In this document: one piece after another, positions 1 to 64,000 of the stretch
How the letters are laid out: the number at the start of each line of letters is the position of its first letter
Numbering within the stretch: position 1 is the first letter of the stretch
Source: a virus
Virus record (IMG/VR): IMGVR_UViG_3300025000_000091
Location: 1 to 64,000 of that record
Length of the DNA stretch: 64,000 bases
Strand: one strand, 5' to 3'
Translations under genes and position numbers: made by a program
Notes under the pieces: generated by a model
The model's input: only the letters and a program-made list of their open reading frames with translations
What the model was told of the DNA's origin: nothing
The model's database searches: none

Positions 1-143
1 TTGTTTTGCCTGATGCAAGTAATACGACTATTGATTTTGCCGGGTATGTTCAGGATATGGGCGGTAATGTTCCTGGACCGGATGAAAAGATTGCTGTTGA
101 TGTTACTTTTAAAATTACTGGCTCGATTACTGTAAGCTCTTAA
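1..143 (+). CDS. Major tail tube protein, C-terminal end (5' truncated)
   Basis: An open frame enters from the left edge and stops at TAA 141-143, leaving 46 C-terminal residues that end in a beta-rich VDVTFKITGSITVSS pattern. That ending resembles the C-termini of siphovirus tail tube proteins. The tail chaperone pair and the tape measure follow directly, which is the standard order, so the position supports the call. Only the tail end of the protein is visible, so the family assignment rests mainly on context. Confidence 0.6.
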   Translation, partial: VLPDASNTTIDFAGYVQDMGGNVPGPDEKIAVDVTFKITGSITVSS

Positions 144-189
144 TCAATAAGGGTTTGAATTAATAACCAAGAAGTAAAGAGGAATCAAA

Positions 190-588
190 ATGAAAAAAAA
201 TGAAACTGGTAAAATGGCAACTCTTCCCTTTCTTACTCGTGAGGCAATTCTGGCCGCTGACGATCTTATTCGGGAAAGGGTGGATATCCCTGAATGGAAT
301 GGATCAATTTATGTGTCCATGATGACCGCAACCGGCAGGGATGAGTTTGAAAAAGATATGGTTATTATGAAGGAAGATGGCACCACGGAACGGAATTTGA
401 AAAATTTCCGGGCTTCTCTTTGTGCCAGAACAATTTGTAATGAGAAAGGAAAAAGGATGTTTAATTCTGTTGATGAAATTGAGCAGCTTGGTGGGAAATC
501 TGCTGCAGCAATTGAGCGGATTTTTACTGTTGCAATGCGCCTGAACAAAATAGGGAAACAGGATGTTGAGGAACTCACAAAAAACTAA
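190..588 (+). CDS. Tail assembly chaperone (lambda gpG-like)
   Basis: A 132-residue, mostly helical acidic/basic protein lying between the tail tube end and the tape-measure gene, where lambda-type phages encode the G chaperone that coats the tape measure during tail assembly. A purine-rich Shine-Dalgarno (aaagaggaatc) precedes the ATG. The last sense codons ACA AAA AAC contain a classic A AAA AAC slippery heptamer directly before TAA. A fraction of ribosomes should therefore shift to -1 and make a longer GT-like product. Confidence 0.85.
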   Translation: MKKNETGKMATLPFLTREAILAADDLIRERVDIPEWNGSIYVSMMTATGRDEFEKDMVIMKEDGTTERNLKNFRASLCARTICNEKGKRMFNSVDEIEQLGGKSAAAIERIFTVAMRLNKIGKQDVEELTKN

Positions 589-631
589 TTGCCCGGCCAG
601 GCAGAGTTTTTGCCTTTCGCCTCTGCCTGGC
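579..631 (+). promoter_or_regulatory. Programmed -1 ribosomal frameshift signal
   Basis: The heptamer A AAA AAC sits at 579-585 in the zero frame, immediately before the stop TAA (586-588). After a 10-nt spacer a perfect 11-bp inverted repeat follows: 596-606 pairs with 621-631 around a 14-nt loop. Slippage moves ribosomes into the frame that reads to the stop at 933-935. The heptamer, stem and overlapping downstream frame are all visible. That tail chaperone genes use such shifts is established for lambda and many other phages. Confidence 0.9.
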
Positions 632-935
632 ATTGGGCTTTCCTCACCCGGATTTTCTTTTGGCGAATTTGACGAGTGAACAAATGGCAGAGTGGAAGGC
701 ATATAGTGAGATTGAGCCATTTGGGAATAGGCATCAAGATATTGGTATGGGGATAATTGCTTCAACAATTGCCAATTTTGCAATGCGGACAAAGAAATTG
801 ACAAAGCCGTTTACCCCTGATCAATTTATGGTGCCAACTGCATCTGATAAGAAAAATAAAGTAAATGTTATAACGGTTAAAGATATTTTCAAATCACTTC
901 GGGACTCCATGAAAGGAAAAAAGAAAAATGGCTAA
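585..935 (+). CDS. Tail assembly chaperone, frameshift extension (lambda gpT-like)
   Basis: This frame has no good start of its own and is entered by -1 slippage at 579-585, giving a 248-residue fusion (132 + 116). The extension begins L-I-A-R-P-G-R and contains a GFPHPDFLL...MAEWKAYSEIEPFG stretch typical of the T half of lambda-like GT proteins (HPDxL and an EWxAYxxIEP motif). It overlaps the tape-measure start by 8 nt, so translation of the two is probably coupled. The T half normally recruits the tail tube protein to the chaperoned tape measure. Confidence 0.85.
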   Translation, partial: LIARPGRVFAFRLCLALGFPHPDFLLANLTSEQMAEWKAYSEIEPFGNRHQDIGMGIIASTIANFAMRTKKLTKPFTPDQFMVPTASDKKNKVNVITVKDIFKSLRDSMKGKKKNG

Positions 936-3900
936 TATCGGAACATTGATGGCCCATTTGGGGGTTGATACCTCCGACTTGAAGCGCGCCGAAAAGGATT
1001 TGAAATCGTCTACCGGAGCAATGGAACGAGGATTAAATTCTTTAAAAAATACAGCAATGGGAGTATTTGCTGGATTTGGAATTGTTGAAGTGATTAAGGA
1101 ACTTTATCAAACAGGAATGGAGGTTCAACGCCTTGATTATTCATTTCGCGCCATCAATGGTTCAGTTGGAGCTGCTCAACAGGAACTTGATTATGTAAGA
1201 GAAATAACAAATAAACTTGGACAAGAATTTTATTCTGTTGCTGATGCATATCGGTCATTTTCTGCTGCTGCTAAAACATCAAATTTATCATTACAACAAC
1301 AGCATGATATTTTTACATCTGTAATTGAAGCATCAACCGCATTAGGACTTTCGACAGATCAAACAAAAGGTACATTATATGCCCTTGAACAGATGTTGTC
1401 AAAGGGTGTTGTATCAATGGAAGAGTTACGTCGGCAGTTAGGTGATAGACTTCCGGGCGCTTTTGCAATGGCTGCTGGTGCAATGGGGATGACTCAACAG
1501 AGTTTTACGAAGTTGGTTGAATCTGGACAAGTATTGTCTGATGATTTGCTTCCTAAATTGGCAAAAGCATTACATGAAAGATATGCAAAAGGTGCAATTG
1601 ATGCTTCTGATAATGCGATTGCCGCATGGAAAAGATCAATAACTGCATTTAAGGATTTTAAAAATGAGGTTGGCGAAGCAGGTGTAATGGATGCATTGAC
1701 TTCTGGATTGAAGGCATCAACAGAAGCAATGAAGGCAATGACAAAATTTTTAGGAGAAAATAGAGATGCTGTTGTATCATTGATAAATACAATTTCCACT
1801 GCAACTAAAATTTTTGCTGGTTATATCGTTGTTGCTTATGGCCCTGCTGTTCTGGCAGCTATTGGTGCTTGGATAGCATTAAAATATAAGGCAGTTGCAG
1901 CAACTGTTCAATTTCATACGCAAGTTGCTGCCGGAAATGCAGTAATGTTGAGTAGTGCTCAAGCGACTGCAATGAAAACTGCAGCCAATGTTCAAGAGTT
2001 GGCTTCTGTAGAGGCATTGGCTATTGCAAGGGTTCAACAGTCTGCTTCTGAAATAAATTCATTACGTTCAAAACTTGCCTTAATTACTGCTGAACAAAAT
2101 CAGATTCAAACTTTAATTGTAGAGGGAAGGGCGACTGCTGATGTTTCAATGTTACAACAGAGATATGTCGTAACAACTCAAGAAGCTGCAATTGTACAAG
2201 CTCAATTATCTACCGCTGTAGCTAATAATTCAAGAGCACAAATTATAGCGGCAGGGGCGACTGCAAGACATGCAGAAGCAATTGTTGTTGCTGATGCAGC
2301 GGCAAAGAAGGCGACTTTTTCTTTTTTGACACTTGGCAATGCTGTAAATATGATATTTGCTGGTTGGATTGGATATCAAATAGGCAAATATTTATATGAT
2401 GAATTTGAGATTGTAAGAAAGGCTGGAGTAAATCTTGTAACGAGTTTAGATCAATCTTGGACGTATATTAAATATGGTGCGTTAATTGCCTTTGAAGGAA
2501 TTAAAAGTGGATGGGATACCATTATTTATGAAATGCAATTAAAATTCAAGGAATGGATTGTTGACCTTGGAAATTTAATGGCGGCTATGCCATTTGGTGA
2601 TAAGATTGGTTCTGCAATTATTAATGTTGGTAATAGTTTAAATATTTCTTCTGTAGCGGTTGATAATCATAAGGAGAAGATAAATCAACTTGTATCAGAA
2701 ATGGATAAGGAAATTGTTGTAACTCGTGAAATTGCGGATGAAATGTATAAAGAGGCTGGAGTTTATAAAAAAGTTGCTAAAGTTGTTGGTGATACAGCTG
2801 ACGTAGTTAATGATTTAAATAAGGGTAATAAAAATAATGTTGATACAACTGAAAAAGTAACAAAAGCAGCAAAAGATCATGCAAACGCACTTCAAAGGGT
2901 TGTTGATACATACCTCCCTCTTGAAAAGGAAATAAGAGACGCAAATGAAGCCGAATTGCTTTTGAAGGAAGCTCTTGGGGGGAGTGCGTCAAATGCCGAT
3001 AGATTAAAAGAAGCACTTGACAATTTAACAGTATCCTCCAAACAAGCGAGATTGGCACAAGATGGTCTTACTGAATCAGTAATGGAAACAGGCATGTCTT
3101 ATGATGTAATGCAATCTGATTTCCAACAAGGCCAAGATGTATTAAGGGCCGAGATTATAAATACTGATGAATTATATAAGTCCGATACAGATGAAACTGC
3201 AAAATATATTCAAGATCGTTGGGATGAAGCATATAATGGAATACAAGATATATTGGCTGAATGGATAAAAACAGGTGAGATAAGTTTTGATTCATTCCTT
3301 AGCATGTTTAAAAATATGCTTGCCGAAATGGTTGCTGCATGGCTTATGAATATGGGCCGGATGGCAATTGGCAATCTATTAAGTGGTTCTGGGGGGATTC
3401 TTGGAGCAATTGGTAGCTTTATTGGTGGTGGTTCAAGTGGTGGTGGCGGCGGCGGATTTGGTGGCGGTTTAGGATCGCTTGGAACTCTTTATTCTGGGTA
3501 TCAATATTTAACTGGTGGAAGTTCATTACTTCCTACTTCTGCATCTGGAGTATCCGTTGGTGGTCCTGTTGGTGGCGGGGTTGGATATGCAGGAACGGTT
3601 GTGGGTTCTGCTGCTTATGAGGCTATTGCCGCTGAAATAGCGGCTCAAGCCGCCCAGGAAGCCGCGATTACTGGGATGTATGGTGGGGCATATGAGGGTG
3701 TTGTAGGTGGGATTGCTGCTGAAGAAGGTGGTAGTGCTGGATTAGGAGGGGTTAGCGGCGGGATAGGTGGTGCAGCAGTTGCCTCTGTTTTTGCTATTGG
3801 GATTTCTCTTTGGGCTGCACAGATGATGAAAGAGGACGTCCCCCCTATGTCAGAATTGATGAATCAAATGGGTATTGGCCCTGATGCTTTTGCTTATGCG

Positions 3901-4815
3901 ATGGGGGATACTTTTAAGCAGGGCATGAACCCGGTATTTGGTGGACTTGAAGCATTTATGATGGATGCTGAAAGTTCAATCCTGACTCGCTCAAAACGGC
4001 TCGGGTTGGGGATTAGAGAAACCGCAGACAGTATAAATGATATCAATTTGCAAATGTATGACAACCAGAAAAAGATGTGGATTGATCTAGGTGGGGAGTT
4101 TAAATCATTTGAAATTCTTGCAACTACGATGGGACGGTCCACTGCTGCATCAATGATTGAAGCAAAATCAGGCGTTGTAGGACTTTCCGAAGAATTAATT
4201 AATATTACCGATGCTCAGAAAACAAGTTTGGATATTGCAATTGAATCTTTACAAAATATGGGAGTTGAGGGTGAAGAATTAACAATTATTTTTGATGAAG
4301 TAAGTAATATTATTTCTGGTGTTTCTAAAGATACTTCAAAACTTAAATCAGAATTAAAGGGACTTGGTTTAGCAAGTGATCAAGTTGGTGTTGTTATTGA
4401 GCAATTAGGACTTGATGTGTTAGGAATAGAAGGAAGTTTTACTTCTGCATCAAGTGGTTTGCGGAATTTTGTAAATACTGTTGGAACTCTTGATTATGGC
4501 CTTACCGATCTTGAAAATGCTCTTGGTGACGTTCATAATGCAGTAAGAACGGCAGCAGATGGAATGGTAAGAATTGCAGAGGATACTGTTTATAATATTA
4601 ATGATTTGCTTGCCGGTGTCGGGGATGGAGGAAATGACTATCCTTCAGGGGAAAATTACGGCTCAAATTCAAATGATAGTACAACAAGAAAAATTTCTGT
4701 TGATGTAAATGTTACTGCCTCAAAAGAGCTTGATGCTCAAATTGTGAAGATTGCTGATAATAATAGGGTTCAAGCTGATTTACGGGGGATGAAAGGTCGC
4801 CCAATGGTGTTTTAA
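928..4815 (+). CDS. Tail tape measure protein
   Basis: A 1295-residue protein and the longest in the window. The N-terminal third has the classic tape-measure domain, with SFRAINGS and MSKGVVSMEELRRQLGDRLPGA-type segments near residues 65-210. The middle contains long helical/coiled stretches and hydrophobic segments (around residues 285-320 and 460-480). A Gly-rich low-complexity part lies near residues 815-870. Its length sets the tail length; at about 0.15 nm per residue a tail of very roughly 190 nm would be expected. The start overlaps the chaperone frame. Confidence 0.95.
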   Translation: MANIGTLMAHLGVDTSDLKRAEKDLKSSTGAMERGLNSLKNTAMGVFAGFGIVEVIKELYQTGMEVQRLDYSFRAINGSVGAAQQELDYVREITNKLGQEFYSVADAYRSFSAAAKTSNLSLQQQHDIFTSVIEASTALGLSTDQTKGTLYALEQMLSKGVVSMEELRRQLGDRLPGAFAMAAGAMGMTQQSFTKLVESGQVLSDDLLPKLAKALHERYAKGAIDASDNAIAAWKRSITAFKDFKNEVGEAGVMDALTSGLKASTEAMKAMTKFLGENRDAVVSLINTISTATKIFAGYIVVAYGPAVLAAIGAWIALKYKAVAATVQFHTQVAAGNAVMLSSAQATAMKTAANVQELASVEALAIARVQQSASEINSLRSKLALITAEQNQIQTLIVEGRATADVSMLQQRYVVTTQEAAIVQAQLSTAVANNSRAQIIAAGATARHAEAIVVADAAAKKATFSFLTLGNAVNMIFAGWIGYQIGKYLYDEFEIVRKAGVNLVTSLDQSWTYIKYGALIAFEGIKSGWDTIIYEMQLKFKEWIVDLGNLMAAMPFGDKIGSAIINVGNSLNISSVAVDNHKEKINQLVSEMDKEIVVTREIADEMYKEAGVYKKVAKVVGDTADVVNDLNKGNKNNVDTTEKVTKAAKDHANALQRVVDTYLPLEKEIRDANEAELLLKEALGGSASNADRLKEALDNLTVSSKQARLAQDGLTESVMETGMSYDVMQSDFQQGQDVLRAEIINTDELYKSDTDETAKYIQDRWDEAYNGIQDILAEWIKTGEISFDSFLSMFKNMLAEMVAAWLMNMGRMAIGNLLSGSGGILGAIGSFIGGGSSGGGGGGFGGGLGSLGTLYSGYQYLTGGSSLLPTSASGVSVGGPVGGGVGYAGTVVGSAAYEAIAAEIAAQAAQEAAITGMYGGAYEGVVGGIAAEEGGSAGLGGVSGGIGGAAVASVFAIGISLWAAQMMKEDVPPMSELMNQMGIGPDAFAYAMGDTFKQGMNPVFGGLEAFMMDAESSILTRSKRLGLGIRETADSINDINLQMYDNQKKMWIDLGGEFKSFEILATTMGRSTAASMIEAKSGVVGLSEELINITDAQKTSLDIAIESLQNMGVEGEELTIIFDEVSNIISGVSKDTSKLKSELKGLGLASDQVGVVIEQLGLDVLGIEGSFTSASSGLRNFVNTVGTLDYGLTDLENALGDVHNAVRTAADGMVRIAEDTVYNINDLLAGVGDGGNDYPSGENYGSNSNDSTTRKISVDVNVTASKELDAQIVKIADNNRVQADLRGMKGRPMVF

Positions 4816-6396
4816 ATGATACTTGTCGAATTTACAATAAATAGTGTAGTTAATCGGATTTCCGATGAATATTGCTATTTGACTCATCAATGGGTGAGGA
4901 AAATTAAGGATTTGACTCCACCTAGATATTCGATAAAATCTTATGTTGGTGGATATGTTGAACCAGAATCAGGCAAAATTGTATTATCTCCTGATTTATT
5001 TGCTTCTGATTATCCACCTCCTGTTTCTTGTGCAATATCAATTTATATAACGGATACAACGGAAGAAGCGGCAGTATTAATGTTTTCTGGAACCGCTCAT
5101 CTTGAATCAATAGGACAATCTGAAATTTCTTATGGATTGTTTGGAGAAGAATATTCATTAACTCTTTCTGAAAAAACTTATATTGATGATACATTATCAG
5201 ATGTATTTGATACATATTGTGCCTCTGCTTATCTTGGGTTGACATTAAATACTACTTATGCAAGGGTAACACAGCCAAGTGTTTATAATGTTTTTGAAGA
5301 AGGTGAAATTGTAATTGATATGCTTTCCAAATTGGCGGAAGCAACAAATCATCTTTTTTATATTAAAAATGGGACTCTTTATCTTGTAGATATGTTATTG
5401 AGTAATGGATCAGCTCTTACTCCTGGAATAAGGATTTATCCACCTGAATATAAATATTTACCTGCATATAAACAATATACAAGTGAGGCAATAAAGAAAT
5501 ATAAATTGGCTGGTTCTTATGCTTATGGAACTGTTGAATCATCCGATGTTGCAAATAGTATTGAACATTTGTATGGAAGGGTCGGGAATAATTCGGGCAA
5601 TGATCAACTTTGGTTAATGCCGCAAGCATTTTTTATCGCTTATGAAGCCAATAAATATTATATGATGAAAGTTAAAGTTCGGCGGCCTGCCGGAACTGGT
5701 ACTTTTGTTGCTGGATTTCTTGGTTATGCATCTGATAGAACAACAATTGTTGACCGTAATGGTGGTACAAATTATGCTCTTGCCTGTTGGCATTGTGCTA
5801 ATAATGCATCATTAGATGATGTTGATTGGACAATAAGTACTGGTTATTCAAAGGACTGGAGCGATCCTGCTACATATATTCCTGCACCAAATATTGCTAG
5901 TCCAGGAACAATGTATGATGCAAGTTTAGGTGCAGTAATAACAGAATATATTAGGCCGGTATTGGTATTTAATTCGTCATCTGCCGCCGGGATAATGGAT
6001 ATTGATTTTGTTGCTGTCTATGAAGTTGATAGTAATGGTTTAATATTGGAAGAATTATTTTATGATGACTTTACAGAAGGGTTTAATTTTAGTTGGTATA
6101 ATTATTCTGGCTCGGGTAATCGCGGAATTTATACAAGTGTGGTTGCTTCTGCTTCTGCAATGGCCACTCATCTCGGGAATAGAAAAACAATTCTTGAAAG
6201 GCCGCAGATTACATTAAAAATGGATTTACTTGCGGCAAATGTTCCTGTTCCGGGACAACCAATTACGTTTACTGATACAATGGTTCCTCCTGATAATTCA
6301 GTTGCTGGAATTGATGCTACACTTTATACAAGAAATATTTCTTTTGATTTAGCGAATTATAAAATAATTGTTTCCGGTGATGGAGTAATAGCATGA
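4816..6396 (+). CDS. Putative tail tip/hub protein
   Basis: A 526-residue protein that starts immediately after the tape-measure stop with no gap, the usual place for distal tail/hub proteins. It is beta-rich. Residues about 1-230 look like a structural tail domain, and a central stretch (about 250-420) rich in Trp, Tyr and Gly looks like an inserted jelly-roll or carbohydrate-binding module (inference from composition only). The C-terminus resumes a tail-like pattern (LFYDDF to the end). No catalytic motif is visible. Confidence 0.55.
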   Translation: MILVEFTINSVVNRISDEYCYLTHQWVRKIKDLTPPRYSIKSYVGGYVEPESGKIVLSPDLFASDYPPPVSCAISIYITDTTEEAAVLMFSGTAHLESIGQSEISYGLFGEEYSLTLSEKTYIDDTLSDVFDTYCASAYLGLTLNTTYARVTQPSVYNVFEEGEIVIDMLSKLAEATNHLFYIKNGTLYLVDMLLSNGSALTPGIRIYPPEYKYLPAYKQYTSEAIKKYKLAGSYAYGTVESSDVANSIEHLYGRVGNNSGNDQLWLMPQAFFIAYEANKYYMMKVKVRRPAGTGTFVAGFLGYASDRTTIVDRNGGTNYALACWHCANNASLDDVDWTISTGYSKDWSDPATYIPAPNIASPGTMYDASLGAVITEYIRPVLVFNSSSAAGIMDIDFVAVYEVDSNGLILEELFYDDFTEGFNFSWYNYSGSGNRGIYTSVVASASAMATHLGNRKTILERPQITLKMDLLAANVPVPGQPITFTDTMVPPDNSVAGIDATLYTRNISFDLANYKIIVSGDGVIA

Positions 6397-7187
6397 AAGT
6401 AATTTCTGAAAATTTAATTACGGGTGTTCTTGCTTCATCGGAAGAAAGTGCAGATTATGCTGACGAGAATTTGCTCGATGAATATCCTGGACATATTTGG
6501 AAGGGGGATACTGCTTCTGAAACTTTAACCGTGTCAATTTCTGGTTTATGTTCAGGTTTTGCAATTTTTAATACAAATGCAGATAGTATTTCGGCTCAAA
6601 TAAGTGATCCGAATTTAATTCAATGGGAAGTAGCCGTTTTATCTTCTGGTGATGATGGGGTTGAATGGGAAGCCGGTATTGAATGGTCTAGTTTTATTGT
6701 TCCTACAGAAACTATTGCTGCCCAAGACGATGAGACCGGAGCATTTATGATTCAATGGGATCAAGTATCGGCTGATCTTGAAATAATTGTTTCTCTTGCT
6801 AATTCTGCCGGTGCTGCGGTATTTGCCGGAACTATTGTTGCTGGACTGATTTTATCTTTTGCCGGTCCTCATGGGGAAATTATGGAGGGGACAAAAGATT
6901 TGTCCTTTGTTGATGAATATAATTCTGGGGCGGTATTTGTAAAAGATAGGGATGTTTTAAGAACATTCGACAATAGACACATAATTACAAGGGATAGTGC
7001 CTTTAATGATTTTTTATTTCTTGTAAAAAAGATTGTTAAGATGCGGCCTGCTGCTTGGCTTATTACTGATTTGAATGATTCGAGATGGCTTGTTTATGCA
7101 AGATTTACGGTTGATCCTAAAGGAAGGCACTCACCAGAACTCAATGGATATACAGAATTGACATATCAATTAACGGAGGTAAGATAA
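6393..7187 (+). CDS. Minor tail protein, tip region
   Basis: 264 residues, overlapping the previous stop by 4 nt (ATGA). The N-terminus (SENLITGVLASSEESADYADENLLD...W) resembles the discoidin-like opening found in phage tail-tip proteins. The C-terminal 70 residues (FNDFLFLVKKIVKMRPAAWLI...DSRWLVYARF) match the pattern of minor tail proteins that end with a DSRW-type strand. It probably forms part of the tip between hub and fibre. Confidence 0.5.
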   Translation: MKVISENLITGVLASSEESADYADENLLDEYPGHIWKGDTASETLTVSISGLCSGFAIFNTNADSISAQISDPNLIQWEVAVLSSGDDGVEWEAGIEWSSFIVPTETIAAQDDETGAFMIQWDQVSADLEIIVSLANSAGAAVFAGTIVAGLILSFAGPHGEIMEGTKDLSFVDEYNSGAVFVKDRDVLRTFDNRHIITRDSAFNDFLFLVKKIVKMRPAAWLITDLNDSRWLVYARFTVDPKGRHSPELNGYTELTYQLTEVR

Positions 7188-8119
7188 TGGCTGTTATTGT
7201 TTATTATCGGCAAGGGATTACTGGTGGTGCGGCAACTGATCTTGATGGAATTGACAGTTCAATTCTTAATGATAAGGATTTATGTATTGTTGCAAATGGA
7301 ACAACATTTTATCTTTATCAATTAGATGTTGATTCGGGTGCTGCTGAAAGTTCTCCGAGTATTATTTCCCCTGATGATTCCGCTGCTGGGGATAAGCGTT
7401 GGAAACTTCAACGTCAACCTGTAGACGCCGGAATTCCTGCTGGTTCAATTGTTCCTTGGATTGGTGGATATTTTGGGGACGGATCAAATGGAAGTTATAC
7501 AGATGTTTTGCTTGGAGGAAATAGTGTTGCTTTAGCAAATGCTTATCTTAATGCGGATAATTGGTATGTTTGTAACGGCGCTGCCTTAAATACTGGAACT
7601 GGGATATTTAACGGGGCAAGTCGATATCTTCCAAATTTAACGGATTCTCGTTTTATTATGGGGGATACAACTGCTGGCAGTATTGGTGGCGCTGCTTCAA
7701 ATAGCCATACCCATTCCCATAGTCATGGAATGAATAGTCATACGCACGGATTGAATAGTCATGTTCATTCGATGCAGAGTCATACACATGTAACTCCTCC
7801 TGTTGCATTGACAATTGCTCAATTGCCAGCGCATAGTCATACAGTTCAGATGATCAATACGGTTACTTCCGGGACGATTGATAGCGCTGAATATATTTCG
7901 AATAAAGGATTAGGAGGTGTTTATACTTCTTCTTCTGCTGGTTCTGGGGCAACTCATGAACATGGTTCAACTTATGCTTCAAATTATACGAATACTGGGG
8001 CAGCAAGCGGGAATACAGCAGCAGCAACCGGAAATACAGCAGTAGATGCAACAGCAGCAAGTTCAAATGAAAATAGGCCACTTTTTCTTTCATGTTTTTA
8101 TATCATGAAGGTTGCTTAA
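7187..8119 (+). CDS. Tail collar-domain fibre/receptor-binding protein
   Basis: 310 residues. The middle has the phage tail collar signature: PAGSIVPWIGGYF, then YVCNGAALNTG, then LPNLTDSRFIMG. A His-rich run with repeated SHTHxxxSHxH units follows (about residues 170-200). Such H-x-H repeats bind metal ions in the trimeric fibres of T4 gp12/gp37 and lambda side fibres (family knowledge). The C-terminus ENRPLFLSCFYIMKV is the usual end of collar proteins. It is likely the first receptor-contacting fibre. The ATG overlaps the previous stop. Confidence 0.85.
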   Translation: MAVIVYYRQGITGGAATDLDGIDSSILNDKDLCIVANGTTFYLYQLDVDSGAAESSPSIISPDDSAAGDKRWKLQRQPVDAGIPAGSIVPWIGGYFGDGSNGSYTDVLLGGNSVALANAYLNADNWYVCNGAALNTGTGIFNGASRYLPNLTDSRFIMGDTTAGSIGGAASNSHTHSHSHGMNSHTHGLNSHVHSMQSHTHVTPPVALTIAQLPAHSHTVQMINTVTSGTIDSAEYISNKGLGGVYTSSSAGSGATHEHGSTYASNYTNTGAASGNTAAATGNTAVDATAASSNENRPLFLSCFYIMKVA

Positions 8120-8152
8120 TTTCTTATTAACCACAATAAGGAGAAAATTAAA

Positions 8153-8419
8153 ATGGACAGTTACACGGTTAAATATAAATTGAAAGAAGATTGGTTTTGG
8201 ACAACAATTAAAAATGTAATAGGCGATGGAATTACTTCAAGACTGGTTGATTCCGGGGAATTTATAAACCTTCCTGAACCATTTAGGTTTTTTACAACAA
8301 TAGATAATAAAATGATTCATATTCCTTATCAGGCTCAAGTAATTTTCTCAAAAGAAAGGGATATAATCATCTCAAAAAGAATGTCAAAACAGGCTGGTCA
8401 ACAGATTCAAAGAAATTAA
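8153..8419 (+). CDS. Hypothetical 88-residue protein
   Basis: A good Shine-Dalgarno (aaggag) precedes the ATG. The sequence alternates charged and aromatic residues (EDWFWTTIKNVIGDGI) with no signal peptide or membrane segment. It sits between the collar fibre and the exported protein, so a small tail-fibre accessory role is possible. I do not recognise the family. Confidence 0.6.
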   Translation: MDSYTVKYKLKEDWFWTTIKNVIGDGITSRLVDSGEFINLPEPFRFFTTIDNKMIHIPYQAQVIFSKERDIIISKRMSKQAGQQIQRN

Positions 8420-8430
8420 GGAGAAATGAG

Positions 8431-8934
8431 ATGAAAAAGTTTATTGTTGTATTATTTGCATTATTGTTTTACGGGAATGTTTTTGCCGCTGGAACTTGTA
8501 CAGAAACAGATTGGGAAGTTGTCAAAGATTATCGGGGAAATAAAGTTGGAACAGTTCTGACTATTCTTTGCACTCATCATACTGATAATTCTCTTTCTGC
8601 CCCTTTGGCCTCGAATGGTGATGAATCTGCAATGCAGAAATTGTCAGGACAATATATTTATAAAATCAAATATATTCCTTCTTCTCCTGCTCCAACTGAT
8701 GAAACTGATTTGATCATTACTGATTCCGATGGACTTTCCTTACTTGGGGCAAATGGAACGAATTTTATTGATGAAACAACGAAACAGGAAACATTGGGCA
8801 AAAATACATTTCTTGGTATTTCAACCTATTTGTGGCCGGTATATTCTGAAATTTGGACAATATCAACTACTGGCAATGCTGTTTCTGGTTCAAAATTTTA
8901 TTTGAAGTTTTATGGATTGTATGCGGATAGATAA
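8431..8934 (+). CDS. Exported protein, unknown function
   Basis: 167 residues starting with a clear signal peptide: MKKF, a hydrophobic core, and a likely cleavage after F-A-A. The mature part has two Cys residues near the N-terminus and a beta-rich C-terminus ending YLKFYGLYADR. The same type of signal peptide occurs on the next gene. A signal peptide among tail-fibre genes is unusual because virion proteins normally assemble in the cytoplasm. The product may act in the periplasm or at the cell surface. Confidence 0.65.
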   Translation: MKKFIVVLFALLFYGNVFAAGTCTETDWEVVKDYRGNKVGTVLTILCTHHTDNSLSAPLASNGDESAMQKLSGQYIYKIKYIPSSPAPTDETDLIITDSDGLSLLGANGTNFIDETTKQETLGKNTFLGISTYLWPVYSEIWTISTTGNAVSGSKFYLKFYGLYADR

Positions 8935-8943
8935 AAATAAAAT

Positions 8944-8972
8944 TTAGAAATATAAGAGTTTTAGGATATAAT
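8944..8972 (+). promoter_or_regulatory. Candidate promoter upstream of the exported fibre
   Basis: A perfect TATAAT lies at 8967-8972. The hexamer TAGAAA, which shares four of six positions with TTGACA, lies 17 nt upstream at 8944-8949. The next start codon is at 9004, behind a strong aaaggagg Shine-Dalgarno. The region is very AT-rich, so chance matches are likely. Confidence 0.35.
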
Positions 8973-9003
8973 AAAGCAGAATATAAAAGGAGGTTGATAA
9001 ATT

Positions 9004-11112
9004 GTGAAAAAATTAATAGTTGTTTTATTTATATTATTTTATTATTCAATCGTGATGGCCGCTGGGCCACCAGCCATCCCTCCCCCCTGCCGCGCCCCCA
9101 TCCCCTACAACGCGGAGTCCTGGCAGGCGCAATATGCAAACTGCTACGCTCCGGCTACCGCAGTTGCGGCAAAGATCGAAACCCTTGCCGGTGGTCACGA
9201 TGCGGTAACTCTCGCCGCCAGCCTGACTGACATTTTTGGTATCTCAGCGGGTCAGGAGTTGAGCGCGGATGTGCAGGTGGCGAATTATGTGCTTGCCGGG
9301 CCGACCTCCGGGGCAGCCGCCGCGCCTACTTTCAGGGCTTTGGTGGCTGATGATATTCCGGACTTGTCGGGGACGTATGAGCCTGCCGGGATTACCGAGT
9401 CAGATATTTCCGATCTTGGGGCGTATCTCACTGCTGAAACTGATCCAACAGCCTTGCTCACTGCAGGAACCGATAACGTCAAAGACACGCATGTTGATTG
9501 GGGCTCCGGTGCTGGGCAGGTAAATCTTGCCGATATCCCTGGGGGGACCGCGCCGGCCAATGCCTTCGATTTTGCATCTGCCACATGGCGGCTTCCTGCA
9601 GCCAATGCGGACCCAACCGCGACCGCCGGGTATCTTGTCCATGACACGACAGTGACCAATCATGCGCACGGTGCAGTCAGGTGGCATGACGGTACGAATA
9701 TCCGGCAGGCTGTGGATATGGTAGCGGCAACGGCTGAAGGATGTACAGACGATCAGGTCGTAGCCTACGATGCCGACGCAGATTTGTTTTACTGCAAGGC
9801 CGAAGCTGCTGGGGCTGGTGATTTCCTGGCAGACGGCTCGGTTGCCATGACAGGCGCCCCCGTCCCCAACGCCGCAAACACCATTGCACTCGGCTCCGCA
9901 ACGGTAGAATGGGCTGATGTCTTCTTCGGTGACGGCGCGGTGATATCCGGGCAGAATGACCAGAGCGCAACACTTACCTCTTCCGCCTCCCTGTGGACCG
10001 CGAACAACTTTGCAGTTGACACACAGTTCAAGTTGCCTTCGTCCAACGCTGACGTAACGGCTACAGCTGGGTATACCAGGCACGACTCGACTGTAACCAA
10101 TTTTACCGGCGGTGCGTTGAGATACTACAACGGGGCGGCGACTAAACAACTGCTCGACATGACCGCTGCAACGGCTGAGGGTTGCACTGATGACTATGTC
10201 GTGGCCTATGACGCCGATGCTGATCTTTGGTACTGCAAGGCCGATGGTGGTGCCGGGGCGTTTACCGCTGCAGTGACAACCGCTATTACCCCGACAACAC
10301 CTATCGTGCTGGACGAAGCAACGGGGGACGAAAAGGCTTTGAATTTGTCGTATACAACGAATAAGGCGACAAGTGGAGCTGACTACGGACTGTATATCAA
10401 CCAAACCGATACATCATCCCCTGGTACATCATATTTGATTTGGTCTGGAAAGGATGGAACGTCAAGATTTAATGTATCAAATGCTGGTGATTCCGTTATT
10501 TCGGGGGGCCTTACGACCGCTGGATTTGTTGGGCCACTAATAAAACATGGATCAAATAATAGCACTCTGGCTATTAACGGGACCAATACATACAACAATA
10601 CGGATAACGGAGTCGAATTTTTTGGAGGATCAGGGCATACACTAACGCAAGGGACCGGCGAGACCTTTAATGGTGTAGCAATACTCCCAATATATAACCA
10701 GACTGATACTGCCGGGGCTAATGATTTGTTTATCAACCGGACAGAAACAGCCATTGGTACTGGCGAGCATAACATTGTTAATTTACAGGTTGGTGGTACT
10801 CCGCAACTTAGGATAACAAATAAATCGCACATTGTATCATCTGGGGCTGATCCGGCTGTATCGTCGTGCGGGACATCTCCGACAATCACAGGTTCAGATA
10901 CATCAGGGATTGTAACAGTTGGCGGAGGGGGCGCGGTTACTGCATGCACAGTAACTTTCGCGTCTGCATTTACAGCTGAACCGTCATGCATAGTTATTCC
11001 TCAAGCTAACGTAACATCATACTTATCAGCATCGTCAACCTCCGCAATAACAGTTACATTTTCTGGCGATATACAAAGTGGAAAATTCAATTATTTATGC
11101 GTTGGGTTATGA
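9004..11112 (+). CDS. Exported tail-fibre-like protein with internal repeats
   Basis: 702 residues from a GTG start behind a strong aaaggagg Shine-Dalgarno. Residues 1-20 form a signal peptide very like that of the gene before. From about residue 20 the DNA changes abruptly from AT-rich to GC-rich. The body has Ala/Thr/Asp-rich fibre-like repeats, including two copies of a unit ending GCTDDxVVAYDADADLxYCKA (see repeat entry). The C-terminus (GDIQSGKFNYLCVGL) resembles fibre C-termini that end in a NYxC strand. Large - strand frames inside it are GC-driven shadows. Confidence 0.75.
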   Translation: MKKLIVVLFILFYYSIVMAAGPPAIPPPCRAPIPYNAESWQAQYANCYAPATAVAAKIETLAGGHDAVTLAASLTDIFGISAGQELSADVQVANYVLAGPTSGAAAAPTFRALVADDIPDLSGTYEPAGITESDISDLGAYLTAETDPTALLTAGTDNVKDTHVDWGSGAGQVNLADIPGGTAPANAFDFASATWRLPAANADPTATAGYLVHDTTVTNHAHGAVRWHDGTNIRQAVDMVAATAEGCTDDQVVAYDADADLFYCKAEAAGAGDFLADGSVAMTGAPVPNAANTIALGSATVEWADVFFGDGAVISGQNDQSATLTSSASLWTANNFAVDTQFKLPSSNADVTATAGYTRHDSTVTNFTGGALRYYNGAATKQLLDMTAATAEGCTDDYVVAYDADADLWYCKADGGAGAFTAAVTTAITPTTPIVLDEATGDEKALNLSYTTNKATSGADYGLYINQTDTSSPGTSYLIWSGKDGTSRFNVSNAGDSVISGGLTTAGFVGPLIKHGSNNSTLAINGTNTYNNTDNGVEFFGGSGHTLTQGTGETFNGVAILPIYNQTDTAGANDLFINRTETAIGTGEHNIVNLQVGGTPQLRITNKSHIVSSGADPAVSSCGTSPTITGSDTSGIVTVGGGGAVTACTVTFASAFTAEPSCIVIPQANVTSYLSASSTSAITVTFSGDIQSGKFNYLCVGL
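9592..10245 (+). repeat. Two-copy internal repeat in the fibre gene
   Basis: A unit of about 71 codons occurs at about 9592-9804 and again at about 10033-10245. Both copies encode LP-x-x-NAD-x-TATAGY...HD-x-TVTN, then G-A-x-R-x-(H/Y), then AATAEGCTDD and AYDADADL. The nucleotide copies have diverged, so the duplication is old or has been shuffled between fibres. Confidence 0.8.
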
Positions 11113-11130
11113 GATACATGCTATATACCC

Positions 11131-11706
11131 GTGGTCACGGAGAATATAGTTATGGCCGGGGATAGCAAAACAGACGCTACCTGGCCTAATTCGTGGCCGA
11201 GTGATCTTGATGCTGCTGTAAACGTTGAAGAAGAAACAGGCTGGACACATTTTAACATCGGGATTTCTGGTGCTACTGTTGCCAGTTTTCTTGCTGTGAT
11301 AGATGACAAAATCGCCGAAATAGACGATCCTGAGAATACTAAAAAAATATTAATTAATTTTGGGGTAAACGATCAAGCGAGTATTGATTTTGACAATGCT
11401 GGTGAAGTTGCGGTATGGGTATCTGACTATGAAAGTCTTATAGACCAACTGGCTACTGTATGCCCAAACGCTGATTTTTATTTGAGCCGACCGTGGGCAC
11501 GAATAGGAACAGAGTGGAATCAAATAGCGGCGGCAATAGGCACCATTGTATCTGATCGTCCGTTGATAGCACATTTGGGAGATGATGAGCGAGTATGGCT
11601 TGAGGGCGGGGATGATGGGGCAACGATGACTACAGATGGAACGCATTATAGCGCAGCGGGACAGGCCGAAAAGACTGCTCAGATGATGACGGTGCTGGGG
11701 TATTAA
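11131..11706 (+). CDS. SGNH/GDSL-family esterase, fibre-associated
   Basis: 191 residues carrying the SGNH blocks. Block I is MAGDSKTD with the catalytic Ser near residue 12. A Gly-containing ISGAT lies near 45-49. Block III is NFGVND with Asn near 80. Block V is DGTHYS with Asp/His near 169/172. Such enzymes remove acetyl or acyl groups, and phages use them on host polysaccharide. The GTG at 11131 keeps the first beta strand; the ATG at 11152 has a better Shine-Dalgarno but would remove it. The frame is the same as the fibre's and stays open back to the fibre's TGA. Confidence 0.8.
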   Translation: MVTENIVMAGDSKTDATWPNSWPSDLDAAVNVEEETGWTHFNIGISGATVASFLAVIDDKIAEIDDPENTKKILINFGVNDQASIDFDNAGEVAVWVSDYESLIDQLATVCPNADFYLSRPWARIGTEWNQIAAAIGTIVSDRPLIAHLGDDERVWLEGGDDGATMTTDGTHYSAAGQAEKTAQMMTVLGY

Positions 11707-11708
11707 CA

Positions 11709-12290
11709 ATGACCACCTGGGATAAATGGGCAATAGCCGTAATTCTCGCCCTCCTCCTGACGCTTGCTGTCCAGGCTCATGGCACCGTGATCGAAGGGGC
11801 CTACGAGGGCTGCACCTGGGAGTGGCACCCGTGGGCAATGAACGCAGCTTTCTGGGATGCGCCCGATCAGTTCTACGAGATCGCACATGGTGGGCCGCAG
11901 CTTATCACCCCGCTGTGCAGCAGACCGGATATCACCCCGGACCAGCTTACCGGGTACCGACTGGGATTCTTCGCGAGCTGCGACGGGATGTGCTCGGTTG
12001 CTGATGGGACTTTTGCGGAGTCGGCAGATGAATCGGTTGGCTACTGCAATATGTCTGAGTCGGAGTGCGGCGAGTGCTGGCCGCAAACAGTAGCTTGGCA
12101 GGATACTTTTTACCGAGAGATGAGCAACGGCGCAGGGGCACAAGCAGCATTTGACGCGGCGATGAACGCGGTACCGGCCTGTCTGCCATGTTTGAGATAT
12201 CACAAAAAGCGGGTACCGGAGCAGGTGAACGAAACTCAGGTTGTACTGGCTACGGTAATTATTCCGTGGCTGATGCGGGGGAGAGAATGA
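11709..12290 (+). CDS. Cys-rich membrane/exported protein
   Basis: 193 residues. Residues 8-24 form a hydrophobic signal anchor (AIAVILALLLTLAVQA), followed by an outside domain with about ten Cys, including CDGMC, CGEC and CLPC. Disulphides in the periplasm are plausible. A second hydrophobic stretch near the C-terminus (VVLATVIIPWLM) could be another membrane segment. It overlaps the next gene by ATGA. Function unknown; position suggests the fibre/lysis region. Confidence 0.6.
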   Translation: MTTWDKWAIAVILALLLTLAVQAHGTVIEGAYEGCTWEWHPWAMNAAFWDAPDQFYEIAHGGPQLITPLCSRPDITPDQLTGYRLGFFASCDGMCSVADGTFAESADESVGYCNMSESECGECWPQTVAWQDTFYREMSNGAGAQAAFDAAMNAVPACLPCLRYHKKRVPEQVNETQVVLATVIIPWLMRGRE

Positions 12291-12484
12291 AAATCAAACT
12301 CAGCGGCAAGGTTAAAAGTCCCCTCGGATCATGCCCGTACTGCAAGAAGCAGATTGTCGGAGAGCAGTTTATCAAGACCGCGACCGAGAAGAAGATGATC
12401 GGGCCGTGCCCGAACTGCGGGGAGCTGCTGCGGTATTATATCATCAATCCTCACGTTTTTGTGAAGTATAAGGAGAAAAAATGA
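12287..12484 (+). CDS. Small zinc-ribbon protein
   Basis: 65 residues from an ATG that overlaps the previous TGA and has GGGGAGAG just upstream. It contains two CPxC knuckles, CPYC and CPNC, about 24 residues apart, the pattern of a zinc ribbon. It is basic overall. It overlaps the following exported gene by four bases. Confidence 0.7.
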   Translation: MKIKLSGKVKSPLGSCPYCKKQIVGEQFIKTATEKKMIGPCPNCGELLRYYIINPHVFVKYKEKK

Positions 12485-13266
12485 AACGACTTATCATTTT
12501 ATCGCTGGCAATATTCATCACCTGCGGTTCAGCGTATGCAAAGGGCACGCTTCCCGGTGGCTGGTTCGACGGCAAGCCGGTGAATCCGCCAGTTACCCCT
12601 CCGCCTGTAACTCCTCCACCTCCAGTGCAGACATCAGTTACGGAGCAAGGGGTGAAGGCTGTTTTCTCGGCTGAAACAGATTGGTACTTCCCCAAGCCGA
12701 TTGCGGACTATGGCAAGTTTGATCTCTTTATTGGGGTTGACGGTGCGTACAAAAAGTACACCATTTCGATGGCCTATAAGGACTCTCAAGTTGAAGTTCG
12801 CAACTCGGAGACTCGGCGGACGATGGTTGTAATCGCTCCTGCCAGCTTCCGGGACAAGAAAGCGTATATCAGCTATCCCAGCGGCGAGACTGTTACTCCT
12901 CCACCAGTTACCCCTCCGGTAACGCCTCCTGCTGATGGTGCGGTAGAATCAAAGCGGTTCGCCCACATCAATCACATGAGTTGGAATGGCCAAGGCACCA
13001 CGATTGTATTCTGTGCCGGGGATGATGTGACCAGTGTGACCTTTCATGATACCGCATTTCACTTCCATATGAAAGACGGACTTGACAAGGGCGTAGGCCG
13101 GGAGCAGTGGACGAATCACTACTTCCAGAAAAAGAGCGAAACGCAGACCGCTGGCCTGTTCGTCTGGACCATCGGCGGGAAGAAGTATCAGCACTATTCA
13201 GACGGGCGCGGGGACGGGCTGGCTGATTACCAGAAGCATACCGGAGAGTGTTACCACAAATATTGA
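12481..13266 (+). CDS. Exported protein with two Pro-rich VTPP linkers
   Basis: 261 residues with a signal peptide (MKRLIILSLAIFITCGSAYA). Two repetitive Thr-Pro-Pro/VTPP linkers (about residues 35-50 and 138-150) separate two small beta-rich domains. The last domain has clustered His/Cys (HFHMK, CYHKY). Pro-rich spacers are typical of proteins that cross the periplasm or attach domains at a surface. No catalytic motif recognised. Confidence 0.65.
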   Translation: MKRLIILSLAIFITCGSAYAKGTLPGGWFDGKPVNPPVTPPPVTPPPPVQTSVTEQGVKAVFSAETDWYFPKPIADYGKFDLFIGVDGAYKKYTISMAYKDSQVEVRNSETRRTMVVIAPASFRDKKAYISYPSGETVTPPPVTPPVTPPADGAVESKRFAHINHMSWNGQGTTIVFCAGDDVTSVTFHDTAFHFHMKDGLDKGVGREQWTNHYFQKKSETQTAGLFVWTIGGKKYQHYSDGRGDGLADYQKHTGECYHKY

Positions 13267-13460
13267 TGGTCAAAATGAAAAAATGCCCGTGGTGCAAAGC
13301 AGAGCCGGAACCGCTTGGGGAAATAGCATTTGCCATAAACCACAAACCGGACTGCTTCCTATCGCTGAACAACCAGGAATGGAATATCAACGAGGACGAA
13401 GGGGCGCGGATGATTGTGCAAAGGTATGACGTTAAAATTTGGAACAGGAGGGGCTTATGA
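13266..13460 (+). CDS. Lar-like zinc-binding small protein
   Basis: 64 residues starting at the ATG that overlaps the previous TGA. The N-terminal KKCPWCKAEP and a later HKPDCFLS resemble the CPFCG...CxxC pattern of Lar-type restriction-alleviation proteins and related phage zinc fingers. The match is short, so an anti-restriction role is inference only. Confidence 0.55.
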   Translation: MVKMKKCPWCKAEPEPLGEIAFAINHKPDCFLSLNNQEWNINEDEGARMIVQRYDVKIWNRRGL

Positions 13461-13675
13461 GATACCTGATACTGATTGCGGTGATGATGCTGGCCGGGTG
13501 CGCAAACTCAAGCCGAAACCTGACGATTCATGTTCACGAAGGCGGGACATTTATGATCTGCCACAGTCCGTTTTCTACGGAGGTCATGAAGTCGAACACC
13601 GACGAGCGGGCGACGAATACCCCTGACATCAAACCGGAAGTTACCATTCCACTGGTTCCGGGAGGTGGGCTATGA
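13457..13675 (+). CDS. Small lipoprotein
   Basis: 72 residues with a lipoprotein signal: MRYLILIAVMMLAGC, a lipobox LAGC with Cys at residue 15. It lies just before the holin candidate and overlaps both neighbours by four bases. An outer-membrane spanin role (Rz1-like) is possible given the lysis context, but the mature part is not Pro-rich. Confidence 0.6.
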   Translation: MRYLILIAVMMLAGCANSSRNLTIHVHEGGTFMICHSPFSTEVMKSNTDERATNTPDIKPEVTIPLVPGGGL

Positions 13676-13872
13676 ACATTTTTGAGCAAGCATGGGAGTT
13701 CTTCAGCGGGAAGAAAGTTGCAATCGGTTCACTTCTTTTTACTGTATCAGTAATTCTAAGGAATTATTTTCCTCATCTTATCATTTGGGCTGGCGTCTGT
13801 GATGAGTTGGGGCTGCTGTTCGTAGGTGGTGGGTTTGCACACAAGGCAGTAAAGGCGAATCGCGGCGAATAG
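13672..13872 (+). CDS. Holin candidate
   Basis: 66 residues with two hydrophobic segments (about residues 16-34 and 37-55) joined by a short turn and followed by a basic tail (HKAVKANRGE). Size, topology and location between a small lipoprotein and the other lysis genes fit a small holin. A strong ggaggtgg Shine-Dalgarno precedes the ATG. No sequence family is recognised with certainty. Confidence 0.55.
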   Translation: MNIFEQAWEFFSGKKVAIGSLLFTVSVILRNYFPHLIIWAGVCDELGLLFVGGGFAHKAVKANRGE

Positions 13873-13874
13873 TC

Positions 13875-14321
13875 ATGTTCGACACCTACGATCTCATCAC
13901 TCTTGATGGTGTACCCTTCATCGTTCGCAAGGGCATAGAGGTTCCATACAAGACGTTGAGCGAGTTCCCTGATTGCTGCGGGGCAGGACAAGGGTTTTGG
14001 GAGAAAGTCGTACCAGAGCGCATTTGGTTCCTCAGGATAAGCCCTGCTTGCTATTTCCACGACACTGATATGGAAATGACTGAGCCGACGCAAGACGGGT
14101 TCACGTTGATGAATAGGCTCTTCTTGCTAAACACGCTTTCCATCATAGACAACAAATCGAGGTGGGAATGGTTGAAGATGTTGCGCCGACAGACGGCTAT
14201 GGTCTATTACAGCGGTGTCAATACAAAATTGGCATTGGGCCAGATATTCTGGGAATTGAAGCAGAAACAAAAAGAAATAGGCCTCTGGCCTGACTTCAAC
14301 AATGAGGCGCTCAAACCATGA
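13875..14321 (+). CDS. Phospholipase A2-like protein
   Basis: 148 residues. A DCCGAGQG loop (residues 33-40) and a later ISPACYFHD helix (residues 55-63) match the arrangement of a Gly-rich loop and a C-x-x-HD helix found in prokaryotic and phage phospholipase A2-like proteins; the His62-Asp63 pair would be catalytic. There is no signal peptide. In a lysis region it could attack membrane lipids. Only the short motifs support this. Confidence 0.5.
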   Translation: MFDTYDLITLDGVPFIVRKGIEVPYKTLSEFPDCCGAGQGFWEKVVPERIWFLRISPACYFHDTDMEMTEPTQDGFTLMNRLFLLNTLSIIDNKSRWEWLKMLRRQTAMVYYSGVNTKLALGQIFWELKQKQKEIGLWPDFNNEALKP

Positions 14322-14527
14322 AAATGAAAAAGAACGACAAGATTTACGTGAGCAACACAGGCCTGGAATGGGAGAAGCGGTATTTCTCACATTGGAAAAA
14401 TGGTACGGCAGTCTGCTTCACCAATGGCTGTACTTCTTGGTCCGCGGACGGGACGGCGAGTTGGGAATTTTGGAAAGACGAACAGGGGCGGACTAAGTCA
14501 ATACCAAAAAAGTACGCTCGTAAGTAG
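14318..14527 (+). CDS. Hypothetical small Trp-rich protein
   Basis: 69 residues overlapping the previous stop by four bases. It is basic, with several Trp and two Cys (VCFTNGCTSW). No membrane segment. Not recognised beyond being a small lysis-region protein. Confidence 0.5.
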   Translation: MKMKKNDKIYVSNTGLEWEKRYFSHWKNGTAVCFTNGCTSWSADGTASWEFWKDEQGRTKSIPKKYARK

Positions 14528-14591
14528 TCCGGGCAAAGGGAATAAAAATGAAAGCTCGCGAGCCTCAACAGGCCGGGCAAAGGAGCTGGGG

Positions 14592-15062
14592 ATGAACATT
14601 GAACTTTCGGTGGTGGTAACTGTTTTGTCTGCTGCTGTAACAATCGGAACGGTAATCTCACTTGACCGTAGACGGGCAAGAGCCGAGGGGGCAAAGGATC
14701 AGCAATTTGAGGATATGCGGGCAACTGTATCCAAACTTGAGGACATGCGGGCAACCGTGTCTAAACTTGATGATATGCGCCAAACTGTATCAAGTCACGG
14801 CAGGGAGATCACGGCGCTTAAAGAGCATTGCATAACTTGGTCCGACCACGAAGCTGATTCAGTTAAATGTCGGAAGGCTATTTTTGATAAAGTGACAGAC
14901 GTATCAGTAAGGCAGGATGAGATGGACCATTCCCGCGACAAGGCCAGGGAAGAAGACCAACGGTGGAAAGATACTGACCAGCGCTGGAAAACAAACATCC
15001 TGGTTTACTTGGGTAGAATAGCAAACAAGCTTGAAATCCCACCGATCAATCACGAAGCATGA
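14592..15062 (+). CDS. Membrane-anchored coiled-coil protein (i-spanin-like candidate)
   Basis: 156 residues from the ATG behind aggagctgggg. One N-terminal membrane segment (about 4-24) is followed by charged coiled coil. Three tandem 10-residue units with the core DMR(A/Q)TVSKL start near residue 40. N-anchored coiled coils in lysis cassettes often serve as inner-membrane spanins, and the small lipoprotein at 13457 could be the partner, but the two genes are not adjacent. A holin-accessory role is the alternative. Confidence 0.5.
   Translation: MNIELSVVVTVLSAAVTIGTVISLDRRRARAEGAKDQQFEDMRATVSKLEDMRATVSKLDDMRQTVSSHGREITALKEHCITWSDHEADSVKCRKAIFDKVTDVSVRQDEMDHSRDKAREEDQRWKDTDQRWKTNILVYLGRIANKLEIPPINHEA
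14709..14798 (+). repeat. Three tandem 30-bp repeats
   Basis: Units at 14709-14738, 14739-14768 and 14769-14798 encode (E/D)DMRATVSKL-type decapeptides. The first two differ at a few synonymous positions and the third has drifted more. In-frame 30-bp steps change coiled-coil length without breaking the gene. Confidence 0.85.
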
Positions 15063-15178
15063 CCAGGCTCACAAAACAATATCTGATAATTGGCGGATCG
15101 ATCCTCGGCCCGGTCCTGACGTTCATTTATTTCTGGTTCTGCGGGTACGAATCTACCTGCTGGTGGTGTTTTTTATGA
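15059..15178 (+). CDS. 39-residue membrane peptide
   Basis: A short frame with an ATG overlapping the previous TGA and its own TGA overlapping the next ATG. It encodes a single hydrophobic helix (YLIIGGSILGPVLTFIYFWF) and ends in a Cys/Trp-rich tail (CWWCF). Tight coupling on both sides makes it likely to be translated. Size and site suggest a lysis-related membrane peptide. Confidence 0.5.
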   Translation: MTRLTKQYLIIGGSILGPVLTFIYFWFCGYESTCWWCFL

Positions 15179-15564
15179 TGTTGTCGCTCAGATTTTGCAA
15201 AATATTGACAACAATCTGTTTTATGGCTCATGCGGTGACCACAAGTGCAATTGCCGGCCATCCCTTGCCGGAATCCTTTTTCCAAAAGAAATGGTGTGAT
15301 GCCCACGGCGGGAAGGTGGTCACCATCCAGAGCAAGGAGATTGATTGCCTGACCGATACCCACGCGGTTGAGGTGGAGTTCGCAGGGTTCAAGCATTACG
15401 AAGCCATGGGGCAGGCCCTCAGGTACATGCGGTTGTCCGGGAGGGACAGGGGCGGCATTCTGTTTATCCTGGAGAACCCGGCGAATGTGCGGTTTGTCGA
15501 AGAGACGAAAAAGGATATTCGACACCACGGCCTGCCAATAGACGTTTGGACAATCAGGCCATGA
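15175..15564 (+). CDS. Exported nuclease-like protein
   Basis: 129 residues with an N-terminal signal segment (cleavage probably after T-S-A-I-A-G). The mature part contains DCLTDTHAVEVEFA and later GILFILE, a D...E-x-E arrangement like PD-(D/E)xK nucleases. Related small exported proteins with LTDxHAxEV(D)FAxxxxEAIGQAL are common in proteobacterial phages. Start chosen by overlap with the previous stop; the next in-frame ATG (15178) is equally possible. A periplasmic nuclease is a hypothesis. Confidence 0.5.
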   Translation: MMLSLRFCKILTTICFMAHAVTTSAIAGHPLPESFFQKKWCDAHGGKVVTIQSKEIDCLTDTHAVEVEFAGFKHYEAMGQALRYMRLSGRDRGGILFILENPANVRFVEETKKDIRHHGLPIDVWTIRP

Positions 15565-15752
15565 AATTCATCCTCTGCGCTGGGCCAGCCTGCACGATGT
15601 GCGAATGCTGTGAGGAATGGGTACCCGGTTTTGTCTCGATGTATGGGGGGCGGCAGATTGTTTGCAGGCGCAGCGATGATATTGAGGAGCTGATACTCAC
15701 GGCAAAGGCGTGTTGCCCGCAGGAGTGTATTTATTTCAGGGAGATCGAATGA
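15561..15752 (+). CDS. Small Cys-rich protein
   Basis: 63 residues with eight Cys (CxxxCTMCECC, CR, CCPQEC), suggesting a metal-binding or disulphide-rich fold. It overlaps both neighbours by four bases, just before the endolysin. Function unknown. Confidence 0.55.
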   Translation: MKFILCAGPACTMCECCEEWVPGFVSMYGGRQIVCRRSDDIEELILTAKACCPQECIYFREIE

Positions 15753-16132
15753 ACGCAAAATGGATTGATTGGCTGTTCTGGCTGACCATCAACCTCTATT
15801 TTGAGGCGCGGGGCGAATCGAATGAGGGACGCATTGCAATCTGTCATGTCGTGCTGAACAGGGCACAGCGACGGAAGCAGGACGTGGAAGAGGTAATTAG
15901 GGCGTCGCAACAGTTCTCATGGTACAATGGCGGATCTATCCCGGCAATCAAATCGCCGCAGGAAATGATTAAATGTGCGGTGTCTGTGGTGGATGCCTTT
16001 GCAGAGCGGCTGACTGGATTTACCCTGCACGGCGCTGATCATTATTTCAATCCTTCCGTTGTCAGGCCACCCTGGGCCGCGAGTATGGCACTGGTGAAAA
16101 AGATTGGAAACCACGAATTCTACCGGAGTTAA
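15749..16132 (+). CDS. Endolysin, SleB-type cell wall hydrolase
   Basis: 127 residues from an ATG behind agggagat. The segment INLYFEARGES..GRIAICHVVLNR (residues 14-38) is the signature of the SleB/CwlJ hydrolase family (Hydrolase_2), with the Glu in FEARGES as the expected catalytic residue. It covers the whole catalytic domain without a binding domain and has no signal peptide, so it probably needs a holin. These enzymes cleave the glycan strands of peptidoglycan. Confidence 0.85.
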   Translation: MNAKWIDWLFWLTINLYFEARGESNEGRIAICHVVLNRAQRRKQDVEEVIRASQQFSWYNGGSIPAIKSPQEMIKCAVSVVDAFAERLTGFTLHGADHYFNPSVVRPPWAASMALVKKIGNHEFYRS

Positions 16133-16238
16133 GAAACCTCCGAAACAGAAAATATTGAATCTTGTTCCGCTGATTGAACGGCGGCGGGAAGAGAAGCACC
16201 GTAAAATGATGAAAGCTCTGAAGGAAATGAATCAATAG
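16104..16238 (+). CDS. Possible 44-residue basic peptide
   Basis: A TTG-started frame overlaps the end of the endolysin and runs to TAG 16236-16238. It encodes a Lys/Arg-rich helix (KKPPKQK, ERRREEKHRK, MMKALKEM). There is no strong Shine-Dalgarno. It fills the space before the terminator, but could be fortuitous. Confidence 0.3.
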   Translation: METTNSTGVKKPPKQKILNLVPLIERRREEKHRKMMKALKEMNQ

Positions 16239-16266
16239 TTCCGTCCTACACCTCCTCGGGACGGTT

Positions 16267-16308
16267 GCCCCATGCTGGACCTCCCTCCCGGCGTGGGGCG
16301 TTTTATTT
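16267..16308 (+). terminator. Rho-independent terminator ending the late operon
   Basis: The stem gccccatgc (16267-16275) pairs with gcgtggggc (16291-16299), with one G-T wobble, and is followed by TTTTATTT at 16301-16308. It lies exactly where the rightward late genes meet the leftward early genes. There is no T-run on the other side, so it acts on the + strand. Confidence 0.8.
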
Positions 16309-16524
16309 CACCCTGGCCTTGTCGGATATCTCTCCCTTCAGCCCACAGAAAAAACACTCAACCAATGTGGGGAGCGACGTATATTCGTGATGATTAACCT
16401 CACCGCACCGGGCGCACAACACCTCCATGCACAACATTTTTTTAATTCCGTCTGGGCGTGAAATAACCACAGCCTCAACCGGAGCGCCAACCTCTCCGCT
16501 TTTCTCATTCGCTTCCGTGTCCAT
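16303..16524 (-). CDS. Zinc-ribbon protein
   Basis: 73 residues from the ATG behind ggagggag (an upstream ATG at 16536 is less well placed). It has CARC and CFFC knuckles about 20 residues apart, a zinc ribbon. GC-rich like the block to its left although on the opposite strand. It is the last gene of the leftward transcription unit. Confidence 0.6.
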   Translation of the reverse strand: MDTEANEKSGEVGAPVEAVVISRPDGIKKMLCMEVLCARCGEVNHHEYTSLPTLVECFFCGLKGEISDKARVK

Positions 16525-16535
16525 TGCTCCCTCCA

Positions 16536-16847
16536 TTATTTCAGCCCCTCCCTGGCCTTGTCGGCTATATCCATAAATTTTGTCAATATAGCAATGGTTT
16601 CTATCTCCCTCAGCGCCTCATCCTTCTGCGCAAGCTCGGCTTCGAGCTGCTGGATGCGGGCGGCCAGGCCAGCAACAATTCTTTCCGTTTCATTCCTATC
16701 ATATCCAGCAAGCAACCCTGATCCATCATTGTGCTGATATTGCCTTAAAGCAGGAACAAGCAAGGTCAGTGTTGATGTGTTTAATTTTTCTTTACTCCCT
16801 GGCGCGTCCCAATCTACCCCATCCATTATGCTATCAGTATAGTGCAT
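16536..16847 (-). CDS. Hypothetical protein with C-terminal coiled coil
   Basis: 103 residues behind a strong aaggagggg Shine-Dalgarno. The first half is Asp/Asn-rich (MDGVDWDAPGSKEK), the second a helical heptad pattern (AARIQQLEAELAQKDEALREIE). Phages carry many such small early proteins of unknown role. GC-rich, like its neighbour. Confidence 0.6.
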   Translation of the reverse strand: MHYTDSIMDGVDWDAPGSKEKLNTSTLTLLVPALRQYQHNDGSGLLAGYDRNETERIVAGLAARIQQLEAELAQKDEALREIETIAILTKFMDIADKAREGLK

Positions 16848-16860
16848 ATCCCCTCCTTAA

Positions 16861-16993
16861 GGTGTACGGCTGGCAGAGAATCGAACTCTGCACTCCAGCA
16901 ACTTAGGCATTTGCGCTTACGACAGCTCGATTGGCCATATCGCACTGGTCTGGGCCGTATCCATAGCGTCTACCCTTTCCGCCACCGCCGTAC
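16861..16993 (-). tRNA. tRNA-like sequence, degenerate or interrupted (Leu-type arms)
   Basis: On the - strand, GTACGGC (16993-16987) pairs with GCCGTAC (16870-16864), followed by A-C-C. A D-arm like that of tRNA-Leu follows (TGGCGGAAAGGGTAGACGC), and near the 3' end a canonical T-arm with GTTCGATTC between CAGAG and CTCTG. The total of 133 nt is about 45 too many. No proper anticodon arm can be drawn, and two to three extra bases separate acceptor and T stems. It may be a decayed or interrupted tRNA. It sits at the right edge of the GC-rich block. Confidence 0.5.
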
Positions 16994-16997
16994 TTGT

Positions 16998-17306
16998 TCA
17001 TAATTTATTTTCCCGTTCTCCGCAGAGGCTTGTTATCCCACCTGCCTGATAAATATTGATATTAACATTTTCCTTCCAGGTGAAGGCTGTTTCTCCAAAT
17101 TCATCAACTTCCCAAAATGCATATCCAAGTTTTACTGCTTTTTGTTTAATTTTTTCTTCTACACTTTTCGATAAAAAATCCCCATTTTTAACAATTCCCA
17201 AATTAATTAATTCTTTCCACCATATTCCAGATATTGCACCGCTAAAGAAAATTGCGATGGCTACAAGCATTCCTATTACATGAGCATTCGTAATTGATTG
17301 AAACAT
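16998..17306 (-). CDS. Membrane-anchored hypothetical protein
   Basis: 102 residues with one N-terminal membrane segment (about 9-28) and a soluble tail containing LGYAFWEVDEFGETAFTWK, a motif often seen in small phage proteins of unknown function. The Shine-Dalgarno is aaaggaggac. AT-rich like the replication block. Confidence 0.6.
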   Translation of the reverse strand: MFQSITNAHVIGMLVAIAIFFSGAISGIWWKELINLGIVKNGDFLSKSVEEKIKQKAVKLGYAFWEVDEFGETAFTWKENVNINIYQAGGITSLCGERENKL

Positions 17307-17318
17307 TTTGTCCTCCTT

Positions 17319-17954
17319 TTATTTTACTTTTGTTTCCCTGTTTTTAATCGAAAATTCAAATATTTTATCGGCAACCAATTCAAGGTCGTCTCTTGATGCC
17401 CGCTCGTCCGCAATCATTATAATTTGTAATCCAGGCCAATTCTGTTCAGGTCTTGGTTTACAAATTTCTTTTAGCATTGCCAAGGCTCTGATATTTGTTT
17501 CTTGCCCTTTCAAATGTTTAAATGGTTCATCCAAAAATATAATTGGCCTGTTTCTTGGCCTTTTTAAGCTCCATAATGCAGCCCTTAATGCTGTTCCAGC
17601 AATATCAACGGAGCCAAGGCCAGTTGATTTTTTAGGATTCAATCTTTGTCCATCCCTAACAAACCAAAAATCAGCTTCTGTTTTCCCCCTTCTCAATTCA
17701 ATTGCAACTTCAAAATCATAAGGATCATCAAAAACCCCCTGCAATGCGAGTTTGGGAAGTTCCGATAATTGATATTTCAACTCTTCCTGAGTTTGCTGAG
17801 CAACCGTTTGAATTAGGATTTTGGCCCGTTCCGCTAACCTGTGTTCCCTTCTGAGTTTTTGGGATTCCAAACGGGTAGAATCAATTTGATTTTGAATTTG
17901 ATCCCGTTTACCCTTTCTCTGGTCAATTGCTGATCTGAATTGTTGAGTATTCAT
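17319..17954 (-). CDS. SbcC/Rad50-like ATPase, C-terminal half
   Basis: 211 residues. A coiled N-terminal part is followed by an ABC-type signature (TGLGSVDIAG, residues 111-120) and Walker B IIFLDEPFKHL (138-148), the C-terminal nucleotide-binding lobe of SbcC/gp46 proteins. It has no Walker A; that lies in the separate gene at 19928-21004. The two products, with the SbcD-like nuclease between them, should rebuild one Mre11-Rad50-type complex acting on DNA ends. Confidence 0.8.
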   Translation of the reverse strand: MNTQQFRSAIDQRKGKRDQIQNQIDSTRLESQKLRREHRLAERAKILIQTVAQQTQEELKYQLSELPKLALQGVFDDPYDFEVAIELRRGKTEADFWFVRDGQRLNPKKSTGLGSVDIAGTALRAALWSLKRPRNRPIIFLDEPFKHLKGQETNIRALAMLKEICKPRPEQNWPGLQIIMIADERASRDDLELVADKIFEFSIKNRETKVK

Positions 17955-18209
17955 TTACCACTCATATTCTGTTTCAAGTTGCTCAAGTTTTTTGTCAAAT
18001 TCTTTCTGGAGTTTTGCGGCTTTCAATTCTTCTTTTTCAATTTCCTTTTCGGCTTCTTCAATTGTCTTACATCCTTCCTCGGCAAGCCGTTTAATTTGTG
18101 AAGTCTTCTCCCCTCGGAGTTCAGCGGCTCTTTCCTTTTTCTGTTCAAGTTTTCTGGTCATTTCATCAAGTGTCATTTCTTGTTTCCTTGATTTATTTTT
18201 GTTCGACAT
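17955..18209 (-). CDS. Coiled-coil protein of the split SbcC set
   Basis: 84 residues, almost entirely Glu/Lys-rich coiled coil (KLEQKKERAAELR, IEEAEKEIEKEELKAAKL), with a single Cys. It lies between SbcD and the C-terminal SbcC half, stopping one base before the latter. It could supply part of the coiled-coil arm or a bridging subunit. Low-complexity composition limits the call. Confidence 0.6.
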   Translation of the reverse strand: MSNKNKSRKQEMTLDEMTRKLEQKKERAAELRGEKTSQIKRLAEEGCKTIEEAEKEIEKEELKAAKLQKEFDKKLEQLETEYEW

Positions 18210-19131
18210 ATCCCCAAACCTTATCTTTCACAGGTTGAGGAATTTCTTTATTATCCGTTGCTGTTTCCAAATTCTTCAAAAAATCAATTCCGTGTTCAAC
18301 GGTATCACCTAATTTTTCTACAAATGCATCAAGCCTTGTTTCTCTTGCATATACTTCTTCAATATGTTCCCGGCTGATTACTCCTTTTCTGATTGGGACA
18401 AATACCTGCTCAATTTCATTTGTTTCCGCAAACCAAAGAAATACAGATGGTTTATGGTCAATCTGGTCCGCATCATTCCGCATCAATGAACCAGGATTAA
18501 CAAGAATTCGATTCCCAATTTTATGGGTAAATGTTTGATGATTATGTCCTGAAACAATTAAATCAAAATCAGGAAGAAGATTCATTAATTCTTTTGCTGA
18601 ATATCCTTCACAACCTGGAAATGGGGGAGAATCTTTGTAAACCATTGCATGAACAAGGGCAATATTAATCCCCTTATCCCAATTTGCAGGTAAATCCGGC
18701 TTAATACCAACCCCCCATGGGATTAATGCCAAATTTGCTATATTGCATTTTTGATAATTTAATAAAATATTTCTATCAAATTTATGAAAATTTATACTTG
18801 TGACAATACCAGCCCTTTCCAATACAGCCATTGCTGAATTCTGATAATTTTCAATTGATTTACCCGGAAGATCATGATTCCCAGGAACAGTATAAAATGG
18901 CCTTGGTAAATTTTCTATTGCCCAACCTAACAGTTCATGAGATGGATTGACTTTATATTTCTTGTCAAATAAATCCCCGGCATCCAGAATAGGACAATTG
19001 TCATGTTTCTCCTGTAATTCCCTAAGCCATTTGATTTTTCGTTCTTGGGTTTTCCAATGATCATCAGTCCGACACAAAGGGGCATAGGCCCTGAGTTCGA
19101 TATCTGCAGTAAGTATTGCCGATGCTTTCAT
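18193..19131 (-). CDS. sbcD: SbcD/Mre11-like metallophosphatase nuclease
   Basis: 312 residues with the calcineurin-like motifs GDLFD (52-56), GNHD (84-87), ALVHA (His 161) and GHNH (195-198). The first motif, normally D-x-H, reads D10-I-E12, so one usual metal ligand His is replaced by Glu. Mre11/SbcD nucleases process DNA ends together with SbcC. Its ATG overlaps the stop of the upstream 60-residue gene. Confidence 0.85.
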   Translation of the reverse strand: MKASAILTADIELRAYAPLCRTDDHWKTQERKIKWLRELQEKHDNCPILDAGDLFDKKYKVNPSHELLGWAIENLPRPFYTVPGNHDLPGKSIENYQNSAMAVLERAGIVTSINFHKFDRNILLNYQKCNIANLALIPWGVGIKPDLPANWDKGINIALVHAMVYKDSPPFPGCEGYSAKELMNLLPDFDLIVSGHNHQTFTHKIGNRILVNPGSLMRNDADQIDHKPSVFLWFAETNEIEQVFVPIRKGVISREHIEEVYARETRLDAFVEKLGDTVEHGIDFLKNLETATDNKEIPQPVKDKVWGYVEQK

Positions 19132-19310
19132 ATCAATGCGTTTCCCTTACAAAGCTCAATTGCTTGTTCATCAGTAAATCCTTGATTTTTTAATTCAAGA
19201 AATTTTACTCTTTTCAATTCAGCTTGTATTTTTATGAGTTCTAAATACATCGGCATATTTTTTTGCATTTCTCGTAAATTTTCAAGAAGCGTCAATGGGA
19301 TATCAGCCAT
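19128..19310 (-). CDS. Small helical protein
   Basis: 60 residues, all helical in pattern, ending in GFTDEQAIELCKGN, a UBA-like helix-turn often found at the end of small phage proteins. Overlaps sbcD by four bases. Function unknown. Confidence 0.55.
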   Translation of the reverse strand: MADIPLTLLENLREMQKNMPMYLELIKIQAELKRVKFLELKNQGFTDEQAIELCKGNALI

Positions 19311-19319
19311 TTTTTCCCC

Positions 19320-19541
19320 TTATTTGGTAGAAATTTTTATTTCATCAGCTGGCACGTATCCCGCTTCCTTAAATTTATTCACACAATTATTATGAGCAAC
19401 CAGAGCTACTGGCACCCCAATCAAGCCAAATCCCCATGCATGACATGGTTGTGTTTCGTTTGTTGCTGGGTTAACCATCATTGTATTCATACTGGCACAG
19501 CCGGAAAGAAAAAGTAGACAGATAATTATAATTTTTTTCAT
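19320..19541 (-). CDS. Small lipoprotein
   Basis: 73 residues starting MKKIIIICLLFLSGC, a lipobox LSGC with Cys at residue 15. The start was chosen because gaggaaacc precedes this ATG; the longer frame upstream overlaps the neighbouring gene. The mature part has two further Cys. Early-expressed lipoproteins in phages may act in superinfection exclusion (inference). Confidence 0.6.
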   Translation of the reverse strand: MKKIIIICLLFLSGCASMNTMMVNPATNETQPCHAWGFGLIGVPVALVAHNNCVNKFKEAGYVPADEIKISTK

Positions 19542-19548
19542 GGTTTCC

Positions 19549-19941
19549 TCATTTTTTATTATCAGCCCTTTTTGCCAAATCTTCAATATCAACACCAAGA
19601 TCATCACACAAAAGACTAACAATCCAATAAAGATCATCAATTTTTTTATTTAAATCATTATCAGCTATATTTTTGCCTTGGTTATCATCGATTGACTTTT
19701 CAATCGCATTTTCACGTTTCAAGTTAGAAGTAAAAAAAGCGGGGTTTTTCTTTCTTGTGCATGGAAAAAATTCAAAATTCATTATCCTATTTATATCTTG
19801 AACAGTTGTTATACTAACTTGTTCAAAATTTCTGCTTATAATTCTCGTAATATGTTCGGCAGTTAATCCCTTAAATTTCACCTTATTTTCCAACATATAT
19901 TTACAAACTCTAACACTTTTGGTTCCATTATGGCCCCTCAT
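19549..19941 (-). CDS. Hypothetical DNA-metabolism-region protein
   Basis: 130 residues behind aggaggtgaag. The N-terminal half (LTAEHITRIISRNFEQVSITTVQDINRIM) could form a helix-turn-helix. The C-terminus is acidic/basic helical (DLNKKIDDLYWIVSLLCDDLGVD). It overlaps the N-terminal SbcC gene. Not recognised. Confidence 0.5.
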   Translation of the reverse strand: MRGHNGTKSVRVCKYMLENKVKFKGLTAEHITRIISRNFEQVSITTVQDINRIMNFEFFPCTRKKNPAFFTSNLKRENAIEKSIDDNQGKNIADNDLNKKIDDLYWIVSLLCDDLGVDIEDLAKRADNKK

Positions 19942-21004
19942 TCTTCACCTCCTGCCCACAAGTTGGACATATTTTTGGTTGTTTCTGTTTCTCAATTACA
20001 ATTTGTGATACAAGCAATTTTATCTCATCCTCATTTTCATTTTCCTTTTCCTTTATTATACTCAACTCAGAACAAATTCTTCGTAACTTTTTTATTTTAT
20101 TTTTACTCTCATCAATCTTCCCGGAAATCCCCTTCAGCTCGGAAATCTTCTTTTCTCTTTCTAGCAGATCATTTAATTCACTCAGCAAGGCATCTGTTCG
20201 CCTGATCCTGCGATTTATAGATGAAATCCTATCTACCCTACTCAGAATTTCAGAAATCGTTCTACGGGTCGTTTCCGCCTCTTTAACGAGTGGTTCACAT
20301 TTCAGGAAATTATTCAGGGGTTCCAGTTCAATATCAACTTGTTTTACCTTCTCGATAATCCATTTTAGCTTCTTTGATTTGTTCCAGGAATTCAGAATAT
20401 GTTTTTCAAGTTGTTCACAAACAATTAATTTCTGTTCCCTTGTTTCAATATCATTAAATTGTTCAATCTCTTTTTCAAGATCAATTAACAATGCCTTTTT
20501 CGTTTGATAATCCCTGCTTAACCGCAATTCATCAGATTTGGCATTACTCATTACCCGGTCAATATCATCCAGGCCAGCAATCTTATTTAAAATCCTGCCC
20601 CGCTCCCCAGTGGATTCAAACATCAAAAAGGCACGATCAATTTGTGTCTGAAAATTTACTTTATCCATTCCAATTAATTCAGGGATATCCCCAGGGGGAA
20701 TACCAGCACCGGCATTAATTGGCTCATTGTTATCAACTTGATAATGATTTAAGCCCTTCCCTTTTAGCCGGGAAATAACACAACCTGGATTTGAAAATCT
20801 TCCGGTAATTCGCATATCACCTTTCCAGAATAAAGGTAACATGGAATCCCCAAGAGGATCATTGAAAAATAGGAGATTGGCGGCCCGGAATGCAGATGAT
20901 TTCCCGGCATCAGTTGGCCCAATGAAAATATTCAATCCAGGGGAGAAATCAATAATTGTATTTTTATGGGATTCGTGATTAATAATTTCAAGTTGTTTTA
21001 TCAT
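19928..21004 (-). CDS. SbcC/Rad50-like ATPase, N-terminal half with zinc hook
   Basis: 358 residues. Walker A is GPTDAGKSS (29-37) and a Q-loop region with NFQTQ lies near 117. Long coiled coil runs from about 160 to 340. The protein stops right after a CPTCGQ zinc-hook knuckle (Cys 346 and 349). A normal SbcC continues through a second coil to Walker B; here that part is encoded separately at 17319-17954. Ending at the hook suggests a natural split point rather than truncation. Confidence 0.85.
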   Translation of the reverse strand: MIKQLEIINHESHKNTIIDFSPGLNIFIGPTDAGKSSAFRAANLLFFNDPLGDSMLPLFWKGDMRITGRFSNPGCVISRLKGKGLNHYQVDNNEPINAGAGIPPGDIPELIGMDKVNFQTQIDRAFLMFESTGERGRILNKIAGLDDIDRVMSNAKSDELRLSRDYQTKKALLIDLEKEIEQFNDIETREQKLIVCEQLEKHILNSWNKSKKLKWIIEKVKQVDIELEPLNNFLKCEPLVKEAETTRRTISEILSRVDRISSINRRIRRTDALLSELNDLLEREKKISELKGISGKIDESKNKIKKLRRICSELSIIKEKENENEDEIKLLVSQIVIEKQKQPKICPTCGQEVKNEGP

Positions 21005-21492
21005 TTATAAAATCCAGGTTCAAGTTTATAATATTGATATAATTTTTCTAATGATTTTATCAATTTTCCAGATTTAGGATAATCAGGAAATAGAGTTCTT
21101 ACAGGACATTTAAGATATTCCTTTTTCAATTGACAATATGATGATTTCTTTAATTTCTTTTCTTTCGGTTTCTCAGAGGGATGAATAAATATTGTATGAT
21201 CCTGCTCCAGATAATTAGCAACAGATCGTAATATTTCAGGTAACTTTGATTGATCTATTGCAAACCTGATACAATTGTTTTCCGCTTTTGCAATAAATGA
21301 ATTACAATTTCTGCAAAGGACACCCCGGACAAGGCCGGTCCCTTTTATTTTTCTTTTGTGGTGATGATCCAAACAAGGACTTTTTACCTGTTCTTTACAG
21401 ATTGGGCATATTCCATTTTGTTTTTCAAGTAATTGATTTCTGATTTTTGGAATTTTAGAACTTGTTAATTGAATATTCTTTGATCTTTTCAT
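21001..21492 (-). CDS. Endonuclease VII-like HNH nuclease
   Basis: 163 residues from the ATG overlapping the previous TGA. Residues about 22-70 hold LLEKQNGICPICKE..LDHHHKRKIKG..RGVLCRNCN, the zinc-binding CxxC pair and DHHH of the recombination endonuclease VII family. T4 endonuclease VII resolves branched DNA before packaging. The C-terminal 90 residues are basic and unrecognised. It could alternatively be a homing-type HNH enzyme, but its place within the recombination operon favours a resident role. Confidence 0.75.
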   Translation of the reverse strand: MKRSKNIQLTSSKIPKIRNQLLEKQNGICPICKEQVKSPCLDHHHKRKIKGTGLVRGVLCRNCNSFIAKAENNCIRFAIDQSKLPEILRSVANYLEQDHTIFIHPSEKPKEKKLKKSSYCQLKKEYLKCPVRTLFPDYPKSGKLIKSLEKLYQYYKLEPGFYK

Positions 21493-21716
21493 TTTCCTTC
21501 CGGTGGAAAAGGTTGGCACCAATGGGTAAAAAATCTATCGTTTGTTATTGATCCATTTTCAAGTATTACTTTTGCTGCTTCATGAGCGATATATGATTCA
21601 ATCAGAAATGTTCTTTTCCAGATAGGATTCCAGACCAAAACAAAATCATCAATCCGTGGGGGCAATCTATTCTTTATCGGAATCCATATTACTTTCCAAA
21701 ATTCTGATTTGTTCAC
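21489..21716 (-). CDS. DUF551-like small protein
   Basis: 75 residues with WIPIKNRLPPRIDDFVLVW at the start and FFTHWCQPFPPEG at the end, the bookends of the DUF551 family of small phage proteins. Function unknown. Overlaps the neighbouring nuclease by four bases. Confidence 0.65.
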   Translation of the reverse strand: MNKSEFWKVIWIPIKNRLPPRIDDFVLVWNPIWKRTFLIESYIAHEAAKVILENGSITNDRFFTHWCQPFPPEGK

Positions 21717-21948
21717 GTTTCACCTTTATTCTGAATAATGTTCCAGAAACAGCAACCACTTTTATCTGAATATCATCATTTACTGTAAATTGATCTTTCT
21801 TTTTCAATCTCGTGGGAAAGACTTCTTTTTCTTTCTCCCATGGTCCTTTCCATTTAAGAGTAAAAAACGGTCCTGAACCCCGGATTACTTCGTACAAATA
21901 TCCAGCAACAGAAATCTTTTGACCAATATAAAGTATTTCATTTGTCAT
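21667..21948 (-). CDS. Hypothetical beta-rich protein
   Basis: 93 residues from the ATG that overlaps the previous TGA. Alternating hydrophobic/charged strands (FFTLKWKGPW, IQIKVVAVSGTLFRIKVK) suggest a small beta barrel. Not recognised. The overlap of 50 nt with the next gene is longer than usual here. Confidence 0.5.
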   Translation of the reverse strand: MTNEILYIGQKISVAGYLYEVIRGSGPFFTLKWKGPWEKEKEVFPTRLKKKDQFTVNDDIQIKVVAVSGTLFRIKVKREQIRILESNMDSDKE

Positions 21949-22250
21949 TCCGTATCTCCACAAACAGGACATCTTTCACCTGCCGGGATTTTTGCCCCGC
22001 AGCAGGCCCAAGGTAGATTTTTTAATGTTTCGTCTTCTTTTGATTTTTCTATATTGTAAAAAATTGCTGCTTTATATCGTGTAATTTCCATCGCCAATTT
22101 GACAAATTCATCTTTTGTTAAATATCTTACAAAAATTATATCATCACTATCAATAAAATTTCCAGTTTCAGTGAATCCTAAATCATTAAGTTTTTTTAAC
22201 AATCCAGATGAAATATTAATATTATTCAATAAAATCGATTTATATTCCAT
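21945..22250 (-). CDS. Hypothetical protein with C-terminal zinc ribbon
   Basis: 101 residues taken from the ATG at 22250; a longer frame would run into the upstream gene. The end WACCGAKIPAGERCPVCGD has two paired-Cys knuckles. The ttggttatgga context is nearly repeated at the start of the upstream gene. Confidence 0.55.
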   Translation of the reverse strand: MEYKSILLNNINISSGLLKKLNDLGFTETGNFIDSDDIIFVRYLTKDEFVKLAMEITRYKAAIFYNIEKSKEDETLKNLPWACCGAKIPAGERCPVCGDTE

Positions 22251-22257
22251 AACCAAC

Positions 22258-22527
22258 TCAATTATATTTTTTAAAATCATTATACAATCTTGACATTTTC
22301 TTTTTTCTAAGTCTCTTTGTCCTATCACTTCCAGGAATTTTCTTTCCAGTAATCTTTTTATAAAGGATTTGAAATGCAATAAGATCCGCGAGATATTCAG
22401 CAAATTTATCGATTAAATAATCTGTAGTTGATTGTATATTTGCATTTATTCGCCCACATTTTTCACATAGATGAGTTGTATGATTTGCGCAGCCGCGTGA
22501 ACATTCTTCTCCGTCTTTATAATCCAT
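22258..22527 (-). CDS. Hypothetical protein with N-terminal Cys cluster
   Basis: 89 residues starting MDYKDGEECSRGCANHTTHLC..C, a four-Cys, one-His cluster likely to bind metal. A helical middle and a very basic C-terminus (TKRLRKKKMSRL) follow. It overlaps the exonuclease stop by 11 nt. Function unknown. Confidence 0.55.
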   Translation of the reverse strand: MDYKDGEECSRGCANHTTHLCEKCGRINANIQSTTDYLIDKFAEYLADLIAFQILYKKITGKKIPGSDRTKRLRKKKMSRLYNDFKKYN

Positions 22528-23374
22528 AACCAATCCTAAAATGATTTTGCCATTCACTTGCTTGTTCAGCCAAATGATGCATTCCATAAATTTTACAAAC
22601 TTCCAGGAATGAATCAATGCTAAATTTATTTTCTTTCAATTCAATTTCTTCAGTTCCAGGAAATGGAAGGGAAACAAGTTTTTCATTTCTCTTTCTGACC
22701 CATCTCCCCTTTACACTCTCAATTTTATTATACCTGATTGAGTCAGATTTCATCTCATTTTTTAAATATTGGATTGCATATTTCTCCCCAATCCCCGAAA
22801 TGCCAGGCACTTTATCAGAGCTGCAACCAGCTAATGCCTTTACATCCATCCATTGTTTTGGTTCAATTCCATATTTCTTTCTGAATTCTTTTCCGTTAAT
22901 CAATATCTTTTTTGAAGGGGAATACCAGGAGCAATAATCAGTAAGCTGCAAAAGGTCTTCGTCATTTGTCAAAATAACAGATTGATTAGGATTATCAATT
23001 ACAAATTTTGCAATTAAATCATCTGCTTCATATCCGGTTTGAATAAAATTGTTTTTAAATCCAATGGCCGGGAGAATTTCTGTTCGAAGAATTTCCATTT
23101 GATGATAAAGTTCCTTTCTGGCTTCCATTTCATCATCTGTCATTTCTTCTTGTTGCCGGTCCTTATACCCAGCATAAATCTGTTTTCTGATTTTCTTCTT
23201 TGAATCCCAAAAGAAAACAGGAAATGTTAAGCCAAAATTCCGGGAATGAATCAATACTTGAACAAGGAATGAATGAATAATACCTGTCCCGAAATCTTCA
23301 TAAGAAAGATTTCCGGCAGGGGTATGGAAAGCTCGCCAGCAGAAATAATTAGAATCAAAAAGGATGTATTTCAT
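22517..23374 (-). CDS. Flap/5'-3' exonuclease (T5 D15 / T4 RNase H-like)
   Basis: 285 residues. Motifs are FDSNYFCWRAFH (6-17), the acidic cluster GYEADDLIA, ILTNDEDLLQL and the helix-3-turn-helix GISGIGEKYAIQYL. This is the full set of a PIN-type structure-specific nuclease that removes RNA primers and flaps. It lies directly downstream of recA. Confidence 0.9.
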   Translation of the reverse strand: MKYILFDSNYFCWRAFHTPAGNLSYEDFGTGIIHSFLVQVLIHSRNFGLTFPVFFWDSKKKIRKQIYAGYKDRQQEEMTDDEMEARKELYHQMEILRTEILPAIGFKNNFIQTGYEADDLIAKFVIDNPNQSVILTNDEDLLQLTDYCSWYSPSKKILINGKEFRKKYGIEPKQWMDVKALAGCSSDKVPGISGIGEKYAIQYLKNEMKSDSIRYNKIESVKGRWVRKRNEKLVSLPFPGTEEIELKENKFSIDSFLEVCKIYGMHHLAEQASEWQNHFRIGYGL

Positions 23375-24420
23375 ATTCTCCTTTTCGGCATTCTATCCTG
23401 GACAAATTGAGCCTGTATTTCTTCCCATAATTCAATTACTGCTTCTTTCAATTCTTCTTCAATTCCGTTTTCTTCAACATAAGAAATCGCTGCATCAAGG
23501 CTATTTGAAAATATTTCTTCCCCGTCAATAGAATATTTCTTGTATTTTGAATTCTGTTTCAGGAAAACAAGATTAGCCCGGATATCATCAATCCCATAAT
23601 TATCCATAATATAAATGTCGGCAGAGCGATATCCCTTCCCCACAGAGGATTTAACAACATCTATATGGGATAATATACCAATTGATTCTTTATGCTCTTT
23701 CCCATACAAACTCTTTTCAGCCTTGATCACTTGTTTCTTAGAAATCTCCAATCTTAATGAAGCATAGAATTTAGGGGCATGTCCGCCCGTTGCTTTCGTC
23801 TTTTTAGCAAAAGGCATAGTGGCCATGGTATCTCTAATTTGATTCGAAAATACCATAAGCCAGCCTCGTTGTTTTAGCATTCTACAGGTGCGCCGGAATC
23901 CCTGGCTAAAATCATTCGCTCTTTTCGCCCCGTCATAACCCTTGGCATCTTTCATTTCTTCTTCAGTACAAAGGGCTGCTATTGAGTCCGCAATTATGGC
24001 ATGGGGGGGATTTCCAGAAGGTTTCCAGGAATCGAACAAATTGAATACTTCTGCAATTGTATCTGGTTCTTTAATTGTTTTGTCAGTAATGGAAAAATCA
24101 AAAAGGGCAGCAAATTCTTTATTTAATCTTGCTTCAGGGTCATTGAATATTACATCTCCACCTTTTCGCTGAATAGCCCCAGCAATTTCACACATGAGGA
24201 CAGTTTTACCTGCAGATGAATCCCCGAATATTTCTACTGCTATCCCGGTTGGAATCCCGCCACCATGAATGATTTCCCCGGATATTGCAAGATCAAGAAG
24301 AGTTGAACCAGTGGAAATTGTATTATTGAAATCCCCATCATAGGTTGTTTCTGATTTTTGATGCTTCTGGGAAAGTGCTGCCTTGACTCTTTCAACTGTT
24401 TTGCTTTTCGTTCTTTCCAT
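23371..24420 (-). CDS. RecA/UvsX-like recombinase
   Basis: 349 residues. Walker A is GDSSAGKT (66-73), Walker B AIIADSIAAL, and the L2-region motif FSNQIRDTM is followed by TGGHAPKFYASLRLEI, all typical of RecA-family strand-exchange proteins. The length is close to bacterial RecA, but the C-terminal part differs. Its product should act with the gp32-like protein and the UvsY-like protein encoded upstream. Confidence 0.9.
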   Translation of the reverse strand: MERTKSKTVERVKAALSQKHQKSETTYDGDFNNTISTGSTLLDLAISGEIIHGGGIPTGIAVEIFGDSSAGKTVLMCEIAGAIQRKGGDVIFNDPEARLNKEFAALFDFSITDKTIKEPDTIAEVFNLFDSWKPSGNPPHAIIADSIAALCTEEEMKDAKGYDGAKRANDFSQGFRRTCRMLKQRGWLMVFSNQIRDTMATMPFAKKTKATGGHAPKFYASLRLEISKKQVIKAEKSLYGKEHKESIGILSHIDVVKSSVGKGYRSADIYIMDNYGIDDIRANLVFLKQNSKYKKYSIDGEEIFSNSLDAAISYVEENGIEEELKEAVIELWEEIQAQFVQDRMPKRRI

Positions 24421-24432
24421 TATTGATAACCG

Positions 24433-24570
24433 TTAAATAATACCAAAATGCTGCATTGTTTTAATTATTACCCAGCCGATAAATCCTAAAATACTAATAC
24501 TTAAAACGGTACTAAGGATAAGACCAATAATTGTCATTATTTGAATTTTTGCAAATCCCTTATCATTCAT
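24433..24570 (-). CDS. 45-residue membrane protein
   Basis: A short frame from an ATG behind caatggagg to TAA, encoding a single long hydrophobic helix (ITIIGLILSTVLSISILGFIGWVII-like). The strong Shine-Dalgarno and position between ssb and recA support translation. Function unknown. Confidence 0.6.
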   Translation of the reverse strand: MNDKGFAKIQIMTIIGLILSTVLSISILGFIGWVIIKTMQHFGII

Positions 24571-24588
24571 AATTTCCTCCATTGAATT

Positions 24589-24613
24589 AATAAAAATGCC
24601 AGTCTCTCCTGGC
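24589..24613 (-). terminator. Terminator downstream of the ssb-like gene
   Basis: On the - strand GCCAG (24613-24609) and CTGGC (24602-24598) form a short stem with a 6-nt loop, followed by ATTTTTATT. It sits right after the ssb-like gene, so it may make that gene more abundant than those downstream. The stem is only five base pairs, so readthrough is likely. Confidence 0.6.
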
Positions 24614-24670
24614 TGTCACGCCCATTTTATAAGGGGAGGGAATTGGAATTGACGTTTTCCAAATCTTAAA

Positions 24671-25879
24671 TTACAGCTTTTCCTGAGCTTCCATACAAGA
24701 ATCCCAAACCTTGCAGACATCACATTGCTTATGCTTATCACAATCTACAGCAAACGCAAATCCATGCGGACAATCACCTTTCGGTTTTGCTGTTTTCTTG
24801 TTTCTGGCTGGAGCTGGTTCCGGTTCCTGCTCTCCGTGTTCTTCAGGTCCGTCTCCATCTTCCGGCAACGCATCAAACGCTTCCTCACATTCATCTTTGA
24901 CTTCACACTTCCGGCAAACTTTCTTGGAATTAAAATCAACAGCAAATGTCAAATCATGAGGACACTCAGAACCGCTATCTTCTTCTTCCCCAACATTCAA
25001 CGGTACATCATCTCCTGTTCCTTCATCTTCCTCGGGTGGTTCAGGCTTTGCTGTTTTCCGTTGTCTTGTCTCCTTTGCTGGCTTTTCTTCCGGTTCGTCT
25101 TCGGTTTCTTCCCCGGAATCCATTTCGAGGAAAATATTGTTCAATTCATCGTAAGATTTAATGACCAAGACATCATCGAGATTGATTGCCTCATCGAGAA
25201 TAGATTCGTCAATATCATCCCTTTCGATAAAAGAAATGCTATCAGCAGATACGAAATCATGTCCGGCAAAGTTCTCTTTCTGAAAACGCACCCGAAGATC
25301 AAATCCACCAACCAAATCCATAAAGGTTGCGTATTCATCATTATCCGGGTCAAGCAATTCTTTTTTCAGCCGCTTTTCAAAACAAGCGTAAGAAAACCAC
25401 CAGAACATAATCGGTCCAGGTTCACCTTTCTCGATTACCTGAACATTGTACATTACGCAATCCTGGGCCTTGAACTTATTCGCTTCAGCGTCAGGAATAG
25501 AAGGATCAGCTTTTGCCTTAATGTAATATTCATTAATCGGGCAAGCCTTCCCAATGGAAAGAGGGCTGATGTATGATTTCTTATCGACCCCAACCTGCCG
25601 AACTCGCTTGAAGGGCCGTTTATACCACAATTCCCCAACAGGAGCAATATTCTGCCCATCTGGGTGTTTGGGATCGGAAACGATATAGGGCAAGAGCCGC
25701 AAGGTATATTTTACCTCCGTCTTACCCTTGGGAATATCAACATTAAAAAACTCCGTTCCATCTCCGAGATTCTTGAACATTGTCCCACTTCCACCTTGCG
25801 GACCAGCAACGGCTGCTCCTGCCCTGGCCCTGTCTGCAGCCGATCCATACTTTCTGGTTGATTTACTTCTTGCCGCCAT
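24671..25879 (-). CDS. Single-stranded DNA-binding protein (T4 gp32-like)
   Basis: 402 residues. A basic N-terminus and an OB-like core with ACPINEYY...FKAQDCVMYNVQV and MFWWFSY around residues 110-170 match gp32-like SSBs. After a long acidic, Pro-rich linker come two Cys modules, ECPHDLTFAVDF..KKVCRKCEVKDEC and DCPHGFAFAVDC..KQCDVCKVWDSC, each a probable zinc knuckle. It coats single-stranded DNA and recruits partners during replication. The doubled module is noted separately. Confidence 0.8.
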   Translation of the reverse strand: MAARSKSTRKYGSAADRARAGAAVAGPQGGSGTMFKNLGDGTEFFNVDIPKGKTEVKYTLRLLPYIVSDPKHPDGQNIAPVGELWYKRPFKRVRQVGVDKKSYISPLSIGKACPINEYYIKAKADPSIPDAEANKFKAQDCVMYNVQVIEKGEPGPIMFWWFSYACFEKRLKKELLDPDNDEYATFMDLVGGFDLRVRFQKENFAGHDFVSADSISFIERDDIDESILDEAINLDDVLVIKSYDELNNIFLEMDSGEETEDEPEEKPAKETRQRKTAKPEPPEEDEGTGDDVPLNVGEEEDSGSECPHDLTFAVDFNSKKVCRKCEVKDECEEAFDALPEDGDGPEEHGEQEPEPAPARNKKTAKPKGDCPHGFAFAVDCDKHKQCDVCKVWDSCMEAQEKL

Positions 25880-26033
25880 GTTTGTTCTCCCTTATTTGTT
25901 TTGTTGATAAGATTCTTTCAATAATCCGGCTAATTGTTATAATCAATCCGGAATGCCATAACCTTGACGCTATATAAACCCAAATCAATGAGCCAAAAAA
26001 TAAATATATCCAATGTTGAATAGTCCAATCCAT
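25863..26033 (-). CDS. 56-residue membrane protein
   Basis: Starts at the ATG about 11 nt after ccaaggagg. One membrane segment (WIYLFFGSLIWVYIASRLW) is followed by a second, weaker hydrophobic stretch and a basic tail. Lies between the UvsY-like and ssb-like genes. Function unknown. Confidence 0.55.
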   Translation of the reverse strand: MDWTIQHWIYLFFGSLIWVYIASRLWHSGLIITISRIIERILSTKQIRENKHGGKK

Positions 26034-26034
26034 T

Positions 26035-26538
26035 TCATTTTGTCCTCCTTGGTTTGGTTGCAGCTCTGATTTTTTCATTTACAGAACGATTTTCATATTC
26101 CTCCATTTTTGCTGATAATTGTTCAAATGTTTTCGGAGCAACCGGCACAGAAGTCCAGCCCATTGCCGCCAATTTTACAAAGTTCTCAAGGGCTGATTTC
26201 CGCATATAGATTGCTGACTTTGCGGCATTGATAATATCCCGCTCATATTCAGCAGCAAACAAATCTTCTTTTGCCCTTTGATGTTTCGGATGAGTACGAT
26301 AATATGCTTCAACATTTGCAATAGTCGGCTTTTCTAATTTTGAATTTGCCTCAAGAGTTAATTCCGAACGAATTATTTTAATATTTTCAATTGCATTTTT
26401 AACAGCAAGTTCACAATCCGCTGCCGCCTTAGAATATTTTAGGAAAAGCCCTGATTGCCGCAACCATTCGATATCCAAATCTTCTGGGATTACATTAATA
26501 TCGTTTTCCGGATTTAGATCATAATTTTCATATCCCAT
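26035..26538 (-). CDS. UvsY-like recombination mediator candidate
   Basis: 167 residues from the ATG behind atggagat. All helical: WLRQSGLFLKYSKAAADCELAVKNA, a TIANVEAYYRTHP turn, then YMRKSALENFVKLA. This pattern is shared by phage proteins often placed beside ssb and annotated as UvsY-like. UvsY loads UvsX on gp32-coated DNA, which fits the neighbouring ssb and recA genes. The assignment rests on pattern and context. Confidence 0.55.
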   Translation of the reverse strand: MGYENYDLNPENDINVIPEDLDIEWLRQSGLFLKYSKAAADCELAVKNAIENIKIIRSELTLEANSKLEKPTIANVEAYYRTHPKHQRAKEDLFAAEYERDIINAAKSAIYMRKSALENFVKLAAMGWTSVPVAPKTFEQLSAKMEEYENRSVNEKIRAATKPRRTK

Positions 26539-26785
26539 TTTGTTTATCTCCATTTAAGATTAAATCAACAAATGCTTCTCGCATTTTCATTCCCATTCCT
26601 TTTGCAAGGCAATTTCCACAAATAACTTTTTTGGGTGGATATTCCTTGTCAATTGCCTCAACAAGTTTCCCTATTTTGCAATGAGGGCATTTTCCAGATA
26701 ATACCAAAAATAACAATTCTCGATCAACATCATCAGGAAGAGCTATTTTTGGAATTGGATTGCCATTATATTTTACCCAGTTCAT
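26528..26785 (-). CDS. Zinc-ribbon protein
   Basis: 85 residues with GKCPHCKIGKL and ICGNCLAKG, two CxxC knuckles about 20 residues apart. It overlaps both neighbours. Probably a small DNA- or protein-binding factor. Confidence 0.6.
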   Translation of the reverse strand: MNWVKYNGNPIPKIALPDDVDRELLFLVLSGKCPHCKIGKLVEAIDKEYPPKKVICGNCLAKGMGMKMREAFVDLILNGDKQNGI

Positions 26786-26961
26786 TTTATTGGAAGGGTA
26801 TTTTCCATTTGATAAAGTAAATTCTTTGCTATTTTCTTTCGTTTATTTTTATTACAATATTCTTCAAGTGCAATAATTATTAAATTTGATTCTTCTCCAG
26901 TTAATTCAATAATTGATTTTCCTGATTCTTTAACTCCATTGGTTTCAATAAACGTTCTCAT
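26782..26961 (-). CDS. 59-residue hypothetical protein
   Basis: A short frame starting at ATG 26961 behind aggaataa and ending in TGA overlapping the next ATG. The sequence is MRTFIETNG..KSIIELTGEESNLIIIALEEYCNKNKRKKIAKNLL, helical and basic at the end. A promoter-like element lies just upstream. Not recognised. Confidence 0.6.
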   Translation of the reverse strand: MRTFIETNGVKESGKSIIELTGEESNLIIIALEEYCNKNKRKKIAKNLLYQMENTLPIK

Positions 26962-26982
26962 AATTTATTCCTATTTATTTAT

Positions 26983-27000
26983 ATTATACTCAGAAACCTA
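26983..27000 (-). promoter_or_regulatory. Promoter-like AGTATAATA element
   Basis: Read on the - strand, TTTTT lies 11 nt before TATAAT (26988-26983) in the context GAGTATAATA. It is in the 55-bp gap between the clamp loader and the 59-residue gene. The same layout recurs at 29455, 39451, 42020 and 45713. Confidence 0.5.
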
Positions 27001-27016
27001 AAAATTCTGCTGAAAA

Positions 27017-27940
27017 TTATTGGGCATGAACAGCTTTAAAACAAGCCAATGTCAAGCCAGGTTTCCCAGTATTATAAAATGGTTCTGCAAACTCATCCAT
27101 TACAATAAATGCCTGGAAATCTTCTTTCTTTAAAAGGATTGTATTGCAATAGGACAATACCATTCGTCTCAATGATTCTTCTTCTTCATTCTTCAATCCT
27201 TCCAATATTGAAGAAACTTTTTTCCAGGAAGATTTCTGAATCAATGCTCTTGCAAGATCAATTGCAGCATTTTGTTTTGCCGCTTCCTCAAAAATAACTT
27301 CTGCCATTTCCTCTGGATTCAAACCAGCAACCTTCTCCAGTAATTTGAGGGCATTCCTGGGATGACCAAATGATTGTTCATAAATCAATTCCCTGGCCTC
27401 GTTCGGCAATGTAATCTTTTCAGCTCTGCAAACCTTTCTGAGTAATACGCTCATTTCTCCTTCGTTCAAAGGGGATACCATAAAATGGGTGCATCTGCCC
27501 TGTATGGTCGGCAAGAGCTTCTGAGGGTCTGTAGTGCAGAGGATAAAATAAACGTGGCCAGGGGCATCCTCCAGGGCTTTTAGCAAGGCATTCTGACCGT
27601 CTTTACTGATAGAGTGACATTCATCCAGTAACCATACCCGGCAAGAGCTTTTTGGATCTTGCGGCTTGAGCCGAACTTGTTTTCTGATTTCCCGTATTGT
27701 ATCAATTCCCCGGAAATCAGCTGTATCAATTTCCCGGAAATCTGCCTCCTGTGCACCGAGGGCATTTGAAACTATTCTCCCGATCGTGGTTTTCCCACAA
27801 CCTGTTGGGCCGGTCAGAAGGATTGCATGAGGAAATTTATCTTGCCTATTTTCAAATAACGATTTAATCCCCTTGATTGTTCCTTGATTGCCAATTACTT
27901 CATCAAATGTTGCTGGGCGATGATCTATTGCAAGGCTCAT
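27017..27940 (-). CDS. Clamp loader ATPase (DnaX/RFC-like)
   Basis: 307 residues. Walker A is GPTGCGKTT (44-52), DECH Walker B lies near 110, and an IQGRC (SRC-type) sensor motif lies near 150. The C-terminal helical domain is short. It opens the sliding clamp and loads it on DNA; the matching clamp is at 32237. No other loader subunit gene is visible, so it may work as a homo-oligomer or with host subunits. Confidence 0.85.
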   Translation of the reverse strand: MSLAIDHRPATFDEVIGNQGTIKGIKSLFENRQDKFPHAILLTGPTGCGKTTIGRIVSNALGAQEADFREIDTADFRGIDTIREIRKQVRLKPQDPKSSCRVWLLDECHSISKDGQNALLKALEDAPGHVYFILCTTDPQKLLPTIQGRCTHFMVSPLNEGEMSVLLRKVCRAEKITLPNEARELIYEQSFGHPRNALKLLEKVAGLNPEEMAEVIFEEAAKQNAAIDLARALIQKSSWKKVSSILEGLKNEEEESLRRMVLSYCNTILLKKEDFQAFIVMDEFAEPFYNTGKPGLTLACFKAVHAQ

Positions 27941-27948
27941 AAATTTCC

Positions 27949-28791
27949 TTATATTAAATTTTTATTTTTTGCCATTCTATATATCATTGCCGGTCTTGCC
28001 CAACTTCTTTGAAATGTTTTCCATTTATAATTGGCATTTCCATTTTCATCTCTCATTAACATTGCCATTGGCATAAATCCAGCAGATATTGTTTCATAAA
28101 GTCTTTTTTCTGCATTTTCAAATGTATCTGCTTTTATTTTTCTTTTTTTATCTTCAGGCCAACCCATGAAAACGTACGCTCTTAATTTAGGCCAATTTAT
28201 TTCGTATTTATTCAATAATTTTCCAGCTTCAATTAATGGCTCAAGATCATCAGGGGTATCATAAGCAAAAAATAATTGGCTTAAACTTAATTTTTTAAAT
28301 TCTTTGACATGCCATTCACGAAGTTTTAATGCTTCTAATCCTCCAGTAAACTGAATTTGTTTTTGATTTTTAAGCATATTAAAAACATTCAATATGTGCA
28401 GTTTTGAACAAGCCAATAAATTATCATCTAATATATTATTTCCTTCAGTTATTGGTAACTCCCTTACGTCCCCACCTTCTCTAATCCAAACTTTACAAAA
28501 CCAACATCTATTTGGACAACCTCTTGATGTTAAGATATAACCTTTTTTAAGGTACCTTCCTGGAACAAAATCTCCACCAGGTTCATTAAGTGCTGGCCCA
28601 CCAATTTTCACATTTGCAACTTTCCCCCAATATTTAGCTAATTCTTCTGCTCTTTTTAAATCCCACTCAAAAGCTACAGAAATATGAATTTCATCGGCTT
28701 CATCATAAAATCCTGGCCTTCTATTTATTATGGCCAATTCATCATTGGGAGTAGCAGAAGTTTTTCTTGGGAAAATACGAATAATCCTCAT
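27949..28791 (-). CDS. Radical SAM protein (third copy in the phage)
   Basis: 280 residues from the ATG overlapping the previous TGA. SRGCPNRCWFC (Cys 92, 96, 99) is the CxxxCxxC 4Fe-4S motif of radical SAM enzymes. An ITEGNNILDDNLLA stretch and IQFTGGLEALKL follow, as in a B12-independent family known from phages and bacteria. Substrate unknown. It is transcribed with two Cys-rich genes upstream and with the clamp loader downstream. Confidence 0.8.
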   Translation of the reverse strand: MRIIRIFPRKTSATPNDELAIINRRPGFYDEADEIHISVAFEWDLKRAEELAKYWGKVANVKIGGPALNEPGGDFVPGRYLKKGYILTSRGCPNRCWFCKVWIREGGDVRELPITEGNNILDDNLLACSKLHILNVFNMLKNQKQIQFTGGLEALKLREWHVKEFKKLSLSQLFFAYDTPDDLEPLIEAGKLLNKYEINWPKLRAYVFMGWPEDKKRKIKADTFENAEKRLYETISAGFMPMAMLMRDENGNANYKWKTFQRSWARPAMIYRMAKNKNLI

Positions 28792-29048
28792 TTTGATATT
28801 CCAGGGCAAATTACCCGTTTATAATTATTTCCATGATTCAATAAATTTACTGTTGGTCTCGTTGGCTTTTGTTCAGAACACCAAAACAATTGGATATATC
28901 CATCATCAATTATTTTCTCCAACCATGTTTTAGGAACTTTTGATTTGATCCTTTTCTCTTCCAGAAATTTCAACAAATCATTTTCGTTTCTAAATATCTT
29001 TGTTTTATTGTTGAAGCATTCGATACATTGTTTCCCCTTCTTAATCAT
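28788..29048 (-). CDS. Cys-containing partner of the radical SAM gene
   Basis: 86 residues from the ATG behind aggtg. CIECFNNKTKIF at the start and FWCSEQKP..VICPGISK at the end suggest metal or cluster binding. It overlaps both neighbours, so probably co-translated with the radical SAM gene. Function unknown. Confidence 0.5.
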   Translation of the reverse strand: MIKKGKQCIECFNNKTKIFRNENDLLKFLEEKRIKSKVPKTWLEKIIDDGYIQLFWCSEQKPTRPTVNLLNHGNNYKRVICPGISK

Positions 29049-29049
29049 T

Positions 29050-29415
29050 TCAATCACCTATCTTGATTCCATTAATTTCTCTATGTTCTTTCAATAAATC
29101 AAACATATTTTCAGCTATATCAATACAATATCCATATTCATTTAAATTTAAAAATTGTTCCCCACAGGCAGAACACATATACCAAGGAGCAAGTGTTATT
29201 GAATCTTCTCCATCTCCATATATTTTTATTTCAAGATCGGTTCTTGGTTCTCTTGTTCGAATAAACTTTAAACATTCAGAACCGTAATCAATTAATTTTT
29301 TACAAGAACAACATCTTTTCCTTCTTAAAGTTCTTAATATTGTAAAATCATCAGGAGGATAATAATACCAGCCTTCTCCATAATAATCTTCTGGGACATA
29401 GCAAGAAAGAGACAT
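29050..29415 (-). CDS. Zinc-binding phage protein
   Basis: 121 residues. The N-terminus is Tyr-rich (EGWYYYPPDDF), then RRKRCCSCKKLIDYGSEC and later WYMCSACGEQFLNL form a two-knuckle zinc site. Similar proteins occur next to radical SAM genes in phages but have no known function. The first gene after a promoter-like element at 29455. Confidence 0.55.
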   Translation of the reverse strand: MSLSCYVPEDYYGEGWYYYPPDDFTILRTLRRKRCCSCKKLIDYGSECLKFIRTREPRTDLEIKIYGDGEDSITLAPWYMCSACGEQFLNLNEYGYCIDIAENMFDLLKEHREINGIKIGD

Positions 29416-29427
29416 TTAAATCACCAT

Positions 29428-32139
29428 TCAAAAAGAAAATAAATGCTTTATTTTATTATACTCTATCGGGGTAAAAACCTTCTCTTTTTCATAGGCCCCA
29501 ATCTCTTTTAATATCAAAACAATATTCTTATTTACTCCTTTTATACTTGTCGATTCCATATTATCAGAGTTGAAAAACCCTTTATTTTTTTGTTTTTGAG
29601 CAGAAGCATTTTCAAGATTCAAGGCAACTGTTTCCCCAACCCCATTAATTGAGATAAAAGGAGCATATAGATTTCCTTTTGTATCCACAATCCAGCTTTT
29701 TGCTTTTGAAATTCCTATTTTGGGCAGTTTCAATTTCATCCGTAATCTTTTACTTTCTTGAATCAATTTAGGTGAATGTTCTTTACTTCCAAATGTCAAG
29801 GAACAAGCAATAAATTCATTAGGGAAATATGTTTTACAATACATATCCCAATAGGTAATAACGGAATACTCAACAGAATGGCTACGGTTAAATGCGTAAT
29901 TACCGAATGTTAATATTGTTTTCCAGATTTCTTTTGCCTTTTTCTTATCGACAGATTTATTATTCAGGCATCCTTCAATAAATTGATCATAATATTTGTT
30001 TAATGCTTCTTCCCCCTTGCTTTTGGCCATTACCTTCCGAATTTTATCACAAATATTCATGGGGATTCCAGAAAGTTTATTGATAACTTGCATTACTTGT
30101 TCTTGATAAACAATAATCCCATAAGTATTTTCAGTTATTTTGTCATAAGCAGGATTGATACTTTTGATTTTAGCCTTACCATTTTTCCTTTTAACGAATT
30201 CTTCTGCCATCCCTGAATCCAAAGGACCAGGACGAAACAAGGCGGTAGCAGCAGAAAGAACTTCAAAATTATCTACCCCCAAATCAATACAATATTTTGT
30301 CAATCCATAAGTTCCAATCTGAAATGCCCCTATTGTATTTCCATTATTTATTTGGTCATAAACTTTTTGATCATCAAGAGATAATTTTTGAAAATCAATA
30401 TTAACATTATGATTTTCCTTGACCATTTTTTTTGTTTCATTCAGGACAGATAAGGCTGATAATCCCAGAATATCAAGTTTCATCAATCCACAATATTCAG
30501 CATTATCCTTATCCCAATTTGCAACAATTTGATTACTTCTCAAAGCAAGATTACATTTTGTCCCGATTGTTAAATCTTCCGAGGAAATACAAAGAGCAGC
30601 GGCATGTTGGCCGCAACCGCGTACCTGACCTTCAAGGTTTTCCGCTATCTTTACAATTTTAGGATATTTATGTTTAAATTGTTTACATTCAATAATATTT
30701 TCAAATGAACCCTTTACTTGTTCATTATTTTTATTATCATCATTCATTGCCTTTGCAGCAACATCAACTTCATTCAGGGGAATATCAAATACCCTTGCAA
30801 CATCCCTGATAACACTCCTTCCCTTCATCAACATAAATGTAGAAAGGCCAGCAACATTATTCTTGCCATATTTATTCTCTAAATATTCCCGGACTTGATA
30901 CCGTTTATGATCCTCAAAATCAAGATCAATATCGGGTAGATCATTTCTGTCAGGAGAAATGAACCTGAAGAATACCAAATTATGAATTATGGGATCGACA
31001 TCAGTAATCCCCAGCAAAAAAGCGATAAGCGAACCCCCCACCGATCCTCTGCCAGGGCCAACCATAATATTATTTTTCTTGCACCAATTAATCAAATCCC
31101 ATACAATCAAAAAGTATCTTTGAAATTTCATCTTTTTGATTAATTCAATCTCTTCGTCGACTCTTGCAGAATAATTGACATATTCCTCATCACTCAAATG
31201 ATTTAATTTACGTTTCATTCCCCGGACAATTTGACTCCAAAGAAATTCATTTTCTTCTTCATCATCCTTAAATTCCATTATTGAGGGAAGAGAAACAGCT
31301 TGTTGTTTTATCTCAAATCCTTCACACATTGAAGCGATTCTTGTTGTCCATCTGATTGCTTTCTTTATTTCAATTGCAGAAAGGCAATTTTGATCAGCAA
31401 ATGACCAATACATTTCCTCATAACTTTTAAGATAAAGACCAGTACAATTGAATTTCCAGCGGGAAGGATCGTGCCATTTCTTCTTTGATTGAATCGCAAG
31501 TAAAACTTCTTGATATAGAGCAGATTCATTTGTTGGATAATGGCAATCATTTGTTGCCACAAGAGAAAAATTATTCTTTCTTGGTAAATTTCCTAATATT
31601 TGACAAAATTTATTGATCTTTATTTGTTCCGGGATATTATGGGGCATTACCTCAAGGAATGTTCTTTCAATTCCTATTGTATCCCCAATATTTTCAAGAA
31701 TTTCTCTTCCATCTGGCATATTCAAAAATGATAATGAGCAACCAGTCAGGACAATTAATCCTTTCAGGTTATTTAAAAGAACTTCTTTGTCAATTCTTGG
31801 CCGGTAATAAAATCCAGTAGTACCTGCATATGACAGCATTTTAAGTAGATTATTCCAACCAGTTTCATTCTCGACAAGTAAAGTAATATGATATCTTGTT
31901 TCTTTCTTTTCTTTAATTGTTGAATCGGAAACAATATACATTTCGCAACCAATAATCGGTTTAATCCCAACTTCTTTACATTGTTTCTGATGATCTATTA
32001 CCCCATCGATGTTCCCGTGATTTGTGATTGAAAGATGGGTTTGGCCTAATGATTTAGCCAGTTCTGCATATTGTTTTGATGTTCCTACGCCATCAAGGAT
32101 TGAATATTGATTATGTAAATGAAGATGACAGAAATTCAT
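29428..32139 (-). CDS. dnaE: DNA polymerase III alpha subunit (DnaE-type), compact
   Basis: 903 residues, against about 1160 in bacterial DnaE. The PHP domain opens HLHLHNQYSILDG (5-17). The palm contains GPGRGSVGGS (361-370) and PDIDLDFED (402-410) with the catalytic Asp pair, and KLDILGL near 560 holds the third Asp. The fingers and helix-hairpin-helix region (GVGETVALNLENA) are near the end, so the OB/tau-binding C-terminus is missing. No separate proofreading exonuclease is seen in the window. Confidence 0.9.
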   Translation of the reverse strand: MNFCHLHLHNQYSILDGVGTSKQYAELAKSLGQTHLSITNHGNIDGVIDHQKQCKEVGIKPIIGCEMYIVSDSTIKEKKETRYHITLLVENETGWNNLLKMLSYAGTTGFYYRPRIDKEVLLNNLKGLIVLTGCSLSFLNMPDGREILENIGDTIGIERTFLEVMPHNIPEQIKINKFCQILGNLPRKNNFSLVATNDCHYPTNESALYQEVLLAIQSKKKWHDPSRWKFNCTGLYLKSYEEMYWSFADQNCLSAIEIKKAIRWTTRIASMCEGFEIKQQAVSLPSIMEFKDDEEENEFLWSQIVRGMKRKLNHLSDEEYVNYSARVDEEIELIKKMKFQRYFLIVWDLINWCKKNNIMVGPGRGSVGGSLIAFLLGITDVDPIIHNLVFFRFISPDRNDLPDIDLDFEDHKRYQVREYLENKYGKNNVAGLSTFMLMKGRSVIRDVARVFDIPLNEVDVAAKAMNDDNKNNEQVKGSFENIIECKQFKHKYPKIVKIAENLEGQVRGCGQHAAALCISSEDLTIGTKCNLALRSNQIVANWDKDNAEYCGLMKLDILGLSALSVLNETKKMVKENHNVNIDFQKLSLDDQKVYDQINNGNTIGAFQIGTYGLTKYCIDLGVDNFEVLSAATALFRPGPLDSGMAEEFVKRKNGKAKIKSINPAYDKITENTYGIIVYQEQVMQVINKLSGIPMNICDKIRKVMAKSKGEEALNKYYDQFIEGCLNNKSVDKKKAKEIWKTILTFGNYAFNRSHSVEYSVITYWDMYCKTYFPNEFIACSLTFGSKEHSPKLIQESKRLRMKLKLPKIGISKAKSWIVDTKGNLYAPFISINGVGETVALNLENASAQKQKNKGFFNSDNMESTSIKGVNKNIVLILKEIGAYEKEKVFTPIEYNKIKHLFSF
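29455..29478 (-). promoter_or_regulatory. Promoter-like AGTATAATA element
   Basis: TATAAT at 29460-29455 on the - strand in the context GAGTATAATA, with TTTTT 12 nt upstream. It lies within the last codons of dnaE and about 40 nt before the 121-residue gene. Confidence 0.45.
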
Positions 32140-32143
32140 GTTT

Positions 32144-32231
32144 TGGTGCCCCTGAAGAGATTTGAACTCTTATGATTAATACAATCGAAAGATTTTAAGT
32201 CTTTTGTGTCTACCAATTTCACCACAGAGGC
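32144..32231 (-). tRNA. tRNA-Leu (anticodon UAA)
   Basis: An 88-nt class II tRNA with encoded CCA. The acceptor GCCTCTG pairs with CAGGGGC. The D-arm is Leu-type (GTGAAATTGGTAGACAC). The anticodon arm is AAAGA-CTTAAAA-TCTTT with anticodon TAA, then a long variable arm and the T-arm AGAGTTCAAATCTCT. It fills the gap between dnaE and the clamp gene in the same direction, so it must be cut out of the replication transcript. UUA codons are frequent in this AT-rich genome. Confidence 0.93.
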
Positions 32232-32236
32232 AATTT

Positions 32237-33256
32237 TTATTCTCCTATCAAACAAACAACATGTTCAAAATTCTCACCCTGAAATTTCAATGAATTCTTT
32301 CCTACAATACAATGTTGAAGTTTATCTAAAATATCATAAAGGAAAGTTGGGGAAACAATAAATTGAATATCCTCCCCTTTATAGGCACAATTGGCATTTT
32401 CCTCAAACCACCCATAATCCCCTTCACCCTTAAAAATAATTCTCCTGTTTTTTACAGAAACAATCACCTGCTCATCTCTTATTGATTCGGCTTTTGAAAA
32501 TATCCCCGCCCTTTCCAGAATTTCTTTTGTCAAAGAAGGTAATTTCAATTCAATCCCTTCGACATTTAAAAATTCAGAAACATCCGGGAATTCTCCAGCA
32601 TCAGTCCTACAAGAAAATATAAGGCCGTTTCCTGCCCTGAAATGCGCCCATCCTGCCGTTTCGCAAAATTCCGCTATAGGGTAGCGGGTTAGACTTTTAA
32701 CTGCTGTAGCGGGTAAAAGAATCGCTTCCTTGAAGGCTTTCTTACCATCGTTCCCGATATCCACCCGCATAATCCTAAAATCATCAGAAGCAGTCAAATA
32801 TCTGCCGTTGATATAAATATTGGAAAGAACAGGTTTGCTCATATCGTCAGCAGCAAATGGCTGAATCATTTTCAGGGCCGGAAGGAATGTTTCAGGAAGT
32901 TTAACCCAATCCTTTGAATTTCCAAGTTCATCCAGGGGCAATTTGATTTCAGATTCCAGTCTGATCCCGGCTCTGGACCTCCCACATTCCAGGTGAAGCA
33001 TATTTTCAGCTTCATCAACTGAAATTTCAATTTCTTCATCTTTCAGTTTGGAAATCAATTTGTATAATTCATCAGCGCGAACCGCCCCAGCAATATCAAT
33101 ACTGATGGGATATCGGACGGCAATTTGATCATTATAGGTTACAACATGCTTGTTGATAAATGCAAATGAGGTTGCCTGCTCGATCACATCCTTACTTGCC
33201 AGGCCTGGTTTGACTGCTTCGAGAGCTGTTTGCAATTCTTGCTTTTTAATTTTCAT
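32237..33256 (-). CDS. dnaN: DNA polymerase sliding clamp (beta-clamp-like)
   Basis: 339 residues, close to bacterial DnaN (about 366). Three clamp-type domains can be traced; the middle has SKPVLSNIYINGRYLTASDDFRI, the LTASDxxR clamp signature. It tethers the phage DnaE to DNA and is loaded by the product of 27017-27940. Confidence 0.85.
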   Translation of the reverse strand: MKIKKQELQTALEAVKPGLASKDVIEQATSFAFINKHVVTYNDQIAVRYPISIDIAGAVRADELYKLISKLKDEEIEISVDEAENMLHLECGRSRAGIRLESEIKLPLDELGNSKDWVKLPETFLPALKMIQPFAADDMSKPVLSNIYINGRYLTASDDFRIMRVDIGNDGKKAFKEAILLPATAVKSLTRYPIAEFCETAGWAHFRAGNGLIFSCRTDAGEFPDVSEFLNVEGIELKLPSLTKEILERAGIFSKAESIRDEQVIVSVKNRRIIFKGEGDYGWFEENANCAYKGEDIQFIVSPTFLYDILDKLQHCIVGKNSLKFQGENFEHVVCLIGE

Positions 33257-33269
33257 TTATTGGCCTCAT

Positions 33270-33674
33270 TTAACTTTGTTTATATTTTCTACCATTAATA
33301 TTAACTTCATATCCGTTATCTGTTTTTTTAACTTTTATTTCACCACCACCCCATTCTTCGACCTCTTCTGCCCATCCCAATAATTCGTTAATACTATTTT
33401 GAAATTGTAATCTTCTATTGTCTTCAAAATTGCAATCATTAAAAAATCCTTGACTTCTTTTTTTCTTAATTATTTTATCGACATCATTCGAGGTAAGAAA
33501 ATCAATAATTTTATAATTGGCACTAGCTTGTTTAATAATTTTACCAGTTTCTTTATCAATTAAAATTGCATGTTGATTGGATAATTTTCTTGTTATAACA
33601 AAAAGATTGGGATAATTTTCTTTTGTATATTTTCTTAGTTCTACCCCGCGCCAACAATTTTTATCAATAATCAT
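33270..33674 (-). CDS. Hypothetical protein
   Basis: 134 residues. An N-terminal beta-rich part (LFVITRKLSNQHAILIDKETGKII) is followed by helices and a C-terminal hairpin (EIKVKKTDNGYEVNINGRKY). No motif recognised. It lies between the clamp and the GNAT-like gene and starts right at the latter's stop. Confidence 0.5.
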   Translation of the reverse strand: MIIDKNCWRGVELRKYTKENYPNLFVITRKLSNQHAILIDKETGKIIKQASANYKIIDFLTSNDVDKIIKKKRSQGFFNDCNFEDNRRLQFQNSINELLGWAEEVEEWGGGEIKVKKTDNGYEVNINGRKYKQS

Positions 33675-34478
33675 TTATCTTCTCCAAGAATAAATTTTTC
33701 TTACATATAAGGGGTTCATTTTATCTTTATAAAATTTTAACCCTTCATTATCAATTATCCCGCCATCATTTACAATCTTTCCTTTTCCAATTATTTCCTC
33801 ATCAAGATAAAATAAAAGTCTTGAAAATTCATTTAAAAATGGTTGTTTGGGATCAGAAAAATTAAAACGAAAATTAATAAATTGATAATTTTCATCCCAA
33901 ACATTTATCGCAACTAATTCCTCGGGTAGAAGGAAAACCCCCTTTCTGTTTTCCCCTTCAAAACAACATTTCAAAATTGCTTCTTCGTCTTGAATATTAA
34001 TCCTATTTTTATTGAAACTTAACCAATTTATTAAAAGATCAGTTAATAATAGTTCATCATTTTCATTTAAGGGACGGTATATAAATTTATTTTCTCTTGG
34101 CCATTTCCTTGAATTTTTACGAAAGCAAGCCCAACCACCACCAGCCATATTTTGAAATCGAGAAGGATTATAAAAATATTCAAAATCAAGAAATTCTCTT
34201 TTATATCCTTGAATATCTTTTTTATCAAAATCCGACCAAATACGTCTTGGATTATTTGACAAGTCAATTTCAAAAGTATTAATATTTATTGGAGGAAAGA
34301 TTAAAATATCGTCATCATAACATTCAATAATATTATTGTCGATAACAATATCAATATCAAGTAAATCAAGATATTCTTTTGAACACCAAAAATTAGGTGT
34401 TATCTTCCCCATCTCCAGAATTTCCAGAAATGTTTCCGAAGAAACCACTTGTTTTTGGAATTTTCTTTTTGTTTCCAC
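33675..34478 (-). CDS. GNAT-like acyltransferase-fold protein
   Basis: 267 residues from GTG 34478; an ATG at 34412 gives 245 residues and less overlap with the small gene upstream. The C-terminal half (INFRFNFSDPKQPFLNEF...KIVNDGGIIDNEGLKFYKDKMNP) resembles the end of GNAT/DUF2156-type folds, with NDGG and GLKFYK. Related phage proteins accompany nucleic-acid modification genes. It is the last gene of the radical SAM/PLP group. The acyl donor is unknown. Confidence 0.5.
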   Translation of the reverse strand: METKRKFQKQVVSSETFLEILEMGKITPNFWCSKEYLDLLDIDIVIDNNIIECYDDDILIFPPININTFEIDLSNNPRRIWSDFDKKDIQGYKREFLDFEYFYNPSRFQNMAGGGWACFRKNSRKWPRENKFIYRPLNENDELLLTDLLINWLSFNKNRINIQDEEAILKCCFEGENRKGVFLLPEELVAINVWDENYQFINFRFNFSDPKQPFLNEFSRLLFYLDEEIIGKGKIVNDGGIIDNEGLKFYKDKMNPLYVRKIYSWRR

Positions 34479-34566
34479 AATTACTCTTTTTGCCGTCTTT
34501 TTTATTCAAAAGAGTCTGAATCAATTTCTTACTTACTCCGCCTGACTTTCTGCTCTTCCCGCCCAT
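34393..34566 (-). CDS. 57-residue basic Gly/Ser/Lys-rich protein
   Basis: ATG behind a very strong caggaggtag, and stop TAA at 34395-34393. The sequence opens MGGKSRKSGGVSKKLIQTLLNKK and ends GFFGNISGNSGDGEDN. Similar short basic proteins occur in other phages. It overlaps the possible N-terminus of the GNAT-like gene in another frame, which favours the later start for that gene. Confidence 0.55.
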   Translation of the reverse strand: MGGKSRKSGGVSKKLIQTLLNKKDGKKSNCGNKKKIPKTSGFFGNISGNSGDGEDNT

Positions 34567-35314
34567 CTTCTACCTCCTGACTTCTCGTAATGTTTGAAAG
34601 TTCATCGTATCGGCAACAAGAAATAAATCCTGACATATTTACAGTATTGCTCAACCCTTTGATATAAATATAATCAGATTTATCGTCATTGAAAAAATTA
34701 AAATTGACTTGATCTTGAAAAATAAACAAAGAAGTAAAATCATTTGTTCTGATCCCAATAGGACCAAAATCACTTATTTTTTTATCAACATCAATCCCAA
34801 ATCCGCTTGCACTCTTATCCTTTGAAATCTCAATAATGGAACCACTATAAATATCACGCTGAACCATATACAATTTCCCATTTTCTCCACGAAATTCAAT
34901 ATGGCTCAATCCATCTTCCAAAAGGCTCAAAATAGTTTTGGGAATAATCACTTCGTTATCAGCTTCTTCTGTGTCGTATGAAAGATAAAGTTTTTCAATT
35001 TCTTCAGGAGTTGAATCAGGAATCCGGCAACTTTTTTCTCGCAAATACCCGCCTTCTTTAGTAATGAAAACAATATTCCCATCTCTTTCTTCAAATTCCC
35101 TGCTATCATAATCATTTGCCCGGAAGGCAACAGGATGATCAAATGGTGTTTCAAATTTTCTTAAAAAGAATCTCAAAAGAACTGTGGAATCACTGTTAAG
35201 AATATAAATTTTGTTTTTGATTGCATAAATTGAATTACGAAGTTTCCCGGATTGATCCATAGAAACTGCAAGTGAAAATATTTCTTCAACCAATTTTGAA
35301 ATTTTCTTTCCCAT
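34529..35314 (-). CDS. Hypothetical protein, possibly clamp-like
   Basis: 261 residues behind caggagaat. Strand-rich with repeated acidic turns; the end NTVNMSGFISCCRYDEL and the middle PFDHPVAFRANDYDS have some flavour of sliding-clamp-like folds, but I cannot assign it. It lies between the first radical SAM gene and the GNAT-like gene. Confidence 0.45.
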   Translation of the reverse strand: MGKKISKLVEEIFSLAVSMDQSGKLRNSIYAIKNKIYILNSDSTVLLRFFLRKFETPFDHPVAFRANDYDSREFEERDGNIVFITKEGGYLREKSCRIPDSTPEEIEKLYLSYDTEEADNEVIIPKTILSLLEDGLSHIEFRGENGKLYMVQRDIYSGSIIEISKDKSASGFGIDVDKKISDFGPIGIRTNDFTSLFIFQDQVNFNFFNDDKSDYIYIKGLSNTVNMSGFISCCRYDELSNITRSQEVEDGREEQKVRRSK

Positions 35315-35327
35315 TTTATTCTCCTGA

Positions 35328-36728
35328 TTAAATGATAGAATTTAAAATATCAAGTCTAAAGTCACTTTGTTTAACGAATTTCCATATTAATCCGTTTTCA
35401 TCTATTCCAACAGCTTCCATTCCTTTTGCCCAAGAATGACTATAAGCATTATTCCCGTCGCAATTCCAAAGTTGTTTTACATCTGCTTTGATTTTTTCAG
35501 TAAGAAACCCGCCCTTTCCTTCAACAAATTTTTCAAACTCAAACCAATTTACCGGCTTTCCATTTTGTTGTTGAATGTATCTTGAAGCCCAAACTGTACA
35601 CCCATAATTATATCCATCTCCAAACCAATCTTCAACCTCACAACAAACCGTTTGATTATTTTGAGGAGTATTACCCATGTCAAATGTCGAGCAACTAAAT
35701 CCTTGTTTCTGAAAAATATCCATAAAAGAACCAAGCAATAATGATCCTATTGCCTGAGAGTCACAACCAAGAAGAAATAATCTTTCAAAATCATATCCCT
35801 CAGAAACAAAAGCGGATCGAATACCGGGATTATGGGCGGTATAACTATATGTATCAAATGTTATGTTTTTAATCCCAGCATCTTTAAGTTGAGAAATATA
35901 ATCTTCAACATCGTCCTTATTATCATTTACAAACAATAAAAATGGCTCAATTCTTGCAACAACTCTTACTCCAGCATCCACCAATTTTTTCCCGGCTTCT
36001 ATTCTTTTTTTGAATGTCGGGGCACCTGGTTCAAGTTTTTTCAATATTCCTTCATTTGAGGAAATCATTGTAATATGGACGGCAGCCTTCCCTTTGTTAT
36101 CCGCCAATGCCCGCAAATATTCTTCCCTTGCTACAAGATCAGATTTGGTATTAATCATTACAGGATAATCAACATTGGCAAGATATTGAAGCAACTCCAA
36201 ACTTATCCCCTTCTTTCCTTCCGCATAAAGGAAATCTTCAAAACGAATTCCAAACCTTATAGGAATTTCCATTGCGAGGGCTTTTTTAATATCAGAAAGC
36301 TCTTTAGGATTTTGCCCCCTACTCCCCATTAATTTATCAAGTTCTGTTTTATAAAAATCGGGATTACAATGGCGGTATCCCATTGTTTTGGAATTATCAA
36401 AAAAGGCGGTATAAAGGCTGGCCCGGAAAGCATTAGCAAAACAATAAATACATTTGAAGGGACATATAAGTCCGTCCCAAACATCCAAATTCAGCGGCAT
36501 AGGGCAAGCAGCAGCCCTGATAGATATTTCCAGAAAACTGTTTACTGTTTCAGTATTTAACAATCTTTCTTGTTTTACCCATTCCTTATTCTTAATATTG
36601 AATTGATGGTATCCTGTTTTCCTCCCCTTTTCCTTAACAGCATCCACTATATTCTTATCAAGTTTTAATCTTGTTTGACGAGGAATGATTTTGCTAACAA
36701 TTTTTCTCAATTCATAATAATCAATCAT
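35328..36728 (-). CDS. SPL-like radical SAM enzyme 1
   Basis: 466 residues from the ATG behind aggataaaat. CPFKCIYC (Cys 89, 93, 96) binds the 4Fe-4S cluster, and CFANAFRASLYTAFF follows as in spore-photoproduct-lyase-like enzymes. The TIM-barrel core continues with GIRFEDFLYAEGKKG, VMINTKSDLV and VARIEPFLLF. The C-terminal third has several Cys (GCDSQ, TVCCEVEDW, YGCTVW) that may hold a second metal site. Spore photoproduct lyase repairs a thymine dimer; whether this enzyme touches DNA is not known. Confidence 0.8.
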   Translation of the reverse strand: MIDYYELRKIVSKIIPRQTRLKLDKNIVDAVKEKGRKTGYHQFNIKNKEWVKQERLLNTETVNSFLEISIRAAACPMPLNLDVWDGLICPFKCIYCFANAFRASLYTAFFDNSKTMGYRHCNPDFYKTELDKLMGSRGQNPKELSDIKKALAMEIPIRFGIRFEDFLYAEGKKGISLELLQYLANVDYPVMINTKSDLVAREEYLRALADNKGKAAVHITMISSNEGILKKLEPGAPTFKKRIEAGKKLVDAGVRVVARIEPFLLFVNDNKDDVEDYISQLKDAGIKNITFDTYSYTAHNPGIRSAFVSEGYDFERLFLLGCDSQAIGSLLLGSFMDIFQKQGFSCSTFDMGNTPQNNQTVCCEVEDWFGDGYNYGCTVWASRYIQQQNGKPVNWFEFEKFVEGKGGFLTEKIKADVKQLWNCDGNNAYSHSWAKGMEAVGIDENGLIWKFVKQSDFRLDILNSII

Positions 36729-36732
36729 TATT

Positions 36733-37578
36733 TTATCCTTTAAATTCTTTTGGCAAGGCTCCAATATTCCAAAATAATATTGGTTTTTTAAGTTTATTTA
36801 TGTTGTTTAAAAGCCATTCCCACGCTTTCAAATCATACCAAGGATGACAAGGAAACAATTGTTCAATATTACTTCTTTCTGTATATTCCCAGCCTTCATC
36901 AATTAATTCAAAATCCCTTTTAAAAAAACCGTTTTGAGTAAATCCGCCAATATCCTCGATATGATGTATCTTATTTTGAACATTACAGGAACGGGTTATG
37001 ATTCCGTAAATTTTAGCATCATTAAATGCCTTAATGACTCCTGCCCCAATAGTTCCACTTCCTATACACAAAATAATTGTATTAAATTTTATTTTTGAAT
37101 TTGCTCTTGTCCAAATGGCTTCTTCATATGTTGCATCAATTGTTTCAGGAAATTTCAATCCAAGCGGCAATAGGTATGAATTTTTATATTTGTTTTTGAG
37201 TTTCTTTTTTGAAATATACCAATTGACCTTGGCTCTACCGGCCTGAATAGGAATTATTTCTGCTTCAAATTCTCGCCATTGATTTCTATGAAAATCAAGT
37301 AATGGCTGTTTTGTTTTGTATTGAGGATCAAAAATTATACATTTTAAACCGATTTTTTTACAGGCCCAGGCTACTCCCCAGCCAGCCATAGAAATATTCG
37401 TTTCTGTATATCCTATATGGATAAAACCTGCTTGTTTTAATCGGCTTAATACCGGGATTAATCCTCTAATTTTTGAAAAGGTTGGGCCATTATCGGAAAC
37501 AATTTTATCTTCTCTTTTAACATAAACAATATGATTATCAATTTTATATAATTCTATCGGGGTATGATTAAATATCAT
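36733..37578 (-). CDS. PLP-dependent enzyme, fold type II
   Basis: 281 residues from the ATG behind ggggtata. VKREDKIVSDNGPTFSKIRG places the PLP Lys at residue 36, as in threonine synthase, ACC-deaminase and desulfhydrase relatives. GYTETNISMAGWGVAWACKKIGLKCIIF is the substrate-binding segment, and CIGSGTIGAG (171-180) the phosphate loop. Such enzymes act at the beta or gamma carbon of amino acids. It sits between two radical SAM genes with overlapping ends. Substrate unknown. Confidence 0.8.
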   Translation of the reverse strand: MIFNHTPIELYKIDNHIVYVKREDKIVSDNGPTFSKIRGLIPVLSRLKQAGFIHIGYTETNISMAGWGVAWACKKIGLKCIIFDPQYKTKQPLLDFHRNQWREFEAEIIPIQAGRAKVNWYISKKKLKNKYKNSYLLPLGLKFPETIDATYEEAIWTRANSKIKFNTIILCIGSGTIGAGVIKAFNDAKIYGIITRSCNVQNKIHHIEDIGGFTQNGFFKRDFELIDEGWEYTERSNIEQLFPCHPWYDLKAWEWLLNNINKLKKPILFWNIGALPKEFKG

Positions 37579-38623
37579 TATATACCCCGGAATCAAATAA
37601 TGTATAAAATTTTGATGATTTTTCCGAAACTATTTTCTTTCCTTCTTCATAATCTCCAGAGCCATCAAAAGACTGATCAAAAAATTCTTCTTGTTTAACC
37701 CCTTCTTGGATTTTCTTTTTCCAAAAATGAGTATTAAATGTTGTTGGGGTAGGAACATTTATTCCGCAACAAGTATTCGCCTTTTCAATCCATTTAGGCC
37801 CGGTATTAACAAAATCAGGACAACCAAGGATGATATTGTGTTTTTGAGAAATTTCCATTAATTTCCTCAAAATTCTTTTCCATTGTCGATCCTGATTCAT
37901 AAACCATATTTTTTCAATATCTAACCCAATACTATGAAAATTTTTCGCCACATGATCATTAAAATGAAGGTTGTACGTATTGTAACTTTTGATATTATAA
38001 TTTTTTAACAACTTGACGGCATCTTCAAATTCAGATATTTTATGAAAACCAGGAATAAATGGTTCTCCATTTATTCCTCCCGGAATTCCTTGTTTAATCC
38101 ATTTTGATAAATGCTCAAGCCTTTCCAATGGGGAATTTGTTCTTTTCCGCTCCAAAATTTCCCAATCCCTTTCAAGGCCAGGGGAAACAACAGGCATTAT
38201 TGTTATGAGTTTCTTTTGAGCTGCCTTAAAAATTAGGCTTTCGTAATTCAACAAAACATCTGTGTGCATTGTTTGAATTACAAAAGACCAATTATGTTTA
38301 ATCAAAATTTCAAAAATCTTTTTGCTTACTTGTTTTTGAAGTTCAATTTTTTGGAAAGGATCGGTTTTATTACCCCAACGAATTGTTTTTTTATTGGCAA
38401 GGCAATGCGCAATTGGGGATTTAGGATTTTTATTTAATACCCCATTTCTCAATTTAATATCTAATTCTTCTGGGGAGGTTGGGCGAAGGTCTTGCCCCCA
38501 GGTTCTGTTTAATCTGCGCAGATAGCAATGATGACAGTTTGTTAAACAGTTCCAATAACTGTCAAGTGAAAAAGAGAGGGGGCAATATACACTGTCCCCT
38601 CTCACATTTAATCCGTGACCCAT
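37568..38623 (-). CDS. SPL-like radical SAM enzyme 2
   Basis: 351 residues. YWNCLTNCHHCYL (Cys 26, 30, 33) is the CxxxCxxC cluster site, followed by RLNRTWGQDLRP. IRWGNKTDPFQ and VIQTMHTDVLL follow, a pattern shared with SPL-like proteins. It differs clearly from the other SPL-like copy, so the pair is not a recent duplication. A terminator-like hairpin lies inside its first 20 codons. Confidence 0.8.
   Translation of the reverse strand: MGHGLNVRGDSVYCPLSFSLDSYWNCLTNCHHCYLRRLNRTWGQDLRPTSPEELDIKLRNGVLNKNPKSPIAHCLANKKTIRWGNKTDPFQKIELQKQVSKKIFEILIKHNWSFVIQTMHTDVLLNYESLIFKAAQKKLITIMPVVSPGLERDWEILERKRTNSPLERLEHLSKWIKQGIPGGINGEPFIPGFHKISEFEDAVKLLKNYNIKSYNTYNLHFNDHVAKNFHSIGLDIEKIWFMNQDRQWKRILRKLMEISQKHNIILGCPDFVNTGPKWIEKANTCCGINVPTPTTFNTHFWKKKIQEGVKQEEFFDQSFDGSGDYEEGKKIVSEKSSKFYTLFDSGVYNDI
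38569..38603 (-). terminator. Terminator-like hairpin inside the radical SAM 2 gene start
   Basis: On the - strand GAGAGGGG (38603-38596) pairs perfectly with CCCCTCTC (38581-38574) over a 14-nt loop and is followed by TTTTT (38573-38569). It encodes part of the protein start, yet has the form of an intrinsic terminator, so it could attenuate transcription into the radical SAM/PLP group. Confidence 0.55.
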
Positions 38624-39384
38624 TACTCCACAATGGTAACGGTATTGCCTTCGACAGTTACAACGCCGTATGCGGCAAGAACCGCAAGGCCCTGGCTACA
38701 AATCCAGGCAGCTTCTTTTTCATTATCCTTGCCACCCTTCTCGATAAAAAGGCGGTTGGATTCAGAAATAATTTCTGCCTTGGCAGTATTCCCGGCCTTG
38801 ATGGCATCCGCTAAGGACTGCGCCCTGGTATAACGCTTTTCACCTGAAGATTTCTTAGGTGTCTTGGTAGCATTCGCCATTTTTACAGGCCGACCCTCAG
38901 TGGCCAGCTTCTGGAGCTTCTCAACCACATAGTCACGGCATTTCTTCAAGTCCTTCAGGAAGGGCGGGGCAATCCGAACACCCATTTCCTTGGCAATAGC
39001 CTGAAGTTCGGCAACTTTCTTGGCAACCTTGGCAGATTTTACAGCAGCAGTGGTATCAATCTTTTCGGTCTCAACCGGCTCGCCCTGTTCTCGCTCTTCG
39101 GCATCAGTCATTCCGGTTTCTTCGTTACCCTCTTCGCCGCCTGCCGTACCACCCATTGATTCCGGCAAGTCAGCACCAATAGTCTTTAGGGTCGCAAGCG
39201 TTTCCTCGGACATCTCATCATCATCGGCCAGCAGGGTGCTGGCTTCCCGGATTTTCTGATCAAGCACCTTGGCATTTGCCTTGATATCAATGCGCTGCTT
39301 GTCATCTTCCTCAAACAGCACATCATTAAGCTCCTTGGCTGCCTTGACCAATTCACCCCTCGTTACCGTTTCCTTCTCACTCAT
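38623..39384 (-). CDS. Conserved phage early protein, acidic with C-terminal domain
   Basis: 253 residues from the ATG behind ggaggaaacc. The N-terminus TRGELVKAAKELNDVL is common to phage proteins encoded near replication genes. A long acidic linker follows, then a basic middle (KKVAELQAIAKEMGVRI) and a C-terminal helical domain ending YGVVTVEGNTVTI, perhaps a winged helix. GC content is higher than in its neighbours. Role unknown; DNA binding is possible. Confidence 0.55.
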   Translation of the reverse strand: MSEKETVTRGELVKAAKELNDVLFEEDDKQRIDIKANAKVLDQKIREASTLLADDDEMSEETLATLKTIGADLPESMGGTAGGEEGNEETGMTDAEEREQGEPVETEKIDTTAAVKSAKVAKKVAELQAIAKEMGVRIAPPFLKDLKKCRDYVVEKLQKLATEGRPVKMANATKTPKKSSGEKRYTRAQSLADAIKAGNTAKAEIISESNRLFIEKGGKDNEKEAAWICSQGLAVLAAYGVVTVEGNTVTIVE

Positions 39385-39392
39385 GGTTTCCT

Positions 39393-39490
39393 CCAAAATA
39401 TTTTGGTTTAAATATTGTCTGCATCTTGCCGACAACCTATTGTCACTATTATTATACTGAAAAATATAAAAAAACTACCAAAATATTTTG
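39393..39490 (-). repeat. Two copies of an AT palindrome in a promoter region
   Basis: CCAAAATATTTTGG, a perfect 14-bp palindrome, lies at 39393-39406 next to the Shine-Dalgarno of the downstream gene. A 13-base copy lies at 39478-39490 upstream of the TATAAT at 39456-39451. The pair brackets the putative promoter, the layout of an operator. Confidence 0.6.
39451..39473 (-). promoter_or_regulatory. Promoter-like AGTATAATA element
   Basis: TATAAT at 39456-39451 on the - strand in the context CAGTATAATA, with a T-run 11 nt upstream, in the 123-bp gap between the helicase gene and the acidic protein gene. Flanked by the palindrome pair. Confidence 0.55.
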
Positions 39491-39507
39491 CTTTTTATTA
39501 TTTTTTT

Positions 39508-41037
39508 TTAATAACTCCCCAAAAATGCCCGGCCAATCTCCAATCTCTGAAGGACTGTAACATATTTTTTACCCCGTTTCCCGGACCTCACCATCAACTG
39601 ATTTATCCTAAATAACCCCAGCTCTGCTTCATCGTCAGTCTGATTCAAACCAAAAAAGGCTGTTGCATGTGAATATTTCCGTTTATCTTCCGAATAGTTA
39701 TCTAGTGAAATCCATTCTTTCCCAAGAGCTTTCCCATCTGCCTGGGTAACAGCGGCAATGAATGCATTCCGCCGATGGGCCATAGCCCTTAATTTTTTCC
39801 ATTTAGAATTTTCCCCATGCCGGAAATCCTTACGTTGATCATCCTTTTCTGTAGCCATAATATCGGGATAATCAACCAAAATTACATCGACTTCAAATCC
39901 TTCCTGTTTCCATTCATCTAATTTATTATCAATCATCCTGGTGGTTAATGTATCCGCCGGATATTCAGCAAATCTCCATTTTCCACCCCTGAATGTTTTT
40001 ACAAATTTACGTTCAATTTCATATCCTTCTTTCCAAGTCAATGGTTCACATTTTTCCTTTATTCTAAACCAGGGGGCACCAATATATTCATGGGTGCCAG
40101 CACATTTGGCACATGGTATATGATCTGAATAGGTTTTAAATGCCGGTAAATAATTCTTGGCTAATCCCTCAAGTTTAAATGGCTTCTTTTCCTCGATAAA
40201 TGGGCTGTTTCCAGGAGCAGATTGGCATTCTCCTGTTTGATTTTTCCAGCAATCAGCAACAGGTATTAATAATTCTTTACAAAATTCAACTTCATTGCTT
40301 CTCCTTGCCAGATGGATATATTTTCTTAATTCCATTTCTTCCCGGTTCATATCCCCAGCAGCGAAAAAGGCAACATTCCTCCCATTTTTCATGGCTTGAA
40401 AGGCAATGTCCATCAAGATCCAGGTTTTGCCAACTTTCTCTTGCCCAAGAAATCCAACAAAGCCACCTTTTACAAAATGCCTATTCAATAAATTTCCTAA
40501 TTTCCCAGGATATTCAATTATTGATTCGGAAACTTCCTCGAATATTTTTCTTGTTCGATCAATATTATCGGCAAAGAAATCGGGATCGGATTTTTCTTCC
40601 TTTTCAAAAGGGGAATATTTTTCAATTATTGATTTTGCTTGTGATAAATCACCTTGCTCTGCAAGCTGCTTGATTTCATCAGCAAGTTTTATTACCTTTT
40701 GTTCATCAAAATAATTTATTGTTTCATCAATTAATGCAGAAAAGGAATATTCATTGGTTTCATATTCCCCCGAAAGGCTGGTTAAAATATCGTCAATATC
40801 TTCAATTTGTTCTTGGGTAAGGATATTTCGTCTTTTATATGATCCAAAAATTAATTCAATATCTCTTTGTGGTGATTTATTATGAGTATTGAAATGACGA
40901 ATACACCATGAAGCAATGGTATTTGCCGCTTGGGATTGAAAATATTGATCTTGAAATTTTTCAGAAATAAATCTTAGAAATTCATCATTGGTAATCAGGC
41001 CAATAATGATTCTTCTTTCGATAAATTGCTCAGACAT
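39508..41037 (-). CDS. Replicative helicase, DnaB-like with Cys-rich insert
   Basis: 509 residues. The N-terminal helical domain (to about 110) is DnaB-like. The RecA-type motor has a divergent Walker A GQEKVGKT (198-205) and Walker B VILVDYPD. Between them lies an insert of about 130 residues with Cys 263, 271, 309 and 312 that probably binds zinc. It unwinds DNA ahead of the phage polymerase. Its loader is encoded nearby at 42048. Confidence 0.8.
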   Translation of the reverse strand: MSEQFIERRIIIGLITNDEFLRFISEKFQDQYFQSQAANTIASWCIRHFNTHNKSPQRDIELIFGSYKRRNILTQEQIEDIDDILTSLSGEYETNEYSFSALIDETINYFDEQKVIKLADEIKQLAEQGDLSQAKSIIEKYSPFEKEEKSDPDFFADNIDRTRKIFEEVSESIIEYPGKLGNLLNRHFVKGGFVGFLGQEKVGKTWILMDIAFQAMKNGRNVAFFAAGDMNREEMELRKYIHLARRSNEVEFCKELLIPVADCWKNQTGECQSAPGNSPFIEEKKPFKLEGLAKNYLPAFKTYSDHIPCAKCAGTHEYIGAPWFRIKEKCEPLTWKEGYEIERKFVKTFRGGKWRFAEYPADTLTTRMIDNKLDEWKQEGFEVDVILVDYPDIMATEKDDQRKDFRHGENSKWKKLRAMAHRRNAFIAAVTQADGKALGKEWISLDNYSEDKRKYSHATAFFGLNQTDDEAELGLFRINQLMVRSGKRGKKYVTVLQRLEIGRAFLGSY

Positions 41038-41264
41038 TACGGTTGTCCTGGCCTTGCATATCCTTGATTTTTATTTTGGCAATGAGGATTATCACCAATT
41101 TTATTCACAGTTGCTAAACAGCTAAGGCAGAATTTACGGGCAGGAAGTTGACCAGTCCAGAACAATTTAACTTGATGTTTCTTTTTACATCTTGGGCAAA
41201 TGCAATCAGTCAATACTGATTCCTTTAAAAGTATATCACTGCAATCTCCTTTCTTTCTTGCCAT
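41037..41264 (-). CDS. Small zinc-finger protein
   Basis: 75 residues with CICPRCKKKH and FCLSCLA, a two-knuckle zinc site, behind aaggaggg. Its stop overlaps the helicase start, so translation is coupled. Unknown role. Confidence 0.6.
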   Translation of the reverse strand: MARKKGDCSDILLKESVLTDCICPRCKKKHQVKLFWTGQLPARKFCLSCLATVNKIGDNPHCQNKNQGYARPGQP

Positions 41265-41281
41265 TTTCCCTCCTTAAATTC

Positions 41282-41317
41282 AAAAATAGGCCGGGAGTTT
41301 TTAATTTCCTCCCGGCC
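41282..41317 (-). terminator. Strong intrinsic terminator upstream of the helicase gene pair
   Basis: GGCCGGGAG (41317-41309 on the - strand) pairs with CTCCCGGCC (41297-41289) and is followed by TATTTTTG. It separates the transcript of the 58- and 91-residue genes from the helicase unit. The stretch 41318-41419 contains only a weak second hairpin and no gene that I can support. Confidence 0.85.
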
Positions 41318-41419
41318 AAATTCATTCCGAATCAAACCAATTTTGATTGAAGACAATTGCAATTTCCTAAATTGCTTTTTTATTTTTCCATAGGCATTTT
41401 CTCCTTTATAAATTTTAAG

Positions 41420-41596
41420 TTAATCCTTGATATGTTCAAAAACTTTATCCTCTTTAAGCCACATTCCATCCTGTTTTGTTTGGACAAAATATTTTTGTCC
41501 ACCTTCATCAAAACCAAGCATAGAAATAATTCCTGAATCACCAAAAACAGTTGTTACCAATTGATCAAGATCATATTTAAATTTAATATCTGGCAT
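41420..41596 (-). CDS. Hypothetical 58-residue protein
   Basis: Starts at the ATG behind ggaggattca. YDLDQLVTTVFGDSGIISMLGFDEGGQKYFVQTKQDGMWLKED looks like a small SH3-type barrel of the kind found in many phage early proteins. Not assigned. Confidence 0.6.
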   Translation of the reverse strand: MPDIKFKYDLDQLVTTVFGDSGIISMLGFDEGGQKYFVQTKQDGMWLKEDKVFEHIKD

Positions 41597-41608
41597 TGAA
41601 TCCTCCAA

Positions 41609-41884
41609 TTATTCTTTTTCTTTTATAAATTTTGGTTTTACCCAATCAGGGTATAAAATCACTTCCCCATCTGCTGCATTTACTTCTCCAAGGCAACGCA
41701 TATCAAGTGAATTAAGGACAGAAAGCAATCTTGCATCACAATAAGTTAAATATTCTTCCAATTTGATTTCAAGTTCTTCCTGATTTTTTGCCTTATTGAT
41801 TTTATCAAGATAATTTTCGGTAAATAACGCTCCTATTCCAAATCCAATAACAAATATTGAAATATAATTCCAGGTTATTTTCAT
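41609..41884 (-). CDS. Membrane-anchored hypothetical protein
   Basis: 91 residues with one membrane segment (YISIFVIGFGIGALF) at the N-terminus followed by a helical charged part. Stops just before the 58-residue gene. Unknown function. Confidence 0.55.
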   Translation of the reverse strand: MKITWNYISIFVIGFGIGALFTENYLDKINKAKNQEELEIKLEEYLTYCDARLLSVLNSLDMRCLGEVNAADGEVILYPDWVKPKFIKEKE

Positions 41885-42019
41885 TTTATCAACACTCGAT
41901 TCTAGATATCTAATTTGCCCGTAGAACGATTTTCTTTAAAATGAATAGGAAGATATGGGTCAGGTAAAAAACTCTTAAAATAGATTATAAATTTCTCTCC
42001 GACGGCTATCTTTTTCTTT

Positions 42020-42042
42020 ATTATACTCGGGAAAAGAGAAAT
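42020..42042 (-). promoter_or_regulatory. Promoter-like AGTATAATA element
   Basis: TATAAT at 42025-42020 on the - strand in the context GAGTATAATAAA, with a T-rich run 11 nt upstream. The 163-bp gap it lies in holds no gene with a usable start, although one open frame could encode about 35 residues. Confidence 0.5.
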
Positions 42043-42047
42043 CTAGC

Positions 42048-42665
42048 TTATTTTTTTCTAAAATCTCTATTTTTCATCTGAACAATAGTACACCAATCAG
42101 AAATCCGATTAGTCAAACGGATGTCTTGAAGTTTTTCAGCCAATTCATTTAAGGAATAGTTTGAAGTAAAGATAATTTGTCTTTCCCACTCGTATCTTGC
42201 AACAAGGATTGAATACAACATAACATAGGACCAATCCGTTGTTTTATCTATTCCAAAATCATCTACAATTAACAATTCAACTTCTTTGTATCTTTTAATC
42301 AGGATTTCAGAAGCGGTAAAAACAAAATCCTTTTGTTCCCTATATGGATTTTCTTCTATTGTTTCATCATAATCCCGGATTATTATATTTGGTCGGGAAT
42401 AACTGTTTTTGATTGATTCAACAATATCATTTTCCTTGATAAAAATTGCCGCTCTTGGATCATTCCATGATTTAGGATGTAATTTCCATTGTTCAATATG
42501 ATAAATCAAGGCAAGAACAGAAGATATTGTTTTGCCTGCTCCTGATTCCCCGGTAAAATAAATACTTTCACCTAAATTAAATTTTTGATTCCCTTCTCTG
42601 TAAATTTTATATGCAATTTTAGCAATCTTTGAAGGAACTCCATATTCCAATAATTTTTCAAACAT
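42048..42665 (-). CDS. Helicase loader, DnaC-like AAA+ ATPase
   Basis: 205 residues from the ATG behind ggagat; upstream ATGs at 42686 and 42680 are weaker. Walker A is GESGAGKT, Walker B ELLIVDDFG, and sensor 1 IIFTSNYSL, the order of DnaC/IstB proteins. It would load the DnaB-like helicase at the origin opened by the initiator. Overlaps the initiator-like gene by 8 nt. Confidence 0.85.
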   Translation of the reverse strand: MFEKLLEYGVPSKIAKIAYKIYREGNQKFNLGESIYFTGESGAGKTISSVLALIYHIEQWKLHPKSWNDPRAAIFIKENDIVESIKNSYSRPNIIIRDYDETIEENPYREQKDFVFTASEILIKRYKEVELLIVDDFGIDKTTDWSYVMLYSILVARYEWERQIIFTSNYSLNELAEKLQDIRLTNRISDWCTIVQMKNRDFRKK

Positions 42666-43653
42666 TGAGTCTATCTCCATTCTCATTGGTTAATCTTGTC
42701 CATACTCCATTATCGACAACTACATCGATCCTATCCCGAGGAGCATTATTTTTAGACATGAATCTATTGGTTGGTTTGGATTGTTGATTGTTTTTACGAG
42801 GATTTTTATGGCGCTCAATTGCAGCTTCAATCTTTATAAACTTTTGCCGAAAAGCTGAACCGCTTTCAGCTTCAGGAACATAATCAAGCCCAAAAATCTT
42901 TGAATATTCATAAAGGACTTTTCTTTGTCTTTTTAATTCAATTCCATTTTGTTCTTCAAGGATACGAAATTCATTGGACCATTGATTTAATTGTTTGGTC
43001 GTATGAATGATATTCTTTTTTGAGGAGATTGTTTTTGATAGCTTTTCAGCCAAGGGGAGGAACTTTTCATTCCTTTCTTTTAAGGAAGGTTTTTTTGAAG
43101 AATTATTTTCCTGAGAAATAGGAAGACGAGAACGCTCCATATTTTTAGTTTCCTTCTTTAGGTCTCCTTCTTTAGGTCTCCTTATATAGTTACCGATATT
43201 AGCCATAACTTGTGACCGTTCTCTGATTCCTCCAGTTACCGATATTAGCCATAACTTGTTATTAGTTGTTATCCTAATATTTTCATCATCAATTGTTGTA
43301 TTTTCCTTATTTATTTCTAAAAATCCCATGATTTTTTGGTAATTTATTTTGTAAAATAATTTGGCCGGTATTCCTTTTCTTTTTATCTCAATAAATCCAA
43401 CTTCGTTAATATTCTTTTTTGTTTTTTGAAGTCTCTCTAATGACATTCCTGTATTTTCCATTTGCTCTTGTTCTGTAAGGAAAAACCATCCATCCTCTGT
43501 CATATTCCTTTGATCAAAATATTCAAATTTATCAATTAAATTTAAAAGGACGACTGAAAATTCAGGGCCAAAAATCATGAGGATTTTTTTATTTATTTTT
43601 AGAAATGAATTTTGTGAAAATAATTGAAAAAATAATTCTTTTGATTCAGTCAT
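42658..43653 (-). CDS. Replication initiator-like winged-helix protein
   Basis: 331 residues. An N-terminal winged helix (residues about 28-110, LTEQEQMENTGMSLERLQKTKKNINEVGFIEIKRKGIPAKLFYKI) is followed by a low-complexity linker and a C-terminal helical domain with conserved Trp/Tyr. Such O-like/DnaD-like proteins bind phage origins and hand over the helicase loader, which is encoded next. Confidence 0.7.
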   Translation of the reverse strand: MTESKELFFQLFSQNSFLKINKKILMIFGPEFSVVLLNLIDKFEYFDQRNMTEDGWFFLTEQEQMENTGMSLERLQKTKKNINEVGFIEIKRKGIPAKLFYKINYQKIMGFLEINKENTTIDDENIRITTNNKLWLISVTGGIRERSQVMANIGNYIRRPKEGDLKKETKNMERSRLPISQENNSSKKPSLKERNEKFLPLAEKLSKTISSKKNIIHTTKQLNQWSNEFRILEEQNGIELKRQRKVLYEYSKIFGLDYVPEAESGSAFRQKFIKIEAAIERHKNPRKNNQQSKPTNRFMSKNNAPRDRIDVVVDNGVWTRLTNENGDRLNV

Positions 43654-43665
43654 AATATTTACCTA

Positions 43666-43962
43666 TTATAAAATTTTAAAATAAAATTTAGCCGGAAATC
43701 CAAATTTTATTACAGAAATTAATCCTAATGAGGCAAGTTCAATTCGAAGTGAATTTATTTTTTCCTTACCTGTTTTTAAATCTTCGGATTGTTCCTTGAT
43801 TGAAATAGAAAAATAGCCGTTACCGGATTTATTTTCATTTTTTATGAAAGGTATTTTTGAAAGAAGATAAGAATAATAAAGTGCTGGAAATGAACCAATT
43901 TCTTTTATAAGGTTTTTGCTAATTGTAAGATTTGGTTCATAATGCTGTTTTGATCGGCCCAT
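43666..43962 (-). CDS. Stand-alone winged-helix protein, paralogue of the initiator N-terminus
   Basis: 98 residues matching the N-terminal domain of the next gene in layout: an FPALYYSYLL helix, a SIKEQSEDLKTGKEKINSLRIELASLGLISV recognition part, then KFGFPAKFYFKI. It may act as a partner or competitor of the initiator at the same DNA site. Strong aaaggaggtag Shine-Dalgarno. Confidence 0.65.
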   Translation of the reverse strand: MGRSKQHYEPNLTISKNLIKEIGSFPALYYSYLLSKIPFIKNENKSGNGYFSISIKEQSEDLKTGKEKINSLRIELASLGLISVIKFGFPAKFYFKIL

Positions 43963-44063
43963 TTACTACCTCCTTTAGAGATTGCAAATGGCAATGAAAA
44001 AATAGAAATGTCATTTGAACCTCGCCAATTGCGGCGTGAATCCGCAAGTTAATTGAAAGGGAA

Positions 44064-44097
44064 GAAGGTTGATATAATTGGCGTAATATCAACCTTC
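44064..44097. repeat. Perfect 12-bp inverted repeat, possible origin or operator
   Basis: GAAGGTTGATAT (44064-44075) and ATATCAACCTTC (44086-44097) flank a 10-nt loop in the 241-bp gene-free stretch 43963-44203, next to the initiator-like genes. A second small dyad, CGCCAATTGCGGCG, lies near 44023-44036, and its CGCCAATT half is the inverse of AATTGGCG in the big loop. A TATAAT reading leftward lies at 44156-44151. No run of T's follows, so a terminator is unlikely. Confidence 0.6.
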
Positions 44098-44203
44098 CAG
44101 CCTGGGCAGCTTCCCCCGATGATCAGTCAGGGTATCCTTATTTCTGGCTTATTATATTAAAAATCTAAGGGAAAATAAAGGGATATTTTTATTAATTATT
44201 TCA

Positions 44204-44395
44204 TTATCTTATGATGATAGATGAAATCTCTTTATTACCTTTAAAATATTTAACTGTCCAAGATTTATCTTTTGAGAGATATTCCCGGATGGCAATTGCT
44301 GTTTCGTGATTTTCTCCCAATTTTTTAATGATTCCGTTATGAAAATGGATCAATTCACAGGCCGGGATTTCCGATAAATCAATTAGTATTTTCAT
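44204..44395 (-). CDS. Hypothetical 63-residue protein
   Basis: Begins MKILIDLSEIPACELIHFHNGI, with a charged helical middle and strand end. Overlaps the next upstream gene by four bases. Not recognised. Confidence 0.5.
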   Translation of the reverse strand: MKILIDLSEIPACELIHFHNGIIKKLGENHETAIAIREYLSKDKSWTVKYFKGNKEISSIIIR

Positions 44396-44589
44396 TTCTT
44401 TTCCCTTATCAACCCAATATAAAATCCTGTTGGGAGCTTGGAATAAACGGTTTCCATTTTTGTTTCAAGATTTAATCTTTTGACAACTCCTTCTTCAGTT
44501 GAAAAATGGGTCAGAAAATCTTTTGAAATGAATTGGGAATAACCGTTTTCTAAATATTGTTTTACTTCATCAAATTCTATCTGTTTCAT
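44392..44589 (-). CDS. Hypothetical 65-residue protein
   Basis: Basic/acidic mixed sequence ending GFYIGLIREKK. Overlaps the primase stop by four bases and has gatgagg before the ATG. Not recognised. Confidence 0.5.
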   Translation of the reverse strand: MKQIEFDEVKQYLENGYSQFISKDFLTHFSTEEGVVKRLNLETKMETVYSKLPTGFYIGLIREKK

Positions 44590-45509
44590 TTCCTCATCTC
44601 CAATTTAAACATTAATTCATCCGCTTCTTCTTGTTCCATATCCCCTGGATCAGTTTTCAAATCCGGTAATTTCCAACATTTTATCCCTCGAAAACAAAGT
44701 TCAGAATATATTTTTTCAGCTTGTTTTCTGGCTTGAGATTCAGGGTCAAATAATAAAAATACTTCTTTCATTTTTGCTAATTTTCTGATTTGCTCCAATC
44801 GGTATTTGATCCCAAATAGAGCAATGGCCCCATTTCCTAAACGCCAAACATCCGTAACCCCTTCAACAATTACACATCGTTCATTTATTGGATTCCCATA
44901 ATAGATTGTTTTATGTTCGATTATTTCTAATTCCTGGGGACAGGCGATATATTTCAATTTGTGTTTTCCAGTAATATCCCGTCCCTGAAATGAAACAATT
45001 TCACCTTCCCACTCAACCGGAATAATTATTCTGTGGCTATAATCGAGTGTTTTGCCCTCTATTTCCAGTGGGGCAAGTGGACCGGTACTTCTTACCCCAT
45101 ATTTATTTTTAATCAGTTCTGGGTCAAATTTGCGCTTTTTGAGATATGTTTCATGATGCGGCAGTAGATCGGTCATCCCTCCCGGAAATTTGAAATTGCT
45201 TTTTCGTTTTATCTCTTTCTTTTTTTGAATTGTTAAAACGGTATATTTTCTTATTATTTCATCAGCTTCATAAGTTGAGATTCGTAAAAGTCCTGAAAGT
45301 GCCTTTCTCTGGGATTTCCCGCCACAACGCCAGCAAACAAATTTATCAAAAAATCTAGATTGAATATCAAAACAATACCCTAAATGATAACCGAGATTGC
45401 CGGAACAGAATGGACACTCAATATGAATCCATCCACCTGAGCAGTGTTTATGTCCAGATGTTATCCCATTTAGGTGAAAATCCTGATATAATTGTTTTAT
45501 GTTGAGCAT
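44586..45509 (-). CDS. DNA primase, DnaG-like
   Basis: 307 residues from the ATG at MLNIKQLYQDF. An N-terminal zinc ribbon (CPFC at 32-35, CWRC at 59-62) is followed by a catalytic core with SHRIIIPVEWEGEIVSFQGRD and a TOPRIM domain VIVEGVTDV..LLFDPESQARKQAEKI. It makes RNA primers for the phage DnaE. It is shorter than DnaG because the C-terminal helicase-binding domain is missing or reduced. Confidence 0.85.
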   Translation of the reverse strand: MLNIKQLYQDFHLNGITSGHKHCSGGWIHIECPFCSGNLGYHLGYCFDIQSRFFDKFVCWRCGGKSQRKALSGLLRISTYEADEIIRKYTVLTIQKKKEIKRKSNFKFPGGMTDLLPHHETYLKKRKFDPELIKNKYGVRSTGPLAPLEIEGKTLDYSHRIIIPVEWEGEIVSFQGRDITGKHKLKYIACPQELEIIEHKTIYYGNPINERCVIVEGVTDVWRLGNGAIALFGIKYRLEQIRKLAKMKEVFLLFDPESQARKQAEKIYSELCFRGIKCWKLPDLKTDPGDMEQEEADELMFKLEMRK

Positions 45510-45513
45510 ATTA

Positions 45514-45687
45514 TTAAAAATCCAGAAGATCAAAAATATAATCCGGTTCAAGCCCGAAATAATTATATAAAACTTCTTCTGGATCAGCTCCATTATTCAC
45601 TTCTTGTTTTGCTTCATTGATTAAATTATCCGCTTCATCGGAAGAAAGATTGTCTCGTCGCATAATTGTTGTTTTGAGATTATCCAT
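45514..45687 (-). CDS. 57-residue phage early protein
   Basis: ATG behind a strong aaaggagggc; stop at 45514-45516. The sequence has DEADNLINEAKQEVNNGADPEEVLYNYFGLEPDYIFDLLDF, a helix-loop pattern common to small phage proteins near primase genes. A promoter-like element lies 26 nt upstream. Confidence 0.7.
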   Translation of the reverse strand: MDNLKTTIMRRDNLSSDEADNLINEAKQEVNNGADPEEVLYNYFGLEPDYIFDLLDF

Positions 45688-45712
45688 ATTTATGCCCTCC
45701 TTTGTTTATTTT

Positions 45713-45735
45713 ATTATACTGGATTGTTTAAAAAT
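45713..45735 (-). promoter_or_regulatory. Promoter-like AGTATAATA element
   Basis: TATAAT at 45718-45713 on the - strand in the context CAGTATAATA, with TTTTT 11 nt upstream and the 57-residue gene starting 26 nt downstream. One of the best matches of the series. Confidence 0.6.
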
Positions 45736-46144
45736 ATCCGTTAAAATATCTAAAATTTATACAACCATAATTCCATATTTCGGCCGGTATTCTCAATTCT
45801 GAACAAATTCCGCAGGCATAAGCGATATTATAAATACAATTATTACAGCGTTTTTCTCCAGTTTCTTCTATCCTATACCAAGGGATTTTTAAATTGTTTG
45901 ATAATTCATTTAATTCTGGTTTGTTCTGGGAATGCCAATGATTTAATTTTGTTTCAAAAGTGAATCCCCATTGTTTAAGGGCAATTACATTCTGAATTAA
46001 AAGATCACAGGTCCAGAAATCAAATTTTTCAATATATCCTCGACCTGAAAGGAGTTTAGCCCTTCTGGCATCAATAAAAGTTCGGGGAAAAGAAAATTTA
46101 ATTTTATTCCCCATTAATTCGGCTTGTTTCAGATCGGTATCCAT
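45728..46144 (-). CDS. Hypothetical Cys-containing protein
   Basis: 138 residues from the ATG within the previous gene's end. RCNNCIYNIAYACGICSELR near the C-terminus has four Cys in a possible metal site. Helical N-terminal half with several Trp. Not recognised. Confidence 0.5.
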   Translation of the reverse strand: MDTDLKQAELMGNKIKFSFPRTFIDARRAKLLSGRGYIEKFDFWTCDLLIQNVIALKQWGFTFETKLNHWHSQNKPELNELSNNLKIPWYRIEETGEKRCNNCIYNIAYACGICSELRIPAEIWNYGCINFRYFNGYF

Positions 46145-46383
46145 TCGATCCACCCGACAAAAAGATAGGAGTAAACAATTAATAAAACAATTCCTATTTT
46201 CATTTTCTCCCTGATAAGGTTTTCTACGATCCTGGAAGCGTTTTTCTGCCCCTGTAGCCATTCTCGCACTTCCGGGGATAGGGTAGCCAGCCAGGCTACT
46301 TTTTTTCGATTAAGGGGCAGTTTTGGCCGTCCTGCCCCTGGTCTTTTACCGCCCTTGCCGGTTATGTTTTGTTGTCTGATCAT
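46129..46383 (-). CDS. Ribbon-helix-helix-like protein with membrane tail
   Basis: 84 residues. GGKRPGAGRPK is an AT-hook-like basic start. WLATLSPEVREWLQGQKNASRIVENLI resembles the ribbon-helix-helix pattern of Arc-type DNA binders. The last 25 residues form a hydrophobic segment (IGIVLLIVYSYLFVGWIEWI). A DNA-binding head on a membrane tail is odd for so small a protein; the tail could instead be a translational overlap effect. Confidence 0.5.
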   Translation of the reverse strand: MIRQQNITGKGGKRPGAGRPKLPLNRKKVAWLATLSPEVREWLQGQKNASRIVENLIREKMKIGIVLLIVYSYLFVGWIEWIPI

Positions 46384-46399
46384 AAGTTATTTCCTTTTG

Positions 46400-46633
46400 T
46401 TAAGCTACCGCAATCCACCAGCCCTCTGTACCATACCGTCTGTGGCCGCCGATTATCCATTCTTTTTTGGTCGTAATTTGCAAAGCCTTATAGAGATTAC
46501 TATTTTTGTTATAAGGAGCAATAAGCCCTCCGATAATTTCGATTTTTGTATCTGATGGCCAATCATTAAGATTTAATCTTCTTGCCAATTCGCTTTTGGG
46601 GTGATTTTCGATATATTCGCCCTTCGTAGTCAT
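46400..46633 (-). CDS. Hypothetical 77-residue protein
   Basis: Starts at the ATG behind aagggagaaaatc. DTKIEIIGGLIAPYN and KEWIIGGHRRYGTEGWWIAV look beta-rich. It is preceded by one of the two identical 20-bp motifs (46678-46697). Unknown. Confidence 0.55.
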   Translation of the reverse strand: MTTKGEYIENHPKSELARRLNLNDWPSDTKIEIIGGLIAPYNKNSNLYKALQITTKKEWIIGGHRRYGTEGWWIAVA

Positions 46634-46677
46634 GATTTTCTCCCTTGTTGAGTTTGATTTCTTCCTCTCTATGATTA

Positions 46678-46697
46678 AAATATATATCCTTTTCAAA
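46678..46697 (-). promoter_or_regulatory. Early promoter-like 20-bp motif, copy 1
   Basis: The - strand carries TTTGAAAAGGATATATATTT, identical over 20 bases to a second copy at 47970-47989, each about 40-45 nt before a small gene's start. The TATATAT core could be a -10 element; no TTGACA-type hexamer is at the expected distance. Confidence 0.5.
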
Positions 46698-46725
46698 CAA
46701 AAGTAAAGGGTAAATACAATCTTTT

Positions 46726-47208
46726 TTAAAATAAATTTCTTAATTCCTCAAAAGCCTCATCAATCCTGCATTTCTTAATTCCCTTACCAACTAAAAATTC
46801 CTTGATTTTTCCCTTGATTGAATAATAGGAGGTATCGGCAGCAATCCCCATAATTTCCGCAGGACCAGAAAAGATAATATTCGCAACCATTTTGGCCTCT
46901 TCCCCTAAATTGCTTAATAGATGCCGAAAAACAGCTGTATTTTCAGTGTTGATATTCTTAGCAATATCTTCATATTCATCACAAACATTTTCCTTTTGAT
47001 CTTTAACGAAATCACATAATGCCCTGGTAACATAATGGTGGACGCAGGTTGATAATTTTCCCCTGGAAGGATTATAATTATCAACAGCAATACAAAGGGC
47101 CAAAAGGGCTTCAGATTTCAATTCCTCAAAATCAATCCCAGTTGTTCGGCAAAAGGACCAAGCTAAAGAATGAGCCTGATTGATATGCTTTGTGACCAAG
47201 ATATTCAT
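46726..47208 (-). CDS. Sigma-70-like protein
   Basis: 160 residues from the ATG overlapping the previous stop. HSLAWSFCRTTGIDFEELKSEALLALCIAVDNYNPSRGKLSTCVHHYVTRALCDFVK matches sigma region 2 (FEDLxSEA..A..A...YdpsRG..FstY...). The remainder could be a small region-4-like helix-turn-helix. It may direct host RNA polymerase to phage promoters. Confidence 0.7.
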   Translation of the reverse strand: MNILVTKHINQAHSLAWSFCRTTGIDFEELKSEALLALCIAVDNYNPSRGKLSTCVHHYVTRALCDFVKDQKENVCDEYEDIAKNINTENTAVFRHLLSNLGEEAKMVANIIFSGPAEIMGIAADTSYYSIKGKIKEFLVGKGIKKCRIDEAFEELRNLF

Positions 47209-47390
47209 TTTTTGTCCCTTTCCTTTGAAATGAGTTCTTTGCATTGCTCAAAATCCTCCATTAATTTTTCAAAGCATTTTTCACAAATCCCGTGAGAAAG
47301 ACCACCCTGGGTTCCTTTGGAATCGATTACCCGGATAAAAGTGGTGCAGTATGAGCACTGCACTACCAGGATATTAGATTGTTTGGTCAT
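47205..47390 (-). CDS. Zinc-ribbon protein
   Basis: 61 residues with VQCSYCTTF and GICEKCFEKL, a two-knuckle zinc site typical of small phage regulators. Overlaps the sigma-like gene by four bases, so the two may work together. Confidence 0.6.
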   Translation of the reverse strand: MTKQSNILVVQCSYCTTFIRVIDSKGTQGGLSHGICEKCFEKLMEDFEQCKELISKERDKK

Positions 47391-47401
47391 TTTGATTAAT
47401 T

Positions 47402-47617
47402 TTAAATAACTTGAGCAAAATTATCAACCGCTTCTAAAAGTTGATTAATAATTTTTTTATTTTGAATTTTGGGTTGTTTCGTTGCAGATTCAACTCTACG
47501 AATTTCTCGGTCTTCAGTCCCGAAAATTCGATAAAATTGGCCATCAATAATAACATGGATTTGACGGCGAACGCTTAAAAAATTATCATTAATAAAATAA
47601 AACCATGTACATTTCAT
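47402..47617 (-). CDS. Hypothetical 71-residue protein
   Basis: From the ATG behind ggaggacaaa. KCTWFYFINDNFLSVRRQIHVIIDGQFYRIFG is strand-rich and the end helical. No family recognised. The ggaggacaaaatgaa start context is shared with the next gene upstream. Confidence 0.55.
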   Translation of the reverse strand: MKCTWFYFINDNFLSVRRQIHVIIDGQFYRIFGTEDREIRRVESATKQPKIQNKKIINQLLEAVDNFAQVI

Positions 47618-47664
47618 TTTGTCCTCCCTTGGGCAGTTTAGAGTCATGCCCAGGACAGGTTAGT

Positions 47665-47928
47665 TTATCTCATGTTATTATTGGGAATGTTACTTGTTAA
47701 TACCCTTACTCTTTGCAATGTTCTTTTTTCTGTGAAGTTTGCAGTGATATCACAAAGACATCCTTCCTTTCCAAAAATTTTATGGGCATCCCACGCTCCC
47801 TGCTCATTAAACCACCGATACCTGATACCATTTGTTTCTATCTCTACATAAGCAAATTCAAAAGGACATAAAGCCGATCTTTGTGCTGTTCCTGTTCCGA
47901 TAAACCTTACTCTCGTTGTTGCTTTCAT
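47665..47928 (-). CDS. First early gene, hypothetical 87-residue protein
   Basis: Behind ccaaggaggacaaa. Beta-rich with FEFAYVEIETNGIRYRWFNEQGAWDAHKIFG and two Cys. It is the promoter-proximal gene of the whole leftward block, a place where phages often encode host take-over proteins. Unknown function. Confidence 0.55.
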   Translation of the reverse strand: MKATTRVRFIGTGTAQRSALCPFEFAYVEIETNGIRYRWFNEQGAWDAHKIFGKEGCLCDITANFTEKRTLQRVRVLTSNIPNNNMR

Positions 47929-47969
47929 TTTGTCCTCCTTGGGGTTTGTTTTTCTCCCTCTCTTAATTT

Positions 47970-47989
47970 AAATATATATCCTTTTCAAA
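47970..47989 (-). promoter_or_regulatory. Early promoter-like 20-bp motif, copy 2
   Basis: Identical to the motif at 46678-46697. It lies in the 190-bp divergent gap (47929-48118) between the leftward early and rightward late units, so it probably starts the early block. The rest of the gap is A-rich and holds a weak TATATT-like element for the + strand near 48070. Confidence 0.55.
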
Positions 47990-48118
47990 AAAAAGAAAAG
48001 GAAAAAGTAAGAAAAAAGAGGAAAAACCCCAAAAAAAATCCAACCCCTTTATTTTCCTAATAAAATCCTATATATTTAAGATAAATAAGTCATTCAACCC
48101 TAATAAAAAAGATTGAAA

Positions 48119-48682
48119 ATGGTTCGTACAAAAACAAAATCTCCCCCCAAACCAATTAAAAAGGCTAGAAAGAAGCCTCAAAGAGTATCCCCTGTCCCTA
48201 AACAGCCAGAAGGCAGACCCCCTATATATGACTCAAAGGTTCACCCTGAATTAGCTCATAAGTTTTGTTTATTGGGTTGTACTAATGAAAGATTGGGGCA
48301 ATTGTTAGGAGTATCCACGATTAGCATAGAAAATTGGATAAGACAATATGATGAGTTTTTTAGGGCCATAAGGGAGGGAAGGGAGATTGCAGACGCTAAC
48401 GTGGCCAAATCCTTATATCATAGAGCTTGCGGTTACACCCATGAGGATGTCCATATAAGCAGTTATATGGGAGGGGTAACAATCACCCCAATTAAAAAGC
48501 ATTATCCTCCTGATGTTGGCGCTGCAACTCTTTGGCTTACAAATCGGACAAAACAATTATCCCCTGATAAACGCTGGACAGTAAATCAACAGCAAGAAAT
48601 ATCTGGTCCTAATGGGGAACCACTCCAGGCTGGCAATGTTGTTGTGATTCTCCCTCCTGAACGGAGTTTGAATAATGGGTGA
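48119..48682 (+). CDS. terS: Terminase small subunit
   Basis: 187 residues from the ATG; a TTG six bases earlier is possible. A basic N-terminus (KSPPKPIKKARKKPQR) precedes a helix-turn-helix NERLGQLLGVSTISIENWIRQYDEFFRAIREGREIADANVAKSLYHRACG, the standard DNA-binding domain of small terminases. It recognises the packaging site and stimulates TerL, encoded next with an 8-nt overlap. Confidence 0.85.
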   Translation: MVRTKTKSPPKPIKKARKKPQRVSPVPKQPEGRPPIYDSKVHPELAHKFCLLGCTNERLGQLLGVSTISIENWIRQYDEFFRAIREGREIADANVAKSLYHRACGYTHEDVHISSYMGGVTITPIKKHYPPDVGAATLWLTNRTKQLSPDKRWTVNQQQEISGPNGEPLQAGNVVVILPPERSLNNG

Positions 48683-50084
48683 AGCCTGCCCTAAACAGAA
48701 CATTATTGAGATTCGTCCCCAGCCTGGACCGCAGACAGATTTCTTGCAGTGTCCGGCTGATGTTGTATTTTTCGGAGGGAGTGCCGGGGGCGGCAAGTCC
48801 TTTGCGTTATTGTTGAAACCTCTTTATAATTTTAACAATTCCAAGTTTGGCGCGGTAATATTCAGGAGGACAACAAAACAAATTCAGGAGGAAGGCGCAT
48901 TATGGGATGAGGCGACCGGGCTTTATACTCCACTTGGTGCAAAATCAAATGAAAATAAATTGAAATTTACCTTTTCAACGGGGATGAGAGTTGCATTTGC
49001 TCACATGCAACATGAAAAGGATCGGTTTGATTGGCAAGGTTCCCAGATTCCCCTTATTGGTTTCGATGAAATAACTCATTTCACCTGGAAACAATTTTCT
49101 TATATGTATTCTAGGAATAGGTCTGCTTCTGGAGTATCCGGGAAAATTCTTGGCACTTGTAATCCTGATCCTGATAGTTGGGTACGGCAATTTATTGATT
49201 GGTATATTGGGGAAGATGGATTTGTAATTAAATCTCGCTCTGGGGTAATTCGTTGGTTTGTTCTTGATGGGGATCAGGTTGTTTGGGGAGAAACAAGACA
49301 GGAATTGGTTGATAAATATCCAATGTTGATTCCTTCAAGTTTTACGTTTATCCGTTCTTCTGTTTTTGATAATAGGATTTTGTTGGAGAAAGACCCGGCA
49401 TATTTATCTAAACTTCATGCCCTTCCAAGGGTAGAGCGGGCACAACTTCTTGAAGGGAATTGGAATATTCGCCCCTCTGCCGGTATGTTTTTTCGGCGTT
49501 CTGATTTTGAGATTGTTTCAGCTATTCCGGCAGGTGGCAAAAGAGTGAGGGCTTGGGACTTGGCCGGGACAAAAGCTGATCCTGTTGAAAAGAAAATTCG
49601 GGAAAAGGCGGATGGGCCAGCTTGGACTGTTGGAGTCAAGATGGTCAAGGTTGGGGGCATTTATTTTGTTGAGGATATTGAAAGAAGTCAAATTGATTCA
49701 AGTAAAGTTCTTTCGACAATAAAGAATACCGCTTCACAGGATGGGGTAAAAACGAAAGTGCGGATTCCGCAAGATCCGGGGCAGGCCGGGAAATCTCAGG
49801 CGAAACATTTTATTTCTGAAATGGCCGGATATAATATTGTTTCATATCCTGTTTCCGGGAGCAAAGAGACAAGAGCAACTCCATTATCGGCACAAGCACA
49901 AGCCGGCAATGTTAAATTGTTACGAGGAAGTTGGAATGAATCATTTTTGTTGGAAGCTGAAAACTTTCCTGATGGAACAAAGGATCAAATTGACGCTGCT
50001 TCAGATGCGTTTGATGAATTGACTAATGTTAAAGTGGCTGGTGTTTGGGGTTCAAAACCTAAAGTGAGCATTGCCCAAAGATGA
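48675..50084 (+). CDS. terL: Terminase large subunit
   Basis: 469 residues. Walker A is GGSAGGGKS (34-42), Walker B IPLIGFDEIT, and the coupling motif GTCNPD. The nuclease acidic residues lie in RAWDLAGT, IPQDPGQAGKSQA and DQIDAASDAF. It is the ATP-driven motor and headful or site-specific nuclease that packages DNA. Its stop overlaps the start of the kdsB-like gene. Confidence 0.95.
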   Translation: MGEACPKQNIIEIRPQPGPQTDFLQCPADVVFFGGSAGGGKSFALLLKPLYNFNNSKFGAVIFRRTTKQIQEEGALWDEATGLYTPLGAKSNENKLKFTFSTGMRVAFAHMQHEKDRFDWQGSQIPLIGFDEITHFTWKQFSYMYSRNRSASGVSGKILGTCNPDPDSWVRQFIDWYIGEDGFVIKSRSGVIRWFVLDGDQVVWGETRQELVDKYPMLIPSSFTFIRSSVFDNRILLEKDPAYLSKLHALPRVERAQLLEGNWNIRPSAGMFFRRSDFEIVSAIPAGGKRVRAWDLAGTKADPVEKKIREKADGPAWTVGVKMVKVGGIYFVEDIERSQIDSSKVLSTIKNTASQDGVKTKVRIPQDPGQAGKSQAKHFISEMAGYNIVSYPVSGSKETRATPLSAQAQAGNVKLLRGSWNESFLLEAENFPDGTKDQIDAASDAFDELTNVKVAGVWGSKPKVSIAQR

Positions 50085-50812
50085 ATGCAATAGCGGTAAT
50101 TCCAGCTCGATTTGCGTCGACAAGGTTCCCTGGTAAACCACTTGCCCTTATTGCTGGCTGGCCAATGGTTCTTCATGTTTATAAGCGGGCTAGGGAAATT
50201 CAAGGAATTGATGGCGTTGTTGTTGCAACTGATAGTGATTTAATTATTAAAACAGTTACGGATGCTGGCGGAATTGCAATATTTACTTCCGAGAATCATC
50301 AATCAGGAACAGATAGAGTTGCGGAAATAGCAAATGGAATGCGTTCTGATAGGATTATATTAAATGTTCAAGGTGATCTTCCTTTTGTTGATCCAAAAGT
50401 TTGTGAACAACTTATTCAATGTTTAGTCGATAATAAGGATATTGATATAGCATCTCCGGTAATCGCTCAAGGAGTAGGACAGCAGAGAGATTTCCTTGAC
50501 TCCAATACGGTTAAGGCTGTTTTTGATTTAAATAATAAGGCATTGTATTTTTCTCGTAGACCAATTCCTGATTCGTCTCCTTATCCGGTTGATCTATTTC
50601 CGATTTGGCATAAACATATTGGGATTTATGCATATAGAAACGAGATATTGCAAAAGGTATCTAAATTAAAGCCAACTAAACTTGAGCAATATGAAAGGTT
50701 GGAACAATTAAGATGGTTGGAGAATGGGATAAATGTTCAATGTGTAGTTGTTAATAATGATTGTGGCCCCGATATAAATTGTCCCGCTGACTTAAAAAGG
50801 TTGAACAGATGA
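50081..50812 (+). CDS. kdsB: KdsB-like CMP-sugar (CMP-Kdo type) synthetase
   Basis: 243 residues, full length for KdsB (about 248). IPARFASTRFPGKPL (7-21), VATDSDLI, SGTDRVAE, NVQGDLPFVDP, ALYFSRRPIP, HIGIYAYR and LEQLRWLENG are the family motifs in order. KdsB joins CMP to Kdo or a related eight-carbon acid sugar. Both ends overlap structural genes by four bases (TerL before, portal after), so it is part of the late operon. Confidence 0.88.
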   Translation: MNAIAVIPARFASTRFPGKPLALIAGWPMVLHVYKRAREIQGIDGVVVATDSDLIIKTVTDAGGIAIFTSENHQSGTDRVAEIANGMRSDRIILNVQGDLPFVDPKVCEQLIQCLVDNKDIDIASPVIAQGVGQQRDFLDSNTVKAVFDLNNKALYFSRRPIPDSSPYPVDLFPIWHKHIGIYAYRNEILQKVSKLKPTKLEQYERLEQLRWLENGINVQCVVVNNDCGPDINCPADLKRLNR

Positions 50813-52299
50813 ATAGAACAAAGCCAAAACAAGTTGTAAATGTAAAAGAAGAAGCAAGAAAAATGCTTCGATCTTCTATTCATCGTGTTTTGTCCTCTTC
50901 GTTGCTTACTTCCAGGGCTTCTTTAGCTCATAAATTGGGTCAGTCCTTTCATGGTAAAAGGGATTTGTACGAGGCCCTTGGTTATCCTCAATTAAATGAA
51001 ATAACATTCGATGATTATTACGGGAAGTATCGCCGGGGAGATATAGCGGCAAGGATTATAGATGCTCCTGTTGATGGTGCTTGGCAGTCCATGCCTGAGG
51101 TAATTGAGTCAGTTGATAATGAAACTATCTTTGAAAAGGAATGGAGTGAACTCGAAAAGAAGCATCATATTTACTCAACAATAATTCGTTTGGAGAAATT
51201 GATTAGAATTGGGCAATATGGTGTTTTGCTGTTTGGTTTCTCAGATGTAAAAGTAAAAGAGGATATGGCTAAACCTGTAACTGGCAAGGTCGAATTGCTT
51301 TATCTCCAGCCTTATTCGGAAGGGAATGCGACAATAAAAAGTTGGGACAGAAACCCTGGTTCAGAGCGATATGGGAAACCGGAAGTATACCAGCTTTCAT
51401 ATACTGAGCCGGGAAGTAATGCAAAAATTACAAATGATTTATTGGTTCATCATTCAAGAGTTTTACATGTAACAGAAGGATTGCTTGAATCAAACATATT
51501 TGCCCTTCCGATATTGGAGAGGATTTACAATCGCCTGTTAAATCTCGAATTGATTGTTGGCGGTTCTGCAGAAATGTTCTGGCAAGGGGCTTTCCCTGGA
51601 TTTGCCTTTCAGGCTCAGGCTGATGCGGATTTAACCGCTACTGCTTCCGAATTGGAAGATGAAATTGATTTATATGTTCATGATTTCAAGCGATATATGA
51701 AACTTCAGGGGATTGAAGTTGAGAAATTGTCCTCTGATATTGCTGATCCTTCTAATCATGTTAATGTACAATTATTGATGATTTCAATTGCAACTGGTAT
51801 CCCAAAAAGGATTCTGGAAGGCTCAGAACGGGGTGAATTGGCTTCTTCCCAGGATGAGGGGCATTGGAATGATAAATTGGAAAATCGGAGAATCTATTTT
51901 ATTAATCCGTTTATCCTTGAGCCGGTTATCAATAAACTTATTGAAAATCAAGTAATAACCGCTCCTGGAACTGATGGATATGAAATTGAATGGGCTGATT
52001 TGTCTGCTCCTTCCGATAAAGATAAGGCCGATGTTGGCAAGGTCAGGTCAGATTCAATTAAGAATTATGCAACTGCCCCGGATACTGAATTATTGATTCC
52101 GTTTGATTCATTCCTTGAAGAAATTCTTGATTTGGATTCCGAGAAAGTAAAAAGGATTATGGATGCAAGGCAAAAGCAGAATGAAACCTTGATTCAGGAT
52201 GACGGGGAAGGGGATGACGATCTTATAGGTCAGGAAGGTGGCAAATTAGCTGTTCCTGCGACTTCTGGGGAAAATGAAGGGGAAGGTACAGGGGAATAA
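50809..52299 (+). CDS. Portal protein (DUF1073-type)
   Basis: 496 residues. DDYYGKYRRGDIAARIIDAPVDGAW near residue 70, then IRIGQYGVLLFGF, and RILEGSERGELASSQDEGHWNDKLENRR near residue 345 are typical of this portal family. It forms the ring at the capsid vertex through which DNA passes. A Glu/Asp/Gly-rich tail may be flexible. Confidence 0.85.
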   Translation: MNRTKPKQVVNVKEEARKMLRSSIHRVLSSSLLTSRASLAHKLGQSFHGKRDLYEALGYPQLNEITFDDYYGKYRRGDIAARIIDAPVDGAWQSMPEVIESVDNETIFEKEWSELEKKHHIYSTIIRLEKLIRIGQYGVLLFGFSDVKVKEDMAKPVTGKVELLYLQPYSEGNATIKSWDRNPGSERYGKPEVYQLSYTEPGSNAKITNDLLVHHSRVLHVTEGLLESNIFALPILERIYNRLLNLELIVGGSAEMFWQGAFPGFAFQAQADADLTATASELEDEIDLYVHDFKRYMKLQGIEVEKLSSDIADPSNHVNVQLLMISIATGIPKRILEGSERGELASSQDEGHWNDKLENRRIYFINPFILEPVINKLIENQVITAPGTDGYEIEWADLSAPSDKDKADVGKVRSDSIKNYATAPDTELLIPFDSFLEEILDLDSEKVKRIMDARQKQNETLIQDDGEGDDDLIGQEGGKLAVPATSGENEGEGTGE

Positions 52300-52303
52300 G
52301 AAA

Positions 52304-53278
52304 ATGGAATGTAGCTGCTGTACAGCCCCTTTAAACGGCATAAGAATAAATCAGGTTGATCCGACCAGGACTTTGACATTGAGAAATAGGTTTGTTAAAG
52401 AAATGCGAAGAAGGTTCAACCAGCTTGCCAAAGTAATTAGAATTTCGATTGTGGATAATGATTGTTTTGGGTTGAATACCCCGGCAAGAATTAGAACAAA
52501 TATTGAGGCTGGTCCTGCTCAATTTGATTATGCATTATCCTCCGATAAAATAACGGAGTTTATGCGTTGGTTACAGGATCAATATCAGGAATATATTCTG
52601 TCTGGTGGTACAAGGGGGATTAAGATTATTTCCCCAACCGGAAGGATAACAGAGGCGAATTGGACTGATATTTATATCCAAGCTGCTTATCAGCGGGGAT
52701 TGCAGAGGGGCAGGCAGGAATTAAGGAATGCTGGTATTGATATTCCTGATTTCGGGGATATGCCTGGAGAAGATTCCTTAACAGTTGTATTTAATCAGCC
52801 CTTTAATGTTGAAAGGGTTGGACTGGTATATATTAGGACATTTACTGATTTGCAGGGAATTACTAGCGCAATGGACACGATGATTTCCAGGGCATTGGCT
52901 CAAGGGATGGCAGAAGGTCGTGGCCCTATGGAGTTGGCTTCTATTTTGGATAAAATTATTACCGGAATGGGGGAAGATTTTGGAATATTTGATTCATTGG
53001 GGAGATGGATACCGGGCAGGAGAAGAGCGGAAATATTGGCCAGGACAGAAATAATCCGTGCTCATCATATGGCTACAATATCGGAATATGAAAGGGCAGG
53101 ATTGTTAGGTGTTAAAGTAAAAGCTGAATGGTCAACCGCTGGGGATTCCAGGGTTTGTAAGATTTGTGCCCCAATGGACGGAAGGGTATATGATATTCAG
53201 AAAATAAAAGGGATGATTCCTGCCCACCCACAATGCAGGTGCGTGGCTATTCCTTGGATTCCAGAGGTTGAACAATGA
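52304..53278 (+). CDS. Head morphogenesis protein (Mu F-like)
   Basis: 324 residues from ATG 52304; a longer start at 52274 overlaps the portal more. The C-terminal domain ARTEIIRAHHMATISEYERAG..AEWSTAGDSRVCKICAPMDGRVYDI..PAHPQCRCVAIP is the Phage_Mu_F minor head domain with its zinc-like Cys/His set. These proteins help capsid assembly near the portal. Confidence 0.88.
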   Translation: MECSCCTAPLNGIRINQVDPTRTLTLRNRFVKEMRRRFNQLAKVIRISIVDNDCFGLNTPARIRTNIEAGPAQFDYALSSDKITEFMRWLQDQYQEYILSGGTRGIKIISPTGRITEANWTDIYIQAAYQRGLQRGRQELRNAGIDIPDFGDMPGEDSLTVVFNQPFNVERVGLVYIRTFTDLQGITSAMDTMISRALAQGMAEGRGPMELASILDKIITGMGEDFGIFDSLGRWIPGRRRAEILARTEIIRAHHMATISEYERAGLLGVKVKAEWSTAGDSRVCKICAPMDGRVYDIQKIKGMIPAHPQCRCVAIPWIPEVEQ

Positions 53279-54762
53279 AACAATTTAGAGAATTCAAAGT
53301 ACATTTTTCCGGGACCGGGACAAAACGGAAGCATAATGGTTTTGATTATGCAGTTTATCCTGTAGTGATGCTGGTTGAAGGAGTTCATCATGGGGCGATT
53401 GGCAATCCTGTATTTTATCCCTCGGAAGTAATTGCCGCATCTGTCCAGGATTGGGAAAGGATGCCGATTCCGGTTTATCATCCTCAAGATAATACTGGGG
53501 AATACTTACTTTGTAATGATCCTATTGTTTCCGCTGAGTGGTCAATTGGTTGGTTAGAAAATCCAAAGTTTGTCGATGGTAAATTGAGGGCAGATGCATG
53601 GATCAATATTGAATTGGCTAAACAGAAACAGCCTGGATTGTTGGAAGCCATTGATGCAAATGAGCCGATGGATGTAAGCACTGGTTTGCTTGCTCTTGAT
53701 GATGGAATACCTGGAACTTGGAACGGAGAACAATATTCAGGTTCAATTACTGAGATTATACCGGACCATCTTGCGTTGCTCCCAGGGGCGCAGGGTGCTT
53801 GTTCGTGGGATGATGGTTGTGGCGTTAGGGCCAATATTAAATTGAATCAGGAGGACAAAAACAAGATGAAAACAAAGGTTGTGCTGGCAGTGGGCGGAAC
53901 GGTAGAAATTGAGCCGGGAAAAATTAAGGAGTATCTGGCCTCTGCCGTACATGTCCAAAATGAATTATCCCATGAGGGAATTGCAAATCAGCTTTATCAG
54001 TTTATTGATGGGCTGGATATAAGAGGATCAGACGGGAATTATGTATCAATGCATATGATCCAGGCTGTATATGATGATCATTTTGTATATAGCCAACGTA
54101 CTGATCAGGGCAGGAAATTGTTTAAACGTGATTTCCAAATTGACGCAGATGACAAAGTTGTTATTGGCGATGATATATCTGAAGTGCGGGAAGATTTGAA
54201 ATATATCCCGGTAACAAATGAAACGATTCAAGTTAAAACAAATACGGAGGAAAAGAAAATGGCTGAGAAGACCTGTTGCCCCAAGAAGGTAGCTGCACTA
54301 ATCGCAAACGAGAAATCGGCTTTCACCGATGCAGATAAGGAATTTCTGGAAGGTTTGACCGAAGACAAGTTGGATAAGATTGTCAACAGTCTCGAAATGA
54401 AAGAGGAAAAGAAAGTTGAGACTGCTCCTGTAGTGAATACTGCCGCTAAGGTTGATATGAAATCTTATCTCGAATCTGCTCCTGATGAAATTCGGGCAGT
54501 GCTGAACGCTGGCCTTCGGGAGTTGGATAATAAGCGGAATGATCTGATGAAACAGATTATGGAAAATCCCAACAATATGTTTAAAGATGAACAGCTCAAG
54601 GCTATGGATACTCAGAATCTTGAGGCTATTGCTCATCTGGCTAAACAGTCTGTTGCTGTTGAGACTCCTGCTTATTTTGGGGCAAATGGTTCTTTCACTC
54701 CGAATTCGACCGAGCCCGAAGAAGCATATGTGCCTGTAACGATGTTTAACAAGAAACAGTAA
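53275..54762 (+). CDS. Prohead protease-scaffold fusion (DUF2213-like)
   Basis: 495 residues. The N-terminal 190 residues (VMLVEGVHHG, MPIPVYHPQDN, DHLALLPGAQGACSWDDGCG) are DUF2213-like, a family placed with capsid maturation proteases. A second domain starts MKTKVVLAVGG (residue 198) and a third MAEKTCCPKK (residue 329), mostly helical and scaffold-like. Both inner starts have their own Shine-Dalgarno. It lies right before the decoration and capsid genes. Confidence 0.75.
   Translation: MKQFREFKVHFSGTGTKRKHNGFDYAVYPVVMLVEGVHHGAIGNPVFYPSEVIAASVQDWERMPIPVYHPQDNTGEYLLCNDPIVSAEWSIGWLENPKFVDGKLRADAWINIELAKQKQPGLLEAIDANEPMDVSTGLLALDDGIPGTWNGEQYSGSITEIIPDHLALLPGAQGACSWDDGCGVRANIKLNQEDKNKMKTKVVLAVGGTVEIEPGKIKEYLASAVHVQNELSHEGIANQLYQFIDGLDIRGSDGNYVSMHMIQAVYDDHFVYSQRTDQGRKLFKRDFQIDADDKVVIGDDISEVREDLKYIPVTNETIQVKTNTEEKKMAEKTCCPKKVAALIANEKSAFTDADKEFLEGLTEDKLDKIVNSLEMKEEKKVETAPVVNTAAKVDMKSYLESAPDEIRAVLNAGLRELDNKRNDLMKQIMENPNNMFKDEQLKAMDTQNLEAIAHLAKQSVAVETPAYFGANGSFTPNSTEPEEAYVPVTMFNKKQ
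53849..54261 (+). promoter_or_regulatory. Two internal in-frame ribosome-binding sites
   Basis: AGGAGG at 53849-53854 precedes ATG 53866 by 11 nt, and GGAGG at 54246-54250 precedes ATG 54259 by 8 nt. Both are in the frame of the long gene and fall at domain borders. They would yield 298- and 167-residue products besides the full protein, as with lambda C/Nu3. Confidence 0.65.
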
Positions 54763-54792
54763 TCAATTTAATATTTATTGGAGGAAACAATA

Positions 54793-55260
54793 ATGGCTAA
54801 CAATGCAGTAATTTTGAAAGGACATGGAATTCGTCGGGAAGCAGTCGCCAATGCGGCTATTACTCCCGGCCATCTTGTGGAACTGATGAGCACCAGCAAG
54901 GTCAGGGTCCACGCAACTGCTTCTGGTAATGCAATCCCGATGTTTGCTGTTGAAGATGATCTTCAGGGTAATGACATTAGTGATGCTTATGCCGCTGCTG
55001 ATCAGGTTCAGTACAATGTAATGCAGCCTGGGGATGAAGTATATGCCCTGCTTGCCAATGGTCAGAATATCGCTGTAGGTGATTTTCTGGAGTCCGCCGG
55101 GGATGGTACTCTCCAGAAGTATGTGGCCGATACGTGGGCTTCTGCCGGTGCTGGTACTATCTATCCTCGGGCTATTGTGGCCTTGGCTCTGGAAGCGGTG
55201 GATATGTCTGATTCGTCTGCCGCCGATCCTACTGGTCGCATTAAAGTAATGGTTGTTTAA
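54793..55260 (+). CDS. Capsid decoration-like protein (DUF2190-like)
   Basis: 155 residues from the ATG behind tggaggaaacaata. NNAVILKGHGIRREAVANAAITPGHLVEL and VEDDLQGNDI..AADQVQYNVMQPGDEVYALLANGQNIAVGDFL form a beta-tulip-like pattern common in head decoration proteins preceding the capsid gene. It probably binds the outside of the capsid. Confidence 0.7.
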   Translation: MANNAVILKGHGIRREAVANAAITPGHLVELMSTSKVRVHATASGNAIPMFAVEDDLQGNDISDAYAAADQVQYNVMQPGDEVYALLANGQNIAVGDFLESAGDGTLQKYVADTWASAGAGTIYPRAIVALALEAVDMSDSSAADPTGRIKVMVV

Positions 55261-55288
55261 GGTTAATCAATTTAAAAGGAGATATATT

Positions 55289-56371
55289 ATGGGAGCAAAT
55301 GTTGAAATTATCACCCCTGGGCAGGGAATGCCCATGATTCTTGGTGGCAGCGTAGGTAAACGACTGCTTGCAAATGGAATGGACCCCAATTGCTTGAAGC
55401 CCTATATGGGGAAGGACGGCAGGGCTTATGTAACGAAGATGTATAATGGCAAGGCTGTTGCGGTTCCTGCTCCTTACCTGAATGCAACCCTTCGTACGAA
55501 AGAGTGGATCGAACTTGATACTGCTCTTGTTCAGGCTGCCGAAGATCGGCTTGTTGGTGTAGCATCCTTGTATTCTAAGAATCTGGTTTACCGGATTGGT
55601 AATGGTCTTGGTAAAACGGTTTTGGAATATGAGGACATTGATCAGCTTTCCGCTGCTGAAATGACCATGGACGCGATTACCCGGAGCACCAAGGATCGTC
55701 CGAATTATGAGCTGAAGTATTTGCCTCTGCCCATTGTTCATAAGGATTTTTCTTTTAATGTTCGGGTTCTGGCAGCTTCTCGGACCACTGGCCAGCCGAT
55801 TGATGTGACCACTGGTATTTTGGCTGCTCGCCAGGTTGCAGAAAAGATTGAAACCATCCTTTTTCAGGGTGCATCGTCTTATGCTTATGGTGGTGGGACT
55901 CTGTATGGGTATCTGGATCATCCCAACAAGAACAGTGTAACATTGAGTCAGAACTGGGATGCATCTGGCAAGACTGGTGCGGAAATTCTGGATGATGTCC
56001 TGTCCATGAAACAGGCCAGCATTGATGCCCTCCATCAAGGCCCTTGGGAATTGTATGTTCCGACTGGTTATGAAACCGTACTAGACAATGATTATGATAC
56101 GTCTACTCCTGGGACTACGATCAGGGAGCGTATCATGAAGATTGGCGGTATTCAGGATATCAAGGTTGCAGATAAGTGTACCGCAAACAAGGTTGTACTT
56201 GCTGAAATGCGTCCTGAAACGGTTCGGATTGTTGAAGGTATGGCAATTACGACTGTTGAGTGGGATGAGGGCGGTGGTTTTGCGACCAACTATAAGGTAA
56301 TGGCCATTATGGTTCCGCAGATCCGGGCTGATCAGAATGGCAATTGTGGTATTACTGTTCTTTCGGCTTAA
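55289..56371 (+). CDS. Major capsid protein
   Basis: 360 residues from the ATG behind aaaaggagat. An N-arm is followed by WIELDTALVQAAEDRLVGVASL, then LPIVHKDFSFNVRVLAASRTTGQPIDVTTGILAARQVAEKIETILFQG, then PWELYVPTGYETVLD, matching an HK97-fold capsid of the encapsulin-like type. Codon use is GC-richer than its neighbours, as expected for the most abundant virion protein. No long delta domain is present, in keeping with the separate scaffold. Confidence 0.85.
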   Translation: MGANVEIITPGQGMPMILGGSVGKRLLANGMDPNCLKPYMGKDGRAYVTKMYNGKAVAVPAPYLNATLRTKEWIELDTALVQAAEDRLVGVASLYSKNLVYRIGNGLGKTVLEYEDIDQLSAAEMTMDAITRSTKDRPNYELKYLPLPIVHKDFSFNVRVLAASRTTGQPIDVTTGILAARQVAEKIETILFQGASSYAYGGGTLYGYLDHPNKNSVTLSQNWDASGKTGAEILDDVLSMKQASIDALHQGPWELYVPTGYETVLDNDYDTSTPGTTIRERIMKIGGIQDIKVADKCTANKVVLAEMRPETVRIVEGMAITTVEWDEGGGFATNYKVMAIMVPQIRADQNGNCGITVLSA

Positions 56372-56413
56372 TTGATTTAACAATAATTTATCTCATAACC
56401 AAGGAGATTGAAA

Positions 56414-56947
56414 ATGGAAAGGCAAACATTTCGTAAAAAGAAAAATACTGGAATGCATGTGGTTCGTAATTTTCAGGAAGGGACGAAGGTGAATGGACAG
56501 CCGGTACAGGGCCGTGCTGTCCTTCGTCCCGGCAATACTGTTTATTGTTATCCTTCTGAGTTGGGAATTGATGGGCTGAAACAGTTTGATGCATTGACTT
56601 CAAATGGTCCGGTAGATGCAGAAGAGCAAAAGATTGAACAGGAAATTATTCAGGAAGAAAATAAGCCGGTTGCCCAACTTGAAATGGTAAGACGTGGAAC
56701 AACCGCTTTTTACGATATAATCAACTCCTTGAATCCTGATAAGCCGGTAAATGCCAAGGCACTCAGGAAGAAGGATGCAGAAAAACTTTTGATTGAATTG
56801 ACTCAAGGTGAAGTTAAACCAATCAATATTAATGAACTTGGCTGGGATGATCTGGTGAAGGAACTGGAGAAAGCCGGGGTTGAATGGAATGATGATTGGG
56901 AAACAGACGATGATTTGAGGGAAGCATTGCGAGGGCTGAATGAGTAA
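56414..56947 (+). CDS. Head-associated protein with C-terminal helical domain
   Basis: 177 residues behind accaaggagat. A basic N-terminus (RQTFRKKKN) leads to a beta-rich part (GRAVLRPGNTVYCYPSELG), a Glu/Gln linker, and a C-terminal SAP/HeH-like helix pair (LGWDDLVKELEKAGVEWNDDWETDDDLREAL). Typical of capsid-adjacent genes of unknown role. Its TAA overlaps the next ATG. Confidence 0.5.
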   Translation: MERQTFRKKKNTGMHVVRNFQEGTKVNGQPVQGRAVLRPGNTVYCYPSELGIDGLKQFDALTSNGPVDAEEQKIEQEIIQEENKPVAQLEMVRRGTTAFYDIINSLNPDKPVNAKALRKKDAEKLLIELTQGEVKPININELGWDDLVKELEKAGVEWNDDWETDDDLREALRGLNE

Positions 56948-57576
56948 TGCCGGCCTGTCAAAGAACTCCCTGGGTAATACCAAAGCTATGGTCGGAGAGT
57001 ACCATATTTATTATCGGTGGCGGGCCATCTTTGAAGGGTATGGAACTGAATTGCTTAAGATTGAAACGAGTAATTGGAGTAAATCAAGCATTCAGAGTTT
57101 ACCCTTGGGTGGACGTAACTTACTTTGGGGATTGTCAGTTCAGGGAGCTTGCCCCAAGTATCGACCAGTGGCCCGGAATTAAGGTGACTAGCTGTGGGCG
57201 GGTTCCAGAACTTGGAAAAGGATGGAGGGGGATTCGTCGTGTTGGAAGATCGAAAAATTATGGCATTGAAACAAAGAAAGTTGGATTTGTTTCTTGGAAT
57301 GGCAACTCTGGTGCCAGTGCTATTAATATTGCCTATTGGTTTGGTGCTCGGCGGATTGTTTTACTTGGGTTTGATATGCATCCTGATAATGATCGACATA
57401 ATTTTCATGATTTTTATCCGACCAGAGCGAAGACATTTGACCCGTATAAAAATCATATGCGCTGTTGGCCGTATATTGCAAGGGATGCGGCAGAAGTTGG
57501 GTTGGAAATCATCAACGCAACACCGGACAGTGCAATAAAGGATTTTCCATTTATGAAGCTGGAGAAATTAATTTGA
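56947..57576 (+). CDS. MptE/DUF115-like glycosyltransferase-fold protein
   Basis: 209 residues. IFIIGGGPSLKGMEL near the start and VNQAFRVYPWVDVTYFGDCQFRE are the nucleotide-binding pattern of DUF115/MptE-like proteins, and GNSGASAINIAYWFGARRIVLLGFDM completes the fold. Such genes are common in phages and often linked to surface glycans. It opens the sugar operon and overlaps both neighbours. Confidence 0.7.
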   Translation: MPACQRTPWVIPKLWSESTIFIIGGGPSLKGMELNCLRLKRVIGVNQAFRVYPWVDVTYFGDCQFRELAPSIDQWPGIKVTSCGRVPELGKGWRGIRRVGRSKNYGIETKKVGFVSWNGNSGASAINIAYWFGARRIVLLGFDMHPDNDRHNFHDFYPTRAKTFDPYKNHMRCWPYIARDAAEVGLEIINATPDSAIKDFPFMKLEKLI

Positions 57577-58607
57577 AAGCTGCAATACTTACAGAACTGA
57601 ATCAGAATTTGGTTGTTGCGAATATATCTCTTCCGAATATTCTTGATGTTGGACAGGTACTTGTAAGGGTATTTGCTTCTGGTATTTGTGGCGCTCAGAT
57701 TGGGGAAATATCTGGGGCAAAAGGGCCAGATAAATATCTTCCCCATCTTCTCGGGCATGAAGGCGGTGGTATTGTAGAGAAAGTTGGTCCTGGAGTAACA
57801 ACTGTAAAAAATGGGGATCATGTTTGTTTGCATTGGCGAAAAGGAGAAGGGATTAATGCAATACCGCCAAAATATAAACTTGGGGCAGAAACTGTTGGTG
57901 GCGGTTGGGTAACAACATTTAATGAAATGGCCGTTGTTTCAGAGAATCGTTTAACAAAGGTGCCTTCTGCTCTTCCTTTTGAGATTTCGGCCTTACTTGG
58001 ATGTGCGGTTACAACAGGATTTGGTTTAATAAATAATGAAGCACAATTAAAGATTGGACAATCCATTGCTGTTGCTGGTTGTGGTGGTGTTGGCCTTAAT
58101 GTGATTCAAGGGGCAAAACTTGTTTGTGCTGATAAAATATTTGGTATTGATATTCATGATAGCAAACTTGAAATGGCAATGAGATTTGGTGCAACTCATT
58201 TGATTAATTCCAGTATTGATCAAGAGTTTATTATTGACGAAATAAACAAATCTACAAGTGGAAAGGGTGTAGATGTATTTGTCGATTGTACCGGAGTCCC
58301 TGAAATTATTGATATGGGATTACATTTATCGAAGAAATTAATTCTTGTTGGTCAACCTAAGATTGGGGTTGATTATAAGATTTCCAATGCAAGAAATATG
58401 TATACCGGGAAAACAATAATTGATAGTCAAGGAGGGCTGACCAATCCAACTGTTGATATTCCTCGATATGCCGCACTTTATTTGAATGGGAAAATAAATC
58501 TTGAGGACTTGATTACCAGGAGATTTCCATTGAGTGAAGTAAACAAGGCAATTGAAATGGTTAAATCAGGAAAAGTTTGTCGTTGTATTCTGGAGATGAA
58601 TCAATGA
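57573..58607 (+). CDS. Zinc-dependent medium-chain dehydrogenase
   Basis: 344 residues from a TTG start coupled to the previous TGA (TTGA), with ggag eight bases ahead. Catalytic zinc ligands are Cys 39 (SGICGAQIGE) and His 62-Glu 63 (LLGHEGGG). The Rossmann loop AGCGGVG lies near 175. The four-Cys structural-zinc lobe of alcohol dehydrogenases is not present. It should oxidise or reduce a sugar-type alcohol with NAD(P). Confidence 0.8.
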   Translation: MKAAILTELNQNLVVANISLPNILDVGQVLVRVFASGICGAQIGEISGAKGPDKYLPHLLGHEGGGIVEKVGPGVTTVKNGDHVCLHWRKGEGINAIPPKYKLGAETVGGGWVTTFNEMAVVSENRLTKVPSALPFEISALLGCAVTTGFGLINNEAQLKIGQSIAVAGCGGVGLNVIQGAKLVCADKIFGIDIHDSKLEMAMRFGATHLINSSIDQEFIIDEINKSTSGKGVDVFVDCTGVPEIIDMGLHLSKKLILVGQPKIGVDYKISNARNMYTGKTIIDSQGGLTNPTVDIPRYAALYLNGKINLEDLITRRFPLSEVNKAIEMVKSGKVCRCILEMNQ

Positions 58608-59350
58608 ATAATGTTGGCAAATTTCTGAAAGAATTACAACTGGTTGACATAGGATTGACCAAGATTAGGGTTGGTCCTGATCATGATGGTGGCTATGTTG
58701 TTTTGAAAGAAATCTGTGAACAATCAGATGCATTATATTCCTATGGGATCGGGGATGATGTTGAGTTCGAACTTGATTTATTGAATAGATTTCTTAATAT
58801 TCAGAAGGCATTTTTGTTTGACCCGACAATTGATGGATTACCTAAACAGAATGGGAGATTTGTATTTGTCAAAGAAGGAATTGAGAATTCGTTGAAATTT
58901 TTCAAATTCCATAAATCCCCAATGCTTAAAATTGATGTTGAATATAATGAGTGGGAAGCGTTAAACAAAATTGCCCCACTTGAATTATATAGTGCTTCTC
59001 AAATTGTGATTGAATTTCATCTTGTTCATTGTGAACCAAGAGAAGGATTGACTAAATATTTCAATAGTTTTTATTCTGGTGTTTTTGAAAAGTTTAATGA
59101 GGAATTGTTTTCTGCTTATCTTGATATATTGAGAAAATTGAAGGATAGTTTTCATCTTGTCCATATCCATCCCAATAATTCACTTGGAATGCGGGAAATG
59201 AATGGATATCTGGTTCCTCCGCTGTTGGAATGTACATTTGTCCATAAAAATTTGGTGGACAATTTTGTACCGGCTGAATATCAAGGGAGTGTCCAAGGGC
59301 TTGATTATCCTAACAAGAATGACCGTCCTGATGTGGGGTTTATATGTTGA
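58604..59350 (+). CDS. FkbM-like methyltransferase
   Basis: 248 residues starting at the ATG overlapping the previous stop. IRVGPDHDGGYVVL, SYGIGDDVEFELDLL and MLKIDVEYNEWEAL are the SAM-binding and acidic motifs of FkbM/Methyltransf_21-type enzymes, which often O-methylate sugars. Located between the dehydrogenase and the transketolase half. Confidence 0.7.
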   Translation: MNNVGKFLKELQLVDIGLTKIRVGPDHDGGYVVLKEICEQSDALYSYGIGDDVEFELDLLNRFLNIQKAFLFDPTIDGLPKQNGRFVFVKEGIENSLKFFKFHKSPMLKIDVEYNEWEALNKIAPLELYSASQIVIEFHLVHCEPREGLTKYFNSFYSGVFEKFNEELFSAYLDILRKLKDSFHLVHIHPNNSLGMREMNGYLVPPLLECTFVHKNLVDNFVPAEYQGSVQGLDYPNKNDRPDVGFIC

Positions 59351-60066
59351 ATGAAAGGTCAAAACAACTTCGCCGTGATACATTAAAACTTTCTACTGCA
59401 AACGGTGGGTATCATTATGGTGGTTGTTTTTCAATTGTTGAAATTTTAATTGCTCTTTATGATTTTTGTCTTAAAGAAGATGACAAGTTTGTATTGAGCA
59501 AGGGCCATGCTTGTTGGCCGCTCTATGTGATTCTTCAGGAACATGGGTTGAATCCGAAATTATCTGGACATCCTGAAAGAGATGTAGCAAATGGCATAAA
59601 TTATACAACAGGATCATTGGGCCATGGTTTTCCTGCTGCTGTTGGAATGGCATTTGCCAAAAAGATGAAAGGTGAATCAGGGAATGTTTATGTTTTGATG
59701 GGTGATGGCGAGGCCCAGGAGGGTACGACTTGGGAATCAATGTTAATTGCCAAAAAACATAATCTTGATAATTTAATTGTAATTGTTGATGAAAATAGAA
59801 TTCAAGGTTCAGGCTGGAATCAAGATATTTTATCATTTAATTTGTATGAAGTAACAAATGCTCTTGGTTTTGATACTTGGATTGTTGATGGACATAATGT
59901 TGATCAATTGAGAAAGATAATTGAAGAACCTTGTAAAACAACTAAATTTATAATTGCCCAAACGACAAAGGGCAAAGGTGTTTCCTATATGGAAAATGAT
60001 CCTAAATGGCATGCCAATTGGCCTAATAAAGAATTTATGGATTTAGCTTTCGAGGAATTGAATTGA
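59344..60066 (+). CDS. Transketolase-like, N-terminal (TPP-binding) half
   Basis: 240 residues. SKGHACW holds the TPP-site His 55, GSLGHGFPAAVGMA follows, and GDGEAQEGTTWES...DEN (120-151) is the TPP/metal motif. This is one half of a two-chain transketolase; the pyrimidine half is at 60843. Such split pairs are known in bacteria, but the halves are usually adjacent, not interrupted by another gene. Confidence 0.88.
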   Translation: MLNERSKQLRRDTLKLSTANGGYHYGGCFSIVEILIALYDFCLKEDDKFVLSKGHACWPLYVILQEHGLNPKLSGHPERDVANGINYTTGSLGHGFPAAVGMAFAKKMKGESGNVYVLMGDGEAQEGTTWESMLIAKKHNLDNLIVIVDENRIQGSGWNQDILSFNLYEVTNALGFDTWIVDGHNVDQLRKIIEEPCKTTKFIIAQTTKGKGVSYMENDPKWHANWPNKEFMDLAFEELN

Positions 60067-60839
60067 AATTGAACGATATTATATTTGTTCCATCTGTTCA
60101 GCATACCGGAACTTGGTTTGTGATAAATTTTCTTTTGAATTTCTTTGAACAAGAAAAAGAACTTACTTTGTTGCTTGAAGATAGGAAGAAATACGATGCA
60201 GAACATATTAATTATCAATACAAGTATGATTGCCCTCTTGATAAAAAAACAATTGCTCATATTCATTTACCGATAGTCCAGCAGGATAGTGGTCTTGATT
60301 TAATGGATGAACAATTTTATAATGGTTGGAAAAGTAATCTTGAGACAATGAGAAGTCTTCCGATTTCGACAATTTTATTGTTCTGTAATTTTTTTAAAAC
60401 AGTTATTCCGGTGCGCGATCCATTGGCCGCAATATTGACAAGAGAAGTAAGGCATCCTCAATTCAGACATTTTTATATTATTGATAATTTTGTTGCATTG
60501 GCTACGGAATTTGTTCAACATCCGAATATTATGTTTTTACCTATTGATTTGAATTATTCATTTGAGCAACGAAAAGATTTATTATTGAAGGTATTAAATC
60601 ATTGTGAAATTGATAATTTTGATGAAAGTATTGTCAATAAATATGCTGAAGAATGGATTCCACAAAATATAACACCGAATAATAAATTTAAAGAAATGTA
60701 TGAGAATAAGGATATTGACGGGATAATGAATTTGTTGGGACAAAAACAAGCAAGTGTTAAGTATTTACAGAATATGGCATCAATTATTTTTCCATTTATG
60801 ACTTCTTTTGGCTATACAAGAGAGAATTTTATTTGGTGA
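60063..60839 (+). CDS. Sulfotransferase-like protein
   Basis: 258 residues from a TTG start overlapping the previous TGA. VPSVQHTGTWFVINFLL resembles the 5'-phosphosulfate loop that binds PAPS. TVIPVRDPLAAILTREVRH matches the 3'-phosphate RDP motif with nearby basic residues. It would transfer sulfate to a sugar or lipid if it binds PAPS. It separates the two transketolase halves. Confidence 0.6.
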   Translation: MKLNDIIFVPSVQHTGTWFVINFLLNFFEQEKELTLLLEDRKKYDAEHINYQYKYDCPLDKKTIAHIHLPIVQQDSGLDLMDEQFYNGWKSNLETMRSLPISTILLFCNFFKTVIPVRDPLAAILTREVRHPQFRHFYIIDNFVALATEFVQHPNIMFLPIDLNYSFEQRKDLLLKVLNHCEIDNFDESIVNKYAEEWIPQNITPNNKFKEMYENKDIDGIMNLLGQKQASVKYLQNMASIIFPFMTSFGYTRENFIW

Positions 60840-60842
60840 TAT

Positions 60843-61325
60843 ATGAGAAGGGCGTTCGGTAAAACTATTGTAAGGCTTGGGGAGAAGGATAAACGAATTG
60901 TCGTTCTTCACGGTGATGTATTTCAGGAAATGGATGAATTTCAGAGACGGTTTCCTGATCGGATTTACAACATGGGGATTTGTGAACAGTCCCTCCTTTC
61001 TGTAGCTGCTGGAATGGCTTGTGAAGGATTGAGGCCAATTGTTTATTCCTTGACTCCGTTCCTGATTGAAAGGCCATTTGAACAATTAAAGATTGATATT
61101 GATGAGCAGAATTTGCCAGTAATACTGGTTGGCAATTCTGACTATCCTACGCATGGGCCGACCCATAGGGCATTGAATCCCGAGGGGCTTATTGGTTTGT
61201 TGAAAAATGTTCATGGTTTCTTTCCGAGAAATCAATTTGAGACCGAAAAGGCAATGCTTGATGCTTATTTGATGGGAGTTCCAGCGGTAATTTGCTTGAA
61301 GAATGAGAGGCTGCCATTCATATGA
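60843..61325 (+). CDS. Transketolase-like, pyrimidine-binding domain
   Basis: 160 residues. RIYNMGICEQSLLSVAAGMACEG includes the catalytic Glu 48 that activates TPP. RPIVYSLTPFLIERPFEQLKIDI, GPTHRALN and VPAVICLKNERLPF complete the Pyr domain. It lacks the C-terminal domain of full transketolase and must pair with the product of 59344-60066. Confidence 0.85.
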   Translation: MRRAFGKTIVRLGEKDKRIVVLHGDVFQEMDEFQRRFPDRIYNMGICEQSLLSVAAGMACEGLRPIVYSLTPFLIERPFEQLKIDIDEQNLPVILVGNSDYPTHGPTHRALNPEGLIGLLKNVHGFFPRNQFETEKAMLDAYLMGVPAVICLKNERLPFI

Positions 61326-61969
61326 AAGTTATGATTACAGGTGCATCTCGGGGACTTGGAAAAGAACTTGTTAATGTATTTTCTGGCCATGGGAATTATT
61401 TGATAATGAGTAATCGTAATGACATTTATGAATTGCATGAAGAAGGTGTTGTGGTAAGCGGGGATTTAACTCATCCCGCAACAATCAATACATTATGTCA
61501 TGAAGCAGAATTGGTTGATGGGATTGATATATTGATTAATTGTGCCGGGATTTATGCTAATGGGGAATTTAATCAAGCAGAACTTAAAAAAGTAATGGAT
61601 GTAAATTTTTTCGCAACAGTCCTTCTGACTATGAAATTATTCCCGCTATTCCGCAGGCGGAATGGGGGCTGTATCGTTAATTTAAACTCTCTGGCTGGGG
61701 TAGTAGCCGGAAAGGGAGAAATGGCATACGCAGCCAGTAAACACGCCTTAAAAGGGTTCTTCGATTCTTTGAAATTTGAAGCCACAAAATACAATATAAA
61801 AATTTTGAATGTTTATTCCGGGGCAATGAAAACCGATATGACAAAGCATCGTCCTGACTGGGATAAACTTATTGACCCGAAAGAAGTTGCAAGAGTTATT
61901 TTTGATTTATGTCAAAATTATAAATCATTAAACATAAATGAGATTACAATTACCCGGAGCAATTATTAA
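61322..61969 (+). CDS. Short-chain dehydrogenase/reductase
   Basis: 215 residues. The Rossmann loop is GASRGLGK (7-14), then NCAG (73-76), and the catalytic Ser 123, Tyr 136 and Lys 140 (YAASK), the complete SDR set. It probably acts on the keto or hydroxyl group of the sugar made in this operon. Overlaps the transketolase gene by four bases. Confidence 0.85.
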   Translation: MKVMITGASRGLGKELVNVFSGHGNYLIMSNRNDIYELHEEGVVVSGDLTHPATINTLCHEAELVDGIDILINCAGIYANGEFNQAELKKVMDVNFFATVLLTMKLFPLFRRRNGGCIVNLNSLAGVVAGKGEMAYAASKHALKGFFDSLKFEATKYNIKILNVYSGAMKTDMTKHRPDWDKLIDPKEVARVIFDLCQNYKSLNINEITITRSNY

Positions 61970-64000
61970 ATGAATGCATTAACCAAATGTATTTGTAATA
62001 GTGACCGTTTCACAGAGCGGGAATCACAATATTATGAAGTGACCCCAGAAGGGGAAACTGTAATTGCTAAAAATGGATCAAGAATAAAATTGGCCGAATG
62101 TCTTGATTGTGGGGTTATTCGACAGACAACTCTTCCTTTTGTTAAAACAGAATATAAGAAATATTATCAGGAATATCAGCCGGTAAATGAACAATATAAG
62201 GCAAAAGATTATGATCATGACTTGAGAATTGCTAAATTACGGGCAAATGATTACGGAATTTATGGAGGTTGTGAACTTATTTTGCTTGATGTTGGTTCCG
62301 GTTCCGGGGCGTTTGTAGATGAATGCCGGTCCAGGGGTGCGGCGGCTTATGGTTGTGAGATTTCCCAATATGCCTATGCCCCTACTGGGAATTTTATTTA
62401 TAATGGGATGTTGGAGGATATTGCATTCCCAACTGATCATTTTGATGTTGTAACGTGCCATGATGTATTAGAGCATTGTCTTGACCCGGTTTCTTTTATA
62501 AAGGAAATGTTCAGAATTACCAAACAGGGTGGAAAATGTATTATTGATTTTCCCAATTTTCATGTTGAGGCTGGAAAACATCATTGGAAGATTGAACATA
62601 TTTGGTATTTTAATACAGATCAATTAAAAGAATTGCTTGCAAAAACAGGATTTATAATCAGTGGAATAAAAAATCCAATTGAATCAAAAATATTATTTAC
62701 TTGTGCCAAACCAGAAGAAGATAGAAAAACAATTTTGCTCCCTCCTGGGATTGGGGACTCATATTGGTCCTTGATTAAATTACCGGCATTGATTGAAAGG
62801 GAAAATATTGGAATTCCTGAAATAGCAGTTGCTTGTAATAAAGAGAAAAAATACAACGGACACAAGAGGGCATTTCCTTTTATTGAAATGTTTCCTTTTG
62901 TTCATTCTTCCGGGTTCTCTCTTTCTACAGATGGGGAAAGTAATAAAAAAATCTGGAAAGAAGCGTATGCTCAAGAAGGAAGGACAATTTTCAGAGATGT
63001 TTTAAATTGTAATTATTTCGTTTCATATAATGGCCATTTACGAATTGGCAAAAGTATGAATGAGATTGATCCTGATTTGAAATGTTCCTGGAATCCGAAA
63101 ATGTTTGTTTCTCTTGAACAACTTAATTTTCAGAAGATGTGTCAAGAACAATTTGGGAAATATATTGTTTTTTATTTTATTTTTGGTGGGACTTATAGTT
63201 ATTGGACGCAGCAATTCCCAATTAAGAATATTATTGGGTATATCAGGAAGGTATTGAATCGGACAGGATTGAAAGCAGTATTTACCGGAGCAATATGGGA
63301 TGGTGATGATAATCCATTGAATGAAATAAAAAAGAATTTTCCTGACTCAATTGATCTTGTAGGGAAGACGACTGTTCAGCAATTGTTTGGATTATTGAAA
63401 GGTTCAGAATTGGTTGTTGGTTATCCTTCCGGGTTGACAATTCTTTCTGCTTCGATGGGGATTAAAACCCTTACAATATGGAACGATTATTATAATAGGG
63501 ATTTTGCCTGGAATTGTGTTCAACCGGAAGTTTGGAATAAAACATATTTTACCGAAAATACAAATGGGATTAATGTTAATTCATTAACAACTAAATCAAT
63601 AGGAATAATCGAAGGGATTGCAAAACCTTCCAAACTTCCTTTGCCAACAGGAAAGAGGGAAGTTCAAACAAAGAAAAATGAAAAGGTTATTAAATCTGTT
63701 GAATTAAAACGTTCTCCTTGTTTGACAATTGCTTGTGTCCTCAAATCTGGTGGGGATTATGACGAAAAATACGTCCAGATTATGAAACGAATGATTGAAA
63801 AGACTGTAACAATTCCTTATAAGTTTTGTGTTTTAACTGATATGAATGTTAAGGATATTGAATTAATTATACTTAAAAAGAATTTTCCGGGTTGGTGGTC
63901 CAAACTTGAATTATTTTCTCTTTATGGTCCGGTACTTTATATTGATCTTGATACAGTAATTTTACATAATATTGATAAACTTGTAAATTCTGTATCAAGG
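61970..64000 (+). CDS. Methyltransferase-glycosyltransferase fusion (3' truncated)
   Basis: At least 677 residues, open to the right edge, starting one base after the SDR stop. The N-terminus has four Cys (CICN...CLDCG) and a methyltransferase core LLDVGSGSGAFVDECRSRG with HDVLEHCLDP. The middle (LFGLLKGSELVVGYPSGLTILSASMGIKT) resembles heptosyltransferase-like GT9 folds. The C-terminus (CVLTDM, FPGWWSKLELFSLYGPVLYIDLDTVI) has the DxD motif of a GT-A glycosyltransferase. Three domains suggest transfer of a methylated sugar. Confidence 0.75.
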   Translation, partial: MNALTKCICNSDRFTERESQYYEVTPEGETVIAKNGSRIKLAECLDCGVIRQTTLPFVKTEYKKYYQEYQPVNEQYKAKDYDHDLRIAKLRANDYGIYGGCELILLDVGSGSGAFVDECRSRGAAAYGCEISQYAYAPTGNFIYNGMLEDIAFPTDHFDVVTCHDVLEHCLDPVSFIKEMFRITKQGGKCIIDFPNFHVEAGKHHWKIEHIWYFNTDQLKELLAKTGFIISGIKNPIESKILFTCAKPEEDRKTILLPPGIGDSYWSLIKLPALIERENIGIPEIAVACNKEKKYNGHKRAFPFIEMFPFVHSSGFSLSTDGESNKKIWKEAYAQEGRTIFRDVLNCNYFVSYNGHLRIGKSMNEIDPDLKCSWNPKMFVSLEQLNFQKMCQEQFGKYIVFYFIFGGTYSYWTQQFPIKNIIGYIRKVLNRTGLKAVFTGAIWDGDDNPLNEIKKNFPDSIDLVGKTTVQQLFGLLKGSELVVGYPSGLTILSASMGIKTLTIWNDYYNRDFAWNCVQPEVWNKTYFTENTNGINVNSLTTKSIGIIEGIAKPSKLPLPTGKREVQTKKNEKVIKSVELKRSPCLTIACVLKSGGDYDEKYVQIMKRMIEKTVTIPYKFCVLTDMNVKDIELIILKKNFPGWWSKLELFSLYGPVLYIDLDTVILHNIDKLVNSVSR

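Follow-up and report, generated by a model that had tools for sequence, protein, structure and literature searches.

What would a phage do with two radical SAM enzymes, a PLP enzyme and a GNAT-like protein lodged inside its replication operon? The window analyzed here is the stretch of 64,000 nucleotides from position 1 of the virus record IMGVR_UViG_3300025000_000091, a linear and perhaps incomplete phage contig of 66,583 bp. Between the genes for its replicative helicase and its sliding clamp, the contig carries six genes on the minus strand, in the order rSAM1, PLP, rSAM2, U261, b57 and GNAT-like. All six ORFs described by the first-pass annotation are present, while its statement that they all overlap is only partly right, as a 13-nt gap separates rSAM2 from U261. 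Judging by homologues, PLP and rSAM2 probably start at internal ATG codons (37578 and 36728, respectively), which would turn the overlap between these two genes into a short gap. Two further minus-strand genes flank the set: U270 (38623..39435), a charged protein between the helicase and rSAM1 whose position is weakly conserved in many relatives, and the accessory protein U134 (33270..33674), which has homologues in the cassette of a minority of relatives, either after the GNAT-like gene or between PLP and rSAM2.

Our first question was whether this arrangement is peculiar to one contig. Searched at the nucleotide level with the window, the phage collection returned no match, PADLOC returned none, and a scan of GTDB found only three small MAG fragments, which gave no usable host link. 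We describe conservation in 53 non-redundant viral loci containing rSAM2, with denominators counting the loci that reach the helicase or the clamp. Either rSAM1 (39 loci) or a variant, rSAM1v (5 loci), is present in 44/44 loci reaching the helicase, U261 and the GNAT-like gene are present in all 44 reaching the clamp, and b57 lies between the latter two in 45/45. Dozens of divergent viral contigs share this gene order, so the arrangement is far beyond chance, and its replication-operon position holds throughout. The core thus consists of rSAM1 or its variant, rSAM2, U261, b57 and the GNAT-like protein. PLP, found in 21/44 loci, is outside the invariant core and is joined or replaced elsewhere by other tailoring genes. 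These interchangeable genes (PLP, flavin lyase, Mtase-like, aldo/keto reductase) occupy a slot that is mostly between the two radical SAM genes.

The radical SAM enzymes that bracket PLP had been called SPL-like, and CX3CX2C is found in both. rSAM1 (37568..38623, minus strand, 351 aa) also has a conserved C-terminal CC pair; it reaches only 0.013 against Pfam Radical_SAM but 2e-12 against the family of PA0069 radical SAM proteins, and has no match to Pfam SPL. rSAM2 (35328..36764, minus strand, 478 aa) matches Radical_SAM at 2.7e-7; its SPL match (2.7e-4) is partial and, at 20.4 bits, falls below the SPL cut-off of 27. Neither protein thus shows the full-length SPL family match expected of a spore photoproduct lyase. 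The SPL-like signature is what would favor a DNA repair function, such as photoproduct reversal, with the remaining genes being unrelated. That explanation is very hard to credit, given that the SPL match is partial and sub-threshold and that two divergent radical SAM paralogues belong to an invariant set in which a transferase fold and a PCNA-fold protein are also present, with PLP as an optional addition. No solved relative of either protein was found by sequence, and tblastn of both in phage records gave no clear relative. Profiles of the two enzymes align to gp53 of M6, a Pseudomonas phage with hypermodified DNA, with an hhalign probability of 99, as compared with 2-29 for an unrelated radical SAM control. 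By sequence, both are distant relatives of gp53 within the same superfamily but not orthologues; an orthology of rSAM2 and gp53, considered for their equal length and order, was ruled out by a tree that places them in separate clades.

The link to known phage chemistry is much closer for the PLP enzyme (36733..37596, minus strand). It is a fold-type II protein (PALP match at 6.5e-11) with 37.5% identity to M6 gp52 over 96%, and the lysine and phosphate loop noted as intact in the first-pass annotation, K41 and SGT..AG, are invariant in 13 homologues including gp52. We take gp52 to decarboxylate its substrate to a primary amine, the product being 5-(2-aminoethyl)-dU. Lee et al. 2021 reportedly assigned gp52 as the decarboxylase and gp53 as the isomerase of the M6 pathway. 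In a scan for PLP homologues, each locus had either the M6 set or the cassette core, never both, apart from two loci having neither, and the PLP tree cannot be explained with fewer than three changes between the two backbones. By its phylogeny, the PLP gene has thus moved between a classical backbone of 5-hmdU, kinase and amino-acid-transferase genes and the cassette backbone. Other tailoring families are shared as well. Compared with the solved phage flavin-dependent lyases 8z2o/8z79, the flavin enzyme of the slot gives a match at 1e-31; it also matches PaMx11 gp47. The Mtase-like family is found in three M6-type loci. The original pointer toward M6-type thymidine hypermodification was, in this important respect, right.

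Is this then simply a classical pathway in disguise? The 5-hmdU-forming enzyme might be unrecognized or missing, lost with part of the contig or supplied by the host, with phosphorylation and amination done by unrecognized proteins and the cassette responsible for the later steps only. The tailoring families shared with classical operons (PLP, flavin lyase, Mtase-like) and a linear contig that is perhaps incomplete are compatible with such a scheme, as is a TS-like gene just downstream of the clamp in one relative (L012). But the initial impression that no thymidylate synthase homologue or hmdU kinase is visible was borne out across the whole 66.6-kb record: using M6 as a positive control, we found neither a TS homologue (PF00303, the dUMP hydroxymethylase) nor a 5-hmdU DNA kinase (PF18748 / PF18723, both positive in M6). 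The amino acid:DNA transferase PF18724, which scores 2e-48 in M6, was likewise missing from this record and from every cassette record searched; HMUDK was not found in those records, and TS was found in only two of them. Tet/JBP as a source of the hydroxymethyl group was also rejected, with Tet_JBP absent from the cassette records tested and seen only in two classical-type records. Direct comparison of the cassette proteins with M6 gp51, gp54, gp55, gp56 and gp58 yielded nothing beyond the PLP/gp52 match. U261 and the GNAT-like protein were considered as a disguised ADDT or kinase, and were rejected by the lack of any sequence match and, in agreement, by their predicted folds. We therefore regard a disguised classical pathway as unlikely.

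For three core proteins, most of what can be said comes from structure prediction and motif conservation. U261 (34529..35314, minus strand), initially left unassigned, can now be given a fold: the AlphaFold2 model (pLDDT 88) is predicted to have two domains of the PCNA type, and the top Foldseek matches in the PDB are all PCNA-type clamps (best E 1e-9), although the TM-score is only about 0.5. In PCNA, helices line the DNA. The four counterpart helices of U261 have a mean net charge of -0.1 to -1.1 (44 sequences), so U261 lacks the basic lining that a clamp encircling DNA has on its inner side, and a beta-clamp is encoded separately at 32237-33256. The adjacent 57-residue basic protein b57 (34393..34566, minus strand, charge +9) proved to be real: its N-terminus, MGGKSRKxGxVSKxLI, is kept at the same place in 45/45 relatives, while its tail is variable and often ends in LF/FF. 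Such tails occur in 50% of b57 proteins and 43% of the Mtase-like family, versus 7%, but this enrichment, noticed post hoc, does no more than hint at clamp binding. An invariant N-terminus with a variable tail, next to two radical SAM enzymes and a putative ligase of the MprF/FemX fold, could also describe a scaffold or RiPP-like precursor, in which case the radical SAM enzymes, PLP and an aminoacyl-tRNA-dependent ligase would form a peptide or small-molecule pathway. We consider this improbable: the tailoring enzymes are shared with known DNA-modification operons, the cassette is embedded in a replication operon with an invariant PCNA-fold partner, and no transporter or protease was noted among the recurrent slot genes.

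The GNAT-like protein (33675..34478, minus strand, 267 aa) turned out not to be acetyltransferase-like, as first described. Its AlphaFold2 model (pLDDT 95) has a tandem GNAT fold of the LPG_synthase_C type, with Foldseek matches in the PDB to 2hqy, L-PGS, MprF, Sbb17 and FemX (E down to 2e-9 for the named enzymes). LPG_synthase_C is matched by 20/44 members of the family, though not by the window protein itself, and a CoA-loop-like motif is absent in 41/44, which bears only indirectly on the donor. The protein thus resembles the MprF/FemX aminoacyl-tRNA-dependent transferases in its predicted fold, which by itself does not prove the use of aminoacyl-tRNA. In contrast to MprF, L-PGS, FemX and Sbb17, it is soluble, about 267 aa long and encoded inside a phage replication operon. 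A tRNA-Leu gene lies near the cassette in this phage, but the idea of phage tRNAs as the donor source found no support, as tRNAs are near only a few loci. The same tRNA-Leu gene might suggest that tRNA, rRNA or protein is modified instead, aiding phage translation or countering host defence. MnmC and MnmEG modify the wobble uridine of tRNA, and the Mtase-like, flavin and glycine chemistry resembles theirs. The rarity of tRNAs near the cassette in relatives, the position in a replication module, and the fact that those PLP and flavin relatives whose roles are known or assigned act on DNA make this reading quite improbable.

In the reading we favor, the cassette probably serves to hypermodify bases of the phage DNA and has an installation backbone that is new; we infer DNA as the target, as well as the base and the chemistry. 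We favor it because PLP is homologous to gp52 and the PLP, flavin and Mtase-like families are common to M6-type operons, because of the predicted folds, the invariant core and a replication-operon position that holds throughout, and because the slot can also hold DNA methyltransferases together with PLP (L097, L098) or, with the GNAT-like gene present, a TET-associated-type glycosyltransferase (L173). In the proposed mechanism, U261/b57 and the replisome would keep the two radical SAM enzymes close to nascent DNA, where these enzymes would assemble an alpha-amino-acid side chain on a base, with the thymine methyl as the most likely site, without a phosphorylated 5-hydroxymethyl-dU. PLP would then decarboxylate this side chain to a primary amine, the step ascribed to gp52 in M6. 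The MprF/FemX-fold protein would use aminoacyl-tRNA to transfer an aminoacyl group, the acceptor probably being that amine or some other nucleophile of the base, and the product would protect phage DNA against host nucleases. A more specific version is tentative: that the radical SAM pair and an aminoacyl-tRNA-dependent transferase attach a side chain derived from an amino acid straight to a canonical base, organized at the replication fork by the PCNA-fold protein and small basic adaptor, with no 5-hydroxymethyl intermediate. An acyl bond through the carboxylate of the amino acid does not fit a PLP decarboxylase acting afterwards. Further counterpoints are that rSAM1 and rSAM2 are not gp53 orthologues, that U261 lacks a basic inner face and that the contig may be incomplete.

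If true, phages would have a new means of hiding their DNA from bacterial defences, in which a widespread cassette keeps the same finishing enzymes while the whole installing machinery is replaced, with new radical chemistry on DNA and possibly its tRNA-dependent aminoacylation. We know of no earlier case of tRNA-dependent aminoacylation of DNA bases, and the known phage hypermodification routes, to our knowledge, all start at a handle that is either hydroxymethyl or carboxymethyl. Searches keyed to TS, kinase or transferase genes would then overlook a pool of modified phages.

How does the cassette compare with known systems? In the CmoX/CmoY system, which makes 5-carboxymethylcytosine-glycine, a phage DNA base receives an amino acid independently of 5-hmdU, using a C5-methyltransferase homologue and an ATP-dependent amide ligase; its described core has no radical SAM, PLP or MprF-fold enzyme (PMC12783734). 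The PaMx11 operon, with the flavin-dependent lyase gp47, shares a homologous flavin enzyme with the slot of two non-redundant cassette relatives, while the phage studied here has no flavin lyase and its installing enzymes differ. A further comparison is the operon of Pseudomonas phage M6 / YuA, which comprises gp51 (ADDT), gp52 (PLP), gp53 (radical SAM), gp54 (HMUDK), gp55 (HMUDK_hel), gp56 (Nmad5) and gp58 (TS homologue). As in the cassette, a gp52-type PLP gene adjoins an SPL-like radical SAM gene in a neighborhood of replication genes, and the Mtase-like tailoring family is shared with cassette relatives. In place of ADDT, HMUDK, a TS homologue and a gp53 orthologue, the cassette has its own radical SAM pair and an extra core composed, by predicted fold, of the PCNA-like U261 and an MprF/FemX-type transferase, together with b57.

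The source phage record is 66,583 bases long, and the window is part of it. Genes for the tail (tape measure, fibre) occupy the left end and those for the head 52-57 kb, with a minus-strand replication module between them. In this module, the cassette region is bordered on one side by a DnaB-like helicase (39508-41037) and on the other by a beta-clamp (32237-33256). From helicase to clamp, the order is U270, rSAM1, PLP, rSAM2, U261, b57 (a 57-residue basic protein), the GNAT-like gene and U134, where rSAM1 and rSAM2 are radical SAM enzymes and U270 and U134 are flanking or accessory ORFs. An ORF check on the window bore out the cassette ORFs and coordinates of the first-pass annotation; comparison with homologues suggests internal starts for PLP at 37578 and for rSAM2 at 36728. 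A tRNA-Leu (TAA) gene (32144-32231) is flanked directly by the clamp on one side and a PolIII-alpha-like gene on the other, and a related locus, L050, has a tRNA-Gly at the equivalent position. The replication module holds an additional radical SAM gene (27949-28809), unrelated to rSAM1, rSAM2 or gp53 of phage M6. Among the head genes, a host-like metabolic block (57465-64345) encodes a zinc alcohol dehydrogenase, a split transketolase and a short-chain dehydrogenase; one more product looks, by eye, like a methyltransferase. A sulfotransferase-like gene comes next.

Scans of IMG/VR returned 15 loci with PLP as the query and 63 with rSAM2; after removal of near-copies there were 53, one of which ends before rSAM2. 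Of the 44 loci extending to the helicase, 39 carry rSAM1 and the other five a divergent variant, rSAM1v; U261 and the GNAT-like gene are present in 44/44 loci that reach the clamp. Between these two genes lies b57 in 45/45 loci, 36 recognized by a strict motif and nine by inspecting printed ORFs. Using GNAT, U261 or rSAM1 as the query recovered the same cassette, except for contig-edge fragments and L173 (4647-7780), where a family GNAT without rSAM1, rSAM2 or U261 adjoins a glycosyltransferase that, read by eye, resembles the TET-associated type. The cassette is a real, conserved phage gene system, and apparently an undescribed one. None of the papers searched describes it, which does not prove that no such paper exists.

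The PLP protein matched only 65 phage records, the majority from M6/YuA-like Pseudomonas phages, with identity reaching 37.5% across 96% of the protein. Its homologue in M6, gp52, has gp51 (Pfam ADDT, an amino acid:DNA transferase) on one side and the radical SAM enzyme gp53 on the other; beyond gp53 come a 5-hmdU kinase (HMUDK), the helical partner of this kinase, Nmad5 and a homologue of thymidylate synthase (TS). Among the invariant residues that PLP shares with gp52 are the Schiff-base lysine, an SGT..AG loop, an FPC.(Y)YD.KAW stretch and an FWN[IV]G end. M6 DNA contains 5-(2-aminoethyl)-deoxyuridine (PMC6449724), and its relative SN1 has the same cassette (PMC9476957).

When we searched for the classical installing enzymes, M6 was the known positive for TS, for ADDT and for the two HMUDK families. 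No ADDT was found in the window's record or in the other searched records with the cassette, many of them fragments and several 59-172 kb, nor was HMUDK found in the searched records. TS was found in two of the searched cassette-bearing records. In G024, the record of L059, stop codons break up a TS match (36236-36559), which is probably a pseudogene or frameshifted. Tet_JBP gave no hit in the tested cassette records and matched only two classical-type records. A Tet/JBP-type dioxygenase adjoins kinase-like, PLP and gp53 genes in L110 (5048-6244; ADDT also matched) and L112 (181-1365), where it apparently substitutes for the TS route to 5-hmdU.

A comparison with a control places rSAM1, rSAM2, rSAM1v and gp53 in one superfamily, in which they form separate clades; the conserved CC pair in the C-terminal part of rSAM1 and rSAM2 is missing from gp53. 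A third family member (504-520 aa) lies downstream of GNAT in L040 (11754-13268) and L063 (12175-13737). The rSAM2 gene is split or enlarged in L005, L066, L069, L008, L065, L067 and L070; three of these loci have an ORF inserted within it, which matched NUMOD3/DUF559 in L066, the one tested, suggesting homing elements or inteins.

The AlphaFold model of U261 (pLDDT 88) best matched PCNA-type clamps in the PDB (best E 1e-9, TM ~0.54) and again in a viral structure library. Because its four helices positioned to line DNA are neutral to acidic, the protein may serve as a platform and not encircle DNA as a ring. The GNAT-like model (pLDDT 95) best matched a DUF2156-type structure, L-PGS, MprF, A-PGS, Sbb17 and FemX, with acyl-CoA enzymes ranking below. 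Pfam LPG_synthase_C is matched by 20/44 of its relatives and not by the window protein itself.

Interchangeable tailoring genes occupy a slot that lies mostly between the two radical SAM genes: PLP in 21/44 loci, a 235-aa Mtase-like family in 15, an aldo/keto reductase in 10, DUF362 in five (restricted to those with rSAM1v) and a flavin DAO-type enzyme in two. Six loci have rSAM1 alone. The flavin enzyme has matches to two phage flavin-dependent lyases of solved structure, 8z2o and 8z79 (~1e-31), and to PaMx11 gp47, a member of a classical operon; members of the Mtase-like family turn up in three M6-type loci as well. With PLP matching gp52, three tailoring families are therefore common to both sets of installing genes, or backbones.

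A PLP-profile scan gave 51 loci, and we compared backbones in those new to it (L090-L125). Some have the M6-type set, in which gp53 is usually accompanied by ADDT, HMUDK or TS, others have the core of rSAM1, rSAM2, U261 and GNAT, and none has both. L109 and L117 carry gp53 plus a further radical SAM family member, which in L109 groups in the radical SAM tree with the third members of L040 and L063. L097 and L098 have neither backbone: in L097 (2512-5427) and L098 (1614-5860), the slot between helicase and clamp holds a gp52-type PLP and a pair of DNA methyltransferase-like genes, with rSAM and ADDT absent, possibly an alternative route to a PLP substrate on DNA. In the PLP tree, one group contains 28 cassette PLPs and these two, five cassette PLPs are nested among classical ones, and strongly supported branches require at least three backbone changes. 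When a gene is swapped between backbones, its substrate in each is most likely the same or closely similar; this is our chief reason for holding that DNA is what the core acts on and that its product is a base bearing an amino acid.

The cassette is best read as a DNA hypermodification system with a new installing backbone, within which the base, donor and order of steps are our proposals. The core would most likely build a side chain of the alpha-amino-acid type on a base; thymine is the probable one, since thymidine pathways are the source of the PLP and flavin enzymes. PLP would next take the carboxylate off the side chain. The GNAT-like transferase would draw an aminoacyl group from aminoacyl-tRNA and attach it, an amine being the most plausible acceptor. 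For M6, Lee et al. (2021) reportedly described gp53 as an isomerase converting N-glycinyl- to C-glycinyl-thymidine and gp52 as a decarboxylase yielding aminoethyl-dU; in the cassette, rSAM1 and rSAM2 could make the C-C bond directly.
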